From assembly GCF_023333585.1 (NCBI RefSeq), contig NZ_JAIQZN010000015.1, positions 1 through 64,000 of the forward strand: 64,000 nucleotides of DNA. The letters are read 5' to 3'. The translations under genes and the position numbers were made by a program. Shown piece by piece: positions 1 through 64,000 of this stretch. This DNA is from Argonema antarcticum A004/B2 (GTDB lineage: Bacteria; Cyanobacteriota; Cyanobacteriia; Cyanobacteriales; Aerosakkonemataceae). The notes beneath the pieces are model-generated. The model made no database searches. It was not told where the DNA came from and saw nothing but the letters and a program-made list of their open reading frames with translations. The stretch's first letter is position 1. Each line of letters starts with the position of its first letter.

Positions 1-63
1 AAGTCTGTTCTGAGGCATTCTTCTGTGATGTTAGAAGCCCACACTATAATCGCTTCGATTTAG
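1..63 (+). CDS. TnpB-family protein, C-terminal tail only (cut by window edge)
   Basis: The first 20 codons are open and end at TAG (61-63). That stop lies inside a terminal hairpin, exactly as the stop of the complete tnpB near 36.7 kb does. Both genes are followed within a few bases by the same nonamer GTAGTTCAC. The lysine- and serine-rich tail (KSVLRHSS) suits TnpB C-termini. The assignment rests on the shared end structure, because no catalytic residue lies inside the window. Confidence 0.55.
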   Translation, partial: KSVLRHSSVMLEAHTIIASI

Positions 64-77
64 TGTGGGTAGTTCAC
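38..77 (+). mobile_element. Right end of a TnpB (IS200/IS605-type) element with terminal hairpin
   Basis: Arms 38-46 (CCCACACTA) and 61-69 (TAGTGTGGG) pair, extended by AATCG/CGATT with one bulge and a CTT loop, followed by GTAGTTCAC (69-77). The second TnpB element has the same layout in mirror orientation (36669-36705). In IS605-type elements this region forms the 3' part of the omega RNA, and the bases just beyond it act as guide. Here those would start near 78, inside the 3' end of the CHAT-FHA gene. The guide role is inference. Confidence 0.6.
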
Positions 78-1693
78 GGATCGATAATAAACTCCCAAAT
101 CTGCCCTTGGGAACTGCCAAACTTTAGCTGGATGCCGGTTTCCAAGAGAGCTTCTTGGTAATGAACTTTTCGCCAACCTGAAGCTCCCAAAATGAGAGTG
201 CCGAAACGAGAAAAATCGCGCAGGAAGTATGTCGGCCCAGCTACACTATCTAAAGGATCGCCGCGACAAATAATTTCTGCGTGTCGTTGAGAAACCCACT
301 TTTCGGAGATTACCAAGTCGTTTTCTTGCTGGCGGCGTCCTACTCGCATCAGTCCACCACGAATCCGCCAGATCGTAGTTGTCGATTCTAAGGGACGCAG
401 GAAGGCCGCTCGTTCGCGTCCTATCCAAGTTAGGGAACTTTCTGGTAGCTCAGTGATACTTTCTGCCAAAGGCTGAAGCAATTGGCCGTCAAATTCTGGA
501 TGCAAATAGAGAACTGGTAAAGTCCAGGCAGGTTGATTGAACTTATATAGCGTCAACAATTGCTGCCTAGCCACAGCCACAGCCCGATCGATCGGCATCC
601 GCTCCGCTAAAGCGCGGGAAAAAGCCTTGATAAAACTAATTGCTTCCTCGTCAGCAATAGCATCGCGCATTGCCAAAACAGCTGGTACGCCGTGATGAAG
701 CAGCACTTCTGCCAAACTGCTGCGTGCGATCGCGCGATCGTTGTGCCGAGCCGATTGAGCTCCCCAACAAGCGTTAAAAACCGCTAGCGTCACCTGAGTG
801 CGAGTCAGTACCTGCGCCAATTCAGTACCGTTCATAGTCACATCAGGCCCCAAAAACAGCAAGCCTCCGTCTGGTGCCGGTACACCGTGACCGGCATAAA
901 ACAGGATGTTGTAAGAGTTACTTTCTAGGCATGAAGTCAGTTCGGCGATAGTTGGCATAACCAGCGTATCTACAAGGCAGGGTACGAGGGTGGCAGTACC
1001 GTTAGGACTGACATTGCCGCTATTTTCAAGAATTTTAGCTAGAGCAACAGCCTCCTGTTCTAGTTTTAAAGTGCCATTTCTTGAGGTTTGCGTTGGGGCA
1101 TTTTGTTGTCCTAAAACCAGCAGGATGTTTAGGTTTTGCTCTGGCTTAAGCGGTGGTAGAGGAGCGATATCGCTGGTAGTCCGACTAAAGAGCAATTGCT
1201 GAGAGAGAGAAACTGCCTGTTTCCCAGCTTGGGGTTGCATAATTTCCCAAGGCAGAGTGATTAAGTCTGGGTCGCGAATCTCCAGGCGCAGCCGCAGAGG
1301 TTGATTTTGCCCAATCGCGATTCCTTGGCTGTGATCGAGACTGCTTTGAATTGGCCCTTCAAATAGCCACTGCCAGAGTTGAATTCCCAACTGTTGCATC
1401 AGACGACCACCATAGCTGGTTGTCGAACCTAAAGGCGAAGATACCACTAAGGTCGTCGGCGCTAAAGCTAGTTGGACTGCTGGCATATTAGGAGAGAAAG
1501 ACAAGCTTCGCGGGGAAAACATCTCCTGCCAAGCAAGCCAGGTCTGCGTTAAGGTTTCTGGCCAAATGCAGTCGTGGTGGAGATATCCACCGGGATAGGG
1601 GGCTTTTAAAACCCAGATGGCAAAGTGTTCTGCCTCAGCAGCTACCAGGCGAGCTACGCTTAAGTTAAGGCAAGGACTCTCAGATGGCGACAT
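74..1693 (-). CDS. CHAT-domain protein with C-terminal FHA domain
   Basis: The 539-residue protein combines a caspase-like CHAT peptidase domain with a forkhead-associated (FHA) phosphothreonine-binding domain. The CHAT catalytic pair is visible as His in YAGHGVP (near residue 268) and Cys in NACWGAQ (near 308). The FHA part near residues 450-530 has the expected RVGRRQQENDLVI, SQRHAEI and FGT motifs. CHAT proteases in bacteria are processing enzymes or effectors; an FHA tail suggests recruitment to a Thr-phosphorylated partner. The PP2C gene upstream on the same strand supports a phospho-signalling role (inference). The TGA stop (76-74) lies inside the right end of the neighbouring TnpB element, so the original C-terminus may have been slightly longer. 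The substrate is unknown. Confidence 0.85.
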   Translation of the reverse strand: MSPSESPCLNLSVARLVAAEAEHFAIWVLKAPYPGGYLHHDCIWPETLTQTWLAWQEMFSPRSLSFSPNMPAVQLALAPTTLVVSSPLGSTTSYGGRLMQQLGIQLWQWLFEGPIQSSLDHSQGIAIGQNQPLRLRLEIRDPDLITLPWEIMQPQAGKQAVSLSQQLLFSRTTSDIAPLPPLKPEQNLNILLVLGQQNAPTQTSRNGTLKLEQEAVALAKILENSGNVSPNGTATLVPCLVDTLVMPTIAELTSCLESNSYNILFYAGHGVPAPDGGLLFLGPDVTMNGTELAQVLTRTQVTLAVFNACWGAQSARHNDRAIARSSLAEVLLHHGVPAVLAMRDAIADEEAISFIKAFSRALAERMPIDRAVAVARQQLLTLYKFNQPAWTLPVLYLHPEFDGQLLQPLAESITELPESSLTWIGRERAAFLRPLESTTTIWRIRGGLMRVGRRQQENDLVISEKWVSQRHAEIICRGDPLDSVAGPTYFLRDFSRFGTLILGASGWRKVHYQEALLETGIQLKFGSSQGQIWEFIIDP

Positions 1694-2042
1694 TCAGAAC
1701 CCTTAAACTAAACCTGACTGGAGCAATTTTTTTTAACCTGTTTTCTATCAGTCTATAGTTAAAGGTTGTACGAGGCAAATATGACACTTGCCCACTCCAA
1801 CCTTTTTGTATCCGTTCATTGTCTAAAAAAGAACACTTAGAAGTGTAACTTTCTTGTATAAGCTTCACGGTGATTTCTGCTAACCGCGCTTTATAATTTA
1901 ACATTTCGATAAACCTCGCATGAGGTATGGCCACGAAATTTTAAATTGCGTCTGCCCAGATTTATTTCCTGTTTCCATCGATCTTTTTGCCTTTTCCCTA
2001 GTGTGCCGATGCGGTTGACTTCCACTTGGGGCTTAGGAAGAG

Positions 2043-2125
2043 TGGGAGAGGGGGGGAGTGGGGACTGGGGGAGTGGGGACTGGGGGAGGCTGGGACTGTT
2101 TTTGTACTCAGCACTCAGCACTTTG
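2043..2125. repeat. G-rich tandem repeat plus dispersed repeat, in the 1694-2194 gap
   Basis: The gap between the CHAT-FHA and PP2C genes holds no convincing gene. It contains tandem G-rich units (GGGGGAGTGGGGACT, from about 2050) of the short tandem repeat type common in filamentous cyanobacteria. Next to it (2096-2125) is a unit whose complement (GCAAAGTGCTGAGTGCTGAG) recurs near 30696, inside the 5' part of another gene. Confidence 0.7.
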
Positions 2126-2194
2126 CTATAAGTCTTTGCTCGTTAAGAGTTCTCCTTTCCTGTGCCAATTTGAAATCTAAAATTTGAAATTATT

Positions 2195-4459
2195 TTAATT
2201 TGGGGCAACGAGGGGCGTGGAAGTGCTTCCAGGATTACATTTTGGCAGCCCAGCAGAGTCTTGGATGGAATTTTGCCTAATGTATGGTTCAAGATCTGCT
2301 TGCCGAATCCATCCTTCTTGGCTTGGTTTAATTAGATTATAGGTTCCCGGAAGCCGATCGGAGCTGATAGCACTGGGAATTGAGCATAATTTAAGCTTTA
2401 GCCATCTGTCTTGCTCTATAAGAGCTTTACTTTTGATTTCCAAAACGCTATTTTCTGGAACCATTCCTAGAGCAGTTTGTTTTTGAGGTGCTTCGTACAG
2501 CAAAAGGGGAACTTTTGGAATGGCCGAGTTTTTTGGCGATGAACTTCTAACCAGGATAACCGAACCCGGACTTAAGGATGGGACAGAGGCGGAACTCTTA
2601 ACGGGACTTTCTAAGGATGGACTGTGTGGTTTTGGTTCGGGACTTTGCGCGGGATTCAAGATGGGGCTATCGCCCCATTTACCCAAAGCCAAATAGGCCA
2701 ATGCCCCTCCCAACACCAACAGGAGAGCGATTCCTCCCAAGAGCGGTAACAAGCTTGGTTTCTGAAGTTGGGTCGGAAGCAGCCGGGTTTTGAGTGGGTG
2801 GGGAGTTTCACTCTGAGGGCTAACTGTTGAGCCAGTCCAAAGCAATTCCGCTACAGAAGAAGTTTCTGAAGTTATGCTAGTTGACTCGCCGCCGGTTACC
2901 CGGCAGTAAACTAAAGCGACAGTGACATTATCGTGACCGTTTTGGCTGTTGCCAATTTCGATCAGGTTTGCAGCCGCTGTGGGCAGGTCTAGTTTTCCCT
3001 CTAAAACTGGCAGAATTTCAGTATCCCAGTATTGCTCTACGCGATCGTTATCGCTTAAACCATCGGAGCAGAGGAGAAAAATACAGTCTTCATCGATGAC
3101 GAACCTTTGGACTGTGGGATGCAGGCTTTTTGAGGAACTCATCCCCAATGCCTGAACCAAAGACCCAGATCCCAGTTGTTGTAGGGCTTCCCGATATAGA
3201 GCGTAGCCCAGCCGCACTTCCCGACTGGCGATATCATCGTCTAAGGTAACTTGATGGCAACCCGTGCGGGTAATCCAGTAGACTCGACTATCCCCAATAT
3301 GAGCAATGTAGATCTCGTGGGCTCTTGCTGCGGCCATTACTAACGTTGTGCCCATGCGTTGTCTGTCGTATCGCCCTTCGATATCGTTTAATTCGCTGAT
3401 GCGATCGTTGGCTTCACAGACTGTATGTTCTAATTCTGCTAGAGCATTAAGGTTGCTGCTCTCCAGCAAGAGCGGCTCGTTCTGCCAGCCTTGCGCTTGA
3501 GCTACCACTGTTTCTATTGCTAAGTTAGAAGCTACATTACCGCCCTCATGTCCCCCAATGCCGTCGCAGACCACCGCTAGAGCTTGCCCACCGGTGGGGA
3601 TTTTGGAAAAGCTCTCACTTGACGGGTAGCAGGCATCCTCATTGCGTAATCTGGTGGGGCCTGTGTCTGTGGAGGTGGCGATTTGATAGGTGCCAGATTG
3701 CGATCGTCCTATTGTAAACAGGGCTCGATCTAATTGAGCTACCAATTCTTCAGGAAATACTTCTCCTTGGATCGTTTGCTGACATAATTGTTCCAGAAAA
3801 CCCGCGATCGCAGGTTTTGCCTCTTTTACCCATTGCAACCACATCTGACCCAAATCGCTTAGGGTTGGTTCTTCTCGATCCTGCCGCAATTCCAATAACC
3901 GCACTAGAGGCCCTTCTACCCGCAGCAGCTCATCTGACAGCAAGCTAGTCGCCACACCCGCGTTCTTAAAAGGTTGCCACAGTTGGGCAATCTGCCACAA
4001 CCAATTTAGCTGGCGCATACCGGTTGCGTTTTTCCAAGCAGCCCCTAATTTTGGCATTAAATTAGGCAATGAGCTTTTTCGATCGCCTAAAATGGGAGCT
4101 TGCTCTAGCAACAAGATTGCTTCCTTTTGATTTTTCTTATGAGGCGGTAAGAGTCCGTAAACTTGGGGAACTTGGAGCCGATAGGGAAACAGCCGCAAAT
4201 AAGGTGCGATCGCATCCGTTATATCTTGCGGAAATGATGGTGTAAAGCCCGGTTTGGTATCCAGCAGAATTCTGTCCCGTTTGACTGCGTAGCGCTGGGC
4301 CAAAATTTGACCGGGTTTATAGCCTTCTTTGCCAAAGCCCACAGCCCACAAATAGCGTTTTGGTACAGGGGTACCACATTGCTGGCAAAACCTGTTAGTC
4401 TCTGGATTGGGAGCCTGACAGTTTGGATTTGGGCAAGTAATTTTAGCAGCGTCTGCCAT
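2195..4459 (-). CDS. Zinc-ribbon PP2C-type protein Ser/Thr phosphatase with membrane anchor
   Basis: A protein phosphatase 2C of 754 residues, predicted to remove phosphate from Ser/Thr. Order: an N-terminal zinc ribbon with two Cys pairs (CPNPNC and CQQC, residues 9-28); a region to about 240 that may be a degenerate kinase-like fold (uncertain); the PP2C catalytic domain at about 255-520 with metal-ligand motifs RNEDACY, VCDGIGGHEGG and LCSDGLSDN; a single membrane helix near 575-598; and a Ser/Pro-rich tail with an SH3-like extracytoplasmic segment. The catalytic part should be cytoplasmic. Upstream GGAG supports the ATG. The next gene on this strand is the CHAT-FHA protein, a plausible partner that reads the phosphorylation this enzyme removes. 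Confidence 0.88.
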   Translation of the reverse strand: MADAAKITCPNPNCQAPNPETNRFCQQCGTPVPKRYLWAVGFGKEGYKPGQILAQRYAVKRDRILLDTKPGFTPSFPQDITDAIAPYLRLFPYRLQVPQVYGLLPPHKKNQKEAILLLEQAPILGDRKSSLPNLMPKLGAAWKNATGMRQLNWLWQIAQLWQPFKNAGVATSLLSDELLRVEGPLVRLLELRQDREEPTLSDLGQMWLQWVKEAKPAIAGFLEQLCQQTIQGEVFPEELVAQLDRALFTIGRSQSGTYQIATSTDTGPTRLRNEDACYPSSESFSKIPTGGQALAVVCDGIGGHEGGNVASNLAIETVVAQAQGWQNEPLLLESSNLNALAELEHTVCEANDRISELNDIEGRYDRQRMGTTLVMAAARAHEIYIAHIGDSRVYWITRTGCHQVTLDDDIASREVRLGYALYREALQQLGSGSLVQALGMSSSKSLHPTVQRFVIDEDCIFLLCSDGLSDNDRVEQYWDTEILPVLEGKLDLPTAAANLIEIGNSQNGHDNVTVALVYCRVTGGESTSITSETSSVAELLWTGSTVSPQSETPHPLKTRLLPTQLQKPSLLPLLGGIALLLVLGGALAYLALGKWGDSPILNPAQSPEPKPHSPSLESPVKSSASVPSLSPGSVILVRSSSPKNSAIPKVPLLLYEAPQKQTALGMVPENSVLEIKSKALIEQDRWLKLKLCSIPSAISSDRLPGTYNLIKPSQEGWIRQADLEPYIRQNSIQDSAGLPKCNPGSTSTPLVAPN

Positions 4460-4632
4460 GAAGATTCTTTCACTCCAAGCCTTCAGGATTTGGCGGGCGA
4501 TATGCAGCGCCGAGCATTAAAGCTGAGTTGTACTCAAATCGTCAAATCGTTTGACGAGCGGCGATTTGAGGGCCAGACTCTCAACCAGTTTTTAACCCTA
4601 TCATAAAGCCGATCGTCTACTATCTTGGCTTC

Positions 4633-4908
4633 TCATTCTTCAACGCTATCAGGTGTAGATTGCAGATACTGAGACGACAGGGGTATGCTGCTGTCTCTCA
4701 TCAGTTGGGGCCAGATGATTAAAAAGAAGCCCATCCACGTTAACACGGGCAGGGAAATCAGAACGGTGACCCAAATAGTGTTCCATAATAGCCAGCTTGA
4801 GCCAATTAGTGCAATACCCGTTAGCAGTATTGACCAAGGCTGGCACCACCAAGGTTTGTATGTCCAGGGGTTCATATCGATTTTCGTTTTTGGATATTGT
4901 TCAACCAT
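4633..4908 (-). CDS. Small two-helix membrane protein, DUF6737-like
   Basis: About 91 residues if the ATG at 4908 is used (MVEQYPKT); an upstream ATG at 4938 is possible, and a later Met precedes the conserved block. The sequence NPWTYKPWWCQPWSILLTG followed by two hydrophobic helices matches a small uncharacterised cyanobacterial membrane family that I recall as DUF6737. The function is unknown. It lies upstream of the PP2C gene on the same strand with a 173-bp gap, so it is probably transcribed separately. Confidence 0.7.
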   Translation of the reverse strand: MVEQYPKTKIDMNPWTYKPWWCQPWSILLTGIALIGSSWLLWNTIWVTVLISLPVLTWMGFFLIIWPQLMRDSSIPLSSQYLQSTPDSVEE

Positions 4909-5168
4909 GCTAAATATGCAGTCACCAACTGAACGCAATCTCGGTAAAGTAGGGGTTTCACCCCGCTTGAGCTAGATCTGTAGAACCTCTAAATTTAAAA
5001 ATCGTCATCTGCCCATCTTTCAACCGTCGAGCTATCCACCTCCCTGATTTCCGGCTCTTAAAGTGGATCTTAGCGGATAAAGCTTTCATCCTAGAACAAG
5101 CAACGATCGTGTTTTCCTGCTTTAGGAGTAGCTCGATATAAGTACAAATACGTTTTTTGGTGATTTTT

Positions 5169-5426
5169 ATGCCCAACCCTATATTCAACCAACCTCTAGA
5201 TCGAAAAGTCCCGGCTTATGAATCGCCTGCTACACAGGAAATCCATCAACGGCTGGCCAGCTTAAAAAAATCTCAGACTATGCTTTACCGGATGATGAAC
5301 CTTGAGACTTGGGCAATTGTCGGCACTATGGAGGAATTCGATCCTGGGTTTTGGAATCGCTTTATGACTAATCGTCAACTAGCTTTTAAAAATTTTTTAG
5401 CCCAAAAAAAAGCTCAGCGCTCCTAA
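5169..5426 (+). CDS. Conserved hypothetical protein, 85 aa
   Basis: The ATG at 5169 is preferred over an in-frame TTG at 5157. The soluble protein has a central helical block (QTMLYRMMNLETWAIVG, then FDPGFWNRFMTNRQ) and a basic C-terminus, and looks like a cyanobacterium-specific small protein. No known domain was recognised. A strong hairpin with a T-run follows at 5531. The gene stands alone, divergent from its left neighbour. Confidence 0.65.
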   Translation: MPNPIFNQPLDRKVPAYESPATQEIHQRLASLKKSQTMLYRMMNLETWAIVGTMEEFDPGFWNRFMTNRQLAFKNFLAQKKAQRS

Positions 5427-5530
5427 GTTGCCTCCTCTGTTGTACGACCGATTCCCTTTAACCATCCGCTAGTCCAAATCCCAAACTGCCATCCCCTAAA
5501 GGTATATTATCTAAATTACACCATCAGAAG

Positions 5531-5556
5531 GAGGCGATCGCGCCTCTACTTTTTTA
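5531..5556 (+). terminator. Rho-independent-type terminator
   Basis: GAGGCG (5531-5536) and CGCCTC (5541-5546) flank an ATCG loop, followed by TACTTTTTT. It lies about 105 bp after the stop of the 85-aa gene. The stem contains a HIP1-like core, so chance palindromy is possible, but the T-run favours termination. Confidence 0.55.
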
Positions 5557-5600
5557 AGATAGCTTTATAAAAGTCAAAAAAACAAGTAATTAGGTATTAC

Positions 5601-5873
5601 ATGAATAAGCCAAAAGAAGATACTACCCATCGGGCAACAAATCCAGGGGACAGAATTGCGGACGAGCCACAAACCATTGAAGAAAAATCCCAACAATTAG
5701 CTGTAGATGATGTTCCCGACATCACTGGCGATCGCATTACAGTTCCCACTTACTTTGTTGTCGAAGAAGATGGTGAAAAAAAGGCACTACACCATGTAAA
5801 AGATGCAGAAGAAATTTCTGATGTAATTAGACAAGCTCGCGTTGACGAAAACGGAAATAGAATTTGGTCGTAA
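5601..5873 (+). CDS. Small acidic hypothetical protein, 90 aa
   Basis: An acidic, probably partly disordered protein. The first half is rich in D, E, T and Q; the second half has a compact segment (ITVPTYFVVEEDGEKKALHH) that may fold as a small beta unit. There is no membrane segment or recognised family. A hairpin after the stop marks the end of the transcript, and the next gene (ndhM) converges on it. It is probably real given its frame usage and regular spacing, but the function is unknown. Confidence 0.55.
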   Translation: MNKPKEDTTHRATNPGDRIADEPQTIEEKSQQLAVDDVPDITGDRITVPTYFVVEEDGEKKALHHVKDAEEISDVIRQARVDENGNRIWS

Positions 5874-5906
5874 GTAAACCCAAAATATTTTTCTTCGTCT
5901 TCCAAC

Positions 5907-5970
5907 GAAAAACCCGGTCACTTTCCCACCTAATTTTATCTTTTATAATTAGATGAAAAACCGGGTTTTC
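5907..5970. terminator. Inverted repeat between convergent genes
   Basis: GAAAAACCCGG (5907-5917) pairs with CCGGGTTTTC (5961-5970) around a 43-base loop. It lies between the 90-aa gene and ndhM, which converge here. The CCCGG/CCGGG core resembles the dispersed GAAACCCGG...CCGGGTTTC repeats at 39.7, 48.4, 53.1 and 63.0 kb, so it may be a decayed copy of that family. Confidence 0.45.
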
Positions 5971-6007
5971 CCAAAGCTCTCCTATTATCAAAAGGAGCCT
6001 TGATTAA

Positions 6008-6361
6008 TCATTTTTGGGTGGGGATGGGAGTGGGTGCAACTTGAGGTAATCCCATACTGTAATTGAGGACACGACCGTCAAGATTGTAACTTATTTCGCC
6101 TTTTTGGAGAAGCGATCGCACAAGATGTTCCAGATCGGAACCAATCCGACGAAGGTTATATTCGGTCAAGTCTTCTCCGCTATAAGACTCAACTAACTCA
6201 TCAAATTTCCGATAAACTTTTTGCACAGCTTCATCGTTCCAATTCAATTCATTGTCTGGATCGATATCTAAAGTTAATACGCTGTCACTGGGAACTAGCT
6301 CGTTGTTCTCAACTTCAGCGGTAAAGATACGGATGTGGCGGGTTGTAGACTTGAGCAGCAT
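6008..6361 (-). CDS. ndhM: NAD(P)H-quinone oxidoreductase (NDH-1) subunit M
   Basis: A 117-residue peripheral subunit of the photosynthetic NDH-1 complex, which takes electrons from ferredoxin into the plastoquinone pool for cyclic electron flow and respiration at the thylakoid. Recognition rests on the N-terminus [20 protein letters not shown] and the conserved [19 protein letters not shown] and [19 protein letters not shown] stretches. Length is normal for the family, and the short Pro/Thr tail is variable. It lies 114 bp downstream of leuD on the same strand; co-transcription is possible but there is no functional link. Confidence 0.95.
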
Positions 6362-6475
6362 AGTGGCGGTGTTCTAAAGCAAGGACTTTCTTACTTTAAT
6401 TTTAAACGTTTGTAAAGGCAATTCCTGTTTTAACTCAGATTGGCAGATCCTACAGATCTGATACCTGGTTGGTTT

Positions 6476-7018
6476 TCAGCGGGGAATCATCCCAGCTTCA
6501 CGCGCATAAGCAAAAATTCCTCCAGCTTCAATCACCGGGCCTACTTCTCCTATAGGCTTAAGAGTGTATGTTTTGCCTTGGGTGTGGTTGATCAATTGAT
6601 TTTGGGCGAAGTCGATCGAAACTTCCTGACCCGTTTCAAACAAATCGCACAGCCGCTCGACCGATTCCCACGGGTAAAGTTCGCCTGTAGCCGAGCAGTT
6701 GCGGAAAAATATCCTGGCGTATGACTGCGCCACTACAGCTTCGACCCCAGATGCTCCCAAAGCAATAGGTGCGTGTTCCCGTGAAGAACCGCAGCCGAAG
6801 TTTTCCCCCGCGACAATTATAGGGTAGCGCGTCTTAATTTCTCCAGTCGCTATAAATTTACTGTAGCGATCGGGTAAGCCTACAAGAGCATAACTGCCCA
6901 GCTTTTCGTACTCATCAGGCTTAGAAGGAACCAGAGTCAGATATTCTGCTGGAATGATTTGATCGGTGTCAATATTGTCATCCAAAACAAAGATCGGGCC
7001 GCGAATCACTTTGCTCAT
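6476..7018 (-). CDS. leuD: 3-isopropylmalate dehydratase small subunit
   Basis: The small (swivel) subunit of isopropylmalate isomerase, which with LeuC interconverts 2- and 3-isopropylmalate in leucine biosynthesis. The 180-residue protein shows the family motifs [15 protein letters not shown] near the N-terminus and [16 protein letters not shown] around residues 70-86, the latter contacting substrate in the aconitase superfamily. Length is typical of the short bacterial/archaeal LeuD class. A purine-rich stretch precedes the ATG. leuC is not in the window, so the two subunits are encoded apart. Confidence 0.95.
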
Positions 7019-7427
7019 AATTAATCCCCTCTTTGGCCTCAGCAGTTTGTGACTGAGCTAACTCTACTTCCATAACATCATACCTTAAAAAGCGCCCACT
7101 ACTTACATTCTAAGTTTACTCTCATTTTTGAGGCAGGATAAAAACTAATTTCTTTCGTCATAGCAGTGGTTAGTTAGACTAATATTTTATCTCTTGTCGA
7201 AATGAAAAAACTATATTTACTTTAAGATTGGGAAAGTTCAATTTGGGTATAATGTTCGCGGTCACAAGCCTTGACACTCATCTGAAAAATCCAGGCAAGA
7301 ACTATAAAATTATACTTAAAACAGTAAAGTATCATTGATAAAAAGTTAAAATTTGTAATTTACTGTGCCTGACTCCTCGATTGAGGTAATATCATAGAAG
7401 TTTGTTGCTAAATAGCGATAAATTTCA

Positions 7428-7733
7428 TCAGATCCAACCAGACCCATTCCGATCTTCTATAACTTTTTGGCTGTGGTTTTTAGCTAAATAAGAAGTTATC
7501 TGATGTAATGTGTTTTGACGAATGTTGGCTACTCGTTGATGAGCGCGGACTAACTTGTGTCTGGCTTTTGACCAATTTTTTCACGGTTGGCGGTTGGTTA
7601 GGCCAGATCGATCGGCTTCACCGCACAATCTTAGCGCCCAGTTGTAGATCCACCGACTGTAACTAGCGTGTCGGGCTATGACAGTGGCTTGCCGGTCGGA
7701 AAGCTCAAGTCTGGTTTGAAACGAGCGCAGCAT
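7428..7733 (-). pseudogene. Decayed TnpB remnant (frameshifted, internally deleted)
   Basis: The minus strand from the ATG at 7733 reads MLRSFQTRLELSDRQA, then HASYSRWIYNWALRLCGEAD, which resembles the TnpB N-terminus where an NW/WNW motif follows the first helix. After an apparent deletion and frame change, another frame reads HKLVRAHQRVANIRQNTLHQ and then SYLAKNHSQKVIEDRNGSG. That matches the TnpB segment leading to the catalytic Glu (usually VIEDLNVSGM). It ends at TGA (7430-7428). The first RuvC Asp region and the zinc finger are missing, so this is a dead copy. The rest of the 7019-7986 gap shows no gene I can support. Confidence 0.7.
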
Positions 7734-7986
7734 TTTCCTTGTGCTGCCTTGATGTCCAATTTATCCTAAAAAATGGCGATTAGTAATCAGGTCCCCACCT
7801 CAATAACTGGAGTGAGTCTCTTGCAGGCTAAAGTCTGTGAAGCAAATATTTTAGCAGAAGCCAGACTTAGCCCTCGGGCAGCACTCCAGGCAGAAGGGAT
7901 GCTGAATAAGCGTAAAAGCCATGACAAACTAGATATAGCTAACCAGCATCTTTGAAGTAAACCATAACTGACTTACAAAGAAACTT

Positions 7987-8817
7987 ATGAAAGGATCTGC
8001 AAACCGTCTAATTTCCGCGCCAGCTGCTTTGATTTCAAAGCTTGTAGGAACAATTTTGATTTTGTCTTTTCTGCTGGACACTGTAACGCTTTTAATTCCC
8101 TCTAGCCCACCCTTTAGCCCTCTGGATAGAGGGTGGCAACTGACTGCGACTACCCAGCTAGTTGAGCGAGGATTCATTCCTATGCTGGGTATGGCCTTGC
8201 TGTTCCTGGGGTCTTGGATGGACGATCAGGTAGACGGGCAAGGAAGCGGTCAACCGTGGCAATTGGTGAAATTAGGGGCTCTAGTGCTTTCAGGGATTTT
8301 GGGGTTGGTCTTTTTGCTAGCAGCTCCGTTACACATTAACAATGTTCGTCTGGCTAGCAATGAGGGGCTCCAGCGAATCCAGCAGCAGGCTACTCAAGCC
8401 GAAACTCAGCTTAGCAGTCCAGATTTTAGGGCTCAAGTGGAACAGCGAAGAACCCAAATTAAAACCCAAATCGGCGATTTGCTCAAAGACGACCAGAGGC
8501 TAAACCAAGCACTTCAAAGCGGGCAAGTCCCCGACCAACTCAAAACCGTTCTCCAGCAATCTAAGGACAACCCAAGCGTGCTGGACAATTATCTGGAACA
8601 GCAAGCCAAAGACTTTAGCAATCAAACGCTCACCCAAGTTCGCGATCGCAAGCAACAACTGGAAAAACAGGCCAAGATGGGAGCATTGAAATCCCAGGTG
8701 CAAATTGGCCTTAGCAGTTTGTTCTTGGCGATCGGTTACTTTATCATCACCGGGACTGGATTGAGCGGTGTGCTGTCATCTCCAAAAATCGGGCCTCGGA
8801 AAGCGCCCAAGCGTTAG
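7987..8817 (+). CDS. HpsJ-like membrane protein
   Basis: A 276-residue protein with an N-terminal helix (about residues 15-37), helices near 63-78 and 92-114, a long charged Gln-rich coiled-coil region (about 125-230), and a C-terminal helix near 237-258. This layout resembles the hormogonium polysaccharide biosynthesis protein HpsJ family, needed for secretion of the motility polysaccharide in filamentous cyanobacteria. The coiled coil would lie outside the cytoplasm if the N-terminus is inside. A glycosyltransferase follows 104 bp later, supporting an exopolysaccharide role. The family call is by layout, not by a diagnostic motif. Confidence 0.55.
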   Translation: MKGSANRLISAPAALISKLVGTILILSFLLDTVTLLIPSSPPFSPLDRGWQLTATTQLVERGFIPMLGMALLFLGSWMDDQVDGQGSGQPWQLVKLGALVLSGILGLVFLLAAPLHINNVRLASNEGLQRIQQQATQAETQLSSPDFRAQVEQRRTQIKTQIGDLLKDDQRLNQALQSGQVPDQLKTVLQQSKDNPSVLDNYLEQQAKDFSNQTLTQVRDRKQQLEKQAKMGALKSQVQIGLSSLFLAIGYFIITGTGLSGVLSSPKIGPRKAPKR

Positions 8818-8921
8818 GTGGCTTTTCTTGGATGTGACGCAATTGCCGATCGTCAGGAGAACCTTGGAATGTTTATGTATCCAATGAGATCTCGTTCTTT
8901 TCCCTAACTCTTAAGTTTTTC

Positions 8922-9821
8922 ATGTTCTCGATTTATATCCTGACCTACAACGAAGAAATTGATATCGCAGCTTGCATCGAGTCGGCTCTCCTGTCAGACG
9001 ATGTTATAGTAGTCGATTCTCTCAGCAGCGATCGCACCGTCGAGATTGCCAGCCGCTATCGGGTCCAGACGGTGCAGCACCGTTTTGAAAGCCACGGACT
9101 TCAGCGGACTTGGATGCTGCAATCCGTTCCCACCAAACACGAATGGGTCTACATCCTGGAAGCGGATGAGCGGATGACTCAAGAGCTATTTCAAGAATGT
9201 CTCAAAGCAATTGAGAGTCAGGAATATATCGGCTACTATGCAGCCGAGCGAGTCATGTTCATGGGTCAGTGGATTCGGCGCTGCACCCAATACCCCCGTT
9301 ACCAAATGCGCCTCTTCCGCAAGGACAAAGTCTGGTTTACCGATTACGGTCACACAGAACGGGAAGTTTGTGATGGCAAAACGGGCTTTCTGAAAGAAAC
9401 CTATCCACATTACACCAATAGCAAGGGATTAAGTCGCTGGATAGAGAAGCATAATCGCTACTCCACGGACGAAGCCAGAGAAACCCTGCGCCAGCTGGAG
9501 AACGGAAAAGTCAATTGGCGAGAGTTGTTTTTTGGCTCTTCCGAAGTGGAAAAACGGCGAGCCCTCAAAGATTTGTCGCTGCGTTTACCTGGACGACCCC
9601 TATTGCGCTTTTTCTATATGTATTTTCTACTGGGCGGCTGTCTGGATGGGCGGGGGGGATTTGCTTGGTGTACTTTGCAAGCTTTCTACGAATATCTGAT
9701 TTTACTCAAGGTCTGGGAAATGAAGCATCTGCCTACCCCTTACTTAGACCAATCGGGGAAGCTTTCTGCCGATCGAGAAGGTAAAATTATCGATCCGGCT
9801 GAGGTTAGTCCTTCAACTTAG
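8922..9821 (+). CDS. Family 2 glycosyltransferase, HpsE/KdtX-like
   Basis: A 299-residue GT-A-fold glycosyltransferase with a family 2 N-terminus (YILTYNEEIDIAACIESA), the nucleotide-binding segment DDVIVVDSLSSDRT, and a DXD-like EADERM at about residues 79-84. The LRLPGRPLLRFFYMYFLLGG stretch is typical of the LPS-core / WaaE-like branch, which includes HpsE of hormogonium polysaccharide synthesis. It probably adds a sugar to a lipid-linked or nascent polysaccharide at the cytoplasmic membrane face. The HpsJ-like gene immediately upstream on the same strand strengthens this reading. The sugar donor cannot be deduced. Confidence 0.8.
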   Translation: MFSIYILTYNEEIDIAACIESALLSDDVIVVDSLSSDRTVEIASRYRVQTVQHRFESHGLQRTWMLQSVPTKHEWVYILEADERMTQELFQECLKAIESQEYIGYYAAERVMFMGQWIRRCTQYPRYQMRLFRKDKVWFTDYGHTEREVCDGKTGFLKETYPHYTNSKGLSRWIEKHNRYSTDEARETLRQLENGKVNWRELFFGSSEVEKRRALKDLSLRLPGRPLLRFFYMYFLLGGCLDGRGGFAWCTLQAFYEYLILLKVWEMKHLPTPYLDQSGKLSADREGKIIDPAEVSPST

Positions 9822-9897
9822 GCAAAAAACAGTATGCGGAAAAATGTTAATTCTGATACCATCATCTCCAGCCCCTGTATGCTGTAAGTTTTTCCCA

Positions 9898-9969
9898 AGC
9901 GCCGGATGAAGGAAACTTTCACGTCCGGTTTTGGCTAAGGTGAGGGAGGCGACTCCCTCACCTTAGCCA
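9898..9969 (+). mobile_element. Group II intron remnant: domain V and VI only
   Basis: Bases 9898-9932 fit a group II intron domain V: AGC at the base, GCCGGATGAAG, a GAAA-type loop, CTTTCA, the two-base CG bulge and TCCGGTT closing the stem. It is followed directly by a perfect 17-bp stem (9932-9948 with 9953-9969, loop GCGA) in the domain VI position. No reverse transcriptase or upstream domains fit in the 76 bp after the preceding gene, so the copy is 5'-truncated. The strong stem may now act as a terminator after the glycosyltransferase gene. Confidence 0.6.
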
Positions 9970-10064
9970 GCGAGTGTCAACGTAGGGTAAGTTAGGGTAA
10001 GGGATAAGGGTCGCTGTGTCGGCTATATAATTTTCCCATCTGGTTAAAAGAGAGTGGGCTATCT

Positions 10065-10766
10065 GTGATCCAACGCTTGAAGCAGGACTTAAAAAATGAC
10101 CTGATTGCAGGTCTTTTGGTAGTAATTCCCCTGGCTACCACAATTTGGCTGACGATTACGATCGCGACTTGGGTGATCAATTTTCTCACCCGCATTCCGA
10201 AGCAACTCAATCCTTTTGACGATCTCCATCCTATTTTGGTCAACCTGCTGAATCTGGCTGTGGGACTGATGGTACCCCTGCTGTGTATTCTGCTGATTGG
10301 CTTGATGGCCAGGAATTTTGCTGGGCGATGGTTGCTAGATGTTGGTGAGAGGATACTGCAAGCAATTCCGTTGGCTGGCTCTGTTTACAAAACCCTCAAA
10401 CAACTCCTAGAAACCTTACTGAAGGATTCTAACGGGAAGTTTCGCCGCGTAATTTTAGTGGAATACCCACGTCGAGGGATATGGGCTCTAGCCTTTGTCA
10501 CTGGAGAGCTAAGCAGCGATATGCAGGCTCGCCTATCCAGATCGACGATGATCAGTGTTTTCATCCCAACTACCCCCAACCCCGCCACAGGTTGGTATGC
10601 GATCGTTTCAGAAGATGAAGTTGTAGATCTCGCCATCTCTGTGGAAGATGCCTTCAAAGTTATTATCTCTGGTGGTATCGTTAGTCCCAGTCCCTTAACT
10701 CCTATGTCATCCCTTCCGCCTTTGCAAGATCGGAAGGTGGAACAGCCTATGCTTGAAGAAAGATGA
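10065..10766 (+). CDS. DUF502 family membrane protein
   Basis: A 233-residue protein starting at GTG (10065). Two strong helices (about residues 12-40 and 58-84) are followed by a cytoplasmic domain with family features: IPLAGSVYKTLKQLLETLL, VEYPRRGIWALAFVTGE, FIPTTPNPATGWYAIV. DUF502 members occur widely in bacteria and plants; the plant homologues are COV1-like. The biochemical role is unresolved, but it is a membrane-associated housekeeping-type protein. nusB follows 133 bp downstream on the same strand. Confidence 0.85.
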   Translation: MIQRLKQDLKNDLIAGLLVVIPLATTIWLTITIATWVINFLTRIPKQLNPFDDLHPILVNLLNLAVGLMVPLLCILLIGLMARNFAGRWLLDVGERILQAIPLAGSVYKTLKQLLETLLKDSNGKFRRVILVEYPRRGIWALAFVTGELSSDMQARLSRSTMISVFIPTTPNPATGWYAIVSEDEVVDLAISVEDAFKVIISGGIVSPSPLTPMSSLPPLQDRKVEQPMLEER

Positions 10767-10899
10767 AGTTCAGAAAGTTCAGCTTGGTAATTGACTAAAG
10801 GGAATTTAAAATTGCAGATTTAAAATCGTCAATTCAAAACAAATCTAAAATCTAAAATCTAAAATTCCCCATTCCCCATGATTTATTACAAAAAAAATA

Positions 10900-11529
10900 A
10901 TGCAATCTCGACGAATTTCTCGCGAACTGGCGCTTCTAAGCCTCTCTCAGCTATCTGCAAATGCAGAGAAACTTTCCGAACAGCAAATACCCGAACTGAT
11001 TGTGGCGGCTATCCGCACTTTGAGTACGGAAGTTAAAGATGGTTTGGAAGCTGCGGCTGGGGAACTGCAACGCGGGAGCGATCGCCTCTTAAATAGCGAA
11101 ACCCGCGCCATAGATGTACAAAGTGCTAGGGCTATGATAAAAGAGGCTATAGAACTGACTCAAACCGCAATCAACCGCGTTGGTGCATCTGTAGAGTTGC
11201 CAGAATTTATCCAGCTATCCAATCAAAAAGATGTTCGCCACTACGCGGTGCAAATTATCGGTACAGTTAATGCCGAGAAAGCCGAACTCGATGAGGTCAT
11301 AACTCAAGCAATGGTCGATTGGCAATTAAATCGTCTAGCTCGGATTGACAGAGATATACTCCGAATCGCAGTATGCGAAATGAAGTATTTAGGGATTCCC
11401 GAACCAGTCGCCATTAATGAAGCGGTAGAGCTAGCTAAACGCTACAGTGGTGAGGAAGGCCATCGTTTTATCAACGGGGTTTTACGTCGAGTGAGCGATC
11501 GAGTCAAAGTACAATCCCCCTTGAGTTAA
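10900..11529 (+). CDS. nusB: Transcription antitermination protein NusB
   Basis: An RNA-binding antitermination factor that with NusE binds boxA in rRNA leaders. The 209 residues include an N-terminal [15 protein letters not shown] and the conserved C-terminal block [20 protein letters not shown], then [17 protein letters not shown] and [10 protein letters not shown] longer central helical insertion (about residues 40-105) is usual for cyanobacterial NusB. It sits 43 bp before ftsY on the same strand, probably one transcript; nusB-ftsY adjacency is common in cyanobacteria. Confidence 0.93.
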
Positions 11530-11572
11530 AAGCAGCATTTCACCAGTTCTGCCAACCCGTAAAGTAGGTGTT

Positions 11573-13330
11573 ATGGTTTTTAATTGGTTCCGCCGCCAGT
11601 ATAGCGACAGTAAAGAACAACCGCAGGATAAAGCGGCTTCATCCGCACAGCCAGAACCGCAACCCGAATCAGATACATCCGATCGGCCTGAAGAGCAATC
11701 TCAGCAGCAAGTTGCTGAAGACTACTTGGCTTGGGCAAAAGCCGCCTATAAAAATATCCAAGCTAAGCAACAAACACAAACCGCCACAACAGCGATAGAA
11801 CCTCAGCCAACGGAAGAGATAGAGGGGCAGAGGAGCAGAGAGGCAGAGGAGTCTCAAACAATACCGACGCAACAAGAAACTTCCGAAGTAGAAATTTCGA
11901 CAACAGTTGCCTTAGACGCTGTAACAGAAGAACTGGAACTCCTTGAGACAGTAGTAGCCGCAGAGGTAGCAACTCCCGACACTGATACGCCTGAAGTAGA
12001 AAAAGTGGCTACGGTTACAGAAAACGCAGAGGCAATTGCTCCAGAAACTGCCCTAGAGTCACCGGAAATTCCTCAACCTTCACAGCAGGAAGCCGTCGCC
12101 CAGGCGTCACCCGCAGAAGAACAGGTAAATCTTCCAGATTCGTCACCCCAAGAGGCAGACGTTGCAGCCACAGTAGCACCAGTACCTTTTTGGGCGCGGG
12201 ATGACCGACAAGCACGCTTAGAAAGGCTCAAAGCGACAGCAATTGAAGAATCAGAACCGGAAGTCCAGCCAGTCGTTGCAGTCACTGGGTCTGCAACAGA
12301 AGAAGAAATTCCGGGAGTCTTTTTTGATGACGGGTTCCTATGGTCGGCGGAAATTCTCGCTTCCCAAGGTCGTCGCCCTGAAGATGTTTCTGTAGAAGAA
12401 ATTACCTGGCTCAAGAAGCTGCGACAAGGCTTAGACAAAACTCGCCGTAACCTGATCAATCAGCTAAAAGCGATCGTCGGTCAGGGGCCCCTCAATCAAG
12501 ATGCGGTCATGGAGATCGAGTCTTTGCTGTTGCAAGCCGATGTCGGCGTAGAAGCAACAGATTATATCATAAAATCGCTACAAAACAAGTTGCGCGAGCA
12601 AGCACTACCACCTGATGCAGCGCTTGCCTACCTCAAGCAGATCCTGCGGGATATGCTCAATGCCCCCCTCCATAAATCATCTTATCAAGCCACCTTTGCA
12701 CCAGAAAAAGAAACTTTCAATATCTGGTTGATTACCGGGGTGAACGGTGCCGGGAAAACTACAACAATTGGCAAAATTGCCCATCTCGCCCAAAAATCTG
12801 GCTATAAGTGCCTGATTGGGGCAGCGGATACCTTCCGGGCAGCAGCAGTACAACAGGTGAAGGTATGGGGTCAGCGGAGTGGGGTGGAAGTGGTAGCCAA
12901 TCCGGGACAAAATACAGACCCAGCCGCTGTGGTATTTGATGCGATCGCAGCAGCCAAAGCGCGGGGCACAGAATTGCTGCTAGTGGATACCGCAGGCCGT
13001 CTCCAGAACAAGAAAAACTTGATGGAGGAACTCACCAAGATTCGCCGCATCATTGACAAAAAAGCTCCAGAGGCTCACGTTGAATCTCTCCTGGTTTTAG
13101 ACGCCACCTTGGGTCAAAACGGTCTGCGCCAAGCCCAAGTTTTCTCAGAAGCAGCAAAACTAAGCGGCGTCGTGCTGACTAAACTGGATGGAACTGCCAA
13201 GGGTGGCGTTGCCTTAGCAGTCGTGCAGCAATTGGGTCTCCCCATCCGCTTTATAGGTGCCGGTGAAGGCATTGAAGACTTACGTCCCTTCTCCAGCTAT
13301 GAGTTTATCGAAGCCCTGCTGAGCGGTTAG
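11573..13330 (+). CDS. ftsY: Signal recognition particle receptor FtsY
   Basis: The SRP-receptor GTPase that docks ribosome-SRP complexes at the membrane. The 585 residues begin with MVFNWFRRQY and a long acidic Gln/Glu-rich A domain (to about 285), followed by the N and G domains. G motifs: GVNGAGKTTTIGKIA (near 390), the DTFRAAA segment, LLVDTAGR, and TKLDGTAKGG near the C-terminus. The A domain includes an insertion (near 11811-11852, EEIEGQRSREAEES) encoded by a purine-rich cyanobacterial tandem repeat read in frame. It probably forms an operon with nusB. Confidence 0.95.
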   Translation: MVFNWFRRQYSDSKEQPQDKAASSAQPEPQPESDTSDRPEEQSQQQVAEDYLAWAKAAYKNIQAKQQTQTATTAIEPQPTEEIEGQRSREAEESQTIPTQQETSEVEISTTVALDAVTEELELLETVVAAEVATPDTDTPEVEKVATVTENAEAIAPETALESPEIPQPSQQEAVAQASPAEEQVNLPDSSPQEADVAATVAPVPFWARDDRQARLERLKATAIEESEPEVQPVVAVTGSATEEEIPGVFFDDGFLWSAEILASQGRRPEDVSVEEITWLKKLRQGLDKTRRNLINQLKAIVGQGPLNQDAVMEIESLLLQADVGVEATDYIIKSLQNKLREQALPPDAALAYLKQILRDMLNAPLHKSSYQATFAPEKETFNIWLITGVNGAGKTTTIGKIAHLAQKSGYKCLIGAADTFRAAAVQQVKVWGQRSGVEVVANPGQNTDPAAVVFDAIAAAKARGTELLLVDTAGRLQNKKNLMEELTKIRRIIDKKAPEAHVESLLVLDATLGQNGLRQAQVFSEAAKLSGVVLTKLDGTAKGGVALAVVQQLGLPIRFIGAGEGIEDLRPFSSYEFIEALLSG

Positions 13331-13405
13331 CCTACAAGAGTTCTCAGTTGTGAATTAAGAATTATAAAGACTATTGGCACAACAGCTTATTAGCGGTATG
13401 ATGGC

Positions 13406-13576
13406 GGCTCTAATACCTAATTTCAGATTTCAGATTTAAAATTCAAACAAATTTGAAATCTAAAATCTGATATTCTTCCTTAGCCCGGTCAGAGGCTCTA
13501 ATACCTAATTTAAGATTTCAGATTTAAAATTCAAACAAATCTGAAATCTGAAATCTGAAATCTGAAATTCTTCCTA
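13406..13576. repeat. Two tandem ~80-bp AT-rich repeat units
   Basis: GGCTCTAATACCTAATTT starts each unit (13406-13481 and 13494-13576), and both end in ATTCTTCCT. Each contains AGATTTCAGATTTAAAATTC followed by its near complement (AAATCTGAAATCTGAAAT), so each can form a hairpin. The units are built from the heptamer-like AAATCTG/AAATCTA repeats seen elsewhere in the window. They occupy the gap between ftsY and the phosphatase gene. Confidence 0.75.
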
Positions 13577-13608
13577 TGCTTGATTAATTACTCTTAACCG
13601 CCGAGCCA

Positions 13609-15144
13609 ATGACTGCTGTGCCCCTGCCAAGACCTTCCTCTCAATCGTCTGACGACCATAGCGACGCCTCTGGTGAAGTGACACCAGTCTTTGCCCTCAA
13701 AGAACTGGTGGCCCGGTTGCATCGGGAACAACACAAAATTCAAGATTTGTTAAGTTCATTAGGGTTTGCGCTGCGAAGTTTTAACAATCTAAATCAGTTT
13801 TTGGAATTGATACCCTTGATGGCAATGCGAGTCACAGATGCCGACGGGAGTGCCTTAGTGCTTCTAAAACCGAACGGTCAAGTTAGACTAGAGCAGCTGC
13901 ATTGCCAAGGTAATCTTCGAGGTGCCGATATACGGAAGGCGATAGAAACAGCAACTAATAAGCTTCGAGAGACCAACCTAAAAACATCGCCGCAGACACC
14001 CGCAGCGCTGGCAAACTTTGATGTCAAGGAAACATCCACCCAAGACAGAGGACTGGCTATTCTTGATGAGCAGGTGACCCAGTACTTAGGGCCAGATATA
14101 CATTTGTTCGGGACGGCAATTTTAATCAAGCAAGTGGAGCGGGGGCGTTTGTATGTTTTCAGTCGAGATCCAGAATACACTTGGACGGAAACGCGACAGA
14201 AGTTAGTTCGGTTAGTCGCAGATCAAACAGCGGTAGCGATCGCGAACGATGAACTGACGGTAGAATTACGCAAGAAGGAACGCCTCGATCGCGAACTCGA
14301 AATTGGGGCTGAAATCCAACAGAGATTGCTCCCCCGCCAGTGTCCTACAATTCCTGGCATCCAACTAGCCGCTCGCTGCCAACCTGCCAACCGCGTCGGC
14401 GGAGACTACTACGACTTTATCCCCACTTCACCTCACCACCTGGCAAGCTTCGATCGGGACGAGCAAAGGGACACAGAAGCAGAGAAGCAAAAGAAACTAC
14501 CCAGTCAAGAGTCCCTAGTCTCCAATCAAGAGCCTCCAAATGGACGTTGGGCTATAGTCATAGGCGATGTGATGGGCAAAGGCGTCCCGGCTGGGCTGCT
14601 GATGACTATGACTAGGGGAATGCTACGGGCAGAAGTGCTAAACGGTCACTCGCCATCTCGCATCCTGCAACATCTCAATCAGGTTATGTATGCCGATCTG
14701 GAAAATTCCCATCGGTTTGTGACCCTATTTTATTCAGAATATAATCTTCAAACTCGTATCCTTTATTACAGCAATGCCGCCCACAATCCTCCATTCTTGT
14801 GGCAGGCATCAACGCGATCGGTTAAGCGTTTAGATACCTTGGGTATGCTGATTGGCTTGGATGCCAATTCTCAGTATGAGGAGGGTCAGGTGCAGTTGGC
14901 TCTGGGCGATACTTTAATTTACTATACAGATGGTTTTACAGAAGCGGCTAACGATCGTGGAGAGCGCTTCGATGAGGAAAACTTGCTCCGCGCTTTTGAG
15001 CGCGCCTGTCAGCATTGCCAGGGTTCGCAAACAATTCTAGATTACCTTTTTGAGCAAGTTCAGCAATTTATTGGACTGGGAAATCGCAATGGGGACGATA
15101 TGACACTCGTGGTAATGCAAATTGTTGCACCTGCTAATAGCTGA
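13609..15144 (+). CDS. GAF-domain PP2C-type (RsbU/SpoIIE-like) phosphatase
   Basis: A 511-residue serine phosphatase of the RsbU class, which in partner-switching systems dephosphorylates anti-anti-sigma (STAS) proteins. A GAF-like sensory region at about residues 40-215 leads through a helical linker (ERLDRELEIGAEIQQRLLP) to the SpoIIE catalytic domain (about 245-505). Metal-binding motifs are RVGGDYYDFI, VIGDVMGKGVPAGLLM, YYTDGFTEA and NGDDMTLVV. The stretch between FIPTSP and RWAIVIGD is lengthened by about 30 residues encoded by repeat-like DNA (about 14450-14535). The regulated partner is not in the window. Confidence 0.88.
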   Translation: MTAVPLPRPSSQSSDDHSDASGEVTPVFALKELVARLHREQHKIQDLLSSLGFALRSFNNLNQFLELIPLMAMRVTDADGSALVLLKPNGQVRLEQLHCQGNLRGADIRKAIETATNKLRETNLKTSPQTPAALANFDVKETSTQDRGLAILDEQVTQYLGPDIHLFGTAILIKQVERGRLYVFSRDPEYTWTETRQKLVRLVADQTAVAIANDELTVELRKKERLDRELEIGAEIQQRLLPRQCPTIPGIQLAARCQPANRVGGDYYDFIPTSPHHLASFDRDEQRDTEAEKQKKLPSQESLVSNQEPPNGRWAIVIGDVMGKGVPAGLLMTMTRGMLRAEVLNGHSPSRILQHLNQVMYADLENSHRFVTLFYSEYNLQTRILYYSNAAHNPPFLWQASTRSVKRLDTLGMLIGLDANSQYEEGQVQLALGDTLIYYTDGFTEAANDRGERFDEENLLRAFERACQHCQGSQTILDYLFEQVQQFIGLGNRNGDDMTLVVMQIVAPANS

Positions 15145-15240
15145 GTGGGTATTCTCTCATTTGTGCCATAATCTCTAATTTAGAAGGTAAGCTCAGTACC
15201 TATATAATCAAAACTCCCTTTACATGAGGAAAGAATAGCG

Positions 15241-15483
15241 ATGGTCGTTAATGCAATTCAAGCAATGACCAATTGGGGGGCTATCCAGGCTCATTCGATC
15301 GATTCTGTATTGGTGTTAGTATCCAAGTTGCCGGTTTCGGTGACATTGTTCGCTCAACAAGTCAGCGACCCAGACCTTTTGGGACAGGCGCAAAGAGCTT
15401 GGGGTCATTTCATTCAGTCAGGCCAAATCTGGGCGCTGGTAGTGGGGGTGATTGTGGGCTACTTTATTCGAGGGATGGTATAA
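15241..15483 (+). CDS. Small hypothetical protein with C-terminal membrane helix, 80 aa
   Basis: The protein ends in a clear membrane segment (IWALVVGVIVGYFIRGM, residues 61-79) with a longer, mildly amphipathic N-terminal half, so it would be tail-anchored. The position between the RsbU-type phosphatase and argH and the good start (GAAAGAATAGCG upstream of ATG) favour a real gene. No family was recognised. Partners and role are unknown. Confidence 0.55.
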   Translation: MVVNAIQAMTNWGAIQAHSIDSVLVLVSKLPVSVTLFAQQVSDPDLLGQAQRAWGHFIQSGQIWALVVGVIVGYFIRGMV

Positions 15484-15581
15484 AGTTACCTAATCTCTGT
15501 TCAAAGGCAAAAGCACTCATCCTAATAATTTGCTACTTTTTATTTTCCAAACACGGCTAGTCCTAGAAAAAAGAGGAAAAG

Positions 15582-17003
15582 TTGGATACCGAACTCACTC
15601 AACAACCAGCTGGCGATCCTACAGCCAAAACCTGGAGCCAGAGGTTTGAATCGGCATTACACCCGGCGATCGCTCGTTTCAATGCTAGTATCGGTTTTGA
15701 CATAGAACTGATTGAGTACGACATCACCGGCTCCCAAGCTCATGCCAAAATGCTGGCTCGCACGGGCATTATCTCTCCTGAAGATGGCGAACAGCTGGTC
15801 GCTGGTTTAGAACAGATTCGTCAAGAATACCGTCAAGGGCAATTTCAACCAGGTATAGACGCTGAGGATGTCCACTTTGCCGTAGAGCGTCGCCTCACGG
15901 AAATTGTGGGTGATGTTGGTAAAAAGTTACACACAGCCCGATCGCGCAACGACCAGGTGGGAACAGACACGCGGCTTTATCTGCGCGATCGCATTGACCA
16001 AATCCGCAGCCAGTTGCGGGAATTTCAAACCGTGCTGATCGACATAGCAGAGGTTAACGTCGAAACCTTGATTCCCGGCTACACTCATCTTCAACGCGCT
16101 CAGCCGGTTAGTTTAGCCCATCACCTCCTAGCCTATTTTGAAATGCTACAGAGGGACTACGAGCGATTGGGCGAAATCCAAAAGCGCGTGAATATATCGC
16201 CTTTGGGCTGTGGGGCACTGGCGGGTACTACCTTCCCAATCGATCGACATTACGCAGCTAAGGAGTTGCATTTTGACGGTGTTTATGGTAATAGCTTGGA
16301 TGGAGTGAGCGATCGCGACTTTGCGATCGAATTCCTCTGCGCCGCCAGTCTCATTATGGTTCACCTCAGCCGTCTGAGCGAGGAAATGATCCTTTGGGCA
16401 TCCCAGGAATTCGGTTTTATCACCCTAAAAGATAGCTGTGCTACTGGTTCGAGCATCATGCCCCAAAAGAAAAACCCCGACGTTCCAGAACTGGTGCGGG
16501 GAAAAGCGGGGCGGGTTTTTGGTCATCTGCAAGCTATGTTGGTGCTGATGAAAGGGCTTCCCCTGGCTTACAACAAAGATTTGCAAGAAGACAAAGAAGC
16601 CCTTTTTGATAGCGTTAAAACGGTTAAAGCTTGCTTGGAAGCTATGACTATCCTTATACGGGAAGGACTGGAATTTAAGACCGATCGCCTCCGAGAAGCT
16701 GTTTCAGAAGACTTTTCCAATGCCACGGATGTGGCAGATTACCTAGCAGCACGAGGCGTACCTTTCCGCGAAGCTTATAACTTGGTGGGTAAAGTTGTAA
16801 AAACCTGCCTCGCGGGGGGCAAATTGCTTAAGGATCTTACTTTAGAAGAATGGAAAGCATTGCACCCAAGCTTCGAGGTAGATATTTATGAAGCGATCGC
16901 TCCCCAGCGAGTAGTAGCAGCCCGCAATAGTTATGGCGGTACTGGCTTCGACCAAGTAAATCAAGCACTTCAAACAGCTAAGTCTCGACTCGCCTTAAGC
17001 TGA
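15582..17003 (+). CDS. argH: Argininosuccinate lyase
   Basis: Cleaves argininosuccinate to arginine and fumarate, the last step of arginine synthesis. The 473-residue protein shows the fumarase/aspartase superfamily signature [12 protein letters not shown] (near residue 288) plus TARSRNDQV and the HLQRAQP catalytic region. Length and motifs are normal. The start is TTG at 15582, placed just after AAGAGGAAAAG, and the reading frame begins [11 protein letters not shown]. It lies on the same strand as the small membrane protein 98 bp upstream, with no functional link visible. Confidence 0.96.
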
Positions 17004-17136
17004 GATGCTGTTAAACTGCGGCACTGGGGAGCACTTATATTACCAAATATTCTGTCTGGACTCGCCATCGCCACAAAATTCACGCCCTAACCGAATCTAA
17101 TCAATAGATAAGGTGTAGGGCTTCTTTTAGATCGAG

Positions 17137-17325
17137 CTAAAACTGCCGTTGATCGTCTTTCTCAGCGTCATCATCTTGGGCATCAGTTGAACCTTGATTA
17201 TTCTTCCCAGTTTTCCAGCGCTGGTTTTTGGAGAAACGACCTGTACTCTGATGTTTGCGAAACTTGCGAGCGTAGGCTTTATTGCGCTGCGCCTTTTCTT
17301 TTTTGGGGTTGCGGCGCTTGGACAT
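17137..17325 (-). CDS. Small basic hypothetical protein, 62 aa
   Basis: The chosen ATG (17325-17323) gives MSKRRNPKKEKAQRNKAYAR, preceded by a GAGG ribosome site five bases upstream; a longer in-frame extension lacks such a site. The protein is strongly basic in the first 45 residues and ends in an acidic tail (DAQDDDAEKDD), so it may bind nucleic acid. I recall similar short Lys/Arg-rich proteins in many cyanobacteria, but no function is known. Confidence 0.6.
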   Translation of the reverse strand: MSKRRNPKKEKAQRNKAYARKFRKHQSTGRFSKNQRWKTGKNNQGSTDAQDDDAEKDDQRQF

Positions 17326-17512
17326 TTTGACCTCATTAATAAACGACACAAAATTACTTTGGGCATTACAGGATTTATTGCCGATGCGATCGGTGCCCAA
17401 ACACCTGCGGGATGAAATTATCTGAACTCAACCGCTGCTAAAACTTGCAGCGCCGATTCCTTCAGGGAGCGGCGCGGCGACCGCCCAGCGAGAAGCGGTC
17501 TAAGAGCCAGAT

Positions 17513-17690
17513 CTAGGTAAGACCCAGATCGTCCTTCTTCGGTTTTGCTTTGTTAACTCGCAATTGACGGCCCATCAATTCTGCACCATCAAGGGCAGAT
17601 ATAGCTGAGTCTTCGTCATCTGGTTTAACCATTGCCACGAAACGAAAGCCACGGGCTTTACCTGTAGAGACTTCTAAGAAACTAAAGCTT
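17513..17690 (-). pseudogene. Truncated RNA-binding protein (RRM) gene, 3' part only
   Basis: The minus strand encodes the second half of a cyanobacterial Rbp-type RRM: TGKARGFRFVAMVKPDDED (RNP1 region), then AISALDGAELMGRQLRVNKA, ending KPKKDDLGLT before TAG (17515-17513). The N-terminal half (normally MTIYVGNLSYEV... with RNP2) is absent, and upstream sequence in all frames is unrelated. The gene is therefore 5'-truncated. The flanking DNA up to 18010 shows no supported gene; the open frame at 17691-18005 looks like chance. Confidence 0.75.
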
Positions 17691-18011
17691 CTAGAAACTT
17701 CTCAAAACGTACCGTGACAAAGCGAATCCAAAAGTATAATTCCACAACCAAAAGCCTTTGGCGGTGGAATATCTGCCTTCAGGTGGATGAAAAAACATCA
17801 AACTGAGTAACCAAGCCTCAAGGCAGCAGGCCGCTACTGACGTAACCGACATTGTATGCGTTCTGTAGATCATAACAGCCTGCGGCCAAAAATCAAAAAG
17901 CTTCACCGAGGGATTTCCACGATCCAGATCGGAGAATGCCCAAAAAGGGAAGTGATAGGCCGGGTGCAGTATAATCAACCGGAAACGATCTAACAGAAAA
18001 AGCATTTTTTG

Positions 18012-18536
18012 ATGCTTCAGCTGACAAACTATCGTGGACAGTCCAAGTTCCTTCCAGTTTTGCCGCCACCTACCGTGCCTATGCTTCGATTATGGCAGTT
18101 TATCCAAACTGTGTTAGGTATTTTGTTTCACCATCCGATCGCCGGGACGACCATCATCCCGATTTTGCCGGATGGCCGAATTGTGCTGATTCGCCGCCGC
18201 GATACCGGACAGTGGGGTTTACCGGGCGGCATTGTAAATTGGGGTGAAGACATTCCGCTGACAGTAGAACGAGAGTTGGCTGAGGAAACAGGTCTGGAAC
18301 TGGTAAAAATCTGCCGGTTGGTCGGTGTTTATTCTGCACCCGATCGAGACCCCAGAGTTCATTCCATTTCCGTAGTGGTGGAAGTAGAAGCGCAGGGAAC
18401 TATGGAGGTTCGGGATACACTAGAAATCAGTGAAATCCAGGCTTTTGCGATCGAGTCTCTGCCAAAAGGTCACCTCAGCCACGACCACGATCGACAGTTA
18501 AAAGATTATCTTGACGGTGTAACAACCATAGCTTAG
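18012..18536 (+). CDS. Nudix hydrolase
   Basis: A pyrophosphohydrolase of the MutT/Nudix superfamily. The Nudix box is complete: G-G-x5-E-x7-R-E-x2-E-E-x-G, seen as GGIVNWGEDIPLTVERELAE followed by ETGLEL. A hydrophobic segment precedes it (FIQTVLGILFHHPIAGTTII). Homologues I recall start near MLRLWQFIQ, which would be the ATG at 18081, so the true start may be there. The substrate (a nucleoside diphosphate derivative) cannot be inferred. It is followed by an alpha/beta hydrolase on the same strand after a 162-bp gap with small hairpins. Confidence 0.85.
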   Translation: MLQLTNYRGQSKFLPVLPPPTVPMLRLWQFIQTVLGILFHHPIAGTTIIPILPDGRIVLIRRRDTGQWGLPGGIVNWGEDIPLTVERELAEETGLELVKICRLVGVYSAPDRDPRVHSISVVVEVEAQGTMEVRDTLEISEIQAFAIESLPKGHLSHDHDRQLKDYLDGVTTIA

Positions 18537-18698
18537 GCTTAACATTGGTTTTGGCTCTTTGCACTCTCATGGTTGTTTGTTTGGAATACCAGACTAAAAT
18601 CGTCAAACGACTACGTTATCGGCAGCATTTAAAAATGCCGCGTCGCGTTTCCTCCACCACTTAAAAGATGGTGGTTTCCACGCTCTTTTGAGGCTTAG

Positions 18699-19532
18699 AT
18701 GACTCTACCCTTACGCAATTCCCGGCTGAAGTTGTCTTGCGGGAAAATTTTCTGGCGTGAAGTTGGTAAAGGGCCAACTTTGGTGTTTCTACACGGTTCT
18801 TGGAGCGATGGCAATCAGTGGCTACCAGTAATTGAGCGTTTGAGTCTGGAATACCATTGCTTAGCACCAGATTTACTGGGGTTTGGGGAATCGGAACAAC
18901 CAGATGTTCACTATTCGATCGAGCTACAGCTAGAGTTTCTGGCTGAGTACTTGAAGGCGTTGAACTTACAACGGGTTTATTTAGTCGGTCATTCCCTTGG
19001 GGGCTGGATTGCTGCCAGCTATGCTCTGAAATATATGGATTGTGTTAGCGGGCTAGTACTGCTGGCACCTGAAGGGGTGAAAGTTGAGGGGGTGAGAAGA
19101 AACTGGTGGTGGGCGCGGTGGTTGATGGAACGTGAAAAGTTAGTGTCTTGGTTGTTGCGATCGATCCCGATTCTGGGAAAATTGGCAAAATACAAATTTC
19201 TTGGTTGGGTAGAGAAAATTAGGCATTTACTAAGCCCCTTGCAACAAATGCTGGAATCACCGGTAGCCTGCCAGCTACTGTTCCAACGACGTAGCGCAGA
19301 AATTGAAGCCGAGTTATTGCAAGATCGATTGCCTTGGCTGAAAATTCCTGTTTTGATTTTGCAAACCGAGCAAGACAATCCCACAGCTTTAGCCCTCAAT
19401 CAAGCCTACGCCAAGCTTGCTCCCGAAGCGCAGCTAAAGTTGCTGTCTGAAAGCGGAAATGATTTACCCGAACAACTAGCCGATGAGGTGGCGAAGTATA
19501 TTCGTCAATTTGTCATTAGTCATTCGCAATGA
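18699..19532 (+). CDS. Alpha/beta hydrolase-fold protein lacking the catalytic histidine
   Basis: The 277-residue protein has an alpha/beta hydrolase core: oxyanion segment VFLHGSWSDGNQW, strand APDLLGFGES, nucleophile elbow GHSLGG (about residue 95) and the acid region QTEQDNPTAL. At the usual catalytic His position the protein reads SESGNDLPEQ, with Asn254 (AAT, 19458-19460) where relatives have GHDLP; no other His is suitably placed except near the extreme C-terminus. It may be an inactive or binding-only member. The 3' end overlaps the convergent coaX by 17 bp. Confidence 0.85.
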   Translation: MTLPLRNSRLKLSCGKIFWREVGKGPTLVFLHGSWSDGNQWLPVIERLSLEYHCLAPDLLGFGESEQPDVHYSIELQLEFLAEYLKALNLQRVYLVGHSLGGWIAASYALKYMDCVSGLVLLAPEGVKVEGVRRNWWWARWLMEREKLVSWLLRSIPILGKLAKYKFLGWVEKIRHLLSPLQQMLESPVACQLLFQRRSAEIEAELLQDRLPWLKIPVLILQTEQDNPTALALNQAYAKLAPEAQLKLLSESGNDLPEQLADEVAKYIRQFVISHSQ

Positions 19533-20397
19533 CGATCGATCGGATTCCCCAGAAAATTAGGTGGGGATCTCTAACTATTTTCGCAGCTAACTGCGGAAAT
19601 AGAGCTTGGAGATTGTTGAAAACGAAAGTGCTTGAGCCTCCTGTCAAAACAATCCGACTTTCTGGAAACTCTTGCCACCAAGCCTGCATAAAATCGGCTA
19701 TTCCAGCTAAAACCGTGTGAATTATACCGCTCTGAATAGCTGATGTTGTATTGAGCGACCATCGTGGCGGTAAAGTTGCGGGTAATTCAATTTCGGGAAG
19801 AGCAGCTGTTCCTTTCGCCAAAGACTGTATCTGCAAAGTCAATCCAGGTAAAATCGCCCCACCGACCAGCTGCCGAGCCCCATCTGCACCCGTGAAGGTA
19901 AAGGCTGTACCGGCATCCATCACCAGTATCGGCCAACCAAAAGTGACTCCAGCGCCCAAAACAGCTAAAGCGCGATCGATTCCCAGTGTGGGATACTTTC
20001 CTTCCAGCGGAATTTGCTCAATAGCGATCGTCCTTACATCGGGATAGTTTTGCCAAATTTCTGTCTGTTGCGGAACAACAGAAGCCAAATACAAAGGCAG
20101 TGGGCGATCGCGATCGTGGAAGCCATCGCCAATAGTGTCTTGAACAAAATCCAACTCCCGGATTAGGCTGGTTTTCAAGAGTTCTCTGTTTAATTTACCT
20201 CTACCCCAAGGCTGATTCATCTCTTGTATAGCTGCTACTGCCAAATGTTCTGTATCCCAAGCACCGCAAAAGGTTTTGCCCATAAACCAAGCCCAGTGCA
20301 GCCGAGAGTTCCCAATTCCTAAAGCCAGCCAAATGTTCTCTCTAAGTTTTAAAGCTTGCCAAATCTCCTTTGCTCTTTTTCTGCGCCAGTTCGTCAC
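19516..20397 (-). CDS. coaX: Type III pantothenate kinase
   Basis: Phosphorylates pantothenate in the first step of coenzyme A synthesis. Family features: the N-terminal phosphate loop WLALGIGNSRLHWAWF (most CoaX have D-x-G-N-T/S; here the Asp position is Gly), the active-site region GIDRALAVLGAG with the catalytic GxDR motif, VMDAGTAFTFTGAD, GGAILPGL and VLTGGSS. Length (293) is slightly above usual. The P-loop Asp change seems tolerated in cyanobacterial relatives, but I cannot verify that here. Gene ends overlap the hydrolase gene convergently. Confidence 0.85.
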   Translation of the reverse strand: MTNWRRKRAKEIWQALKLRENIWLALGIGNSRLHWAWFMGKTFCGAWDTEHLAVAAIQEMNQPWGRGKLNRELLKTSLIRELDFVQDTIGDGFHDRDRPLPLYLASVVPQQTEIWQNYPDVRTIAIEQIPLEGKYPTLGIDRALAVLGAGVTFGWPILVMDAGTAFTFTGADGARQLVGGAILPGLTLQIQSLAKGTAALPEIELPATLPPRWSLNTTSAIQSGIIHTVLAGIADFMQAWWQEFPESRIVLTGGSSTFVFNNLQALFPQLAAKIVRDPHLIFWGIRSIVIAND

Positions 20398-20509
20398 ACT
20401 TTTGCGCTCCTAAACTCATTCATAAGTTTTTTAATAATTCTTCATACTTCAATCATGTAACAATAAAGTCAGACAAAAAACCTGTGGGTTGTCAAGAAGG
20501 AGACTAGAT

Positions 20510-22228
20510 ATGGTAGCGCTCACCGAAAGAACCCAAAAGCGGTTGACAATGGAGACGAGCGAGGTTGCGCCAGAAACAACAGCGATTCGATCGCTAGACT
20601 GGGATCGCGATCGCTTCGACATCGAATTTGGGCTGCAAAACGGCACAACATATAATTCATTTCTAATTCGAGGTGAGCAAACGGCTTTAGTTGACACCTC
20701 CCACGCGAAGTTTCGCCAACTTTATTTAGACACTCTTGCAGGTCTGATCGACCCAGCAGAGATAGATTACCTAATTATCAGCCACACCGAACCAGACCAC
20801 AGCGGTTTAGTCAAAGATATGCTGGAACTGGCTCCCAAAGTCACTGTGGTGGGGTCAAAGGTGGCAATCCAGTTTTTAGAGGATTTTGTACACAGTCCGT
20901 TTAAACGGCAGATAATCAAAAATGGCGACAAGCTGGATTTAGGTAAAGGTCACGAATTAGAATTCGTGATTGCACCCAATTTACACTGGCCCGATACCAG
21001 CTTCAGCTTCGATCGTAAAACCAGTATCCTCTTTACCTGCGATGCCTTTGGGATGCACTACTGTTCCGATCGCACTTTTGATGAGGATTTGGCAGCGATT
21101 AATGAAGATTTCCGCTATTATTACGACTGCCTGATGGGGCCAAATGCCCGTTCCGTGCTATCTGCCTTAAAACGGATGGGGGAATTGCCAGAAATAGGTA
21201 CGATCGCCACAGGTCATGGCCCCCTGCTGCGCCACCACGTTGAAGAACTGACGGGTCGCTACCGGCGGTGGAGTCAAGCGCAAACTAAAGCAGAGACAAA
21301 TGTAGCCGTATTTTATATTTCAGATTACGGATACAGCGATCGCCTCTCTCAATCTATCGCCCACGGCATCACGAAAACTGGCGTCGCAGTGGAGATGATG
21401 GACTTGAAATCAGCCGATCCGCAAGAAGTACAGGAACTGGTAAGCCGATCGGCTGGCTTAGCGATCGCTACACCGCCAGCATCTAACTCTACAGCCCGAT
21501 CTGCTTTAGGAACTGTATTAGCAGCTGCCAAAGAAAAGCAAACTGTCGGCATTTTTGAATGTTATGGTGGCGATGATGAACCCGTCGATCCCCTGGTGAG
21601 CAAATTTAGGGAACTCGGTCTAACAGTAGGATTCCCAGCCATACGGATTAAAGACACACCCAACGAAGCCACCTATCAACTTTGCGAAGAAGCGGGTACT
21701 GACTTGGGACAATTGCTTTCTCGCGATCGCGCTATCAAGCAAAGAAAATCCGTCGATAACGACCTAGAGAAAGCATTGGGACGTATTAGCGGAGGATTGT
21801 ATATTATAACAGCAAAGAAAGGCAATGTCAATGGCGCGATGCTAGCGTCTTGGGTAACGCAAGCCAGCTTCCAACCGTTGGGCATCACAATTGCCGTTGC
21901 CAAAGATCGGGCCATCGAGTCATTGATGCAAGTGGGCGATCGCTTCGTTCTCAATATCTTAGAGGAAGGCAATTACCAAGCCCTAATGAAACACTTCCTC
22001 AAACGCTTCCCACCAGGGGCCGATCGCTTTGCTGGCGTCAAAACCCAGACATCTGAAAACGGTAGCCCAATTCTGACAGACGCCCTCGCCTACGTAGAGT
22101 GCGAAGTCGCAAGTCGCATGGAATGCAGCGACCACTGGATCGTCTACAGCACCGTCCAAGCTGGTCGCGTTTCCAAAGCCGAAGCCCTCACCGCCATTCA
22201 CCACAGAAAAGTGGGCAATTACTACTAA
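20510..22228 (+). CDS. flv3: Flavodiiron protein, Flv3-type (canonical metal ligands)
   Basis: A class C flavodiiron protein that uses NAD(P)H or photosynthetic electrons to reduce O2 to water, protecting photosystem I. Domains in order: metallo-beta-lactamase-like di-iron domain with canonical ligands HTEPDH, LHWPDT and GHGPL (residues about 30-275), flavodoxin-like FMN domain (about 280-420) and a flavin-reductase domain (about 440-572). The ATG at 20510 has AAGGAG eight bases upstream; a TTG at 20489 lies before this site. Flv3 and Flv1 act as a heterodimer and flv1 lies 1.4 kb downstream. Flv4 is the alternative name; the absence of an sll0218-like gene favours flv3. Confidence 0.85.
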   Translation: MVALTERTQKRLTMETSEVAPETTAIRSLDWDRDRFDIEFGLQNGTTYNSFLIRGEQTALVDTSHAKFRQLYLDTLAGLIDPAEIDYLIISHTEPDHSGLVKDMLELAPKVTVVGSKVAIQFLEDFVHSPFKRQIIKNGDKLDLGKGHELEFVIAPNLHWPDTSFSFDRKTSILFTCDAFGMHYCSDRTFDEDLAAINEDFRYYYDCLMGPNARSVLSALKRMGELPEIGTIATGHGPLLRHHVEELTGRYRRWSQAQTKAETNVAVFYISDYGYSDRLSQSIAHGITKTGVAVEMMDLKSADPQEVQELVSRSAGLAIATPPASNSTARSALGTVLAAAKEKQTVGIFECYGGDDEPVDPLVSKFRELGLTVGFPAIRIKDTPNEATYQLCEEAGTDLGQLLSRDRAIKQRKSVDNDLEKALGRISGGLYIITAKKGNVNGAMLASWVTQASFQPLGITIAVAKDRAIESLMQVGDRFVLNILEEGNYQALMKHFLKRFPPGADRFAGVKTQTSENGSPILTDALAYVECEVASRMECSDHWIVYSTVQAGRVSKAEALTAIHHRKVGNYY

Positions 22229-22274
22229 AATCAAAGTGTTTACGTAGTTTTTGCATTAATTGCAGGGTGGGAGG

Positions 22275-22821
22275 ATGCCAGAAGACAAGGGAGAACTAGC
22301 TAAAAATTTAGATTCTGAATTGCAACCTTCTGGCACTCCTCCTGATGAAACTACAGCTCTTTCGCAGGTTGAGGAGCGTTTAGTAAAAGCAAACTCTTCT
22401 GAAGACGTTGTACTTTGGACGCGGGTGCGAGGGGAAATAATTAGACAAAACGGGGAGATATAGCTAGGGACTAGGGGCTAGGGGCTAGGGGCTAGGGAAG
22501 AGGGAAGAGGGAAAAGCTTACTCCGTAAGGGATTATGGACTTCATGTAACAGTTGGAGTTGGCTTAATCGCCCTGGCGGTTGCTATAGTTAGACAGAACG
22601 AGATTAGTAAGGAGGGCGAACATCGACGCTTTCTCGAAAAAGTACAGGTAGCGCGTAGGCTAGGGCTTTCCATTGGTGCTATTACAATAGGTACAGTGCT
22701 TGTTAGCAGTGGGTTCATGTATCCGGGGCTGCTTGTATTAGGAGCAGGACTTTATGAACTTGCACCAGATTTGCTCAAAGAAGCTTTAGGCGGAGGAAAA
22801 GGAAGGAATGAAGACAAGTAA
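22275..22821 (+). pseudogene. Small membrane-protein gene split by a tandem-repeat insertion
   Basis: The first part (ATG 22275, stop 22463) gives a 62-residue acidic segment (MPEDKGELAKNLDSE...) ending EIIRQNGEI. A second open frame, shifted by one and running to TAA at 22821, encodes two membrane helices (VTVGVGLIALAVAIV and SIGAITIGTVLVSSG) but has no start codon. Between them lie GGGGCTA heptamers (22463-22515). The simplest reading is one gene of about 160-180 residues interrupted by repeat DNA; two separate small genes are less likely. The second part overlaps the next start by 14 bp, as in an operon. Confidence 0.55.
22463..22515. repeat. Heptanucleotide tandem repeat (GGGGCTA)n
   Basis: GCTAGGGACTAGGGGCTAGG begins the array, and the unit repeats about four times before passing into GGGAAGA units. 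It belongs to the STRR class of filamentous cyanobacteria. A reverse-complement trace (CCCTAGTCCCTAGCTAT) occurs near 48534. The array breaks an open frame here. Confidence 0.8.
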
Positions 22822-23575
22822 ATTTCCACAAGCTATAAGTTATCGTAGCTTAATTCTCGGAATGATTCTTACCTCAATTACAGCTTATTTACTTGTTGTA
22901 GTTGAGAATAAGCAATTATCTGAAGGAATTAATCAAGTATTAATAATAATTGTAGGAATGACTGTGATTGCTTCTTTAGCTGCTTTTAAACAGTTTATAC
23001 AAGAGATAAAAATAAATGATGAGTCAATTAATTCAGTTTCGTTTTCCTTTGATGAAGCTTTTGCAAGATTAAGTATTGCTGAAGGGAAAGCAAATGCTTC
23101 AAATAATGAAATTATCAACCAAAAGGCTGAAAAAATACAAATTAAATATTCACCGTGGGATTTAAATTTAAATCAGCTATTTGGTCTAGACAACTCATTA
23201 GCTTTGGCGAAATTAAGAATGGAAATAGAAGAAGAAATAAGACGAATTGCTTATGAAAATGGTATGGACATTAATGCACGTCCAATAGGTGTTTTAGGTT
23301 TAGCTGAGGAGCTTGTTTCTAGAGAATACTTACCAACTAATTGGCTGGGAGTACTAAAGGAAATTATACCAGTTTGTCATGAAGCAATTCATGGATTAGA
23401 TTTATCTGATGAGGCTGCTGCTTCCATAGTTAGGGTCGGAGGTCAGCTGCTCGAAGAGCTTCGGTTAGTGTCAGTTGCGGCAGAAATAAGGAAAGAAGCC
23501 TTTCCACAAACATCAGATCTGGCAGCGATGGAATCATTAGAATCTCAAACAACACATAAAAAACCAGAAAAATAG
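22808..23575 (+). CDS. Membrane protein with HEPN/DUF4145-like C-terminal domain
   Basis: The 255-residue protein has two N-terminal helices (about residues 12-29 and 42-60), a Lys/Asn/Glu-rich linker, and a C-terminal all-helical domain (about 118-235): RPIGVLGLAEELV then LKEIIPVCHEAIHGLDLSDE. This resembles HEPN-like DUF4145 folds, where RNxAVHG is expected; here Arg-Asn is Cys-His, so nuclease activity is doubtful. GGAGG and AAGG precede the ATG. The DNA is visibly richer in A+T than the flavodiiron genes on either side, suggesting acquisition. The function is unknown. Confidence 0.6.
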   Translation: MKTSKFPQAISYRSLILGMILTSITAYLLVVVENKQLSEGINQVLIIIVGMTVIASLAAFKQFIQEIKINDESINSVSFSFDEAFARLSIAEGKANASNNEIINQKAEKIQIKYSPWDLNLNQLFGLDNSLALAKLRMEIEEEIRRIAYENGMDINARPIGVLGLAEELVSREYLPTNWLGVLKEIIPVCHEAIHGLDLSDEAAASIVRVGGQLLEELRLVSVAAEIRKEAFPQTSDLAAMESLESQTTHKKPEK

Positions 23576-23643
23576 AGGTTGATAGATGGAATGTAAATAA
23601 TAAAAACCAATGTACATATCCACTTATTAAAAATTATGAGGCT

Positions 23644-25365
23644 ATGACAGAAACCAAACCTCGCGATGTTCAAGTTTTTCCGATAGGTGCAGAAACTACA
23701 GTACTGCGATCGCGCACCTGGGATCGTCTCAAGTTTGAAATCGAATACGCCCTGCAACGGGGTACAACTGCCAATTCTTATGTTATTCAAGGAGATAAAA
23801 AAGCTCTGTTTGACCCGCCAGGAGAATCATTTACGGAAATGTTTCTCAAGGCATTACAGCAGCGCTTTGATGTGAAAAAGATAGAGTATGTAATTCTCGG
23901 TCACGTCAATCCTAACCGTACAGTAACGCTGAAACAACTCCTAGAATTAGCTCCTCAGATTACTTTTGTTTGCTCTAATCCAGGTGCGATCGCTCTACGT
24001 AGCCTCTTACCAGACCAAGAATTAAAAATTACTGTGGTGCGCGGAGAAGAAACCCTCGATTTAGGTAAAGGCCATCAAATAAAATTCATCCCCACACCCA
24101 GTCCCCGCTGGCCGGATCAACTTTGCACCTACGATCCCCAAACGGAAATTCTGTTTACCGATAAGTTTTTCGGGGCCCACATCTGCGGAGATCAGGTTTT
24201 TGACGAGGGTTGGACGGCTTTCAGCGAAGATCGGCGCTATTATTTCGATTGCCTCATGGCTCCCCACGCTCGTCAAGTGGAAACTGCCCTTGACAAATTA
24301 GCTGATTTGTCAGTGAAGTTCTATGCTACTGGTCACGGCCCTCTGGTGCGCTATAGTCTGACTGAGCTAACCCATTCCTATCGGCAATGGAGCGAAAAGC
24401 AACAAGCTCAAGATATGACTGTGGCGCTTATTTATGCTTCTGCATACGGCAATACTGCTACTTTGGCGCAAGCGATCGCACGTGGCATTATCAAAGCTGG
24501 AGTTGGTGTGGAAACTATTAACAGCGAATTTGCCGAACCATCTGAAATTCAAGCAGCAGTGGAAAAATCGGCTGGGTTTATTATCGGTTCTCCCACGCTT
24601 GGAGGTCATGCGCCCACTCCAATTCAAACTGCACTCGGAATAGTGCTATCTACCGCTACCAAAACTAAGCTTGCTGGTGTATTTGGTTCTTTTGGTTGGA
24701 GTGGCGAAGCGATAGATTTGTTGGAAGGGAAATTAAAAGACGCTGGCTATCAATTTGGATTTGAACCTATTCGCGTCAAATTCAAACCCACAGATGTAAC
24801 GCTCAAACTCTGCGAAGAAGCAGGAACCGATTTTGCACAAACTCTGAAAAAGGCGAAAAAAGCCGCAGTACCTAGACAACGGGTTAGCGATTCGCAAGTC
24901 GATCGTACAGAACAAGCTGTAGGACGTATTGTTGGTTCCCTTTGCGTGCTAACAGCCAAGCGAGGTGAAGTTACCAGTGCCATGTTAGCATCTTGGGTTA
25001 CCCAGGCAACTTTTAATCCCCCCGGTCTTACCGTTTCTGTCGCGAAGGATAGAGCGGTTGAATCTCTGACGCATACAGGCGATAAATTTGTTTTGAATAT
25101 CTTGAGAGAAGGGAAGGAATTGCGGAAGCACTTTCTCAAACCTTTTGGCCCAGGAGAAGATCGATTTGCTGGTGTCGCCACTCAAGAGGCGGGAAATGGT
25201 TGTTACATCCTCAATGACGCTCTCGCCTATCTGGAATGCAGTGTGCAAAACCGCATGGAATGTGGGGATCACTGGGTCGTTTATGCCACTGTTGAAAACG
25301 GCAAAGTGCTACATCCAGAAGGACTAACCGCCGTGCATCATCGCAAGTCGGGTAGCCACTATTAA
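23644..25365 (+). CDS. flv1: Flavodiiron protein, Flv1-type (non-canonical di-iron site)
   Basis: A 573-residue class C flavodiiron protein with the same three domains as the upstream paralogue. The di-iron site is altered: the HxExDH motif is GHVNPNR, and the LHWPD position reads SPRWPDQ, while GHGPL remains. Such changes are the hallmark of Flv1/Flv2, which pair with a canonical partner (Flv3/Flv4). FMN-domain motif YASAYGNTATLAQAI is intact. Together with flv3 it should form the O2-photoreducing heterodimer. Flv2 cannot be excluded from sequence alone. It is separated from flv3 by the AT-rich insertion. Confidence 0.82.
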   Translation: MTETKPRDVQVFPIGAETTVLRSRTWDRLKFEIEYALQRGTTANSYVIQGDKKALFDPPGESFTEMFLKALQQRFDVKKIEYVILGHVNPNRTVTLKQLLELAPQITFVCSNPGAIALRSLLPDQELKITVVRGEETLDLGKGHQIKFIPTPSPRWPDQLCTYDPQTEILFTDKFFGAHICGDQVFDEGWTAFSEDRRYYFDCLMAPHARQVETALDKLADLSVKFYATGHGPLVRYSLTELTHSYRQWSEKQQAQDMTVALIYASAYGNTATLAQAIARGIIKAGVGVETINSEFAEPSEIQAAVEKSAGFIIGSPTLGGHAPTPIQTALGIVLSTATKTKLAGVFGSFGWSGEAIDLLEGKLKDAGYQFGFEPIRVKFKPTDVTLKLCEEAGTDFAQTLKKAKKAAVPRQRVSDSQVDRTEQAVGRIVGSLCVLTAKRGEVTSAMLASWVTQATFNPPGLTVSVAKDRAVESLTHTGDKFVLNILREGKELRKHFLKPFGPGEDRFAGVATQEAGNGCYILNDALAYLECSVQNRMECGDHWVVYATVENGKVLHPEGLTAVHHRKSGSHY

Positions 25366-25413
25366 TTTTAGATTTTAGATTTTAGATTTAAAATTAAATC
25401 TAAAATCTAAAAT
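25364..25413. terminator. Long AT inverted repeat between convergent genes
   Basis: AATTTTAGATTTTAGATTT at the left pairs with its complement ending at about 25413. It overlaps the flv1 stop and ends 3 bp before the cpcS stop, so it could terminate both convergent transcripts. The arms are heptamers (ATTTTAG)n of the STRR type seen at 36.2 and 52.0 kb. Confidence 0.6.
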
Positions 25414-25415
25414 TC

Positions 25416-25994
25416 CTACATTCGCTTTTCCAAATACTGACCGATCATCAGTTGCTCACCCGCACGAGAGATTATACTTTGCCGCGTGCGGTAGTTTGTA
25501 CCGATTAGTTTTAATTCTTCCTCAAACACAGAGCCGTTGTACTCTGTCCGCAAACACAATGTTTTGGGATTGGGGAAGTAATATTCGGCGGTGACTGGTT
25601 TGGATGTGGCAAAACCGCGATCGCGATATAGTTTTGTTCCCAATGCTCCAAACAGCGTAGAACCCTTAGATTCTTTGCGTTCTGTCACGGAATCTTTGCT
25701 TTCCCAACTGACTTTAGCCCCACAATTTAAACACGCTTCATCACTTAAACCATGCAGTTGTGCCAATTGGCCCAGTTCTTCACTTCCTGTTTCCAAAAAT
25801 TCAATTGTGATGATACTTACCATTTCCTTAGTTTCTCCATCCGGCAGGGTATAGTAGCGTCGTTCAGAACGCCATTTGCCTTCCGATTCCCGGAAAAAGG
25901 CTGCAATTAAGGATTCTTCAGCTGTTTGGGAAATTCGTAGTAGTGATGTCACAGAAACCAGTCCTTGTGGAAAGTAATTTAAACTGCGTGTCAA
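25416..25994 (-). CDS. cpcS: Phycobiliprotein lyase, CpcS/CpeS family
   Basis: Attaches phycocyanobilin to the Cys-84-type sites of phycobiliproteins. The 192-residue protein shows the lipocalin-fold family signature: SEGKWRSERRYYTLPDGET near residues 37-55, an internal LYRDRGFATSKPVTAEYYF, and LRTEYNGSVFEEELKLIGTN followed by the C-terminal RAGEQLMIGQYLEKRM. Whether it is the S- or U-type subunit cannot be settled. The gene is monocistronic and convergent with flv1; the 220 bp upstream to 26217 shows no other gene. Confidence 0.85.
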   Translation of the reverse strand: MTRSLNYFPQGLVSVTSLLRISQTAEESLIAAFFRESEGKWRSERRYYTLPDGETKEMVSIITIEFLETGSEELGQLAQLHGLSDEACLNCGAKVSWESKDSVTERKESKGSTLFGALGTKLYRDRGFATSKPVTAEYYFPNPKTLCLRTEYNGSVFEEELKLIGTNYRTRQSIISRAGEQLMIGQYLEKRM

Positions 25995-26217
25995 GGTCGC
26001 CCAATACTTCGCAATTTTTTCTTGTCGTGAAGTATGTTAGAAATAACTCTCAGCTTCAGTATCCTGCAATACAGGTTTTATACTTGCTGGGATTGATATT
26101 AGACGCGATCGGGCGCTACTGCATCCTATTACCACATTGCACCACCAGAATCGGGAACGGTTTCCCCCTAAAGAGGCATTTTCCGTAATTGACAATATTA
26201 CCTAAGTGTGAATACTC

Positions 26218-27414
26218 TTAATCAATCAAAACTAACTTGCGAATTAAGGGCTTTTTAGTTTGTTGAGCTAATAAAGCTGATTTTACCAATAGCTTCCAAG
26301 CTGGCATAGATAATACAGATGGAAAAGCAATTTTCATCGCACTAATAAACTTTCCTTGTTTGCAAGCATTCCAGCTACATCGCAGTCGTAGATAAGCTCG
26401 AAAATTCTGAAAATCCGGCATACTATAGCGGTATTCATTACCGATCGTAGCATAGAGCTTTGCCATTATCCAGATGTTAGTATACATTTGCTTTTGCAGC
26501 GAATAATATTGTGGTTTACGGGATAAGATTGCCGCTGCCAAAAGCTGCCAAGCTCCTAGTGAAAAAACCGATGGTAAACAAAGTTTTAGCACAATCAAAA
26601 ACTTTTTTTCTTTGAGAGCAACCAAAGCCCAATGCAGTTTTAGATAGGATTGAATAACGTGAACTTTCGGAACGATTTTGCGGTGCTTTTCGCTGACTAA
26701 AGTATAGATCTTATCCTTCATCAAAATATTGATATCAAGCCGCTTTTCTAGAGTGGATTTTTGATTGTAACCACCAGGCCAAATCGTGCGATAGGCAAGG
26801 CACTGATTAATGAAAATGGCATCGCCAAATTGAGCAATTCGTATCCAAGAGTCAATATCATCACAGACATCTAACTTAGTATCCCAAGCACCAGATTTGA
26901 GAAAAGCATCACGGCTGAAAGCTACTTGAATTGGAGTGCCGAAAGGAACCATCTCCATGAGCATTCCATAATGGATATCTTCTTGAGGAATATAGAAAAC
27001 TTTGCCTGGGCCGGTTTTCCTTGTTCGGCTAATTTCGACTTGTTTGAGATCGACTTGAGCTGCTTGAGTTGAGCAGATTACGGCTTGGGGACGCAGCGCT
27101 AGAGCTCGCGTCATCTCCTCAATGCAGTTGGGGGCCAGATAATCATCGTCATCCATCGGCTTGATCCAATCTCCACTCGCCGCATTCACTGCCGCATTCA
27201 TGGTTGCTGCATGACCCATGTTAGATTGATTGCGATGGTAGACAATGCTAGAGCCCAAACTGCGGATATATTCTTCCGTCTCATCTGAGGAACAGTCATC
27301 AGCCACCACAACTTCACAACGGACAGTTTGTGCAAAAGCAGAATCAATCGCCCGTTTCAGCAAAGACAAGCGGTTGTATGTCGTAATCGCAATACTGAAT
27401 TTAATCTGGGCCAT
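26218..27414 (-). CDS. Family 2 glycosyltransferase with repeated C-terminal helices
   Basis: The protein starts at MAQIKFSIAITTYNRLSLL (ATG 27414; a Met five codons upstream is also possible). The GT-A domain (residues 1-200) has VVVADDCSSDETEEYI and the DXD-type motif MDDDDYLAP. The C-terminal third contains two related blocks of about 40 residues, one around LHWALVALKEKKFLIVLKLC and one around WNACKQGKFISAMKIAFPSV, each ending in a Trp-containing hydrophobic helix (GAWQLLAA, PAWKLLVK). It is probably a polysaccharide or glycolipid glycosyltransferase. No neighbouring sugar genes indicate the product. Confidence 0.8.
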   Translation of the reverse strand: MAQIKFSIAITTYNRLSLLKRAIDSAFAQTVRCEVVVADDCSSDETEEYIRSLGSSIVYHRNQSNMGHAATMNAAVNAASGDWIKPMDDDDYLAPNCIEEMTRALALRPQAVICSTQAAQVDLKQVEISRTRKTGPGKVFYIPQEDIHYGMLMEMVPFGTPIQVAFSRDAFLKSGAWDTKLDVCDDIDSWIRIAQFGDAIFINQCLAYRTIWPGGYNQKSTLEKRLDINILMKDKIYTLVSEKHRKIVPKVHVIQSYLKLHWALVALKEKKFLIVLKLCLPSVFSLGAWQLLAAAILSRKPQYYSLQKQMYTNIWIMAKLYATIGNEYRYSMPDFQNFRAYLRLRCSWNACKQGKFISAMKIAFPSVLSMPAWKLLVKSALLAQQTKKPLIRKLVLID

Positions 27415-27600
27415 CTGTAAACGCCCCATCTATAAAGCTTAGGGGGGGTAAAAAACTGGAAGGGGGTTAGACCCATTTTCCAGCATTCTTACAGAATACG
27501 ATCGAAAAAGTTACCACCGTCAACTGTCTAAAGAAAGAATAAATGGGGGTACAGGAATCTTTTTATCTATCTCCCTTTAACAGCATTAGCTCAAATCGCC

Positions 27601-29103
27601 TCAGACATCGGTAGATCCAAAAATTTCTGGTGTAAAACTACCGTGCAAACCATAAGGGATATGATGTTTGAGGTGCAGTCGAGCCAGAGGTCCTTGATTC
27701 AAGTCACGAGCATCTAAAATTACCACATCAGAACGATCGCGAATAGAGTCATAAACTACAGTTAGCAACCAACCATCATCTTCCTTATCAGCATTTGACC
27801 TTGGCACAAAAACAGGCTCGCTGACAAAGCCTTGTGGTGCTGCACTCCATAGTTGTCTGTCTCCAGAAGTCAAGTCAATTTTAAGGATCGCCTGTAGGGG
27901 TGCATTACCCCCATCTGCATGAGCTGCCCCTAGATAAAGATAACGATAAGGCTGCCCTACTTTTGCCGGATGAACAGAAGGAAATTCGCAGCAACGGCTT
28001 TCTAAAATCTGACTCCCCACAGTTTTATTTTCAGGTTTCAGTTCAAATCGCCACAACTGCCCAGGGGAGAGAGCCTCAAAATCTGTCTGACGGTAATCTG
28101 AATTAGGCTCAACCGTCGGTAAAGACTCATAGCAAATCGAGTCAATATAAATTTTATCGTCCTGCTCAAAAGCATTGGCGTGATGGAAAACAAAACCAGA
28201 CTGGGTTTCAAAAATCTGCACCTGACGATTTTTGATTAAAGAATCTTCGACATCAGTATGGCGAGGAATGATGATAATGCGGGTGGGTTCGCCGGGACGG
28301 AACTTGACGCACTCGCCTGCACCTTGCCAACCCAGCACAAAAGGTAGGGGATTAAAAGTTACTGGGTTTTGAAAGAAGATGCAATAGTTTGGTGTAATGG
28401 CAAAATCGTGGATGAAGGCGAAACCAGGAACTGAATGGGCGTGTCGCTGCACAACTTTACCAGTTTCGTCTAACTCGTAGATAGTTATAGTTGTGGAAAG
28501 ACCGGGTTTGATGGCAAAGTTGACCAATCTGTTGCTGTCAATGCGTGGATGGGCTGCAAAAGCGTCACCGGGCTGCAATACTCCATCCAGGGAGTCTATT
28601 CCTAGCGTTTCTAGCGTATGGGGATCTAGACGATGAGGTTCGGCTGCTTCCCACAATGCTAATAGTTTGCCACCCCAGTAGATAACTTGAGTATTAGCAA
28701 TATTTTTCAGCTTAAAATCAAAAGCATTGGCTAACCAGCCACCTGGTTTTTGGGTGCCAAAAACGCCGCGATAAAGAAATTTTCCGGCTTTTTCTTCTTC
28801 CACAAAGCCAGCTGTGCGGACGTAACGGTTGCGGAAGTGGGCGCTACCGTTTTGAAATGCGATCGCACAAATCATCCCATCCCCATCAAAAGGATGCTGC
28901 ACGCGGTGATTGTTGCGATCGAATAAACCGGGGCCGTTGCGAAATAGCGTACCCTGTAGCTCTTTCGGAATTTGTCCTTCTATATCATCAATCCAATAAT
29001 CAAATTCTTCTTTGAGAGATTCATATCCTCCTTGCCAATCTGCACGATTGTATGACTTTACTGGAAATGTAGAGGCGTGTTCGTCAAGTTGAAAAGTCTG
29101 CAT
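27601..29103 (-). CDS. Carotenoid cleavage oxygenase family protein
   Basis: A 500-residue iron-dependent oxygenase of the RPE65/carotenoid cleavage family. The four His ligands are recognisable in AAHPRID, FIHDFAI, FHHANAF and YGLHGSF (last close to the C-terminus). N-terminal family motifs GTLFRNGPGLFDRNNHR and HPFDGDGMICAI are present. Cyanobacterial members cleave apocarotenals or lignostilbene-type substrates; the substrate cannot be assigned. It lies 34 bp from the transporter upstream on the same strand, so co-transcription is plausible. Confidence 0.93.
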   Translation of the reverse strand: MQTFQLDEHASTFPVKSYNRADWQGGYESLKEEFDYWIDDIEGQIPKELQGTLFRNGPGLFDRNNHRVQHPFDGDGMICAIAFQNGSAHFRNRYVRTAGFVEEEKAGKFLYRGVFGTQKPGGWLANAFDFKLKNIANTQVIYWGGKLLALWEAAEPHRLDPHTLETLGIDSLDGVLQPGDAFAAHPRIDSNRLVNFAIKPGLSTTITIYELDETGKVVQRHAHSVPGFAFIHDFAITPNYCIFFQNPVTFNPLPFVLGWQGAGECVKFRPGEPTRIIIIPRHTDVEDSLIKNRQVQIFETQSGFVFHHANAFEQDDKIYIDSICYESLPTVEPNSDYRQTDFEALSPGQLWRFELKPENKTVGSQILESRCCEFPSVHPAKVGQPYRYLYLGAAHADGGNAPLQAILKIDLTSGDRQLWSAAPQGFVSEPVFVPRSNADKEDDGWLLTVVYDSIRDRSDVVILDARDLNQGPLARLHLKHHIPYGLHGSFTPEIFGSTDV

Positions 29104-29137
29104 AGGTCGTAATTTGTCAATTATCAGTTGTCAGTTG

Positions 29138-30610
29138 TCAGTCTTCTGTTATGAGTTGTTTTTCCTTTGCCTCTGACTGGTGACCTTTAACTATTGACAA
29201 CTCAGACATCAAGTCTGGTAAGAAAGGTTGCGCCAGATGCTTGGAAGTTATAGAGTCGATCTCCAAAGCGGGCAATGTTTGTAAATTTGGTGTTTGAATC
29301 TGTGTTTGCAGGTCTGCCTCTGCTAGCCAACCCAGGAACGGCAATGGCAACAGCGTCGTGAGATTGGTAATGAGAACTAACAGCCAGAGGGCGTCAAAGT
29401 TGGTTGCGCTAATTCCCAACCAGTGCATCAAGATTGCTCCAAATTGAGAGGAGAGAAGCGATGCCAAATTTGTCACTGACATCAGGAGAGCAAATAGTGT
29501 GGCTTCTACACCAGGTGGGCAAAGCCGCGCTGCCAGCACCAAGATGGGCATATAGGCAATTTCTCCCATAACGGTGAGGATGAGGCTGTCTCCTATACTG
29601 AACCAGCGATCGTCAATTCCCAAACTGCGGTTAGTGTGGGTAACAAGCAAAAGCACGGTCATGCCCAAGATTGTAGAGAGGACGATCGTCCAACCGAAAA
29701 TCGTCCGAAAGGGTATTGTTTTCAAGAAACGCTGGAACAGCCATACGCCAACCAGAGATGCCAAACTCGTTACCAGGCGCACTCTTCCCAGAAATTCCGG
29801 TTCAAATCCCAGCTCGTTGGTGGTGAAGAAGAAGAAGGCGACGTCAGCTGATGGGGTGGCTTGCAAAATGAATAGAAAAACTGTAGGCATCCAGATTGCT
29901 TTCTGGCTGAGAGCTTTCCATAATTTGTCTACTTGGTTCCCGACATTGGAGAGATGGGGAGACTGACTCGCTGGTTCTTCCGCAATTAACCAGGCGATCG
30001 CAGATACAATTAGCGGAAAAGTGGCTGTAATGCCAAATACGGTGTGGGTACTGAAATGCTCTAACAAAAATCCACTTAAGTAGGCAGTTATCAAACCTCC
30101 CAGCGCTGTGGAACCCCAGGCAAGGGATTGCAGCGAACCTGCTTTGCTTAGAGTCTCTTCTCTTGCTCGTTCTACGATTAGCGAGTCGGCAATTACGTCA
30201 CTTACCATCGAAGAAAGGGAACTGAGGACGATCGCAATTGTCGCCGCCCAAGTACTGTGAACCACAGTTGCCAGACTTACCCAAGCAGCCGATCCCAGTA
30301 ACCCTGCCAAAACTAGGTAAGGACGCCGCCGATATCCAAATATCGGCAGTCCATCGGATATAAAGCCAAACAGCGGTTTGACTACCCAGGGCAGGGCGGC
30401 TATTCCCATCAGGACTGAAACTTCAGCCGGACTCAGCCCCAATTCATCTTTGAGGAAGAAGCTGATGGCTAGGCGTGCCAACCCCAAAATCCCCCTCACT
30501 AGGTAAACCAGTAAAATGGCTATTAGATCTGGACTTGCTTCAATACCAAAAAAAACTCTTTTTGTCAAGAATTCTTTGAACCCGGACTTGCCAGAGGGAG
30601 AACTAAGCAT
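29138..30610 (-). CDS. Folate-biopterin transporter (FBT/BT1) family protein
   Basis: A polytopic membrane transporter of the major facilitator superfamily, 490 residues with about 12 predicted helices. FBT signatures include SPAEVSVLMGIAALPWVVKP, LFGFISDGLPIFGYRRRPYL and SSLSSMVSDVIADSLIVERAR. The cyanobacterial homologue slr0642 transports folates, so folate or pterin uptake is the likely role. The C-terminus is an extended cytoplasmic tail. It precedes the carotenoid oxygenase gene in the same orientation, and the intergenic stretch is a short TTGTCA-type repeat. Confidence 0.9.
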   Translation of the reverse strand: MLSSPSGKSGFKEFLTKRVFFGIEASPDLIAILLVYLVRGILGLARLAISFFLKDELGLSPAEVSVLMGIAALPWVVKPLFGFISDGLPIFGYRRRPYLVLAGLLGSAAWVSLATVVHSTWAATIAIVLSSLSSMVSDVIADSLIVERAREETLSKAGSLQSLAWGSTALGGLITAYLSGFLLEHFSTHTVFGITATFPLIVSAIAWLIAEEPASQSPHLSNVGNQVDKLWKALSQKAIWMPTVFLFILQATPSADVAFFFFTTNELGFEPEFLGRVRLVTSLASLVGVWLFQRFLKTIPFRTIFGWTIVLSTILGMTVLLLVTHTNRSLGIDDRWFSIGDSLILTVMGEIAYMPILVLAARLCPPGVEATLFALLMSVTNLASLLSSQFGAILMHWLGISATNFDALWLLVLITNLTTLLPLPFLGWLAEADLQTQIQTPNLQTLPALEIDSITSKHLAQPFLPDLMSELSIVKGHQSEAKEKQLITED

Positions 30611-30638
30611 TGATAAAGGTTAAAAAACGTTAAGAATT

Positions 30639-31097
30639 ATGACTCTTATAACATATATACCTTGGTGGCCGACGCCTGTCTCTGGGCCGATCGCAAAGTG
30701 CAAAGTGCTGAGTGCTGAGTGCTTTAGTACAAACACAGTCCCGAAAACAATTAAAGAATATGATTACTTTAATCGAGCGCTACTATTTTCTTGTCGCAAT
30801 TCAGCCGGAGAAATATTCCTAGCTGTTTGGGTGCATGAAACAGAAGATTTTGAACTGTATCTTTGCGTTCCAATTTCCCAGCAAAGACTTACAGAGGTAG
30901 AAACGGGAGCGCTTGATGTAAGAGATGCTTTCAAGAAAGCAGAATTAGGCTTGGTTTATGAAGTAAAAATTCCTCATGAAAATAGCCCTGATATGATTGA
31001 AACTATTCCTTGTGAAAAACTCCGTGAGGAGTGCTTACCTAAAGCTGGGTATCTTCTCAAATCTGACGCTAAAACTCCTCCTGTTTTAACAAAGTGA
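30639..31097 (+). CDS. DUF6575-like hypothetical protein, N-terminus possibly repeat-derived
   Basis: Residues about 40-125 form a compact alpha/beta block (YFNRALLFSCRNSAGEIFLA, then VPISQQRLTEVE and DVRDAFKKAEL) that resembles the DUF6575 family of accessory-region proteins. Residues about 20-35 (AKCKVLSAECFSTNT) are encoded by a dispersed repeat (GCAAAGTGCTGAGTGCTGAG, near 30696) that has a second copy near 2105-2125. The true 5' end may thus have been replaced. The gene is divergent from the transporter gene. The function is unknown. Confidence 0.5.
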   Translation: MTLITYIPWWPTPVSGPIAKCKVLSAECFSTNTVPKTIKEYDYFNRALLFSCRNSAGEIFLAVWVHETEDFELYLCVPISQQRLTEVETGALDVRDAFKKAELGLVYEVKIPHENSPDMIETIPCEKLREECLPKAGYLLKSDAKTPPVLTK

Positions 31098-31144
31098 TGC
31101 TTAAATGAGCGATCGCTTCCCTCTCCCCTACCCTCTGTTTAAAT

Positions 31145-31795
31145 CTACAAAACTCCCTTAGAACTGGGAATCGTACTAGCACGGCGCGGATCTATTTCCA
31201 CCGCCATTCGCATCGCCCTAGCAAACGCCTTAAATGTTGCTTCAATAATGTGGTGGGAATTAATACCATCCAATTGACGAATATGCAGCGTCATCTGGCT
31301 ATGATTTACCAACGCCACAAAAAATTCCCGTACTAGCTGAGTGTCATAAGTACCAACTCGCTGCGTCGGAATCTCCAAACCATAACTTAAATGAGGGCGT
31401 CCCGAAAAGTCTAACGCCACCTGAATTAAAGCTTCATCCAAAGGCGCGAGGAAATTACCAAAACGGACAATGCCTTTGCGATCGCCTAACGCTTTCAAGA
31501 GCGCCTGTCCCAATGTAATCCCCACATCTTCATTCGTGTGGTGATCGTCTATTTCCAAATCTCCTGTCGCCTCGACTTGGAGATCGAACAATCCGTGAGA
31601 AGAAATTTGGTGCAGCATATGATCTAAAAACGGAATTCCCGTTTTAGCTATGCAAGCACCTGTACCGTCAAGATTGATAGTCACTTGGACATCGGTTTCG
31701 CCAGTAGTTCGTTTAACCGAAGCAGTTCGAGCAGTTAAAATTTGCTCTGGGGGGTGGGGATGTGAAATTTGGCGATCGCGTATTTGCATTGTCAA
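31145..31795 (-). CDS. hisB: Imidazoleglycerol-phosphate dehydratase
   Basis: Converts imidazole glycerol phosphate to imidazole acetol phosphate in histidine synthesis; a Mn-dependent enzyme. Both metal-binding motifs are present: [15 protein letters not shown] with [13 protein letters not shown] in the first half, and [16 protein letters not shown] in the second. Length 216 is normal, with a 20-residue N-terminal extension before [15 protein letters not shown]. It lies 11 bp downstream of fabI on the same strand, an arrangement known from cyanobacteria. Confidence 0.96.
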
Positions 31796-31806
31796 TTAAA
31801 ATCTAG

Positions 31807-32583
31807 CTACATTCCCATTATTTCGTACCCAGCATCCACATACAGGATCTGACCTGTAATGCCGCTGGCTAAATCGCTGCAAAGGAAAGCAGCAGCATTC
31901 CCCACTTCCGTCTGAGTTACAGTGCGCCGCAGCGGTGCCAACTCTTCAACATGGTGAATCATATCCAGGATACCACCAACAGCTGAAGAAGCCAGAGTGC
32001 GGATCGGGCCTGCCGAAATCCCATTTACCCGAATATTCTGCGGGCCAAGTTCAGACGCCAGATAGCGGACATTCATTTCCAAAGCCGCTTTGGCGATCCC
32101 CATCACATTGTAGTTGGGAATCACTTTCACACCGCCCAGATAGGTTAAAGTGACGATACTGCCACCTTCGGTCATCAAGGGTTTAGCAGCCCCACTTAGC
32201 TGGATCAGCGAGTAAGCGCTAATATCAAGAGCCAGGGAAAATCCTTGCCGCGAAGTTTGGCTAAAATCACCTGATAAATCCTCTTTGTTAGCAAAAGCAA
32301 GACAATGGATCAGGATGTCTAATCTACCCCACTTTTCGCGGACAGCCTCGAAGGTAGCTTGAATCTGGGCTTCATCCTGGACGTTACAGGGCAAAAACAA
32401 GCTAGGATTGAGCGGTTCTACCAGTTCCGCCACTTTCTTCTCAAATCTACCTTTCTCATCGGGTAGATAGGTGATGCCAAGATTAGCACCAGCTTTATGG
32501 AGTTGTTGGGCAATGCCCCAAGCGATCGAGCGATTGTTGGCAATGCCGGTTACAAGTGCGTTTTTTCCGGTTAAATTCAGCAT
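31807..32583 (-). CDS. fabI: Enoyl-[acyl-carrier-protein] reductase (NADH)
   Basis: Carries out the last reduction in each cycle of fatty acid elongation. The 258-residue short-chain dehydrogenase-like protein has the FabI nucleotide-binding N-terminus (ALVTGIANNRSIAWGIAQQL), LAFANKEDLSGDF, and the catalytic region YNVMGIAKAALE (Tyr...Lys spacing as in FabI), then RVNGISAGPIRTLAS. It is followed by hisB 11 bp later. The 250 bp upstream contain a CCCTTGTCCTCCTTGT-type tandem repeat. Confidence 0.96.
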   Translation of the reverse strand: MLNLTGKNALVTGIANNRSIAWGIAQQLHKAGANLGITYLPDEKGRFEKKVAELVEPLNPSLFLPCNVQDEAQIQATFEAVREKWGRLDILIHCLAFANKEDLSGDFSQTSRQGFSLALDISAYSLIQLSGAAKPLMTEGGSIVTLTYLGGVKVIPNYNVMGIAKAALEMNVRYLASELGPQNIRVNGISAGPIRTLASSAVGGILDMIHHVEELAPLRRTVTQTEVGNAAAFLCSDLASGITGQILYVDAGYEIMGM

Positions 32584-32683
32584 AGTGGTTCATTATATCG
32601 AACTACGTGCGGCAAAGACAGGCTTCGATCGCACCTGGGTGCGGTCATAAGTAGTTGGTTGAAACGAAAAGCTTTTCTTCTGG

Positions 32684-32724
32684 GCCTTGTCCCCCTTGTC
32701 CTCCTTGTCCCCCTTGTCCTCCCT
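32684..32724. repeat. Tandem CCTTGTCCC/TCC repeat
   Basis: The 9-base-like unit CCTTGTCCC or CCTTGTCCT recurs four times upstream of fabI. It is a low-complexity cyanobacterial repeat. The rest of the 32584-32849 gap is AT-rich and shows no gene. Confidence 0.7.
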
Positions 32725-32825
32725 ATCACCAACTGTTTTTGACCACACCCATCGCACCTTCTACAGTCCCCCATAAATTTTTTTAGGGATATATAAAATA
32801 TTTATTTCGGATTATGTAATAATTA

Positions 32826-32841
32826 TGTGCTATAGTACACA
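32826..32841. promoter_or_regulatory. Possible NtcA-type site (TGT-N10-ACA)
   Basis: TGTGCTATAGTACACA fits the older TGT-N9/10-ACA NtcA consensus and is partly palindromic, but does not fit the stricter GTA-N8-TAC. It lies 9 bases before a 51-codon ORF and about 250 bp before ntcA, a gene that is autoregulated in other cyanobacteria. The assignment is speculative. Confidence 0.3.
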
Positions 32842-32849
32842 AAAATTTT

Positions 32850-33005
32850 ATGGATGCAATGCTATTGGCAGAAGCGGAAGCGAAACTAGAAGAAAACACC
32901 CAGCAGTTCCTGGCAATTGACAAAGCCAACAAAAACGTTGATTTTTATAGGAATGAAGCGCTTCAGTACTGGTTTAAGGGCAAGAGTTATGCCAGCATGA
33001 TCTGA
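32850..33005 (+). CDS. Possible 51-aa protein upstream of ntcA
   Basis: The frame opens at ATG 32850 and closes at TGA 33005, encoding MDAMLLAEAEAKLEENTQQF and a Lys/Asn-rich helical remainder ending FKGKSYASMI. Composition looks protein-like (amphipathic helix), and an AT-rich promoter-like region precedes it, but no ribosome site is obvious. It could instead be leader transcript sequence of ntcA. I do not recognise it. Confidence 0.35.
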   Translation: MDAMLLAEAEAKLEENTQQFLAIDKANKNVDFYRNEALQYWFKGKSYASMI

Positions 33006-33087
33006 ACAAAGACAGTGCTGTCTTGTGTCAAACTTTATTCCAAAATGAGAGAAAAAATCTATTGGGTCTGGAGAGAGGGTAAGGAAT

Positions 33088-33759
33088 ATGGTGATGATAC
33101 AAGATAGACCGCTAGCAGTTGTATTTCGTCAAATGGGTAGTGGGGCGTTTCCACCAGTCGTGGAAAACTTTGAAAGAGGAAAAACCATATTTTTCCCAGG
33201 CGATCCGGCTGAACGAGTATATTTTCTGCTTAAGGGTGCCGTAAAACTTTCCAGAGTTTATGAAGCAGGAGAAGAAATTACGGTGGCGCTGCTGCGAGAG
33301 AATAGCGTTTTTGGCGTCTTGTCACTGATTACGGGGAATCGGTCCGATCGGTTTTACCACGCAGTTGCTTTCACCCCAGTCGAGCTGCTGTCAGCGCCGA
33401 TAGACCAAGTGGAACAAGCGCTCAAAGACAATCCAGAGTTAGCAATGTTAATGCTGCGGGGTCTTTCATCTCGGATTCTGCAAACCGAGATGATGATCGA
33501 GACGCTGGCGCACCGAGATATGGGTTCCAGATTGGTGAGTTTTCTGCTCATTCTGTGTCGCGACTTTGGGGCTTCCGGCCCAGAAGGGATTACGATCGAT
33601 CTGAAACTGTCCCATCAAGCAATCGCAGAAGCGATCGGTTCTACCCGCGTCACCGTTACCCGTTTACTGGGGGATCTGCGGCAAGAAAAAATGATCTCAA
33701 TCAACAAAAAAAAGATTACCGTCCACAACCCAGTTACTTTAAGTCAACAGTTCACTTAG
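33088..33759 (+). CDS. ntcA: Global nitrogen regulator NtcA (CRP family)
   Basis: A CRP-type transcription factor that senses 2-oxoglutarate (with PipX) and activates nitrogen-assimilation genes. The 223-residue protein has the effector-binding beta-roll at residues about 25-115 ([40 protein letters not shown]), the dimer helix, and the DNA-recognition helix-turn-helix near residues 172-198 ([20 protein letters not shown]). The C-terminus [17 protein letters not shown] is characteristic. GAGAGAGGGTAAGG precedes the ATG. The gene is followed by the DUF3084/RuvX-like pair on the same strand. Confidence 0.97.
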
Positions 33760-33977
33760 GTGACAGGAATATTACGGTGAAAAGAGTCGGTGCGGTGATA
33801 AGATCGAGCCAGTAGTGTGGGGTAAGACGGGAATTAAAACTTGACGAGTAAGCCGATCGACTCAAGCAAACTCTGCAAGACCTGGTACTAAAAGCCCCAA
33901 TGCTGATATTCACAGGCAGAATCGGCCTAAAAATCCCATCCCGATAGTGAGGATCGGGAATGTCAATGTAACTGAAT

Positions 33978-35726
33978 ATGACCACCGGCTTAATCCTGAT
34001 TGCGGCAATTTTGGTGTTGGGGGGAGTGATCGCATCGGTGGGTGATCGCATAGGGACGAAAGTTGGTAAAGCAAGGCTGAGCCTATTTAAATTACGTCCC
34101 AAAAACACGGCGGTGTTGGTCACCCTCTTGACAGGCAGCCTAATTTCTGGCTCCACGTTGGCGATTTTGTTTGCTGCCAGCGAACAATTACGCACGGGCG
34201 TATTTAAACTGGAAACAATTCAGAAAAGTCTTAAAAACGCCCGCCAAGAGATAGAACAAACTAAAACTGAGAAAAACCAGGTAGAGGCTGAAAAAAGTCG
34301 GGTAGAGGATGAGCTAGCCCAAGCAAAATCACAGCAGGCAACAGCTCAAAAACGCCTGGATTCAACCAATCAAGCTTTACAGCTGGTACTGGCGAAGCTA
34401 GCCGAAGCCTTCGCCAAACAGGCCCGTACAGAAGGGCAACTGAATCAGACTCAGGGCCAATTGAGCCGCACCGAAACTCAATTGAGTCAAACTCAAGGCC
34501 AGTTGAATCAAACTCAAGGCCAGTTGAGTCAAACTCAGGGCGAATTAGATCGAACTGGGCAGCAGTTGAAAACAGTCTCTGGGCAGGCTCAAGAACTTCG
34601 TTCGGAAATTGAACGACTTCAAGCGGAAGGAAAAGATCTGATCGCCCAGCGTAACCAGGTCAAAGCCCAGATTACCGAACTGAAAAAACAGCTAGATCGG
34701 CGGGACGAGAAAATTGCAGATCGCGATCGCACGATCGATCGAAAAGACGAGAAAATCGCCGTTCAAGACCAAGCGATCGCCCAGCGCGACCAAAAAATTG
34801 CGGTTCAAGATCAAACTATTTCTCAGCGCGAGCAAGAAATTAACCTGCGCGACCAACGAATCGCGACGCGAGACCAAGTTATTGCACAGCAAGAAACTCG
34901 CTTTAAACAACTACAACAACAACTCACGGAACGCGAGCAATTACTCGCCCAAAGGGACACAAAACTATCTGAGCAAAATCGAAAACTTTTAGATCAAGAT
35001 AAAAAACTATCAGAACGCGAACAAAAACTAAATCTTTTACAAAAAGAAGTAGCAAGCTTGGAGCAAGACTATCAACAATTGTTTCAAGGGAACGTCACCG
35101 TGCGACGCGGCCAAGTTCTTTCGGCTGGCGTTTTTCGGATTGTGGAACCGACCGCCGCTCGTCAAGCAGTCGATCGCCTATTGTTGCAAGCAAATCGAGT
35201 GGCTCTAGAACGCACTCGCCCCGGCAACAAGACTAATAAAGAACAAGTGATTGCGATCAAACCATCGGAAGTCAATAAGTTGATCGAACAGATTGATGAC
35301 GGTAAAGACTACGTGGTGAGAATTATTTCGGCTGGCAACTACGTCGCCGGAGGAGAATCTCCCGTGCAAGTGGTTGTCGATGTGGCTCCCAATCGCGTTG
35401 TATTTCAAGCTGGAGATGTCGTAGCGTCAACTTCTGCCGATCCCGCGACAATGACAGAAGACCAACTTCGGGAAAAGCTAGATCTGCTGATTGCAGCTTC
35501 TCTATTTCGAGTCCGTCGCGCTGGCATTGTGGCTGATAAAATCCAGATCGGAGACGATCGCATCGAAACTCTGACGCACTTTTTAGAACAACTGAAACAG
35601 TCTAAAAAACTCATAGACGTTCAAGTCGTCACATCAGATATAACTTACACGGCTGGGCCAGTAAAAATGGATTTGATAGCCATTCAGGGCGGACAGGTGA
35701 TTTTTAGGACGCAAGCAGCTAGCTAG
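33978..35726 (+). CDS. DUF3084 membrane-anchored coiled-coil protein
   Basis: The 582-residue protein has two N-terminal helices (residues about 4-22 and 46-66), a long coiled coil (about 75-380) made of short repeats, and a C-terminal globular DUF3084 domain (about 385-580). The coiled coil contains two repeat types: a seven-residue LSQTQGQ/LNQTQGQ series (near residues 154-190) and a later RDQKIAVQDQTI-like series. The DNA there is also repetitive. Family function is unknown. It is followed 60 bp later by the RuvX-like nuclease gene, and DUF3146 lies just beyond, a neighbourhood I believe recurs in cyanobacteria. Confidence 0.88.
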   Translation: MTTGLILIAAILVLGGVIASVGDRIGTKVGKARLSLFKLRPKNTAVLVTLLTGSLISGSTLAILFAASEQLRTGVFKLETIQKSLKNARQEIEQTKTEKNQVEAEKSRVEDELAQAKSQQATAQKRLDSTNQALQLVLAKLAEAFAKQARTEGQLNQTQGQLSRTETQLSQTQGQLNQTQGQLSQTQGELDRTGQQLKTVSGQAQELRSEIERLQAEGKDLIAQRNQVKAQITELKKQLDRRDEKIADRDRTIDRKDEKIAVQDQAIAQRDQKIAVQDQTISQREQEINLRDQRIATRDQVIAQQETRFKQLQQQLTEREQLLAQRDTKLSEQNRKLLDQDKKLSEREQKLNLLQKEVASLEQDYQQLFQGNVTVRRGQVLSAGVFRIVEPTAARQAVDRLLLQANRVALERTRPGNKTNKEQVIAIKPSEVNKLIEQIDDGKDYVVRIISAGNYVAGGESPVQVVVDVAPNRVVFQAGDVVASTSADPATMTEDQLREKLDLLIAASLFRVRRAGIVADKIQIGDDRIETLTHFLEQLKQSKKLIDVQVVTSDITYTAGPVKMDLIAIQGGQVIFRTQAAS

Positions 35727-35786
35727 TGGCGATCGTTTTTTGCCAGACTGAAGACTAAATTTATAGCCAGATGGCACAAACAAGCT

Positions 35787-36248
35787 ATGTTTTCTCGTGC
35801 TAACCCTGCTCCCGACTCGGATTTGACCCCTGACCAGCCGGTAATATTAGGCTTCGATCCAGGCCGTCAGAAGTGTGGTTTAGCCGTGATGGCAGTGGAT
35901 CGCAAACTTCATTATCATCAAGTCATTGCCGCAGACCAAGCGATCGCCACCATTCAAAGCTTACGTCAAAAGTATCCCATTTCTGTGTTGGTAATGGGCG
36001 ATCAAACTACAGCTAAAACTTGGAAACACCAACTAACTCAAGACTTACCAGAGCCACTGCGGATAATTTTGGTCGATGAACGCTACAGTACTTTGGAGGC
36101 ACGCGATCGCTATTGGCAAATGTACCCACCCAAAGGTCTTTATCTCCTCATTCCAAAAGGAATGCGACCTCTACCGCGTCCTGTAGATGACATTGTTGCC
36201 ATCCTCCTGATCGAAAGATACTTAGAACGCTTATCAGGGACATTTTAG
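35787..36248 (+). CDS. RuvX/YqgF-like RNase H-fold protein
   Basis: The 153-residue protein has an RNase H-like fold with the first acidic motif in VILGFDPGRQKCGLAVMAVD (residues 20-39), VLVMGD at the second strand, the VDERYSTLEARDRYW segment typical of YqgF/RuvX, and a late acidic DDIVAILLIERYL. YqgF proteins process pre-16S rRNA ends or are annotated as Holliday junction resolvases. This is a cyanobacterial divergent branch, so the activity is uncertain. It is probably co-transcribed with DUF3084. Confidence 0.78.
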   Translation: MFSRANPAPDSDLTPDQPVILGFDPGRQKCGLAVMAVDRKLHYHQVIAADQAIATIQSLRQKYPISVLVMGDQTTAKTWKHQLTQDLPEPLRIILVDERYSTLEARDRYWQMYPPKGLYLLIPKGMRPLPRPVDDIVAILLIERYLERLSGTF

Positions 36249-36367
36249 ATTTTAGATTTTATTTGAAATCTGAAATCTAAAGCCCCTACGATTAGTGAAT
36301 AGGTGTTCTAGCCCCTATTTTATTTTGACTTTTGACTTTTGACTTTTGACTTTTGACTTTTGACTTT
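36243..36367. repeat. STRR heptamers (ATTTTAG)n and (TTTTGAC)n
   Basis: The first part (36243-36280) contains ATTTTAGATTTTAG with a complementary AAATCTGAAATCTAAAG, so it can fold. The second (36325-36366) is a run of six TTTTGAC-like heptamers. Both fill the gap between the convergent RuvX-like and DUF3146 genes. The same two heptamers occur together at 51.98-52.14 kb. Confidence 0.85.
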
Positions 36368-36368
36368 T

Positions 36369-36632
36369 TTAAAGTTCAGCCCGGATCGCAAAAGCATAGT
36401 CTCCCCCAGGCTCTAGTTGGTAATCCGACTGTTCCAAAAAACGACCCAAGGGCTCCTGAATTAAAGCTCGTCCCAGAGATGGCTGGACAGACAACTTGCC
36501 TTGTCTAAAACACCACTGGAACTGCCAATCATACTCACCCGCCCTTACTTCTCCTTCAATTTTGCCTTGTTGCCAACACTGTCCCGTAATTCGGACATAG
36601 GCAATAGTTTCTGGTAGACGTTTAGAACTCAC
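36369..36632 (-). CDS. DUF3146 family protein
   Basis: The 87-residue cyanobacterial protein matches DUF3146 by sequence memory: AYVRITGQCWQQGKIEGEV, EYDWQFQWCFRQGKL and the C-terminal GGDYAFAIRAEL. The GTG start (36632) is used; an in-frame stop lies a short way upstream. The function is unknown. The right end of a TnpB element ends 36 bp upstream of the start, so the insertion has replaced or displaced the native promoter region. Confidence 0.8.
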   Translation of the reverse strand: MSSKRLPETIAYVRITGQCWQQGKIEGEVRAGEYDWQFQWCFRQGKLSVQPSLGRALIQEPLGRFLEQSDYQLEPGGDYAFAIRAEL

Positions 36633-36668
36633 AATCCTACCGTGCCGCTTGAGCCTTCAACTTTCATA

Positions 36669-37971
36669 GTGAACTACCTACACTGACCTTGCGGTACAGT
36701 GTAGGCTTCCCAACTCATTGGGGATTGCCTCAGACTTCGTAGATTTTTTACGTCCAGAAGTCTTTGGTCTTACATCCCCTCCTTGGGCAGAAGCGCTAGT
36801 TCCTAACGCCAAAAGTCGCAAACCTTCATTTTTTATATTGACCGCAGCATTGATGTCTCTATCGTGCTGCAATGAGCAGTGCGGACAATCTACAAACCTT
36901 ACACCCAAAGAGTTATAACCGTTTTGCAACATTGGGATTGGTAGTAGAGTTTCGCTACAAAGCTGAGATGAGGGAAAGAAACGATTTATTTCTTGATAAG
37001 TATGCCCAAATCTCTCAGCTTTATATTTCAGCATAGTCAGAAATATTCCCCATCCTTGGTCACTGATAGCTTTCGCCAGGTTAGGGTTCTTCACCATGTT
37101 TTTAACTGCCAAATCTTCCACACAAATTACTTGGTTTTTGTATGCTATTTTGCGAGATAGCTTGTGGAGAAAATCTTCACTAACTCTAGCTATTTTGCTA
37201 GATACTTTCGCCACTAAGCGTTTAGCTTTTTGGCGTTTATTAGATGTCTTATCCTTTTTTCTAGCTAGTTTTTTCTGTTTACGCTTTCTATTTTTCTCTA
37301 GTTTTGCTAATCGCTTCTTAGGTAGGTCATATTTTGAACCGTCAGAAGTGACTGCAAAATTCTTTAACCCAAGGTCAACACCAATAGCTTCATTAATAGC
37401 AACTACTGGTTCATCTTCTTGATTAAACAGAATAGAAGCGTAGTATCTACCATCGGCATTTTTGGATATAGTTACAGTTGTGAACTTGGCCGAGGGTAGT
37501 TCTCTGTGAAACACGGTTTTTATCATACCCAAATTACCAGGAAACTTAATCACAGAATCCTGTGGCATAAGTTTCACATTTTGAGGATACTGAATCGATT
37601 GTTTACCATGCTTGGATTTGAAGTTGGGATATTTAGCACGTCCTTCAAAGAAATTGACAAATGCACTGGAAAGATTGAACGTTACCCGTTGTAACACTTG
37701 GCTATAAGCAAGTCCTAACCATTCATATTCTTTCTTTAATCCTGGAAGCAACTTATCCATTGCCGCTTTAGAAAGCCCTTTTTCCGTTTCTCTATACGCA
37801 ACAGTAGTGGCGTTAAGCATATAATTCCACAACCATCGAGTATTACCAAAACATTGAGCCAGATAGGACTCTTGCTCATCAGTAGGATAAATTCTAACTT
37901 TGACTGCGCTATACATGGCATCGACCTTTACCGTGTTCACTTATTTGTGATAACACAAAAACTCACAGTTA
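36669..37971 (-). mobile_element. TnpB-only IS200/IS605-type element (IS1341 class)
   Basis: Right end: hairpin 36677-36705 (CCTACACTG and CAGTGTAGG arms) closed by GTGAACTAC (complement GTAGTTCAC) at 36669-36677. Probable left end: just inside a TTGAC pentamer on the minus strand (complement of 37972-37976), followed by a TTTGTG/CACAAA hairpin at 37944-37959. No TnpA is present, so movement would need one in trans. The left boundary is inferred from the hairpin and the pentamer; the right end is supported by the second copy at the window start. Confidence 0.65.
36678..37916 (-). CDS. tnpB: TnpB RNA-guided nuclease-family protein
   Basis: Cas12-like RuvC nuclease family associated with IS200/IS605 elements. 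The ATG at 37916 (MYSAVKVRIYPTDEQE) is preferred; a GTG at 37940 is upstream. All three RuvC acidic positions are present: GVDLGLKNFAV, VICVEDLAVKNM and HDRDINAAVNIKNEG. The zinc finger between the last two is abnormal. It has only one Cys in the first half (SSQLCSETLLPIP, usually CxxC), while CPHC is intact in the second half, so metal binding is probably lost. The stop codon sits in the terminal hairpin that should be part of the omega RNA. Activity is uncertain. Confidence 0.9.
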   Translation of the reverse strand: MYSAVKVRIYPTDEQESYLAQCFGNTRWLWNYMLNATTVAYRETEKGLSKAAMDKLLPGLKKEYEWLGLAYSQVLQRVTFNLSSAFVNFFEGRAKYPNFKSKHGKQSIQYPQNVKLMPQDSVIKFPGNLGMIKTVFHRELPSAKFTTVTISKNADGRYYASILFNQEDEPVVAINEAIGVDLGLKNFAVTSDGSKYDLPKKRLAKLEKNRKRKQKKLARKKDKTSNKRQKAKRLVAKVSSKIARVSEDFLHKLSRKIAYKNQVICVEDLAVKNMVKNPNLAKAISDQGWGIFLTMLKYKAERFGHTYQEINRFFPSSQLCSETLLPIPMLQNGYNSLGVRFVDCPHCSLQHDRDINAAVNIKNEGLRLLALGTSASAQGGDVRPKTSGRKKSTKSEAIPNELGSLHCTARSV

Positions 37972-38055
37972 GTCAAGATGTACGAATTGTTCGTTTCCTC
38001 CATGTTTTCCTTCCTCGCTTTCAGCATTGGTAGGAAAACTGTCGTCAACTCACGC

Positions 38056-38104
38056 GCAATTCATCTCACATCCTACCCTTCGGGTAGGATGTGAGATGAA
38101 TTGC
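38056..38104. repeat. Perfect 23-bp inverted repeat with 3-base loop
   Basis: GCAATTCATCTCACATCC... (38056-38078) and its exact complement (38082-38104) flank the loop TTC. There is no T-run, so a simple terminator is less likely than a palindromic mobile sequence or an RNA structure. It stands 84 bp outside the predicted left end of the TnpB element and 117 bp before the GTPase gene. Confidence 0.8.
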
Positions 38105-38221
38105 TGTTTAAGGTAAACTCGTCGCGATTCGAGTCAATATGACTAGGATCGAAGAAGTATCCCAGTGGCGATCGATTGACAAAGCTTTCGCCACCCCCTG
38201 TCGATCGCCGGAGGTTATCCT

Positions 38222-39769
38222 TTGACTTCAAAAATGCCCGATCCTCCTTCTGCTGAAAAGCATGAGCAAGCTAACTCCTCAAATACTCCAGATTTAGGGG
38301 AACTAGACAGCGCCATTTTCACCTTTGGCGATATTCAGGCAGAACTCAACTACAAACAAGCGCAAACTGCCCTGCGAGACATTGTAACCAACCTCGATCT
38401 GACGCCCCAAGAAAGAACAGGACTAGAACCAGCTATCGAGGAACTAGCGGTGATGCTGGACAAATTAGAACGATCGATCGTCCTGATTGCCGTCTTTGGT
38501 ATGGTAGGGCGGGGTAAATCGTCTTTGCTCAACGCCTTGGTGGGTGAAAAGGTATTTGAAACTGGCCCAATTCATGGCGTCACTCGAACCAGCCAACGGG
38601 TAAATTGGTGCTGTAGCCGAGAAGCAGTCGGTAATAACAATACCGAAGTGTTGCGAGTTTCCTTTTCTGCAAATGGTAATTCCCAGGTTGAATTAATCGA
38701 TACTCCCGGATTGGATGAGGTGGACGGCGAAACCCGCGCTGCATTAGCTCGCGACGTTGCCAAACAGGCCGATCTGATCCTGTTTATCATAGCTGGTGAC
38801 ATGACCAAAGTGGAACACGAAGCGCTTTCAGAACTGCGGAAAGCAGGTAAACCAATTTTGCTAGTATTCAACAAAATTGACCAGTATCCCGAAGTAGACC
38901 GGATGGCGATTTATGAGAAAATCCGAGATGACCGAGTGCGGGAATTGCTTTCGCCGGATGAGATTGTGATGGCAGCGGCTTCACCCCTTGTAGCGCAAGC
39001 ATTGCGTCGCTCCGACGGCAGTTTGGGAGTGCAGTTGAAACCTGGAACGCCCCAAGTAGAGGATCTCAAGCTGAAAATACTGGAAATTTTGCACCGAGAA
39101 GGTAAATCTTTGGTTGCGCTCAATTCCATGCTGTATGCGGATGAAGTGAACGAGCAGCTGGTGGGGCGCAAAATGGCGATTCGAGACAGCAGCGCCAATC
39201 GGATCGTTTGGAATGCGTCTATTACTAAAGCGGTTGCGATCGCACTCAATCCCGTCACTGCGCTTGACTTGCTCAGCGGTGCTGTAATTGACGTTGCCCT
39301 AATATTAACTCTGTCCAAGCTTTACGGCCTCCCCATGACGCAACAGGGAGCTGTATCTTTATTGCAAAAAATCGCCCTGTGTATGGGCAGCTTGAGTGCT
39401 AGCGAACTTGTCGCCACTCTGGGACTCAGTTCCCTCAAAAGCTTATTGGGTATAGCAGCACCAGCAACAGGCGGTGCATCTTTAGGTGCTTATGTATCCG
39501 TAGCATTAACGCAAGCAGGTGTAGCGGGTGTTTCTTCTTACGGAATCGGACAAGTAACTAAAGCTTATTTAGCTAATGGGGCTTCTTGGGGTGCCGATGG
39601 CCCAAAAGCAGTTGTGAACCGGATTTTAGCTTCCCTTGATGAAACTTCTATTCTCAACCGCCTCAAAGATGAATTGCGGGCAAAGCTGGATTTTCGAGAA
39701 GAGGTGCGGAATGTAGGTTACGGCGGCTTGCAGTCGGATGAAGTACAAGCCAGAAACCCGGTTTCTTAA
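38222..39769 (+). CDS. Era/dynamin-like GTPase with DUF697 domain
   Basis: A 515-residue GTPase. G1 GMVGRGKSS (about residue 93), G2 threonine in GVTRTSQ, G3 DTPGLDEVDG and G4 NKID (about 218) are clear. The C-terminal half (about 330-480) has several hydrophobic helices (KAVAIALNPVTALDLLSGAV, IALCMGSLSASELVATLGLS) typical of DUF697, suggesting membrane association. The start is TTG 38222 after GGAGG, or ATG 38234. The last 16-17 residues (YGGLQSDEVQARNPVS) are encoded by a miniature transposon (39719-39814), so the native C-terminus was replaced. A role in membrane remodelling or stress is inference. Confidence 0.85.
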   Translation: MTSKMPDPPSAEKHEQANSSNTPDLGELDSAIFTFGDIQAELNYKQAQTALRDIVTNLDLTPQERTGLEPAIEELAVMLDKLERSIVLIAVFGMVGRGKSSLLNALVGEKVFETGPIHGVTRTSQRVNWCCSREAVGNNNTEVLRVSFSANGNSQVELIDTPGLDEVDGETRAALARDVAKQADLILFIIAGDMTKVEHEALSELRKAGKPILLVFNKIDQYPEVDRMAIYEKIRDDRVRELLSPDEIVMAAASPLVAQALRRSDGSLGVQLKPGTPQVEDLKLKILEILHREGKSLVALNSMLYADEVNEQLVGRKMAIRDSSANRIVWNASITKAVAIALNPVTALDLLSGAVIDVALILTLSKLYGLPMTQQGAVSLLQKIALCMGSLSASELVATLGLSSLKSLLGIAAPATGGASLGAYVSVALTQAGVAGVSSYGIGQVTKAYLANGASWGADGPKAVVNRILASLDETSILNRLKDELRAKLDFREEVRNVGYGGLQSDEVQARNPVS

Positions 39770-39814
39770 AGAAACCGGGTTTCTATGTACCTCACCGATC
39801 CGAACGGCGCTGTA
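39719..39814. mobile_element. 96-bp miniature element (MITE), IS630-like ends, overlapping a gene end
   Basis: Terminal inverted repeats TACGGCGGCTTGCAGTCGGA and TACAGCGCCGTTCGGATCGG (complement of the right end) flank a GAAACCCGG / CCGGGTTTC stem, with TA at both edges. Related copies occur at 48408-48490, 62981-63045 and 53095-53160, and a longer relative at 58422-58570. CAGCGG-type ends and TA flanks suit IS630/Tc1-type mobilisation (inference). Confidence 0.75.
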
Positions 39815-39846
39815 AATACCGAAACTCTTCTACCCAGTCACCAGTC

Positions 39847-40006
39847 ATATCATGTCCGGTGGCATCGGTTGTCTAAAAAAAATAACTCTCTTATCTGTGT
39901 TCATCTGTGTTCATCTGTCTTCATCTGTGGTAAAAATTTAACCCTGGATTCAAACAGACAATTTCTCGCATCACGCTTACGCTACCGATACAACCGGACA
40001 TGATAT
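39847..40006 (+). mobile_element. 160-bp MITE, copy 1, with 8-bp target duplication
   Basis: Ends are inverted repeats (ATATCATGTCCGGTGGCATC and, on the other strand, ATATCATGTCCGGTTGTATC). The element is flanked by direct repeats CACCAGTC at 39839-39846 and 40007-40014, a clean target-site duplication. It contains tandem TTCATCTGTG units and encodes nothing. A near-identical copy of the same length lies inverted at 63165-63324. Confidence 0.85.
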
Positions 40007-40077
40007 CACCAGTCAAGAGTCCCCAAAAATTCGTGGTGTGACATTTGAGGGTGCGGAATATAGGTTTAACTCAGAAT

Positions 40078-40641
40078 TTAGCCATTCCTATCTTCTGGGT
40101 AAATTTGAATGCCAAGCACATCTGCGGACATCTGGCGGATTAGATCGCCGTAGGAAGATATCTGGTTTTCTAGAGAAAGACAAGGCGGTGAAGAAGAAGG
40201 AGACAGCCACAATTGGTCGAATTCTGTCCATACATGGCGTAACTCCGGGTTAATGGCGCTGTCGGCTAAGATTGCGATCGCAACTTGGTGTATACCTAAG
40301 ATCTCTTTTAAACTACCGCGCAGGTAAATTTTATCAGTCGTCACTGCCGCATCTAAGGTCAACCTGCCAGAAATTATGTCTCGGAGAGTTTCGGCTTCGC
40401 TGCGAAAATTGACTGACTCCAGTACCACCGGATATTCGCTCTCAATCTGGAGTTGTTCTCCACCATCAGCCCGCAGTCGCAACTGTATCCCATCTAAGTC
40501 GATCGCAGCCGTTTTTTCCGAAACTGTTTGCACCAAGGCTTCCCAGGTGGAACCTCCTTGGATTCGCAGGGTTTCTACCAGCCGGTGCAGCCATTGAGCT
40601 AACTGGGCGTGGCGTTCTAACGATTGATTTTGCATCACCAA
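40078..40641 (-). CDS. Hypothetical protein, last gene of the prenyl block
   Basis: The 187-residue soluble protein has a central alpha/beta portion (QLRLRADGGEQLQIESEYPV, DAAVTTDKIYLRGSLKEIL). An 'acyl/sterol-carrier-like' fold is only a guess; no family was recognised with confidence. It lies 36 bp downstream of the CrtC/AttH-like gene on the same strand, so it is probably the last cistron of the four-gene unit that starts with the polyprenyl synthetase. The DNA downstream contains the 160-bp MITE. Confidence 0.55.
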   Translation of the reverse strand: MVMQNQSLERHAQLAQWLHRLVETLRIQGGSTWEALVQTVSEKTAAIDLDGIQLRLRADGGEQLQIESEYPVVLESVNFRSEAETLRDIISGRLTLDAAVTTDKIYLRGSLKEILGIHQVAIAILADSAINPELRHVWTEFDQLWLSPSSSPPCLSLENQISSYGDLIRQMSADVLGIQIYPEDRNG

Positions 40642-40677
40642 TTCATCATGTTGGGGCGAATTTTTTGGGGACAGCTA

Positions 40678-41745
40678 TTACAGCACATATTCTCCATAAA
40701 GTAATCCCTTTGCGCGCAGAGTTTCTCCTCCGAGAAAAAGATTAATTTCAACAGTGCCTGTTACTTCCTCAATGAAAGTATATTGACGGTTTTGATTATC
40801 AGGTACTACTAACTCCATTGCCGTCTCAAAATTGACATTGAGTAACAATCGATCGCCTCGATCGTCAGCTTCTACCTGCAAGGTTTTAGGGACTTTTAAA
40901 GTGCGATCGGCAAACAGCGAAGCCATAATTCCAGGGAGACGCACTGGCATAACTGGAGAGGGTGACCACTGCCAATTAACAACTAAGGTAGAACCGAGAA
41001 AAATTTTGTGTAAATCGTTATCGAGATATACAAAAATATACGGTAATGCTTTGACAGAATGGTTTTTGTTGGTACGTTGGTCTAATACTAAAGTAAGTTG
41101 CCTGCCGTCATCGCAAACGGCAAAAGCGACAAACCATTCCCAACCGATATCTTCACCCCAACGAAAACGACCAAAGTTGCGATCGTGATAGGCAAACCAA
41201 TCGCGATCGATACTAAAGTTTTGCCCGCCTACAGATAACTCTCCAATTACTTGTAAACCTGGCACTAAGCCCCAACCGATGAAACCGCTGCCAAAAGGCG
41301 AATCCTCCGTCACCAAAAGGGGCGTGGCTTTCGCCTCTCCTTGGCAACGTATAGATAACTGCATCCTTTCATCTTGGACTTGCAGTGTCGAGTGCTTGCC
41401 ATCGATTTCCAGCAATACCCCGTTTCCCTGGATGCAAAACGGGTTTCGACGCACCATGTCGGGTTGCCATTCCAAGCTAAAAGCAGTGCCAAAGGTTGCC
41501 ATAGGGGCGTCCCCCCGGTACTCTGGAGCTATGTATTCGCTGGCTAAGTTTACCAGGAAGCTTACTTGAATCTCTCCCTGTTCTGGTTTGCCCATCAGGT
41601 TCATGTTGACCAGTATCCGTATTTTTCCCCGTCTATCCAAGAGAACTAAGTGATACCAATCTTTCCAATCGATGGGGCAGGTGGGGTCATCGAAGGGGAT
41701 GCGTAGGGCTTCAACGCGGGCGAGGAGTTGTTCGTCGATCGTCAT
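40678..41745 (-). CDS. CrtC/AttH-like lipocalin-fold enzyme (predicted hydratase or cyclase)
   Basis: The chosen start is ATG 41745 (MTIDEQLLARVEALRIPFDD), giving 355 residues; the longer open frame upstream overlaps the previous gene out of frame. The sequence pattern (WYHLVLLDRRGKIRILVNMN, FSIDRDWFAYHDRNFGRFRW, GEDIGWEWFVAFAVCDDGRQ) resembles the AttH / hydroxyneurosporene synthase (CrtC) superfamily, double lipocalin-like domains acting on isoprenoids. The D-W-x5-H-D-x-N-x-G motif is typical. The ATG overlaps the preceding TGA as ATGA, indicating translational coupling. With a polyprenyl synthetase two genes upstream, an isoprenoid substrate is likely (inference). Confidence 0.72.
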   Translation of the reverse strand: MTIDEQLLARVEALRIPFDDPTCPIDWKDWYHLVLLDRRGKIRILVNMNLMGKPEQGEIQVSFLVNLASEYIAPEYRGDAPMATFGTAFSLEWQPDMVRRNPFCIQGNGVLLEIDGKHSTLQVQDERMQLSIRCQGEAKATPLLVTEDSPFGSGFIGWGLVPGLQVIGELSVGGQNFSIDRDWFAYHDRNFGRFRWGEDIGWEWFVAFAVCDDGRQLTLVLDQRTNKNHSVKALPYIFVYLDNDLHKIFLGSTLVVNWQWSPSPVMPVRLPGIMASLFADRTLKVPKTLQVEADDRGDRLLLNVNFETAMELVVPDNQNRQYTFIEEVTGTVEINLFLGGETLRAKGLLYGEYVL

Positions 41746-43283
41746 CGCTGTAGCGATCCCCCTTCTTGGAAAACATCGTTGAGTATCGTCTCTTGGGAAG
41801 GCGTTGGGAGGGGAGAGGGTAGGCTTTTGCTTTCTGCGATCGCGTTCAAAGTAGCCGCAATTCTCGGCGATACCAAGGCGAGTCCCAGAATAACGCAACC
41901 AAACCAGCGTTCTGCATCCATACCCAAGGATGCTACGAAAGCATCTGTTGCGGTGTCCGATACCGAGAGTTCAGTATACCTCTGACCTACATTTGAGTCT
42001 GTTGGCATCAAACTCCACATCCATTGTTCGCCCAACTCAAGCCAACCACTTTGCTCTGGGACAGAGCCAACAGAACTACGATAAGCAGATGCTGCTTGCT
42101 GACTAATAGCTAACCAACGAGGAAGTTGAGCAGCCGCGAAAGCGAGTACACCATTGTTTAAAAAATGGGTGGGTTTTAACTGAGCCAGTAATTGGCTACC
42201 TGTTTGGGTGCGAGCGTATTCGTCACCTTTTTGGGACAGCAGGAGTAACAATTCTACTACTAGCCAACGAGCCGGGAATATATCCAAACCTGGTAGTGCG
42301 GTAAGCAGACTTTTGGTTGCAACGGTTGTGCGATCGATCTCTAACTCAAACACTTCGCCAGAGGCGAAATCTTTCATTTTGGTAGCAATTTGAGGCGAGA
42401 TTTGCGCCAGTCCCAAGAGGATGCCCGCCAACCAGCGATCGGTAGAGCCGCCTAGCTTTAAGATAAAGCTTTTTGCTAATAAAAGAGGAACATACATTTC
42501 CCCTTTTTTCGGCGCAGCTTCCACATTGGACGGAACCAGCTTTAACAGCCATTGCTCCCAAAGATACAGCAAACTATAACCGCCTAAAATTGTGTTCTCG
42601 CTTTTAAGGTTATCCGCAATCCAGTTGGGAATTTGAGCGGCTCTAAAGGCGATAACTCCATTCTTAAAAAAGCGCGTTAGCTTGAGTTGATTTAGTAACT
42701 GCTGACCCGGTTCAGTTTGGCCGTATTCCTCTCCTTTTTGACACAAAATCACTAAAATTTCAGCCACTAGCCAACGAGATGGAATTTTATCTAGATCCAT
42801 CAAACCTGACAACAAATCAAAGGTTGCGTCTGTTGTTCGATCTACAGCATTCGACAACCTGTTTCCCTCTGGGGAAGTAAAGGGCAAAGTAACTGGCAAG
42901 GAAACTTCCACAACTTGAGATTTATCTTTTTCCGGTTCTGGTAATAAAATCTCCAGCTCGATAGCAATACCTTCTTCCTGAATTCCCGGAAAGCGTAACC
43001 AACTCTTAATTATCTCTCCAGGTTGGAGTAGAAAAGGAATTGAGAGTTTAATTTTTTGGCTAAGTTTGCTCTCCCTATCTAGATAAAGGTAAGGGGGAGA
43101 AATACTGCTAGATACGGAGATAATGTTGCCGTTATCTACTATCCAATCATCTAGGGTAGGACGGAACAATAGGGCTTCACCTATCTGGCTATAAAGTAAC
43201 AGGTTCACAACCAAGATTGAACCTGGATAAACTTTAATTTTTAGGTGAGTAGAATTGTCTAAACTTAAGGTAATTTCACTCAT
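41742..43283 (-). CDS. Unknown protein with two tandem homologous domains
   Basis: I do not recognise this 513-residue protein. Residues 1-140 look like a beta-sandwich (ILVVNLLLYSQIGEALLFRP, LLQPGEIIKSWLRFPG). Two helical domains follow and are clearly duplicated: IPSRWLVAEILVILCQKGEE in the first (about 165-235) and FPARWLVVELLLLLSQKGDE in the second (about 340-410). They share FFKNGVIAFRAAQIPNWIA / FLNNGVLAFAAAQLPRWLA. Each copy is followed by a long hydrophobic helix and a DRWLAGILLGLAQISPQIA / ERWFGCVILGLALVSPRIA block. It lies 19 bp after the polyprenyl synthetase gene and overlaps the next by four bases, so it belongs to that operon. A scaffold or cofactor-free enzyme are both possible. 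Confidence 0.7.
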   Translation of the reverse strand: MSEITLSLDNSTHLKIKVYPGSILVVNLLLYSQIGEALLFRPTLDDWIVDNGNIISVSSSISPPYLYLDRESKLSQKIKLSIPFLLQPGEIIKSWLRFPGIQEEGIAIELEILLPEPEKDKSQVVEVSLPVTLPFTSPEGNRLSNAVDRTTDATFDLLSGLMDLDKIPSRWLVAEILVILCQKGEEYGQTEPGQQLLNQLKLTRFFKNGVIAFRAAQIPNWIADNLKSENTILGGYSLLYLWEQWLLKLVPSNVEAAPKKGEMYVPLLLAKSFILKLGGSTDRWLAGILLGLAQISPQIATKMKDFASGEVFELEIDRTTVATKSLLTALPGLDIFPARWLVVELLLLLSQKGDEYARTQTGSQLLAQLKPTHFLNNGVLAFAAAQLPRWLAISQQAASAYRSSVGSVPEQSGWLELGEQWMWSLMPTDSNVGQRYTELSVSDTATDAFVASLGMDAERWFGCVILGLALVSPRIAATLNAIAESKSLPSPLPTPSQETILNDVFQEGGSLQR

Positions 43284-43301
43284 TGATTTTTATGTACAAA
43301 T

Positions 43302-44879
43302 TCACACATTTCTATAAATCACATAATTGATTAGTTCTTTGAGAACTCGACGATCGTGGATGGAGCATCCCCATTTTTCTTCTAACCGTAGCGGAGTTTC
43401 TGGTTGAAGAAAATCTAAGCTTTCAAAAATTTCGGCTGCTTGGTTTGCCAGCGATCGGGCCACTTTCCAGCCGTGTTCGATGCTACCGCAACGCTGCATT
43501 TGATCCATAATAAAAGCGAGTTGATCGGGAGTTTTTTTCTCGCGTGGTAAGGCGAGAATTTCCAGAATCTTTTCAGACTGATCTCCACTATGTGCCAATA
43601 CATGATTCAGCATTAAGGTGCGTTTGCCTTCGTAAATATCGCCGCCAATTTCCTTACCATATGATTCAAGTTGACCTTGTAGATTCAACAAATCGTCTTG
43701 GATCTGAAACGCAATTCCCAGAATCATCCCAAATCGGCTTATGCCTGCCAACTCTTTAACCAGATCGCGATCGCTTGCTGATGGATATCCGACGATTAAA
43801 CCAATTCGACATGGAGTAATAAACGAATACCAGCAGGTTTTTTTTACGCACATCTTAAAATAATCTTGGTCGGTTAGATTTGAGGTATTGGTAGCAACCC
43901 AATCTAGTTCCATTGCCTGTCCTTCGACAGATTGCTGCGCCATAAACTCGATTTCTTGCAAAACTTTGAGCGCTTTGGCAACTCCGATAACTGACAAATT
44001 TTCTAACAATAAACCTACTGCCAAGACGTTCGTTGCATCGCCTACATTAATGGCGCGAGGAATTCCAATCATTTGGTGTAAAGTCCCCTTACCCCGCCGA
44101 GATTCAGAACCATCTTCTATGTCATCGTGAATCAGAAAAGCATTGTGATAAAGTTCTAGAGCAGATGCCGATGTCAAGGCATCGTGTCCCATTCCTCCAA
44201 CTGCCCTAGCCATACTAATACACATAGTTGGTCGCAGCATCTTGCCAGAGCGGAAGGGGTAATCTATTAATAAGTCATACAAGGGTTTATAGGAACCTGT
44301 AATGTTACTTTTAGTTTCAACAAATTCTAGGATTTTTTTTACTACTGCTAATCGGCATTCTTGTACTGCTTCATTGATAATTTTTCGATCGTACATTAAC
44401 TGTTCTTGGACACCGTTTGTAGCTTCCCCAACCTTATGGTTTTCTAGGGTTTCTCCATTTAATAGATTTGTAGGGATGTTGCTACGAGACGCGATCGCAA
44501 CTCCCCCCTGAGAAGCTAATGGCGTTGAGTTAATGCTTTGGGCAAACACAGGTAGTGTTGTGGGGTAATTCTCTGAGTATTTGTTGCTGTTTATCTTATT
44601 ACCATTTAGCTTATTTCCATTTTTTTCAAAAGCAGGGCTAGAAGCAGGCTGCTCCAACTGCTGGTAGCTTAGAGATTTATTTTCACTACTGTTGCCAATA
44701 TTGACTTCTACAGCTAGTAATGATTGATTTTCTTGTTGTTCATTTGGGAGCGCAGTGAAAATTTTAATAACTTCCTGTTGTGCAAGTTCTTTTGGTTGAC
44801 TTACTGTCTCGCGATTAGAAGAATTTACTAACAAAACCAAGAAACAAAAACATACCACAAATAAGAAAATTGCAAACAT
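43302..44879 (-). CDS. Polyprenyl synthetase with N-terminal membrane anchor
   Basis: The protein has a membrane helix at residues 2-20 (FAIFLFVVCFCFLVLLVNSS), a low-complexity linker of about 170 residues, and a trans-prenyltransferase domain (about 190-525). Substrate-binding motifs: FLIHDDIEDGSESRRGKGTL (first Asp-rich motif, complete) and FQIQDDLLNLQG, where the last Asp of DDxxD is Asn. LRPTMCISMARAVGGMGHD and GDIYEGKRTLMLNHVLA are also family features. It would condense isopentenyl diphosphate to farnesyl/geranylgeranyl or longer chains at a membrane. Free GGPP synthase (crtE) lacks such an anchor. First gene of a four-gene operon. Confidence 0.88.
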   Translation of the reverse strand: MFAIFLFVVCFCFLVLLVNSSNRETVSQPKELAQQEVIKIFTALPNEQQENQSLLAVEVNIGNSSENKSLSYQQLEQPASSPAFEKNGNKLNGNKINSNKYSENYPTTLPVFAQSINSTPLASQGGVAIASRSNIPTNLLNGETLENHKVGEATNGVQEQLMYDRKIINEAVQECRLAVVKKILEFVETKSNITGSYKPLYDLLIDYPFRSGKMLRPTMCISMARAVGGMGHDALTSASALELYHNAFLIHDDIEDGSESRRGKGTLHQMIGIPRAINVGDATNVLAVGLLLENLSVIGVAKALKVLQEIEFMAQQSVEGQAMELDWVATNTSNLTDQDYFKMCVKKTCWYSFITPCRIGLIVGYPSASDRDLVKELAGISRFGMILGIAFQIQDDLLNLQGQLESYGKEIGGDIYEGKRTLMLNHVLAHSGDQSEKILEILALPREKKTPDQLAFIMDQMQRCGSIEHGWKVARSLANQAAEIFESLDFLQPETPLRLEEKWGCSIHDRRVLKELINYVIYRNV

Positions 44880-45061
44880 TAAATTTCTCTATTCCTGAAA
44901 ACGTTTAAGTCATTAGATACCAAGCGAGTCAGAGTTTTGTAGCTGCTCTTCAAAACTGGTTTAGGTGGGGCTTATTGACAAGATTAACCCTATTTCTATA
45001 CTACAACTTATCTCAATCCCCACCCAAGTTAGCTTTTGACGCGGTTGTCATCTAGTCAGGG

Positions 45062-46060
45062 TTACCGTCTGGCTGATTTGATATAAACACCCAGGCGAAT
45101 TAACACATTAGGCTCGCCGCCGTAGGCACCAAAAAAGCCTATTATTTCGTAACCTTGAGGTGCTTTAAATGTAAAAGATTCAACTTCTTTTTGGCTATGG
45201 CTTCCCCCAAATACCTCGGATTGAACCCCGTTCTGGGTTTTAAATTGTAAGGTTACAATATCCTGCTGCGGATACTCAGGCGCTCTTTTCCCCCACGTTC
45301 CTAAGATTTCTGTCAGATAATCTCCCGCTTCTACGCAGAATTCACCTACTTCGCCACCTGTTCCACCTGCTACTATTGACTCATATGTTTCAGGTGGGCT
45401 GGTTGCGAGATTTTCATACTGAACTTGAATGCTGTCTATCGCCCAATCAGAATGAACACGCACGGTTTTTATTTTCGATTGAGGCGTTTCGTTTTTTGGT
45501 TTGATCTCAAAATCTGCTGCCTTAATAAAGCTGCCTTGCGGCCCTTGTGTCAGAAAAGACACGGATGCTGCTGAACTTTTCTCTGGAACGGGGACAAGTT
45601 CCCATTGCTGATTAGGCGTACCGTAAGTACCGTTGACCGGGTGGGTAACAATGGGGGTCAAGGGTTCTATACCGCCCCCGAAAATATCCAGCACGAAGTC
45701 ATTGAGCTTACTTTTTATCAACCCTTCCTCAGTAATTGTCCATTGCTGATTAGGCGTACCATGAGTACCGTTTACTGGGTAAACAATTACTGCGGTAAAA
45801 GGGTCTCTTTTGCTTCCTGGAATATCTATTACGAAGCCATTAAGCCTACTTTTTATTAACCCTTCCTCAGTAATTGTCCATTGCTGATTAGGCTCTCCAT
45901 GAGTCTCCTTGATTGGGTAAACAACAAGGTGGGTCTTGGATTCCGGGTTGTTGCCAGCAACATCCAGCACAAGGCCATTGAGTTTGCTTTTTATCAGAAA
46001 GTAACCACTACTAGACTGCTCTGTAGCGGAACTAGGTGCAATCATTATTTGCTCCTTCAT
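45062..46060 (-). CDS. Lectin: ricin-type beta-trefoil plus jacalin-like domain
   Basis: The 332-residue protein has an N-terminal beta-trefoil (about residues 15-165) built from three repeats, each with LIKSKLNG-type strand starts and ending NQQWTI/NQQWEL (the QxW motif). A second domain follows (about 170-330): QGPQGSFIKAADFEIKPKNE, then GGTGGEVGEFCVEAGDYLTE and GFFGAYGGEP, a jacalin-like mannose-binding fold. No signal peptide is evident. It is a paralogue of the next gene upstream, which has the trefoil alone. A sugar-binding role in recognition or defence is inference. Confidence 0.8.
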   Translation of the reverse strand: MKEQIMIAPSSATEQSSSGYFLIKSKLNGLVLDVAGNNPESKTHLVVYPIKETHGEPNQQWTITEEGLIKSRLNGFVIDIPGSKRDPFTAVIVYPVNGTHGTPNQQWTITEEGLIKSKLNDFVLDIFGGGIEPLTPIVTHPVNGTYGTPNQQWELVPVPEKSSAASVSFLTQGPQGSFIKAADFEIKPKNETPQSKIKTVRVHSDWAIDSIQVQYENLATSPPETYESIVAGGTGGEVGEFCVEAGDYLTEILGTWGKRAPEYPQQDIVTLQFKTQNGVQSEVFGGSHSQKEVESFTFKAPQGYEIIGFFGAYGGEPNVLIRLGVYIKSARR

Positions 46061-46296
46061 TAATAAGTTTTATATTTTAATATATTACCATATTTATTCA
46101 TGAATATTTTTACTTTTTTTTCTTTTCCCTGCTCCCCCTGCTCCCGAAACCATAGTAAAAACGGAACAGCCGTAATTATAGGGTAGATATGGCTCACCAA
46201 TTGCCACATTAAGATGGGCGGTCTCTACCCTACATTGGATTTGCCAACAGTATATTTAGTTACCGCATTCCTCCAATATCACTTCACCTGCTGAAC

Positions 46297-46821
46297 TTAC
46301 TGAGGAACGGGGACAAGTTCCCATTGCTGATTAGGGGTACCGTGAGTACCGTTGACCGGGTGGGTAACAATGGGGGTTAAGGGTTCTATACCGCCCCCGA
46401 AAATATCCAGGACTAAGCCATTGAGCTTACTTTTTATTAACCCTTCCTCAGTAATTGTCCATTGCTGATTGGGCGTACCGTGAGTACCGTTTACCGGGTA
46501 AAGAACCACCGCTGTAAAAGGGTCTGCACTGCTTTCTGGAATATCTATTACTAAGCCATTGAGCCTACTTTTTATCAATCCATTTTCAGTAATTGTCCAT
46601 TGCTGATTAGGCTCTCCATGAGTCCCCTTAATTGGGTAAACAACAAGGTGGGTATGGGACTCCGCGATGTTGCCAGCAACATCCAGCACCAAGCCATTAA
46701 GTTTGCTTTTGATCAGGAAGTAGCGACTGCTAGACTGCTTTTCTGTGGTGCTGGGTGGGCTAATCTTTTCTTCTTTTTTAAGAAGCTTGTCTATGTTTTT
46801 TTTAAAGAATCCTTTGGCCAT
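46297..46821 (-). CDS. Ricin-type beta-trefoil lectin
   Basis: The 174-residue protein consists of a short basic N-terminus (MAKGFFKKNIDKLLKKEEK) and one beta-trefoil with three repeats (SRYFLIKSKLNGLVLDVAGN, then two LIKSRLNG/LIKSKLNG units), each ending in the QQW motif. The DNA matches the trefoil part of the neighbouring lectin almost base for base over long stretches, so the pair arose by tandem duplication, with gain or loss of the jacalin-like domain. The intergenic regions show only short C-rich repeats (CCCTGCTCCCCCTGCTCCC). Confidence 0.8.
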   Translation of the reverse strand: MAKGFFKKNIDKLLKKEEKISPPSTTEKQSSSRYFLIKSKLNGLVLDVAGNIAESHTHLVVYPIKGTHGEPNQQWTITENGLIKSRLNGLVIDIPESSADPFTAVVLYPVNGTHGTPNQQWTITEEGLIKSKLNGLVLDIFGGGIEPLTPIVTHPVNGTHGTPNQQWELVPVPQ

Positions 46822-47031
46822 AGTACTCTTTTGAAGTAAAGGTTGTTTTGGTTTAATAAAACTACTACTTTTCGATCTAAAATTACTTCATCAATGGAGT
46901 AAGGTGGCTTGAAAAGTAATAGATACAAAAACTAGGAAAGCTAAGGGAAAAAGAGTGAAGGCAAAGACACTACCTCACTTAATCTAATGAACAGTTGTTA
47001 ATTAATTTAGCCAAAATAGCGGCATCAAACC

Positions 47032-48384
47032 ATGATACATCAGCAAGGCAGCGTTTCATCTAGTTTACAGAAAGGAAAAAAAATAAGCAAGCATATTCTG
47101 ATCGCTACTTTTGGTTCGCTTGGGGATTTATATCCTTACATGGCGATCGCAAAGGAGATGCGGACAAGGGGCCATCGGGCTGTCATAGCTACCAACGAGA
47201 TATACCGCCAGATGATCGAATCGGAAGGAATTGAGTTTCGGGCTATCAGACCTAACGGGTTAATCAACGTGGAAGAAGAAGGGGAGTTTATCGAGTTGCT
47301 CAGAGATTCCCAACAAGCGCTTGACTATGGTGTCAGCTATCTGATCGGGCCTCATTTGCGGGCAACTTACAGCGACTTGCTGGAACCAGTACAAGAAGCG
47401 GACTTGCTGCTAACGCACCACCTTGCTTTTGCAGGAACTCTGGCGGCTGAAAAAACTGGGACTCCCAGGGTATCCACCGCCCTGGCACCGATCTCGTTCA
47501 TGTCTGTCTACGATTTGCCGACGCTTTCACCGCTGCCGACATCTGCTTACGAAGCTGCCTTGACGCTGGTGGCTAACGACGCTAAGCATCGTTTTTTTCG
47601 GTGGAAAGCACGCTTTTGGAGTGCGCCAGTGCGGCAACTGCGGGCTGAACTGGGTTTAACGCCTTCATGCGATCCCGTATTTGAAGGTCAGCATTCACCT
47701 GAATTGGTGCTGGCTTTATTCTCCCAGATTCTGGCTGCTCCTCAACCCGACTGGCCGCCCCAAACTCGCGTGACTGGGTTTCCTTTTTACGATCGCCAAG
47801 AACATCAAGCTTTGTCTCCCGATCTGGTGAAGTTTCTGTCAGCGGGGCCCCCTCCTATTGTGTTCACTTTAGGCTCGTTAATGGTGTGGACGCCAGGGAA
47901 CTTTTACTTAGAGGGTGCCATTGCCGCCCAAAAGTTAGGCTACCGCTCGATCTTGCTGATGGGACAAGCAGCGCATAGCATTCCCGCGCACCAGCTACCA
48001 GAAGGTGCGATCGCGGTTGACTACGCCTCCCACTCGGCTCTTTTTCCTCATGTAGCTGCGATCGCCCATCACGGTGGTGTGGGAACAACAGCCCAGGCGC
48101 TGCGTGCGGGTCGTCCCATGCTGGTGGTTCCCTACGCCTACGATCAGCCGGATAACGCCGCCCGTTTGGTGAGGTTGGGAGTAGCCAGGACGATCGAACG
48201 TCAGCATTGTACAGCCGATCGTATTGCTGCCGAACTCAAACTGCTGCTGTTTGACCCCAATTATGCTGCCAAAGCTACAGAAGTCGGACATTTGCTACAG
48301 GCGGAAGATGGTGTTGGGGCGGCTTGCGATGCGATCGAAGCTTTTTTAAACGACGAGATGGGAAGGCGATCGGATAAGTCCTGA
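47032..48384 (+). CDS. UDP-sugar-dependent GT1-family glycosyltransferase
   Basis: A 450-residue GT-B-fold enzyme similar to sterol/flavonoid glucosyltransferases and to rhamnosyl/macrolide glycosyltransferases. N-terminal HILIATFGSLGDLYPYMAIA and C-terminal donor-binding HHGGVGTTAQALRAGRPMLV followed by PYAYDQPDNAARL are clear. It should attach a sugar to a small lipophilic acceptor such as a terpenoid, carotenoid or lipid at the membrane. It is divergent from the lectin genes and lies 2.1 kb from the prenyl-synthetase operon, so a link to that pathway is possible but unproven. Confidence 0.85.
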   Translation: MIHQQGSVSSSLQKGKKISKHILIATFGSLGDLYPYMAIAKEMRTRGHRAVIATNEIYRQMIESEGIEFRAIRPNGLINVEEEGEFIELLRDSQQALDYGVSYLIGPHLRATYSDLLEPVQEADLLLTHHLAFAGTLAAEKTGTPRVSTALAPISFMSVYDLPTLSPLPTSAYEAALTLVANDAKHRFFRWKARFWSAPVRQLRAELGLTPSCDPVFEGQHSPELVLALFSQILAAPQPDWPPQTRVTGFPFYDRQEHQALSPDLVKFLSAGPPPIVFTLGSLMVWTPGNFYLEGAIAAQKLGYRSILLMGQAAHSIPAHQLPEGAIAVDYASHSALFPHVAAIAHHGGVGTTAQALRAGRPMLVVPYAYDQPDNAARLVRLGVARTIERQHCTADRIAAELKLLLFDPNYAAKATEVGHLLQAEDGVGAACDAIEAFLNDEMGRRSDKS

Positions 48385-48407
48385 CTCTTTGTGGCCCAGG
48401 ATGGTTT

Positions 48408-48490
48408 TACAGCGGCTTGCAGTCGAATGAAGTACACAAGAGAAACCCGGTGAGAGCAGAAGTTACCGGCTTTCTCTGTACCTCACGGGC
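48408..48490. mobile_element. Miniature element copy B (family of 39719-39814)
   Basis: TACAGCGGCTTGCAGTCGAA followed by TGAAGTACAC, then AGAAACCCGG, a diverged CCGGCTTTCT arm and GTACCTCAC. Compared with the 39.7-kb copy, the right end is decayed. It lies 24 bp after the GT1 gene and may now act as its terminator hairpin. Confidence 0.65.
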
Positions 48491-48603
48491 ATTCTGAATT
48501 CCTGAAACATTGGCGGATTCTAAACCCTTCTGACCCTAGTCCCTAGCTATAACTTTGGTTGGAAACTGCCAATAAAAATCTCTCCCCACTTTCCCCATTA
48601 CTC

Positions 48604-49170
48604 CTAATTGGATATCGGAGGGTTGGGAGTAATCAAGCTAATCAGCAGCCAAAGTACCATTACCGAAACTAAAACTAGCACTATAAGAATAAACGACCCT
48701 GCTCCCAATTGTGGGTAAGCTGAAGCTGGGCGAACTTTTTTTACCGCTAGCGATACTCCGCCACGGTTATCTGGGAGAAGATCGTCGCCAATGAAAAAGC
48801 TAACTTGGCGATCTGATGTTAGGGTAAATGATGTATTTTGAGCCTTAGCCAACGCCTGTTCGGGCGTTGAATATTTGCTAGTAGCAGGAATAGCGATCGT
48901 AAATTCACTTGAGGTTATGTTATATTCATTCACCCACCCCGTGATGCAGTTTTCTCCTTTTTCATCACATCCGGTCGTAAAATCCCAAAGACTCCACGCA
49001 TCATACTGTCCCCCTTCTGATGTGCCGACAAATCTGACTTCATAGGTTCCGGCTTTTAAGAACTGGACGACTGGATTTGCTTTATTGTTGGTCGTTGCAT
49101 CTACGTTAATAATAGTTGCGGCATCCGCCCCTGTTGATGACGTTTGAGAGGATTTAACTTGCTTTGCCAT
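48604..49170 (-). CDS. Hypothetical protein with C-terminal membrane helix
   Basis: The ATG at 49170 (MAKQVKSSQTSSTGAD) is preferred because AGGAG lies ten bases upstream; a longer frame exists. The 188-residue protein has a beta-rich body (VQFLKAGTYEVRFVGTSEGG, QYDAWSLWDF, SSEFTIAIPATSKY) and a strong C-terminal helix (FILIVLVLVSVMVLWLLISL) with a short tail, so it is tail-anchored. A Cys pair (TGCDEKGENC) may form a disulfide. I do not recognise the family. No partner is evident. Confidence 0.6.
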   Translation of the reverse strand: MAKQVKSSQTSSTGADAATIINVDATTNNKANPVVQFLKAGTYEVRFVGTSEGGQYDAWSLWDFTTGCDEKGENCITGWVNEYNITSSEFTIAIPATSKYSTPEQALAKAQNTSFTLTSDRQVSFFIGDDLLPDNRGGVSLAVKKVRPASAYPQLGAGSFILIVLVLVSVMVLWLLISLITPNPPISN

Positions 49171-49205
49171 AAGGGTTTCTCCTGTCTTCTTTCTCTTCCT
49201 TAAGA

Positions 49206-49240
49206 CCAACAACCAAATTTAAGATAAATTTGGTTGTTGG
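49206..49240. repeat. Perfect 16-bp inverted repeat in the 49171-49551 gap
   Basis: CCAACAACCAAATTTA (49206-49221) and its exact complement (49225-49240) enclose AGA. It lies 36 bp upstream of the tail-anchored protein start. It could be a regulatory hairpin or operator. The rest of the gap also holds a 9-bp GCCTCGGTA/TACCGAGGC hairpin (49471-49519) and a short repeat (49404-49435) that recurs at 40037. Confidence 0.65.
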
Positions 49241-49551
49241 CGATCGCTATTAATTCAATGAGTAAATATTGCTATTTTAGAATAAAATTGTCAATAGGTA
49301 GCTTGACCCCCTGAAGTTTGATTCTCATTCTCCGATTCTCTATCTAAGTATTTATACTCAAGACTTTGCTCAATCATTTACTTTTACGCTTCTGTGAATG
49401 TCTATGTGACAGTTAAGGGTGCGGAATGTGGGTTAAAAAGGCAGCAACACTAACCAGTTCATTAAATAAGCCTCGGTAATTGCAAAGGCTAACACTCGCA
49501 CTTGCATAACTACCGAGGCTGTAATTTTCCTAATACCTAGTTGTGGTTCTA

Positions 49552-51300
49552 CTAGAAATGAGGCGGTTTATCCTTTTGATTTCTGAAAGATCCCAACCAT
49601 TCGCGGACTTGATCGGCGGCGATGTCGCGACTGCCCAAACCAAAGGCTAAAGCAATAGCAACTGCGATCGCACCCAGCAGCAATCCAAAGGCCAAATTGA
49701 CGATATCGCTGGCGATACCCATCTGTTGCAGCGCCATTGCAGAGACTAAAGCAATAATCGCAATTCGCGCTGTATGACCGAGTATCCGGGCTTGCTGACC
49801 CCCAGAACTGGTAATCAAATTGAAGGCGAGGTTAGCCAGATACAAACCGATCGCAAACACCACCAACCCAGCCAGAATGCGGCCAGATACGGCAATAATG
49901 CTGGTAACAATTGTCGTCAGCGCCGCAAATTCCAGCACCTCGGTTGCTGGCACGATCGCTAAGAGCATAATGCCGACAAGCGCCACAATACCCACAACCT
50001 CCGATGGAGTTCGGGTAGTAACAGGTGATGGCTGAAGAACAGTACCTGGTTCCTCTGGTGAGTAAGGAGCTTCATCTGGTACTGGTGCCCCAGATGGAGG
50101 GATAATAATCCGACGACGATCTCCTACAGTTACTCCCAGTCCCAACCAGTTGAAAATATTGTTAAAGCCAATGCTAGTCAGGATATTGGTGAGCAAATCT
50201 GCCACAAATTTCCCGATGACGTAGGCGACTATCAGAATTAACGCAGCCGTGAAAATTTTGGGAATAGCGCTGAGAATCTGGTTGAGCATTTCGATCGCCG
50301 GAGCCGAAATCGCCTCAATTTTCAGGGCGTTAAGGGCTGCGATCGCAGTCGGAATTAAAATTAATACGTAGACAACCGTACCAATTATCCCCGATAGCGA
50401 TTGTCCCGTTGTCGCTCGATTCACGCCAAACTGGGCCCCCAAGCGATCGGCCCCACTAGCGGTCAACAGATTGGTGACAATGCGGCGTACCACTTGGGCA
50501 ACTAGCCAGCCTGTTGCGGCAATTACAATTGCCGCAAAGATATTCGGCAGAATGGAAAGAATGTTATTGAGTAGCTGCTGCACGGGTTGTAGTGTCCCCT
50601 GCAACTCTAGAGTACTCAATATAGATGGCAAAAACAGCAAAAAGATAAACCAGTAGAGCGTATTGCCTATGGTTTCGCTTAAAGAAAATTGGCTTTGCGC
50701 TTCCCCCTCAACTTGCTGATTGAGACGTTCATCCAAACGAAGGACGCGCAGTCCTCTCGTCACCACCAGCTTGATCAGGGTGGCTAGTAACCACGCCACA
50801 CCCAACAGAATCCCAGCCGCCGCTAACTTCGGCAGGAATATAAAGACCTGATTGAGTAGATTGTTCAGCGGTTCGGAAACTGCGGTCAGCTGGAGTGCCT
50901 GTAAAAAGGCCACCAGCGTAAAAATGAAGATCAGCCAAAAAACGGCGTCGGATATCCATTTTTCGATCGGCGGCCCTTCTGTTTCACTCTGACGCCCTGT
51001 AATCCAGGCCGCCAGTTTGTTATCGATATTAGTACGATTCAGTAACCCCCGCGTTAGGGCGGCTCCAATGAAGGCGATCAAAACGCCAACTACCAAAATT
51101 GCGATCGCGCCCAGCAAATTCGGCACAAACTCGCCAAAATTCCCGGCCATTTGCTGGGAAAATCCATTCCAACTATTTTCCGCTACCCTTCCCGGTGGCG
51201 GTGCGGGTGCTGGTCGTCGTTGAACTTGTGCCAAAATCCCATGAGAGAGCATCGGTACGCTCACACCCAAATCTCCTATCCCTTGCCAAATACCATTCAT
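49552..51300 (-). CDS. Mechanosensitive-channel-related protein with repeated conserved TM helices
   Basis: The 582-residue membrane protein contains at least four homologous units in which a short amphipathic run (LNQVFIFLPKLAAAGILLGV, LNNILSILPNIFAAIVIAAT, LNQILSAIPKIFTAALILIV) leads into a long helix and a basic loop. This is the conserved TM-helix repeat (PF05552) of small-conductance mechanosensitive channel relatives. The N-terminus has a possible signal/anchor and Pro-rich stretch. An MscS beta-domain is not evident. It probably contributes to osmotic release or membrane tension sensing at the inner membrane. Confidence 0.82.
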   Translation of the reverse strand: MNGIWQGIGDLGVSVPMLSHGILAQVQRRPAPAPPPGRVAENSWNGFSQQMAGNFGEFVPNLLGAIAILVVGVLIAFIGAALTRGLLNRTNIDNKLAAWITGRQSETEGPPIEKWISDAVFWLIFIFTLVAFLQALQLTAVSEPLNNLLNQVFIFLPKLAAAGILLGVAWLLATLIKLVVTRGLRVLRLDERLNQQVEGEAQSQFSLSETIGNTLYWFIFLLFLPSILSTLELQGTLQPVQQLLNNILSILPNIFAAIVIAATGWLVAQVVRRIVTNLLTASGADRLGAQFGVNRATTGQSLSGIIGTVVYVLILIPTAIAALNALKIEAISAPAIEMLNQILSAIPKIFTAALILIVAYVIGKFVADLLTNILTSIGFNNIFNWLGLGVTVGDRRRIIIPPSGAPVPDEAPYSPEEPGTVLQPSPVTTRTPSEVVGIVALVGIMLLAIVPATEVLEFAALTTIVTSIIAVSGRILAGLVVFAIGLYLANLAFNLITSSGGQQARILGHTARIAIIALVSAMALQQMGIASDIVNLAFGLLLGAIAVAIALAFGLGSRDIAADQVREWLGSFRNQKDKPPHF

Positions 51301-51536
51301 GGTTTTTAGTTCCCTCAGAGTTTACCGACAAAACTATGAAACCTTGTCAGTGAATTTTTGTCTGTAGCTTCTCTGGCAAATTATCACCTAAGACAGCGTG
51401 AGATGAATATGGAAAACAATATACCTCGAAAGAGTATTTTTTATCTATCTTTATAGATAATTAAGGCTTAAAAGTCAGCGATTCGGTGATTTTTAATTCC
51501 CCAAACCGACCTACTCACCCTTATACCCTTGTTAGG

Positions 51537-51983
51537 ATGTCAGAACATCAAGTTTTTGAACAATCGATTCAAATCAATGCTCCCGCAACCGTGGTTGACA
51601 ATTGTATCGCAGATCGGGACTTAATGCACCGATGGCTCAATCCAGTCCTGCGTTGCGAACCCGTGGGCGAGTGGAGTACGGATATTGGCAGTCGCAGCCG
51701 CTTTGTGATTCAGATTCCCCTGTTACAGCCTACCCTAGAAAGCATTGTGGTGGAGCGGAAACCCGGTCTGATAGTCTGGGGCTTTGAGGGCTTTTTCACA
51801 GGACGCGATCGCTGGGAATGCCTACCTGTGGCACAAGGTACTCGCCTGCTGAACCGTTTTGAGTTCGAGATTCCCAACCCCTTGATTCGCTGGGGCTTCA
51901 ATACCTTTGCCGCCGCTTGGACTCAAGAGGATATGAAAGCGCAACTCCAACGCCTCAAACTGGTGGCTCAAGAGCAATTTTAG
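51537..51983 (+). CDS. SRPBCC (START-like) superfamily protein
   Basis: The ATG at 51537 (MSEHQVFEQSIQINAPATVV) follows TTAGG; a GTG 51 bp upstream is unlikely. The 148-residue protein begins with the beta-strand and INAPATVV turn typical of polyketide-cyclase/START-like small-molecule-binding folds, and ends in a long amphipathic helix (AAWTQEDMKAQLQRLKLVAQ). Ligand and role are unknown. Its 3' end runs straight into the long heptamer repeat at 51.98 kb. Confidence 0.75.
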   Translation: MSEHQVFEQSIQINAPATVVDNCIADRDLMHRWLNPVLRCEPVGEWSTDIGSRSRFVIQIPLLQPTLESIVVERKPGLIVWGFEGFFTGRDRWECLPVAQGTRLLNRFEFEIPNPLIRWGFNTFAAAWTQEDMKAQLQRLKLVAQEQF

Positions 51984-52143
51984 ATTTTAGATTTTGGATT
52001 TTGGATTTTGGATTTTGGATTTTGGATTTTGGATTTTGGATTTTGGATTTTGGATTTTGGATTTTGACTTTTGACTTTTGACTTTTGACTTTTGACTTTT
52101 GACTTTTGACTTTTGACTTTTGACTTTTGACTTTTGACTTTTC
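51980..52143. repeat. Long STRR array: (ATTTTGG)n then (TTTTGAC)n
   Basis: About 160 bp of heptamers: two ATTTTAG units, about eight ATTTTGG, then about twelve TTTTGAC, between the convergent SRPBCC and SirB1 genes. It is the longest array in the window. Unit switching inside one array shows expansion from different founder heptamers. Confidence 0.9.
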
Positions 52144-52149
52144 TAGCCC

Positions 52150-52974
52150 CTAAAGATCTTGACGCATTCGTGCCACTAACTGGCGTATGGCATCAGCATC
52201 TTCAGCGCTGGGAACTTGGACTAGATAAGTCGTAAGGTCTTCACAAGCTGACACCCATTCTCCTAGTTGGTAGTATAGAAGACCGCGATCGCGCAATTCC
52301 GCCGATACACCTGGAAACAACAGCAAAAGGCGCTCAATTACCGCCAGCGCTTTGGGTAAATCATTCCGGTTTAAATAAATTAATTTCAGATTCATCAGCA
52401 TCCGCGCTAAAAAGCGTCGGTTACTCACCGGCTCTATCAGCGATGGTTTCAACTCTACCCGCTGCTGATAAATTTGAGATAGTCGTTCCTGGCAATCTTG
52501 CTCAAACAAAATCTCGCCGCGATTGAAGGCATCCACATAAATACCCACATCTTCAAAGTCTGGGCGAATCAGGAAATGCCCCGGCATTCCAATGCCAACC
52601 ATCGGGAAATCAAGTCGCTGGGCAACCTCCAAGTATACCAGCGAAAGCGAGATCGGAATGCCGGTTCGCCGCTCAATTACTTCATTCAAAAAGCTATTGC
52701 GCGAATCGTAATAGTCAACTGTATTACCAGTAAAACCCAAATCCTCGTAAAGGTACTGGTTAATAGTCTGAACAATCCGCAGCGGATACCGTTGGGGTGG
52801 GAGACGTTCTTGTATCTCAGATGCCATTGTATCAAGGGCGTTTAAGTATTCATTTGGATCTAATTCTGGATATTCTTCCTGTGCAATATGTAGAGCCGCC
52901 TTTGCCAGATTGATTTGTTTATCTGGCTGATGAATTTCCTGGTAAAAATATTGCCGTGCCAGGGGAAAGTCCAT
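52150..52974 (-). CDS. SirB1 family protein (transglutaminase-like plus TPR)
   Basis: The ATG at 52974 (MDFPLARQYFYQEI) is chosen. The frame stays open for 38 more codons upstream, but those come from a dispersed repeat. The 274-residue protein has the transglutaminase-like SirB1 core (YDSRNSFLNEVIERRTGIPI, SLSLVYLEVAQRLDFPMVGI and GMPGHFLIRPDFEDVGIYVD) and a C-terminal TPR pair (LPKALAVIERLLLLFPG, LYYQLGEWVSACEDLTTYL). The thiol nucleophile is not obvious, so it is probably non-enzymatic. The biological role is unknown. Confidence 0.85.
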   Translation of the reverse strand: MDFPLARQYFYQEIHQPDKQINLAKAALHIAQEEYPELDPNEYLNALDTMASEIQERLPPQRYPLRIVQTINQYLYEDLGFTGNTVDYYDSRNSFLNEVIERRTGIPISLSLVYLEVAQRLDFPMVGIGMPGHFLIRPDFEDVGIYVDAFNRGEILFEQDCQERLSQIYQQRVELKPSLIEPVSNRRFLARMLMNLKLIYLNRNDLPKALAVIERLLLLFPGVSAELRDRGLLYYQLGEWVSACEDLTTYLVQVPSAEDADAIRQLVARMRQDL

Positions 52975-53043
52975 AATTGGTTGTTGGTGATTGCGAATTG
53001 GGCTTACAGCACTTTTCAGTTGCATAAAGTGTAGCAACAGTAC

Positions 53044-53190
53044 AGCCAAGAAACCCGGTTTCTGGATGTTCAGTTTATTTACGCCCACCTAACTTACAGC
53101 GCTTTTTTAGGTGAGTGAGGTACATAGAAACCCGGTAACTCCTGCGAAACCGGGTTTCTGGGTGTTCAGTTTATTTACGCCCACCTATTT
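53044..53190. repeat. Compound repeat: 45-bp direct repeats flanking a MITE-like copy
   Basis: AGAAACCCGGTTTCTGGATG then TTCAGTTTATTTACGCCCAC occurs at about 53048-53090 and again, slightly altered, at 53145-53187. Between them is a MITE-family copy: TACAGCGC (53095), GTGAGTGAGGTACAT, and a GAAACCCGG...CCGGGTTTC stem. The left repeat supplies the extra N-terminal frame of the SirB1 gene. The remainder up to 53330 shows nothing. Confidence 0.75.
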
Positions 53191-53330
53191 ATTAACGCAA
53201 GTTGCTCGTTATTTGCATAAAGGTATGTTGTTGCGCCTTCTAGCTCTGATTACAACTGGGATAAAAGCGCTAAAGCGTAACTACGTACCTGCATAGCAGC
53301 CCTAATCTTAATAACTAGCAACTTACGTTA

Positions 53331-54032
53331 TTACCGAAACCCAAGCACTTCAGAAATTGCCTTCGTAATGTCAAGATAAATGTTGCCTTGCATCTCGCGA
53401 AACAATACAAATTGCTGCTGGGGATTGCCGAAAATCGGTCTGATTACCCATCCCAGTTGACTGCCGACAAAGCCGTACAACACTAACCAAAATTGCAATA
53501 TCTTCGTGCGAGTTCCTTGTCCTTCGGTATCTTCTTCGGAAATTAACTGCATTCCTTTATAAAGGAAGTTAACACCAATCACTCCTGTGAGAATAAAAAT
53601 CGCCACATTTAACAATTTAAAAAATTGGTAATTGTCGGTGGTGATCAGAAAAAACAGGGTGACTGGTGCAAATCCCAATAGGAGGGCGCTAATTACAGAG
53701 GCAGCGGTAAGAACGATGATAAAATGTTGTGTGAGGCTGCGACGGGAACCAAAGAAAATGTTAAAAATGTATAAGGTTGGCAAACAAATCAAAAGGGTGA
53801 GTAAGTAGAGGCACGGGAGTTTAACTGCTGCCGACAATGACTGAGGTACGCTATGGTATAAACCGATAATTGCGCCATAGATAGCGAAAAATAGAGAACT
53901 GCAAACGAGTAGGGCGATTATTTTACTTTGCAGTCTGACTCCTTGACGAATTTCTTCTAGAAAAGTCTGGCGATCGCGCAGTAAATTAATTAGTACACTA
54001 AAGTGGTTTTTCCCCTGAAATTTCTTTTCCAT
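53331..54032 (-). CDS. Multi-helix membrane protein (YIP1-like / 'WH2' annotated family), paralogue 2
   Basis: The 233-residue protein has an N-terminal cytoplasmic part with NLLRDRQTFLEEIRQGVRLQ, five or six hydrophobic helices (e.g. IIALLVCSSLFFAIYGAIIG, LLTLLICLPTLYIFNIFFG) and a C-terminal QLGWVIRPIFGNP motif near residue 190. I recall databases annotating relatives as actin-binding WH2 proteins, but the sequence looks like a YIP1-type integral membrane protein. It is a tandem paralogue of the gene 33 bp upstream. The function is unknown. Confidence 0.7.
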   Translation of the reverse strand: MEKKFQGKNHFSVLINLLRDRQTFLEEIRQGVRLQSKIIALLVCSSLFFAIYGAIIGLYHSVPQSLSAAVKLPCLYLLTLLICLPTLYIFNIFFGSRRSLTQHFIIVLTAASVISALLLGFAPVTLFFLITTDNYQFFKLLNVAIFILTGVIGVNFLYKGMQLISEEDTEGQGTRTKILQFWLVLYGFVGSQLGWVIRPIFGNPQQQFVLFREMQGNIYLDITKAISEVLGFR

Positions 54033-54064
54033 GATTTTCCTTTCCGTTATAGTCGATGATTAGA

Positions 54065-54769
54065 TTAACGAAAGCCTAAAATGTAGGCAAGAGATTGAAT
54101 TATGCTCACATAAAAGTTTCCTTCTCTTTCTCGGAACAGAGAGAAGGGAGAATCAGGCGTTCCGAAAAAAGGTCTCAGAGTCCATCCCAATTGACAGCCA
54201 ACAAAAGCATAAAGGAATAACCACAATTGTAAAATTTTTCGCCTGGTATTGCTGCCTTCATTGTCTTGCTCTAAGACTAAATTGGCGGCTTTATATAAGG
54301 AAGAAACTCCGATAAATCCAGTTACGCTAAAGATAACAACATTCAACAATATGAGAAATTGGTAATTGTTGGTGCTAATCAAGAAAAACAGCGCGATCGG
54401 CCCGAAGCTGAACAAAAGCACGCTAGTTAATGAAACCGCCGTCAGCACCAATGCAAAATGCTGACCTAAAGTGCGTTTGGAGCCAAAAATAATATTAGCA
54501 AAATACAATGTTGGCAGACAAATCAGCAGTGTGATTAAGTAGAGGGCTGGAAGTTTAACAGCCGAAGCCAAAGCTTGCATCCAGCTATGATATATACCCA
54601 TGATACCGCCATAGATGGCCAGAAATATCGAACTGCAAACAAGCATAGAAAATATTTTACTTGGCAATCGGGTTCCTTGGCGAATTTCTTCTAGAAATAG
54701 TTGGCGATCGCGCAGTAAACTAATCAGCACTGTAAAGTATTTAATTCCTTGGGATTGCCGTTCCATCAT
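54065..54769 (-). CDS. Multi-helix membrane protein, paralogue 1
   Basis: The start ATG at 54769 (MMERQSQGIKYFTVLISLL) is preferred: it gives 234 residues, matching the neighbour's 233. The longer frame runs 44 bp into cruP. Shared features are LLRDRQLFLEEIRQGTRLPS, YLITLLICLPTLYFANIIFG and QLGWTLRPFFGTPDSPFSLF. It lies 31 bp downstream of cruP and probably shares its transcript. The duplication is old, with about half of positions conserved by eye. Confidence 0.7.
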   Translation of the reverse strand: MMERQSQGIKYFTVLISLLRDRQLFLEEIRQGTRLPSKIFSMLVCSSIFLAIYGGIMGIYHSWMQALASAVKLPALYLITLLICLPTLYFANIIFGSKRTLGQHFALVLTAVSLTSVLLFSFGPIALFFLISTNNYQFLILLNVVIFSVTGFIGVSSLYKAANLVLEQDNEGSNTRRKILQLWLFLYAFVGCQLGWTLRPFFGTPDSPFSLFREREGNFYVSIIQSLAYILGFR

Positions 54770-54800
54770 GTTATCCTCAAAAGCAATATTACTAAAATCA

Positions 54801-56372
54801 TCAATGGGAGTAATCGCCGCCAGATCCATACTTCCAAGCATCAATCCAGCGGCGATAATAGTATTGCGATCCTGATGGTTGCATTGTTTGCACTAATTGG
54901 TACAAAGCAGCGTAGGCTCCCAAATTGGCATAATGAATTGTCCAATCCAGTAGCGTTGTCAGCCCAACTTGCGGAATTACCTTGACAACTAATCTCGGAT
55001 GTGAAATTTGTGTACGCAAAAGGGTTTGCGACAGAGCCGAAAACTGCACCACATCTTGAAGAAAGGGTTTTAGTACGTCGTCGCCCAGATGCTCCATTTC
55101 CAGAAATACAGCAGACAAAAGCTGATTAATTTGATCTGGATGGATTTTTTGATTTACACCGACACTCATCGCTCGTTGAAACAACCAGGTAACGGCTAAG
55201 TTTGGCTGATAAGGTTGTAGTAGCGCCAGAGCATTTTTAGCAAGTCGATCGCATTGTAAAGCTTCGTTAATTCCATTTGCCAAACGCTTCAGATGACGCA
55301 CCATTGCGCCAAAACCACCAAAACTCAGGGGAGATTGAGCGCCACTGGAGTCTCCCACTGGCAAAATGCGGCTCCACGGCATCTTTAGGGGACTTTGCCG
55401 ATAACTTGGAAAGAAGCCAAACAGCGCTCTTTGAAATTGCAATTGTGCCAATTCCACATTTTGATATTGCGGTAGGAGGCGCAGGTAATCCTCAAAGAGT
55501 GTTTCTAAACTGGGGCGCTGCGGGTGAGCATCCATATACGTAAACAAGTAGGTGGTTCTACCATCTCGTGCTGGGAAGGCTTCCCAAAAGTACTGGCATT
55601 GATTTTTTAATGGCGTAAATGATACCAACAAATCGCCTGTGTCATTTTTCGGAAAACCTTGGGCGCAACTTCCTACCACCAAGCATACAGCATCTGGCTT
55701 TTTTCCTTGTCTTGCTTGCTGGACAATGGGAGAAAAATGTCCCATTGCGTCGATTAATAACCGAGTTTTCAGGGATTTTGGATTGTTAGATTGCTCATCA
55801 TCCTGACGAGTAGCCCCCAATCCAAGATCGATCGCAACGCCATCTGGATGAACAACTGCACCTTGAAAGGGTATCTTTTCAAACAGTTTACCGCCAGCTT
55901 TGAGAAATTTGGACTTGAGGGCGTCCAGTAGGAAAACTGGGTCAACACCGATGTTGAGTACGTCTCGCACCCAGTGTTCGCGATCGCCTAAAAAGCTGAT
56001 GCGAGCTGGGTTATACTGGGTGGCGATCGCAGAAAGGAGTTCCGATTCCTCAAGCAGATTCAATTCCAAAAACACTTCCAATTCTTTGCGGGAGATGTTC
56101 CACTCTTGTTCTCTACCGCGTAGAATGCCCCGTTCGATTAAAGCCACTCGCCACCCCATCCCAGCTAAGGCAGCGCCGATTAAAATACCTAATGTACCAC
56201 CGCAGATCACAACGTCCAAATCCACTTCTCCCAAAGGCTGCTGGCTTTCTTTCACAGACATGGGTATCGCTGCGGTGTCCTCTTTCAGGGATTGCCAAAT
56301 GCTAGAGGCTTTACGCAGTCCTCCCAGGACATCCCCAGGTAGTTGGGAAAGAATTTGCTCTGTGAGGGTCAT
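54801..56372 (-). CDS. cruP: CruP (lycopene cyclase-related FAD protein)
   Basis: A flavoprotein of the CruA/CruP family, 523 residues. CruP is conserved in oxygenic phototrophs; it was first described as a lycopene cyclase paralogue and later linked to carotenoid epoxidation control under oxidative stress. FAD-binding VVICGGTLGILIGAALAGMG (about residues 54-73), EWNISRKELEVFLEL, VRDVLNIGVDPVFLLDAL, LLIDAMGHFSPIVQQARQG and PVGDSSGAQSPLSFGGFGAM are diagnostic. It may act with a carotenoid pathway located elsewhere. Two membrane paralogues follow on the same strand. Confidence 0.93.
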   Translation of the reverse strand: MTLTEQILSQLPGDVLGGLRKASSIWQSLKEDTAAIPMSVKESQQPLGEVDLDVVICGGTLGILIGAALAGMGWRVALIERGILRGREQEWNISRKELEVFLELNLLEESELLSAIATQYNPARISFLGDREHWVRDVLNIGVDPVFLLDALKSKFLKAGGKLFEKIPFQGAVVHPDGVAIDLGLGATRQDDEQSNNPKSLKTRLLIDAMGHFSPIVQQARQGKKPDAVCLVVGSCAQGFPKNDTGDLLVSFTPLKNQCQYFWEAFPARDGRTTYLFTYMDAHPQRPSLETLFEDYLRLLPQYQNVELAQLQFQRALFGFFPSYRQSPLKMPWSRILPVGDSSGAQSPLSFGGFGAMVRHLKRLANGINEALQCDRLAKNALALLQPYQPNLAVTWLFQRAMSVGVNQKIHPDQINQLLSAVFLEMEHLGDDVLKPFLQDVVQFSALSQTLLRTQISHPRLVVKVIPQVGLTTLLDWTIHYANLGAYAALYQLVQTMQPSGSQYYYRRWIDAWKYGSGGDYSH

Positions 56373-56456
56373 GAATGTTGATTTATCCAGAGGCTTGCAG
56401 TTAATGACATCATAGTAATCGATCTGGAAGAAGTAGCAAATTCGTCTGTCCTTAAT

Positions 56457-57551
56457 TTATTGATTAATACGGGGTAAACGAATGTAAAAAGTAGTACCTT
56501 CATCGGAGTTGGACTGAAAAGAAATTTGTCCACCATGACCTTCGATAATTGATTTGGCTATCGAAGTTCCCAATCCCGTACCTCCACGTTTTCCATAGGT
56601 CACAAATGGATCGAATAACTTCTCCCGAATCGCTTCGGGAATGCCAGGGCCATTGTCGGAAATTGTAAGTTCTGCCCATTTATCTTTCGCCCAAGCCGAT
56701 ATCTCGATCCGCCCGCCTCGACCGTTAAAAGCTTCGACTGCGTTACCCACTAAGTTTTGCAAAACACGCATTAGTTTGTTTTCATCAACGTTCGCGACTA
56801 CATCTGTCGCTTTAAACGCAAACTCTACTTTACTATCTTTAAAATAAAGACGATTTAGCTTTTCAAAATGTTGGACAAACAAAGTAAGGTTAACAGGTTC
56901 TTTATTAACCAAGGCATTGCCGTTAGCAAATTCCAACGCTTCTTCTGCCATACCCAACATTCGCTTAACTTGGGCTTGAATTATATCGCACCATTCAATT
57001 GTTTCTTCATCGGGATGCTGTTCTTTGAGCATTACACTAGCTAGATGTATGCCGGTAACAGGACTTCTGAAATCGTGAATAATGGTGTTGACCATCTCTC
57101 CCACTAATGCCATTTTTTCTTGGTGAATCATTTGATTGACATATTGCGATGTTGTAGCTCGTAACTGCTGGACAATGTAACCAAGCAGTTTGAGAACTAC
57201 CCTACCTTTTGTGTTATTCAAAATTTCCATCAAACTGTCGCGGGGAATTTTTGCCAAAGTTGCTTCACCGCAAACAATCGCTTGAGCGCTACGGGGTTGT
57301 CCATCCAATACCCCAAATTCCCCAAAAAACTCGTTAGGTTTAGCTAAAGCAAATGTTTGATATTTTTCGCTAGGAGAAATCTTTCTAAATTCTACTTGAC
57401 CTGCTAAAATTAGATACAAAAAATCTGGTATTTCGCCTTCTTCAAAAATTATTTTTTGAGCATGAAAATTTTCTACAATAGCCAGCCTACAGAGTTGGGC
57501 GGCTTGCTCCGGTTCAAAATAGGAAATAAACTGATGTTCTTTCAGATCCAT
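56457..57551 (-). CDS. Sensor histidine kinase with N-terminal cNMP-binding domain
   Basis: The 364-residue protein has a cyclic-nucleotide-binding-type beta-roll at residues about 5-125 (IIFEEGEIPDFLYLILAGQV, FGEFGVLDGQPRSAQAIV), a HisKA dimerisation segment with phospho-acceptor His in TIIHDFRSPVTG (about residue 160), and an ATPase domain with NLVGNAVEAF (N box), DNGPGIP (G1) and GGTGLGTSIAKSI (G2). There are no membrane helices, so it is cytosolic, probably sensing cAMP/cGMP or a small molecule. No adjacent response regulator. Confidence 0.92.
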   Translation of the reverse strand: MDLKEHQFISYFEPEQAAQLCRLAIVENFHAQKIIFEEGEIPDFLYLILAGQVEFRKISPSEKYQTFALAKPNEFFGEFGVLDGQPRSAQAIVCGEATLAKIPRDSLMEILNNTKGRVVLKLLGYIVQQLRATTSQYVNQMIHQEKMALVGEMVNTIIHDFRSPVTGIHLASVMLKEQHPDEETIEWCDIIQAQVKRMLGMAEEALEFANGNALVNKEPVNLTLFVQHFEKLNRLYFKDSKVEFAFKATDVVANVDENKLMRVLQNLVGNAVEAFNGRGGRIEISAWAKDKWAELTISDNGPGIPEAIREKLFDPFVTYGKRGGTGLGTSIAKSIIEGHGGQISFQSNSDEGTTFYIRLPRINQ

Positions 57552-57607
57552 GCGATAATACCTGCTTTATTAACATAAAAAAGTTGTCTTATCTTATCTT
57601 AAGGCAG

Positions 57608-57829
57608 ATGTGGTGTGGGGTAAGACCCTACATTTCGTTATTATCAACCCGGAAACAGGCGATCGCAACTGTAGTTACCACAGTCTTGGGCTGTGTAAAG
57701 GTTTACACGAGTATTTATACTCAAATTTTGGCGGTGTCAATAGGTGCGATCGCATCTGTAACTTTTGGTTCGTTGCTGGCATCGCGCATCCAGCAGAAGG
57801 TAAAATACAATATAAGCAGCAAAGTTTAG
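57608..57829 (+). CDS. Possible small membrane protein, 73 aa
   Basis: The ATG at 57608 opens a frame giving MWCGVRPYISLLSTRKQAIA and two hydrophobic stretches (TVVTTVLGCVKVYTS, ILAVSIGAIASVTFG). A competing frame of similar length exists in +1. No ribosome site is convincing. It may be real because it lies just before the MORN-like gene on the same strand, but evidence is weak. Confidence 0.3.
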   Translation: MWCGVRPYISLLSTRKQAIATVVTTVLGCVKVYTSIYTQILAVSIGAIASVTFGSLLASRIQQKVKYNISSKV

Positions 57830-57862
57830 TAAATTGGCTGATTTTTAGAGGTTACTGGAGAT

Positions 57863-58378
57863 TTGGCAAGTCATCTTTACCTAAAAAAGGTCAAAAATCG
57901 ATTTAATCGCTTCACGGGACTGCTAATCGCTACCGGCATAGGACTGATATTTTCTAGCGTCAAGGCGGTAGCAGATCCACCGATATATTACCCCAACGGA
58001 CAAGTGGTTTGGAGAGGAAATGTAGGGGACACTGTTTTCCACGAAAATGGACAGGTTGCTTGGAGAGGTAGTCCAGAAAACAATAACATTGTCTTTCACA
58101 GTAACGGACAGTTGGCTTGGAGAGGCAGTCTAGGAAATGATGTTTTTTATAACAACGGACAGGTTGCTTGGAGAGGAGACAAAGGGGACTCCTGCTATCG
58201 ATCCGACGGTAGTGTGATGAGGCGGGACTGTAAAAGCACCAATTGGATTGAATTGGGTTCTGGTATTAGTTTTCGGGTTACACTTAATAATGCTCAGTTA
58301 AAGCTTCACATTCCTAGAACTGAGACGGGCCGATCGTTTTATGCCAAGATTTTTGATTTGGTAGATTCGGAAAATTAG
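57863..58378 (+). CDS. Exported protein with MORN/YwqK-like repeats
   Basis: The TTG start at 57863 follows GGAG. The N-terminus has a signal-like segment (GLLIATGIGLIFSSVKAVAD, residues about 19-38) with probable cleavage after AVA. Then four or five short repeats follow, each of the form YxNGQVxWRG: YYPNGQVVWRG, FHENGQVAWRG, FHSNGQLAWRG, FYNNGQVAWRG. These resemble MORN-type beta-hairpin repeats of YwqK-like antitoxin-type or periplasmic proteins. The C-terminal 50 residues are unique. No partner gene is known. Confidence 0.65.
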   Translation: MASHLYLKKVKNRFNRFTGLLIATGIGLIFSSVKAVADPPIYYPNGQVVWRGNVGDTVFHENGQVAWRGSPENNNIVFHSNGQLAWRGSLGNDVFYNNGQVAWRGDKGDSCYRSDGSVMRRDCKSTNWIELGSGISFRVTLNNAQLKLHIPRTETGRSFYAKIFDLVDSEN

Positions 58379-58421
58379 GAACTGATATTAGTATTGAGAC
58401 TACCGCCGACTTGATAGGTTA

Positions 58422-58570
58422 TACAGCGGTTCCCGCTGTTAAGAGGTACAGTATGCGAAGGGGAGGCGAAGCATGAACGTATTTCATCTTTGCTGATTAC
58501 CAATAAATCATCTGCCGGAATGCTTCGCCCCTACTTAAAATGTACTTCATTACAGCGGGAACCGCTGTAT
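58422..58570. mobile_element. 149-bp IS630-type MITE
   Basis: Perfect 19-bp inverted ends (ATACAGCGGTTCCCGCTGT) enclose a largely palindromic interior (GAGGCGAAGCAT / ATGCTTCGCCCC). The bases flanking CAGCGG are TA on both sides, as expected for IS630/Tc1 elements. TGAAGTACAT next to the right end shows kinship with the copies at 39.7, 48.4 and 63.0 kb. It ends three bases from the Uma2 stop codon. Confidence 0.8.
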
Positions 58571-58573
58571 CTC

Positions 58574-59182
58574 TCATCGCCCCGCTTCAAAAATCTGTTT
58601 GGCCGTCAAATTCAATTCTGGAAATGTTGGAGATCCGATCGCATCATCACCTCGAAAGTGGTTAACCTGATACTCACCGTCTACTAAATAATAGATGGAA
58701 ATAGTCGGCTGTTTGGGATTGCCAATGTACCGTCTGCCACCCAAACCTAAATAGTCAATAATCCAATATTCAGGAATGCCAAAAATTTCATAGTCAACCA
58801 GCTTGTGGGCATAATCATCTTGCCAATTCGTGCTGACAACTTCAATAACGAGGGGAACCGAGGCTGCTTGAGTAACGGTTGACGACTTTTTCCATAGCGG
58901 TTCTGAAGGTAGATTTTTTTGATTGATAACTAGCACGTCAGGCGAATAAGCAGATTCTCGATCGGGAACCTTAATTAGGGCTTGTTTGGGGATGAAGTAA
59001 GGGAGGTTTAATCTGTCAAATTGCACGCTTAGTTTTTTGGTGGCAAAACCATTAATCTCTTCATGCTCTCCAATGGGCTGCATTTCAACAATTACTCCAT
59101 CGTGTAGTTCATAGAATCCAACCTCTGGTTTCCATTCTAGAAAATCTTCAAAAGTCGTTGTTTTTGGTAAGGTTTCAAACAT
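58574..59182 (-). CDS. Uma2 family (DUF820) endonuclease-fold protein
   Basis: The 202-residue protein of the restriction-endonuclease-like Uma2 family, extremely common in cyanobacteria. Order: MFETLPKTTTFEDFLEWKPE, YELHDGVIVEMQPIGEHEEI, catalytic-type acidic motifs SPDVLVINQ and LVIEVVSTNWQDDYAHKL, and EYWIIDYLGLGG. Such proteins may be nucleases or transposon-derived, with no established role. The MITE at 58570 ends adjacent to its stop. A fragment of a second Uma2 gene lies at 62.85 kb beyond the AAA-WD40 gene. Confidence 0.85.
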   Translation of the reverse strand: MFETLPKTTTFEDFLEWKPEVGFYELHDGVIVEMQPIGEHEEINGFATKKLSVQFDRLNLPYFIPKQALIKVPDRESAYSPDVLVINQKNLPSEPLWKKSSTVTQAASVPLVIEVVSTNWQDDYAHKLVDYEIFGIPEYWIIDYLGLGGRRYIGNPKQPTISIYYLVDGEYQVNHFRGDDAIGSPTFPELNLTAKQIFEAGR

Positions 59183-59254
59183 AGAATTAGGTGTATCTCA
59201 CTCGTAAAATATGGGTTTCACCAACCAGTTTAACTGACTTAGGACTGACGCATT

Positions 59255-62200
59255 TCAGGGGACTCGATCGCACAAATGACGATCGCTCTTTTCCACATCC
59301 GCATTAGTCCGCAAATAATCCTGGACGCGATCGCACCCATAACTCAATAAATCCAGACTCAGAATTCGCTGCACATTCCACAGAATCAGCGTGTTATCCT
59401 CACTGACAGAAGCCACAAACTTCCCATCAGAACTATACGCCACTCCCCGAATCGCCGCACTGTGACCTCTGAGAGTCGTTAATTCCGTACCGTCAAGCTT
59501 CCAAAACTTCACCGTATTGTCCACACTTCCAGAAGCAATCATTTGACCATCCGGGCTAAATGCCACTCCCCACACCGCAGCATGATGACCTTCAATAGTT
59601 CTTAACAACTTACCATCAATTGTCCAAAGCTTAATCGTATTATCGCCACTGCCAGAAGCGATCATCTTACCATCAGGACTAAATGCGACTCTCCATACCG
59701 CAGCAGTATGACCTTGAAGGGTTCTCACTAACTTACCATTAAGCTTCCACAACTTCACAGTACCATCTCCCCCTGCTGAGGTAATTAGCTGACTATCTGG
59801 GCTAAATACCACCTGCCAAATAGGAGCATGATGTCCTATTAGGGTCTTCGGGGCGCATCTATTGGCGTTCCCTAGAGACTTTGCAGGGGATGTTTCGCCC
59901 ATACAAGTGCTGTTGCGCCGCCAAAGCTTAATCGTATTATCTTGACTTGCGGAAGCGATCGTTCGATCGTCAGGACTGAAAGCTAATCCAGTCAGTCTAG
60001 AGGTATGACCTACGAAACTTGCCATCAAAGCACCTTTTCGATCCCAGACGTTCACAATATTATCGTTTCTAGCAAAAGCAATTAACCGATCGTCGTGACT
60101 CATAGCAACTGCATAAATCGCCGCGTCTTGTTCACTCAAAGTCGCCAGCAATTTGCCTTGCCGACTCCAAAGCTTAGTCGTGCCATCCTCGCTACCAGTT
60201 GCGATCGTAGAACTATCAGCACTGACATCTAAAGCCCAAATCCCGGCTTTATGTGCAGTGACGATCGTTCGCAATGGATTTTGACTTTGCCACAGTCTGA
60301 CGCTGTTTTCTGCACCTGCCGAAGCAATAAAGCTGCCGTCGGGACTCCAAGCTATCCCCCAAATCCCAGCACTATGACCTCTAAATGTCGTCAGTTCGAT
60401 GCCGTCAATATGCCAAAGTTTTACCGTTTTATCTCGACTTGCAGAGGCGATAGTTTGACCGTCTGGACTAAATACAACTGCTGATATTACAGCAGTATGA
60501 CCCTCAAGTGTTCGTAGCAAAGTGCCGTTTTTATGCCAAAGTTTAACCGTTTTGTCTCCACTTGCAGAGGCAATAGTTTGACCGTCTGGACTAAACGCCA
60601 CTGAGGATACCACAGCAGTATGACCCTCAAGTGTTCTTAGCAAAGTGCCGTTTTTGTGCCAAAGTTTAACCGTTTTGTCTCCACTTGCCGAAGCAATAGT
60701 TTGACCATCGGGACTAAACGCCACTGAGGAGACCCCAGCAGTATGACCCTGGAAAGTTTGTAGTGCCCCCGTGCCTGCCCCCTCAACTTTCCAAAGTTTT
60801 ACAGTTGCGTCCACACTAGCAGATGCAATGGTTTGACCGTCGGGGCTAAATGCCACTACCCAGATGCCAGCACTGTGACCCTGAAAAGTTTTCAACAAAG
60901 TGCCGCCCTTGTTCCATAGTTTCACAGTGCCATCATCACTTCCAGAAGCAATTAACTGACCGTCAGGGCTAAATTTGACCGATCGAACGATCGCCTGATG
61001 ACCTTTGAGAGTTGCTACCTCTGTACCATTCCTCCCCCACAGTTTGATAGTTTTATCGACACTTCCAGAGGCAATTAGCTTACTGTCAGGACTAATATCG
61101 ACGGTCATCACTGCCGCTTTATGTCCCGATAAACGGTTATATTCATCTACTTCATAAACGGCTTGTCGCAGTATATCAATAACCTGATGTTCAATATTTG
61201 TGTCTGTCTTGCCTAACTTTTGCAGTCTGCGTTTAGCTTTAATCGCTTCTATTAGTGCATCCAAGCGGCGATTAGAGGCAAACAGTCCCTCAGAAGAAGA
61301 AACCAGCGCTTGAATTTCGCTAATGCGAGCTTCGCGTTCGCTAATAGCGGCTCGTCGGTATTGAAAATAACTTATCACCCCTAAACCGCAGGCAAGCAGC
61401 AATGCCATACTGACTGCAAACAGCGAAATTCTTTGTCGTTTGGTAGCTTTTTTCTCTTGCTCAAGTCTTTTGCGTTCCTCTGCCAGTCGCGCTTCCACTT
61501 CTTTAGTTCGTTCTGCTTCTAAAGCTTGTTGCACTTCTCGTCTGTCGAGTTCGGTGCTAGCAGCTAAAAACTGATAGTCTAAATCACTCAAACTTTTCCC
61601 TTGCGCCCAATTTTGGGCATCAATCAATGCTTGTCCGCGCAGCAGTCGCGAAGAATCCTGTTGTTTTGACGAAATCCAAGCATCAAAAGCTTGAGAATAG
61701 GGACGCAGTTTGCCTAATTGTTTTTCTACCCATTCGAGGTTAAAAACTTCTTTATAAATGGAATTTTTGACTTTCAACAATCTTTGTTGTTTGATGACTA
61801 AACCAGAAAGCACCAGTTCGATTTGCTCGCCGCTGTCATCGGTTGGCACTTCAAATTCTTGTAAGATTTGCTGATAAATGCCGAGTAATCTGCCAGCGCG
61901 TTGTTCGTTTCGAGTTATGCGATCGCGGATCGTCCTTAAATGTTCCGGTTCGTCTTTGCTTTCCCACTTGTCGATGATGTGCGATCGCACCACACTTTCT
62001 AACCAAAATGCCTCTGTCCCTGGGATAATTTTCAGACTATCGCTATTCTCATCCGACGCAAACGCCATGTTTTCTAGCAATCTTACCAGCAATTGACAGA
62101 GTTTTTGAGTCAAAAATGGCTGTCCTGAAGTCCAAGTTAATATTTCTTTGAGTACTGCTCTTGAATTACTGACTTTTTCCTCTAAACCTACTGCTAATGG

Positions 62201-62848
62201 TGTGGCTTCATCCAATTGAAACCCCTGGAGTTCGATCGCTCTGCCTATATTAAATGGCGTCCGATTTTTATCGGCGATTAAATCTGAAGGTGTGGCTACT
62301 CCGAAGATCGCAAACGTGAGGCGATTGTAGGCAGGTTCCATCGCTCTTTGATTATAACAATAGCGAATCAAAGCAAAAAAATCATCTACCGGAAAATCTA
62401 AGCCGAGAATGCTGTCGATTTCATCGATAAATATAAAGATGCGCTCTTGAGGAAATTGCACCAGCAGCAATTCGACAATAAAACGACTCAATCTCTGGAG
62501 TAAAGACAAATCTTCTTCATCGCGCCACCAACCTTTTAAGTTAAACTTTCCTAACAGGTTAAAACCCAACCATAAATCGGTCACTATTCCTTTGTACCAC
62601 TGAATAGGCGTGATATTTTCACTGCCTATCGCTGTCATATCGACGGTGGTACAGAGGAATCCTTCTTCTTGCAGGCGATGTCGCGTTCTCACTAAAAGTG
62701 AAGATTTCCCCATTTGCCGCGAGTTGAGTACGTAGCAAAATTCTCCCTGCTTTAAAGCTTCATATAGTTCGACATCGGCTTTACGTTCAACATAAGTAGG
62801 GGCATCTGTTGTCAGGCTGCCGCCGATTTGGTATTCGTAAGTGTTCAT
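59255..62848 (-). CDS. AAA-like ATPase with transmembrane segment and 14 WD40 repeats
   Basis: The 1,197-residue protein starts with an AAA_35-type NTPase (residues about 10-330; [19 protein letters not shown]-loop, [12 protein letters not shown] Walker B), a coiled coil, one membrane helix (about 473-492), then 14 WD40 repeats forming two seven-bladed propellers, and a short Cys-containing tail. Blades 4 and 5 are almost identical, and blade 10 carries an about 20-residue insertion. Such AAA-WD40 proteins are expanded in filamentous cyanobacteria and are thought to be signalling or conflict-type scaffolds (STAND-like); the effector is not apparent. Confidence 0.9.
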
Positions 62849-62853
62849 AGTTC

Positions 62854-62887
62854 ATTGCCAATGTACCGTCTACCACCCAAACCTAAA
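62854..62887 (-). pseudogene. Short Uma2 gene fragment
   Basis: The 34 bases beginning ATTGCCAATGTACCGTCT are a near-exact match (one difference) to 58718-58751 inside the intact Uma2 gene. Nothing else of the gene remains, so it is a relic of a second copy or of a recombination event upstream of the AAA-WD40 gene. Confidence 0.6.
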
Positions 62888-62980
62888 GGGCTAGTTGAGA
62901 ATGGTGCAAGATCTCAAGTGCATCTCACTTTTGCAAATATATGCTCACACTGTTTCTGATTATTACGCAAAACTGTGGTT

Positions 62981-63045
62981 TACAGCAGCTTGCAGTTGGA
63001 TGAAGTACACCTCAGAAACCGGGTAACTTCTGCGAAACCCGGTTT
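62981..63045. mobile_element. Miniature element copy C, in the 62849-63551 gap
   Basis: TACAGCAGCTTGCAGTTGGA, TGAAGTACAC, then GAAACCGGG and CCCGGTTTC arms; it matches the 39.7-kb and 48.4-kb copies. The right terminal repeat is lost. The whole gap to 63551 contains repeats and the MITE below, with no supported gene. Confidence 0.65.
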
Positions 63046-63164
63046 CTCTAGGCAGGCAAGTTGGGACTAAAGGCAGCTTTCCTTACCACACCCGTATGCC
63101 CCGTGAGCGTCCTCAGCAAGATGCCCTGGGAGTTCGATCGCGGTTAAGGAAGAAATGATAACTT

Positions 63165-63324
63165 ATATCATGTCCGGTTGCATCGGTAGCGTCAGCGTGA
63201 TGCGAGAAATTGTCTGTTGTCATCGAGGGTTAAATTTTTACCACAGATGAAGACAGATGAACACAGATGAACACAGATAAGAGAGTTATTTTTTTTAGAC
63301 AACCGATGCCACCGGTCATGATAT
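63165..63324 (-). mobile_element. 160-bp MITE, copy 2 (inverted relative to copy 1)
   Basis: It matches 39847-40006 over its full length in opposite orientation, with the same ATATCATG ends and tandem GATGAACACA units. Flanks show no clear target duplication, suggesting later rearrangement or an older insertion. A further end-like trace (CAACCGGAAACGATATGATT) follows near 63437. Confidence 0.82.
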
Positions 63325-63551
63325 TATTGGTTGACTGGTTTTGAGGGTTGCTCGTCATATCAAATCCGTCTGCGTCGGAATTGTTCGTTTTTCCCCTCTT
63401 ACCCCCTCCCCTCTGCGGCCATAATAATTCAGACACAACCGGAAACGATATGATTGGATAGGATGTTGAGTTGAGGACGTAACAAAACTTGCCGGAACAG
63501 GAGGAAGAACCTCCCTTAACAAGCGTGACATTCACGTTTATAACCTCCTAC

Positions 63552-64000
63552 TTATCTCAAGTTTTCCAACCAATTACTTAAATCAGAAACATCATTAAAA
63601 TCTAGTAAAGCATCTCCTAGATTAATTAACTGTTCCATTGATAATTGTTCAATTTTGTTAGAAATTGCCTGTTCTAAGTTCCCAAATAGTCGCGTAGATT
63701 GTCGTAAGATAAACTGCCGTTGTTGTGCCTGTATTCTTTGTTGTTCCGATTGTAATTCTTGGCTTTCGGCTTCGACTCTTTGGCTTTCGGCTTCGACTCT
63801 TTGGCTTTCGGCTTCGACTCTTTGGCTTTCGGTTTCGACTCTTTGGCTTTCGGTTTCGACTCTTTGGCTTTCGGTTTCGACTCTTTGGCTTTCGGCTTCG
63901 ACTCTTTGGCTTTCAGCTTCGACTCTTTGGCTTTCAGCTTCGACTCTTTGGCTTTCGGCTTCGACTCTTTGGCTTTCGGCTTCGACTCTTTGGCTTTCGG
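63552..64000 (-). CDS. Rpn/DUF4351-type protein with heptapeptide coiled-coil repeats (runs off right edge)
   Basis: The stop is TAA (63554-63552). The C-terminus reads GDALLDFNDVSDLSNWLENL, preceded by NLEQAISNKIEQLSMEQLIN, which matches the DUF4351 end of Rpn-family putative transposases/nucleases in cyanobacteria. Upstream are about 11 tandem heptapeptides ESQRVEA/ESQRVET encoded by 21-bp repeats (about 63772-64000), still going at the window edge. The catalytic part lies outside the window. A coiled coil of variable length is expected. Confidence 0.75.
   Translation of the reverse strand, partial: ESQRVEAESQRVEAESQRVEAESQRVEAESQRVEAESQRVETESQRVETESQRVETESQRVEAESQRVEAESQRVEAESQELQSEQQRIQAQQRQFILRQSTRLFGNLEQAISNKIEQLSMEQLINLGDALLDFNDVSDLSNWLENLR

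Follow-up and report, generated by a model that had tools for sequence, protein, structure and literature searches.

Inspection of the open reading frames in a 64,000-nt stretch of Argonema antarcticum A004/B2 (NZ_JAIQZN010000015.1, positions 1-64,000; GCF_023333585.1), here called the window, identified a tight run of four genes on the minus strand (40078-44879), as the first-pass annotation had described. In order of transcription, these encode a predicted membrane-anchored trans-polyprenyl diphosphate synthase (PPS, 43302-44879), an orphan protein with an Ig-like beta-sandwich and a tandem helical duplication (protein B, 41742-43283), a double-lipocalin protein of predicted CrtC/AttH fold that is a putative hydratase/cyclase (protein C, 40678-41745) and an SCP2-like putative lipid carrier (protein D, 40078-40641). 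The gap between PPS and B, given earlier as 19 bp, measures 18 bp. The 4-bp overlap reported for this run is an ATGA shared by the stop codon of B and the start codon of C, and the 36-bp spacing between C and D is reproduced when the TTG start of D is taken. The ATG at 41745 was assigned as the start of C and is conserved in most relatives; the mechanically generated ORF list begins this gene too early, at 41898. D could start at the TTG at 40641 or, based on conservation, at an ATG (Met) at 40635.

Beside this run are two minus-strand genes for lectins. The first (45062-46060) combines a RicinB beta-trefoil (RicinB_lectin_2, E = 3.5e-20) with a Jacalin domain (E = 8.2e-16) and starts without an obvious signal peptide, and the second (46297-46821) features a RicinB beta-trefoil (RicinB_lectin_2, E = 7e-24). 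These are followed on the plus strand by a GT1 glycosyltransferase (GT, 47032-48384). An IS605-type OrfB/TnpB gene (36678-37940, minus strand) lies approximately 2 kb outside the edge of the cluster, and the region directly downstream of D (39830-40010) contains repeated ACAGATGAACACAGAT-like units flanked by inverted CATGTCCGGT-like copies.

Families and folds of the encoded proteins

A Pfam search matched PPS to PF00348 (E = 1.7e-54, 185 bits against a curated cut-off of 27), and its nearest solved relative is the Thermus GGPP synthase 1wmw (E = 2.4e-51). The window protein consists of an N-terminal hydrophobic segment, a variable linker of approximately 150 residues and a catalytic domain that carries the metal-binding motifs DDIED and DDLLN. 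Across 20 orthologs the catalytic domain is strongly conserved, and all 20 feature DDI(E/Q)D and DDLLN, while the long, low-complexity linker spans a few tens of residues in some and several hundred in others. Based on its sequence, PPS is assigned to the trans-polyprenyl diphosphate synthases with a catalytic domain that appears intact. The earlier proposal of a membrane-anchored polyprenyl synthetase is backed by the PF00348 match and by a hydrophobic N-terminus in nearly all orthologs, the feature being missing from one truncated copy. In Planktothrix rubescens (L025:7310-8407), the PPS gene is interrupted by an in-frame TAA close to its beginning, and its open frame lacks the N-terminal anchor. 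In two Oscillatoria loci (L015:5506-7977 and L016:5681-8254), the linker has grown to several hundred residues by tandem ASSHENLQGAGTAHWVLV-like repeats.

Protein B, which had been called unrecognised, indeed has no significant family in Pfam, NCBIfam, PHROGs or PADLOC. Its predicted model (pLDDT 71) begins with an Ig-like beta-sandwich and continues as two repeats of nine helices each, and profile-profile comparison of these tandem helical domains (approximately 165 residues each, 40% identical, E = 7.7e-60) confirmed the domain duplication noted previously. Among the matches listed in a fold search, all were drawn solely by the N-terminal beta-sandwich (Z ≤ 9.9), which is a common Ig-like arrangement. 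No terpene-synthase motif was found in B, and a profile comparison of its helical repeats with the catalytic domain of PPS shows no relation between them. The B family is an orphan at the heart of the cluster.

The predicted model of protein C (pLDDT 86.7) places it in the CrtC/AttH double-lipocalin superfamily, with fold matches of Z 22.8-25.9 over 280-295 of its 355 residues, while the next unrelated matches score Z ≤ 8.7. The best matches have closely spaced scores and comprise AttH NE1406 (2ich), CghA, Fsa2, Phm7, kievitone hydratase (7a0q/7a0t) and a 25-phosphosteroid lyase (9fzn). The first-pass annotation proposed a lipocalin-type CrtC/AttH hydratase/cyclase; the fold holds over the full length of the protein, but the isoprenoid substrate does not follow from it, since this fold also includes non-isoprenoid enzymes such as the Diels-Alderases CghA, Fsa2 and Phm7. 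The window protein had no Pfam match, and PF07143, which represents CrtC proper, was matched by none of 20 members of the C family in Pfam. Profile-profile comparison with PF07143 relatives gave a weak match that is full-length and co-linear (E = 2e-4, whereas the reversed control gave 0.5).

The motif YHD(R/H)NFG is invariant in C across all 22 loci described below, and GWEW is a further invariant motif. Essential residues of Rubrivivax CrtC are H239, W241, Y266 and D268, where D268 is the proposed acid that protonates the double bond (PMC4717167), and kievitone hydratase adds water to a prenyl group (PMC5805349). The invariant Y186 and D188 of C form a Y-x-D at the profile-aligned position of CrtC and the invariant W158 is a possible counterpart of the CrtC Trp, but the catalytic His (H239) has no evident counterpart at the aligned place. 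C thus shares with CrtC/AttH-fold enzymes a full-length double-barrel fold, the Tyr-x-Asp of CrtC and a linkage to isoprenoid genes, yet differs from them in its low identity (9-14%), the lack of a PF07143 match, the His that is not evident and the lack of carotenoid genes in its company.

Protein D is a borderline candidate for an SCP2-like lipid carrier. The window protein scores below the curated cut-off of PF02036 (E = 0.0023, 18.7 bits against 21.3), whereas one ortholog scores above it (E = 0.00021, 22.0 bits), and the sole PDB match of D, a weak one, is a solved SCP2. GT is a GT1/GT28-like glycosyltransferase that exceeded the cut-offs of four Pfam models, including EryCIII-like_C (E = 7.4e-16). 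Its nearest solved relative is the yeast sterol 3-beta-glucosyltransferase UGT51 (5xvm, E = 1.6e-23). GT matches UGT51 and MGT-type GT1 enzymes over nearly its full length and shares their HHGG donor motif, which is present as HHGG(V/M)GT in every complete GT ortholog of the cluster, but it falls below the NCBIfam subfamily cut-offs.

Conservation and distribution of the gene set

A scan with C as the query, using one genome per species, returned 21 further loci, all of them cyanobacterial. PPS is encoded in 19 of these, D in 15 and GT likewise in 15, or in 16 if a copy immediately outside one of the loci is counted. When the ORFs of all 22 loci, including the window, were clustered, B and C were each found in 22/22, PPS in 20/22 and GT and D in 16/22 each, where several of the missing members fall at contig ends. 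PPS, B and C are therefore neighbours in many other genomes. Together with the CrtC/AttH fold of C, this means that neither outcome named beforehand as refuting the operon proposal was obtained. B adjoins C in nearly all loci, with the exact 4-bp overlap in most, while D, GT and the lectins shift place and strand to give several gene orders, and in many loci the transcription of GT and D is separate from that of the core. As the positions of these genes differ from locus to locus while the genes are retained, it is the set that is conserved and not its order.

This association was also visible at the level of whole genomes. In a sample of 244 cyanobacterial genomes, the same two encode PPS, B and C, and no other genome has any of the three; in the second of these two, a contig end splits the set, so that D and PPS are on one contig while another carries B, C, a lectin and GT. 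Profile searches for distant relatives of B and of C in the 244 genomes yielded marginal, short matches only. D was found in three genomes, namely both cluster genomes and one more. Full-length GT homologs with over 50% identity are confined to the same two genomes. Other genomes have weaker or incomplete copies, several of which contain internal stops, and three genomes that lack PPS, B and C encode GT homologs with 44-47% identity. The first-pass annotation had suggested that the GT 2 kb away could decorate the product. Its membership is supported by the best GT ortholog sitting at the cluster in 8/8 whole genomes searched, in one case approximately 0.9 kb beyond the fetched locus.

Each of nine cluster genomes encodes a single cluster-type PPS that is 64-82% identical to the window protein in the aligned part (9/9). 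Every one of these genomes also has at least two more PPS genes, which are only approximately 30% identical (9/9). The trees of the cluster genes are correlated (r 0.75-0.93, with 0/500 label shuffles as high), to which shared species history contributes. Retention in 21 other loci and exact co-occurrence together indicate an association that is more than chance. The cluster is a real, rare and patchily distributed unit that is larger than first described. Most hosts are filamentous cyanobacteria, and no plasmid-borne copies were found. Searches of the open literature (subscription journals were outside this search) returned no paper on the gene set.

Lectin-like genes surround the core and recur across loci. 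The first reading had not noted this recurrence, nor the SCP2-like nature of D. Lectins of the RicinB/LamG type are encoded in 15/22 loci and FG-GAP/ILEI proteins in 10/22, and the association of lectins with the cluster appears strong. Four genomes (G193, G039, G030 and G159) contain partial or stop-containing GT relatives and no PPS, B or C, with such a relative of D also in G193, as if the cluster had decayed there.

Comparison with known systems

Several known systems were considered and rejected as identities for the cluster or its parts. A cyanobacterial tocopherol cyclase (PF14249) likewise acts on prenylated substrates in cyanobacteria, but C has no Pfam match to this family and no profile similarity to it (hhalign E = 0.36, as weak as the reversed control), and the Argonema genome has a separate tocopherol cyclase. 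A standard carotenoid cluster was rejected, as no crtB, crtI or other carotenoid genes were present among the recurrent neighbours scanned. Both results agree with the earlier statement that the locus does not match carotenoid or tocopherol clusters. The gromomycin (gro) clusters feature Rieske oxygenases and the GroF cyclase with its DLADPD motif, and are said to occur in some cyanobacteria (PMC12105684, PMC13010261). The gromomycin cluster, which standard mining had overlooked, resembles the present one in that a dedicated polyprenyl synthetase adjoins two 'hypothetical' proteins. However, the DLADPD motif is absent from 22/22 B and 22/22 C proteins, and no Rieske oxygenase was identified among the window neighbours and the recurrent neighbours scanned. 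A defence system was rejected on the lack of a PADLOC match, and a phage origin on a single marginal PHROGs match.

Candidate pathway and alternative readings

The combination of a dedicated prenyl synthase, a lipid-carrier-like D, a GT resembling sterol glucosyltransferases and a CrtC-like C is most simply read as a route to a modified, glycosylated isoprenoid lipid. On balance, we favour the view that these genes form a cluster dedicated to such a lipid, which is probably glycosylated; beyond the observed conservation, co-occurrence, families and folds, we infer the chemistry, the order of steps, the role of B and that of the lectins. PPS would be anchored to the membrane through its N-terminus and would make a linear prenyl diphosphate separately from the two housekeeping-type prenyl synthases. 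B would join in at some step, most likely with a scaffolding role or as a prenyl-processing enzyme of atypical kind. In C, the Asp of the Tyr-x-Asp could protonate an isolated prenyl double bond, and water or an internal group would quench the resulting cation to give a tertiary alcohol or a ring. D would shuttle the hydrophobic intermediate, GT would place a sugar on the hydroxyl and the neighbouring lectins might bind that sugar or related glycans. Of the isoprenoid operon proposed in the first-pass annotation, the conserved gene set is borne out, while its isoprenoid product is a reading of the protein families. Several points count against this pathway: the CrtC His that is not evident in C, the activity of the fold on non-isoprenoid substrates, the lack of a recognised function and of a terpene-synthase motif in B, the borderline SCP2 assignment of D, the separate transcription of GT and D in many loci, the variable gene order and the GT homologs with 44-47% identity in three genomes that lack the core genes.

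The lectins lend themselves to a different explanation, in which the locus is a surface-glycan or adhesion module: a polyprenyl carrier lipid would come from PPS, a sheath or filament glycan would be built and bound by GT together with the lectins, and B and C would serve as accessory structural or lipid-binding proteins and not as biosynthetic enzymes. This would suit the mostly filamentous hosts and the many lectin-like neighbours. Among 42 neighbour proteins there are 13 RicinB, 12 LamG, 7 ILEI, 3 H-lectin and 2 Jacalin domains, as well as FG-GAP, where these proteins were taken from the loci and the window largely for their recurrence and the counts apply to that selection. However, many or most of the lectins examined begin without an obvious secretion signal, the neighbours scanned include no recognised polysaccharide flippase or polymerase, GT is more like the glycosyltransferases of small molecules and sterols than those of polysaccharides, and C retains an invariant catalytic-looking motif. 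We therefore consider a surface-glycan module unlikely.

An equally doubtful reading starts from protein C, which might be a pericyclase, a lyase or a ligand binder acting on a non-isoprenoid substrate, with the prenyl synthase supplying the side chain of a hybrid, meroterpenoid-like product. The Diels-Alderases and the phosphosteroid lyase score near the hydratase and AttH in the fold search and the CrtC His is not conserved, which would fit such a role, but the Y-x-D is invariant as in CrtC and the genes recognised as recurrent in the 22 loci include none for polyketide, peptide or aromatic biosynthesis. It is very improbable that PPS is a family-2 encapsulin cargo with its disordered N-terminal region as a cargo-loading domain: the encapsulin-cargo polyprenyl transferase model NF041169 is its second-best NCBIfam match and the linker is long and low in complexity, but that match scores 159.7 bits where the cut-off is 450, what is conserved at the N-terminus is a hydrophobic anchor and the neighbours that were identified include no encapsulin.

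If the glycosylated isoprenoid reading is correct, the cluster would represent a dedicated, patchily inherited isoprenoid pathway of cyanobacteria, among them genera that form blooms or are used as food (Planktothrix, Arthrospira, Microseira and Okeania). It would comprise a third prenyl synthase tethered to the membrane, a CrtC-fold enzyme of divergent sequence, the orphan protein family and a linked arsenal of lectins, and the named carrier strains open the connection of lipid biosynthesis with sugar-binding proteins to direct testing. A bolder version, which we regard as speculative and rather unlikely, is that B represents a new class of prenyl-processing enzyme, with a duplicated helical domain outside the known terpene synthase and prenyltransferase families, and that the product is a cyanobacterial isoprenoid glycoside not seen before that is recognised by the clustered leaderless lectins.

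Further genes were observed near the cluster. In the window, a minus-strand gene (48604-49212) encodes a 202-aa protein that has no Pfam match and features a hydrophobic C-terminal segment; relatives lie near the cluster in two other loci (L010 and L027), and this may be a further occasional member. Pentapeptide-repeat proteins are encoded beside PPS in Arthrospira-type and Planktothrix loci (L019:4466-5731, L021:5083-6345 and L025:4825-5313). An alpha/beta hydrolase is encoded near the cluster in three loci (L009:2-793, L010:485-1723 and L027:11657-12835) and a patatin-like lipase in two (L010:2791-3876 and L028:2613-3698), and these enzymes might act on the cluster product or its esters.
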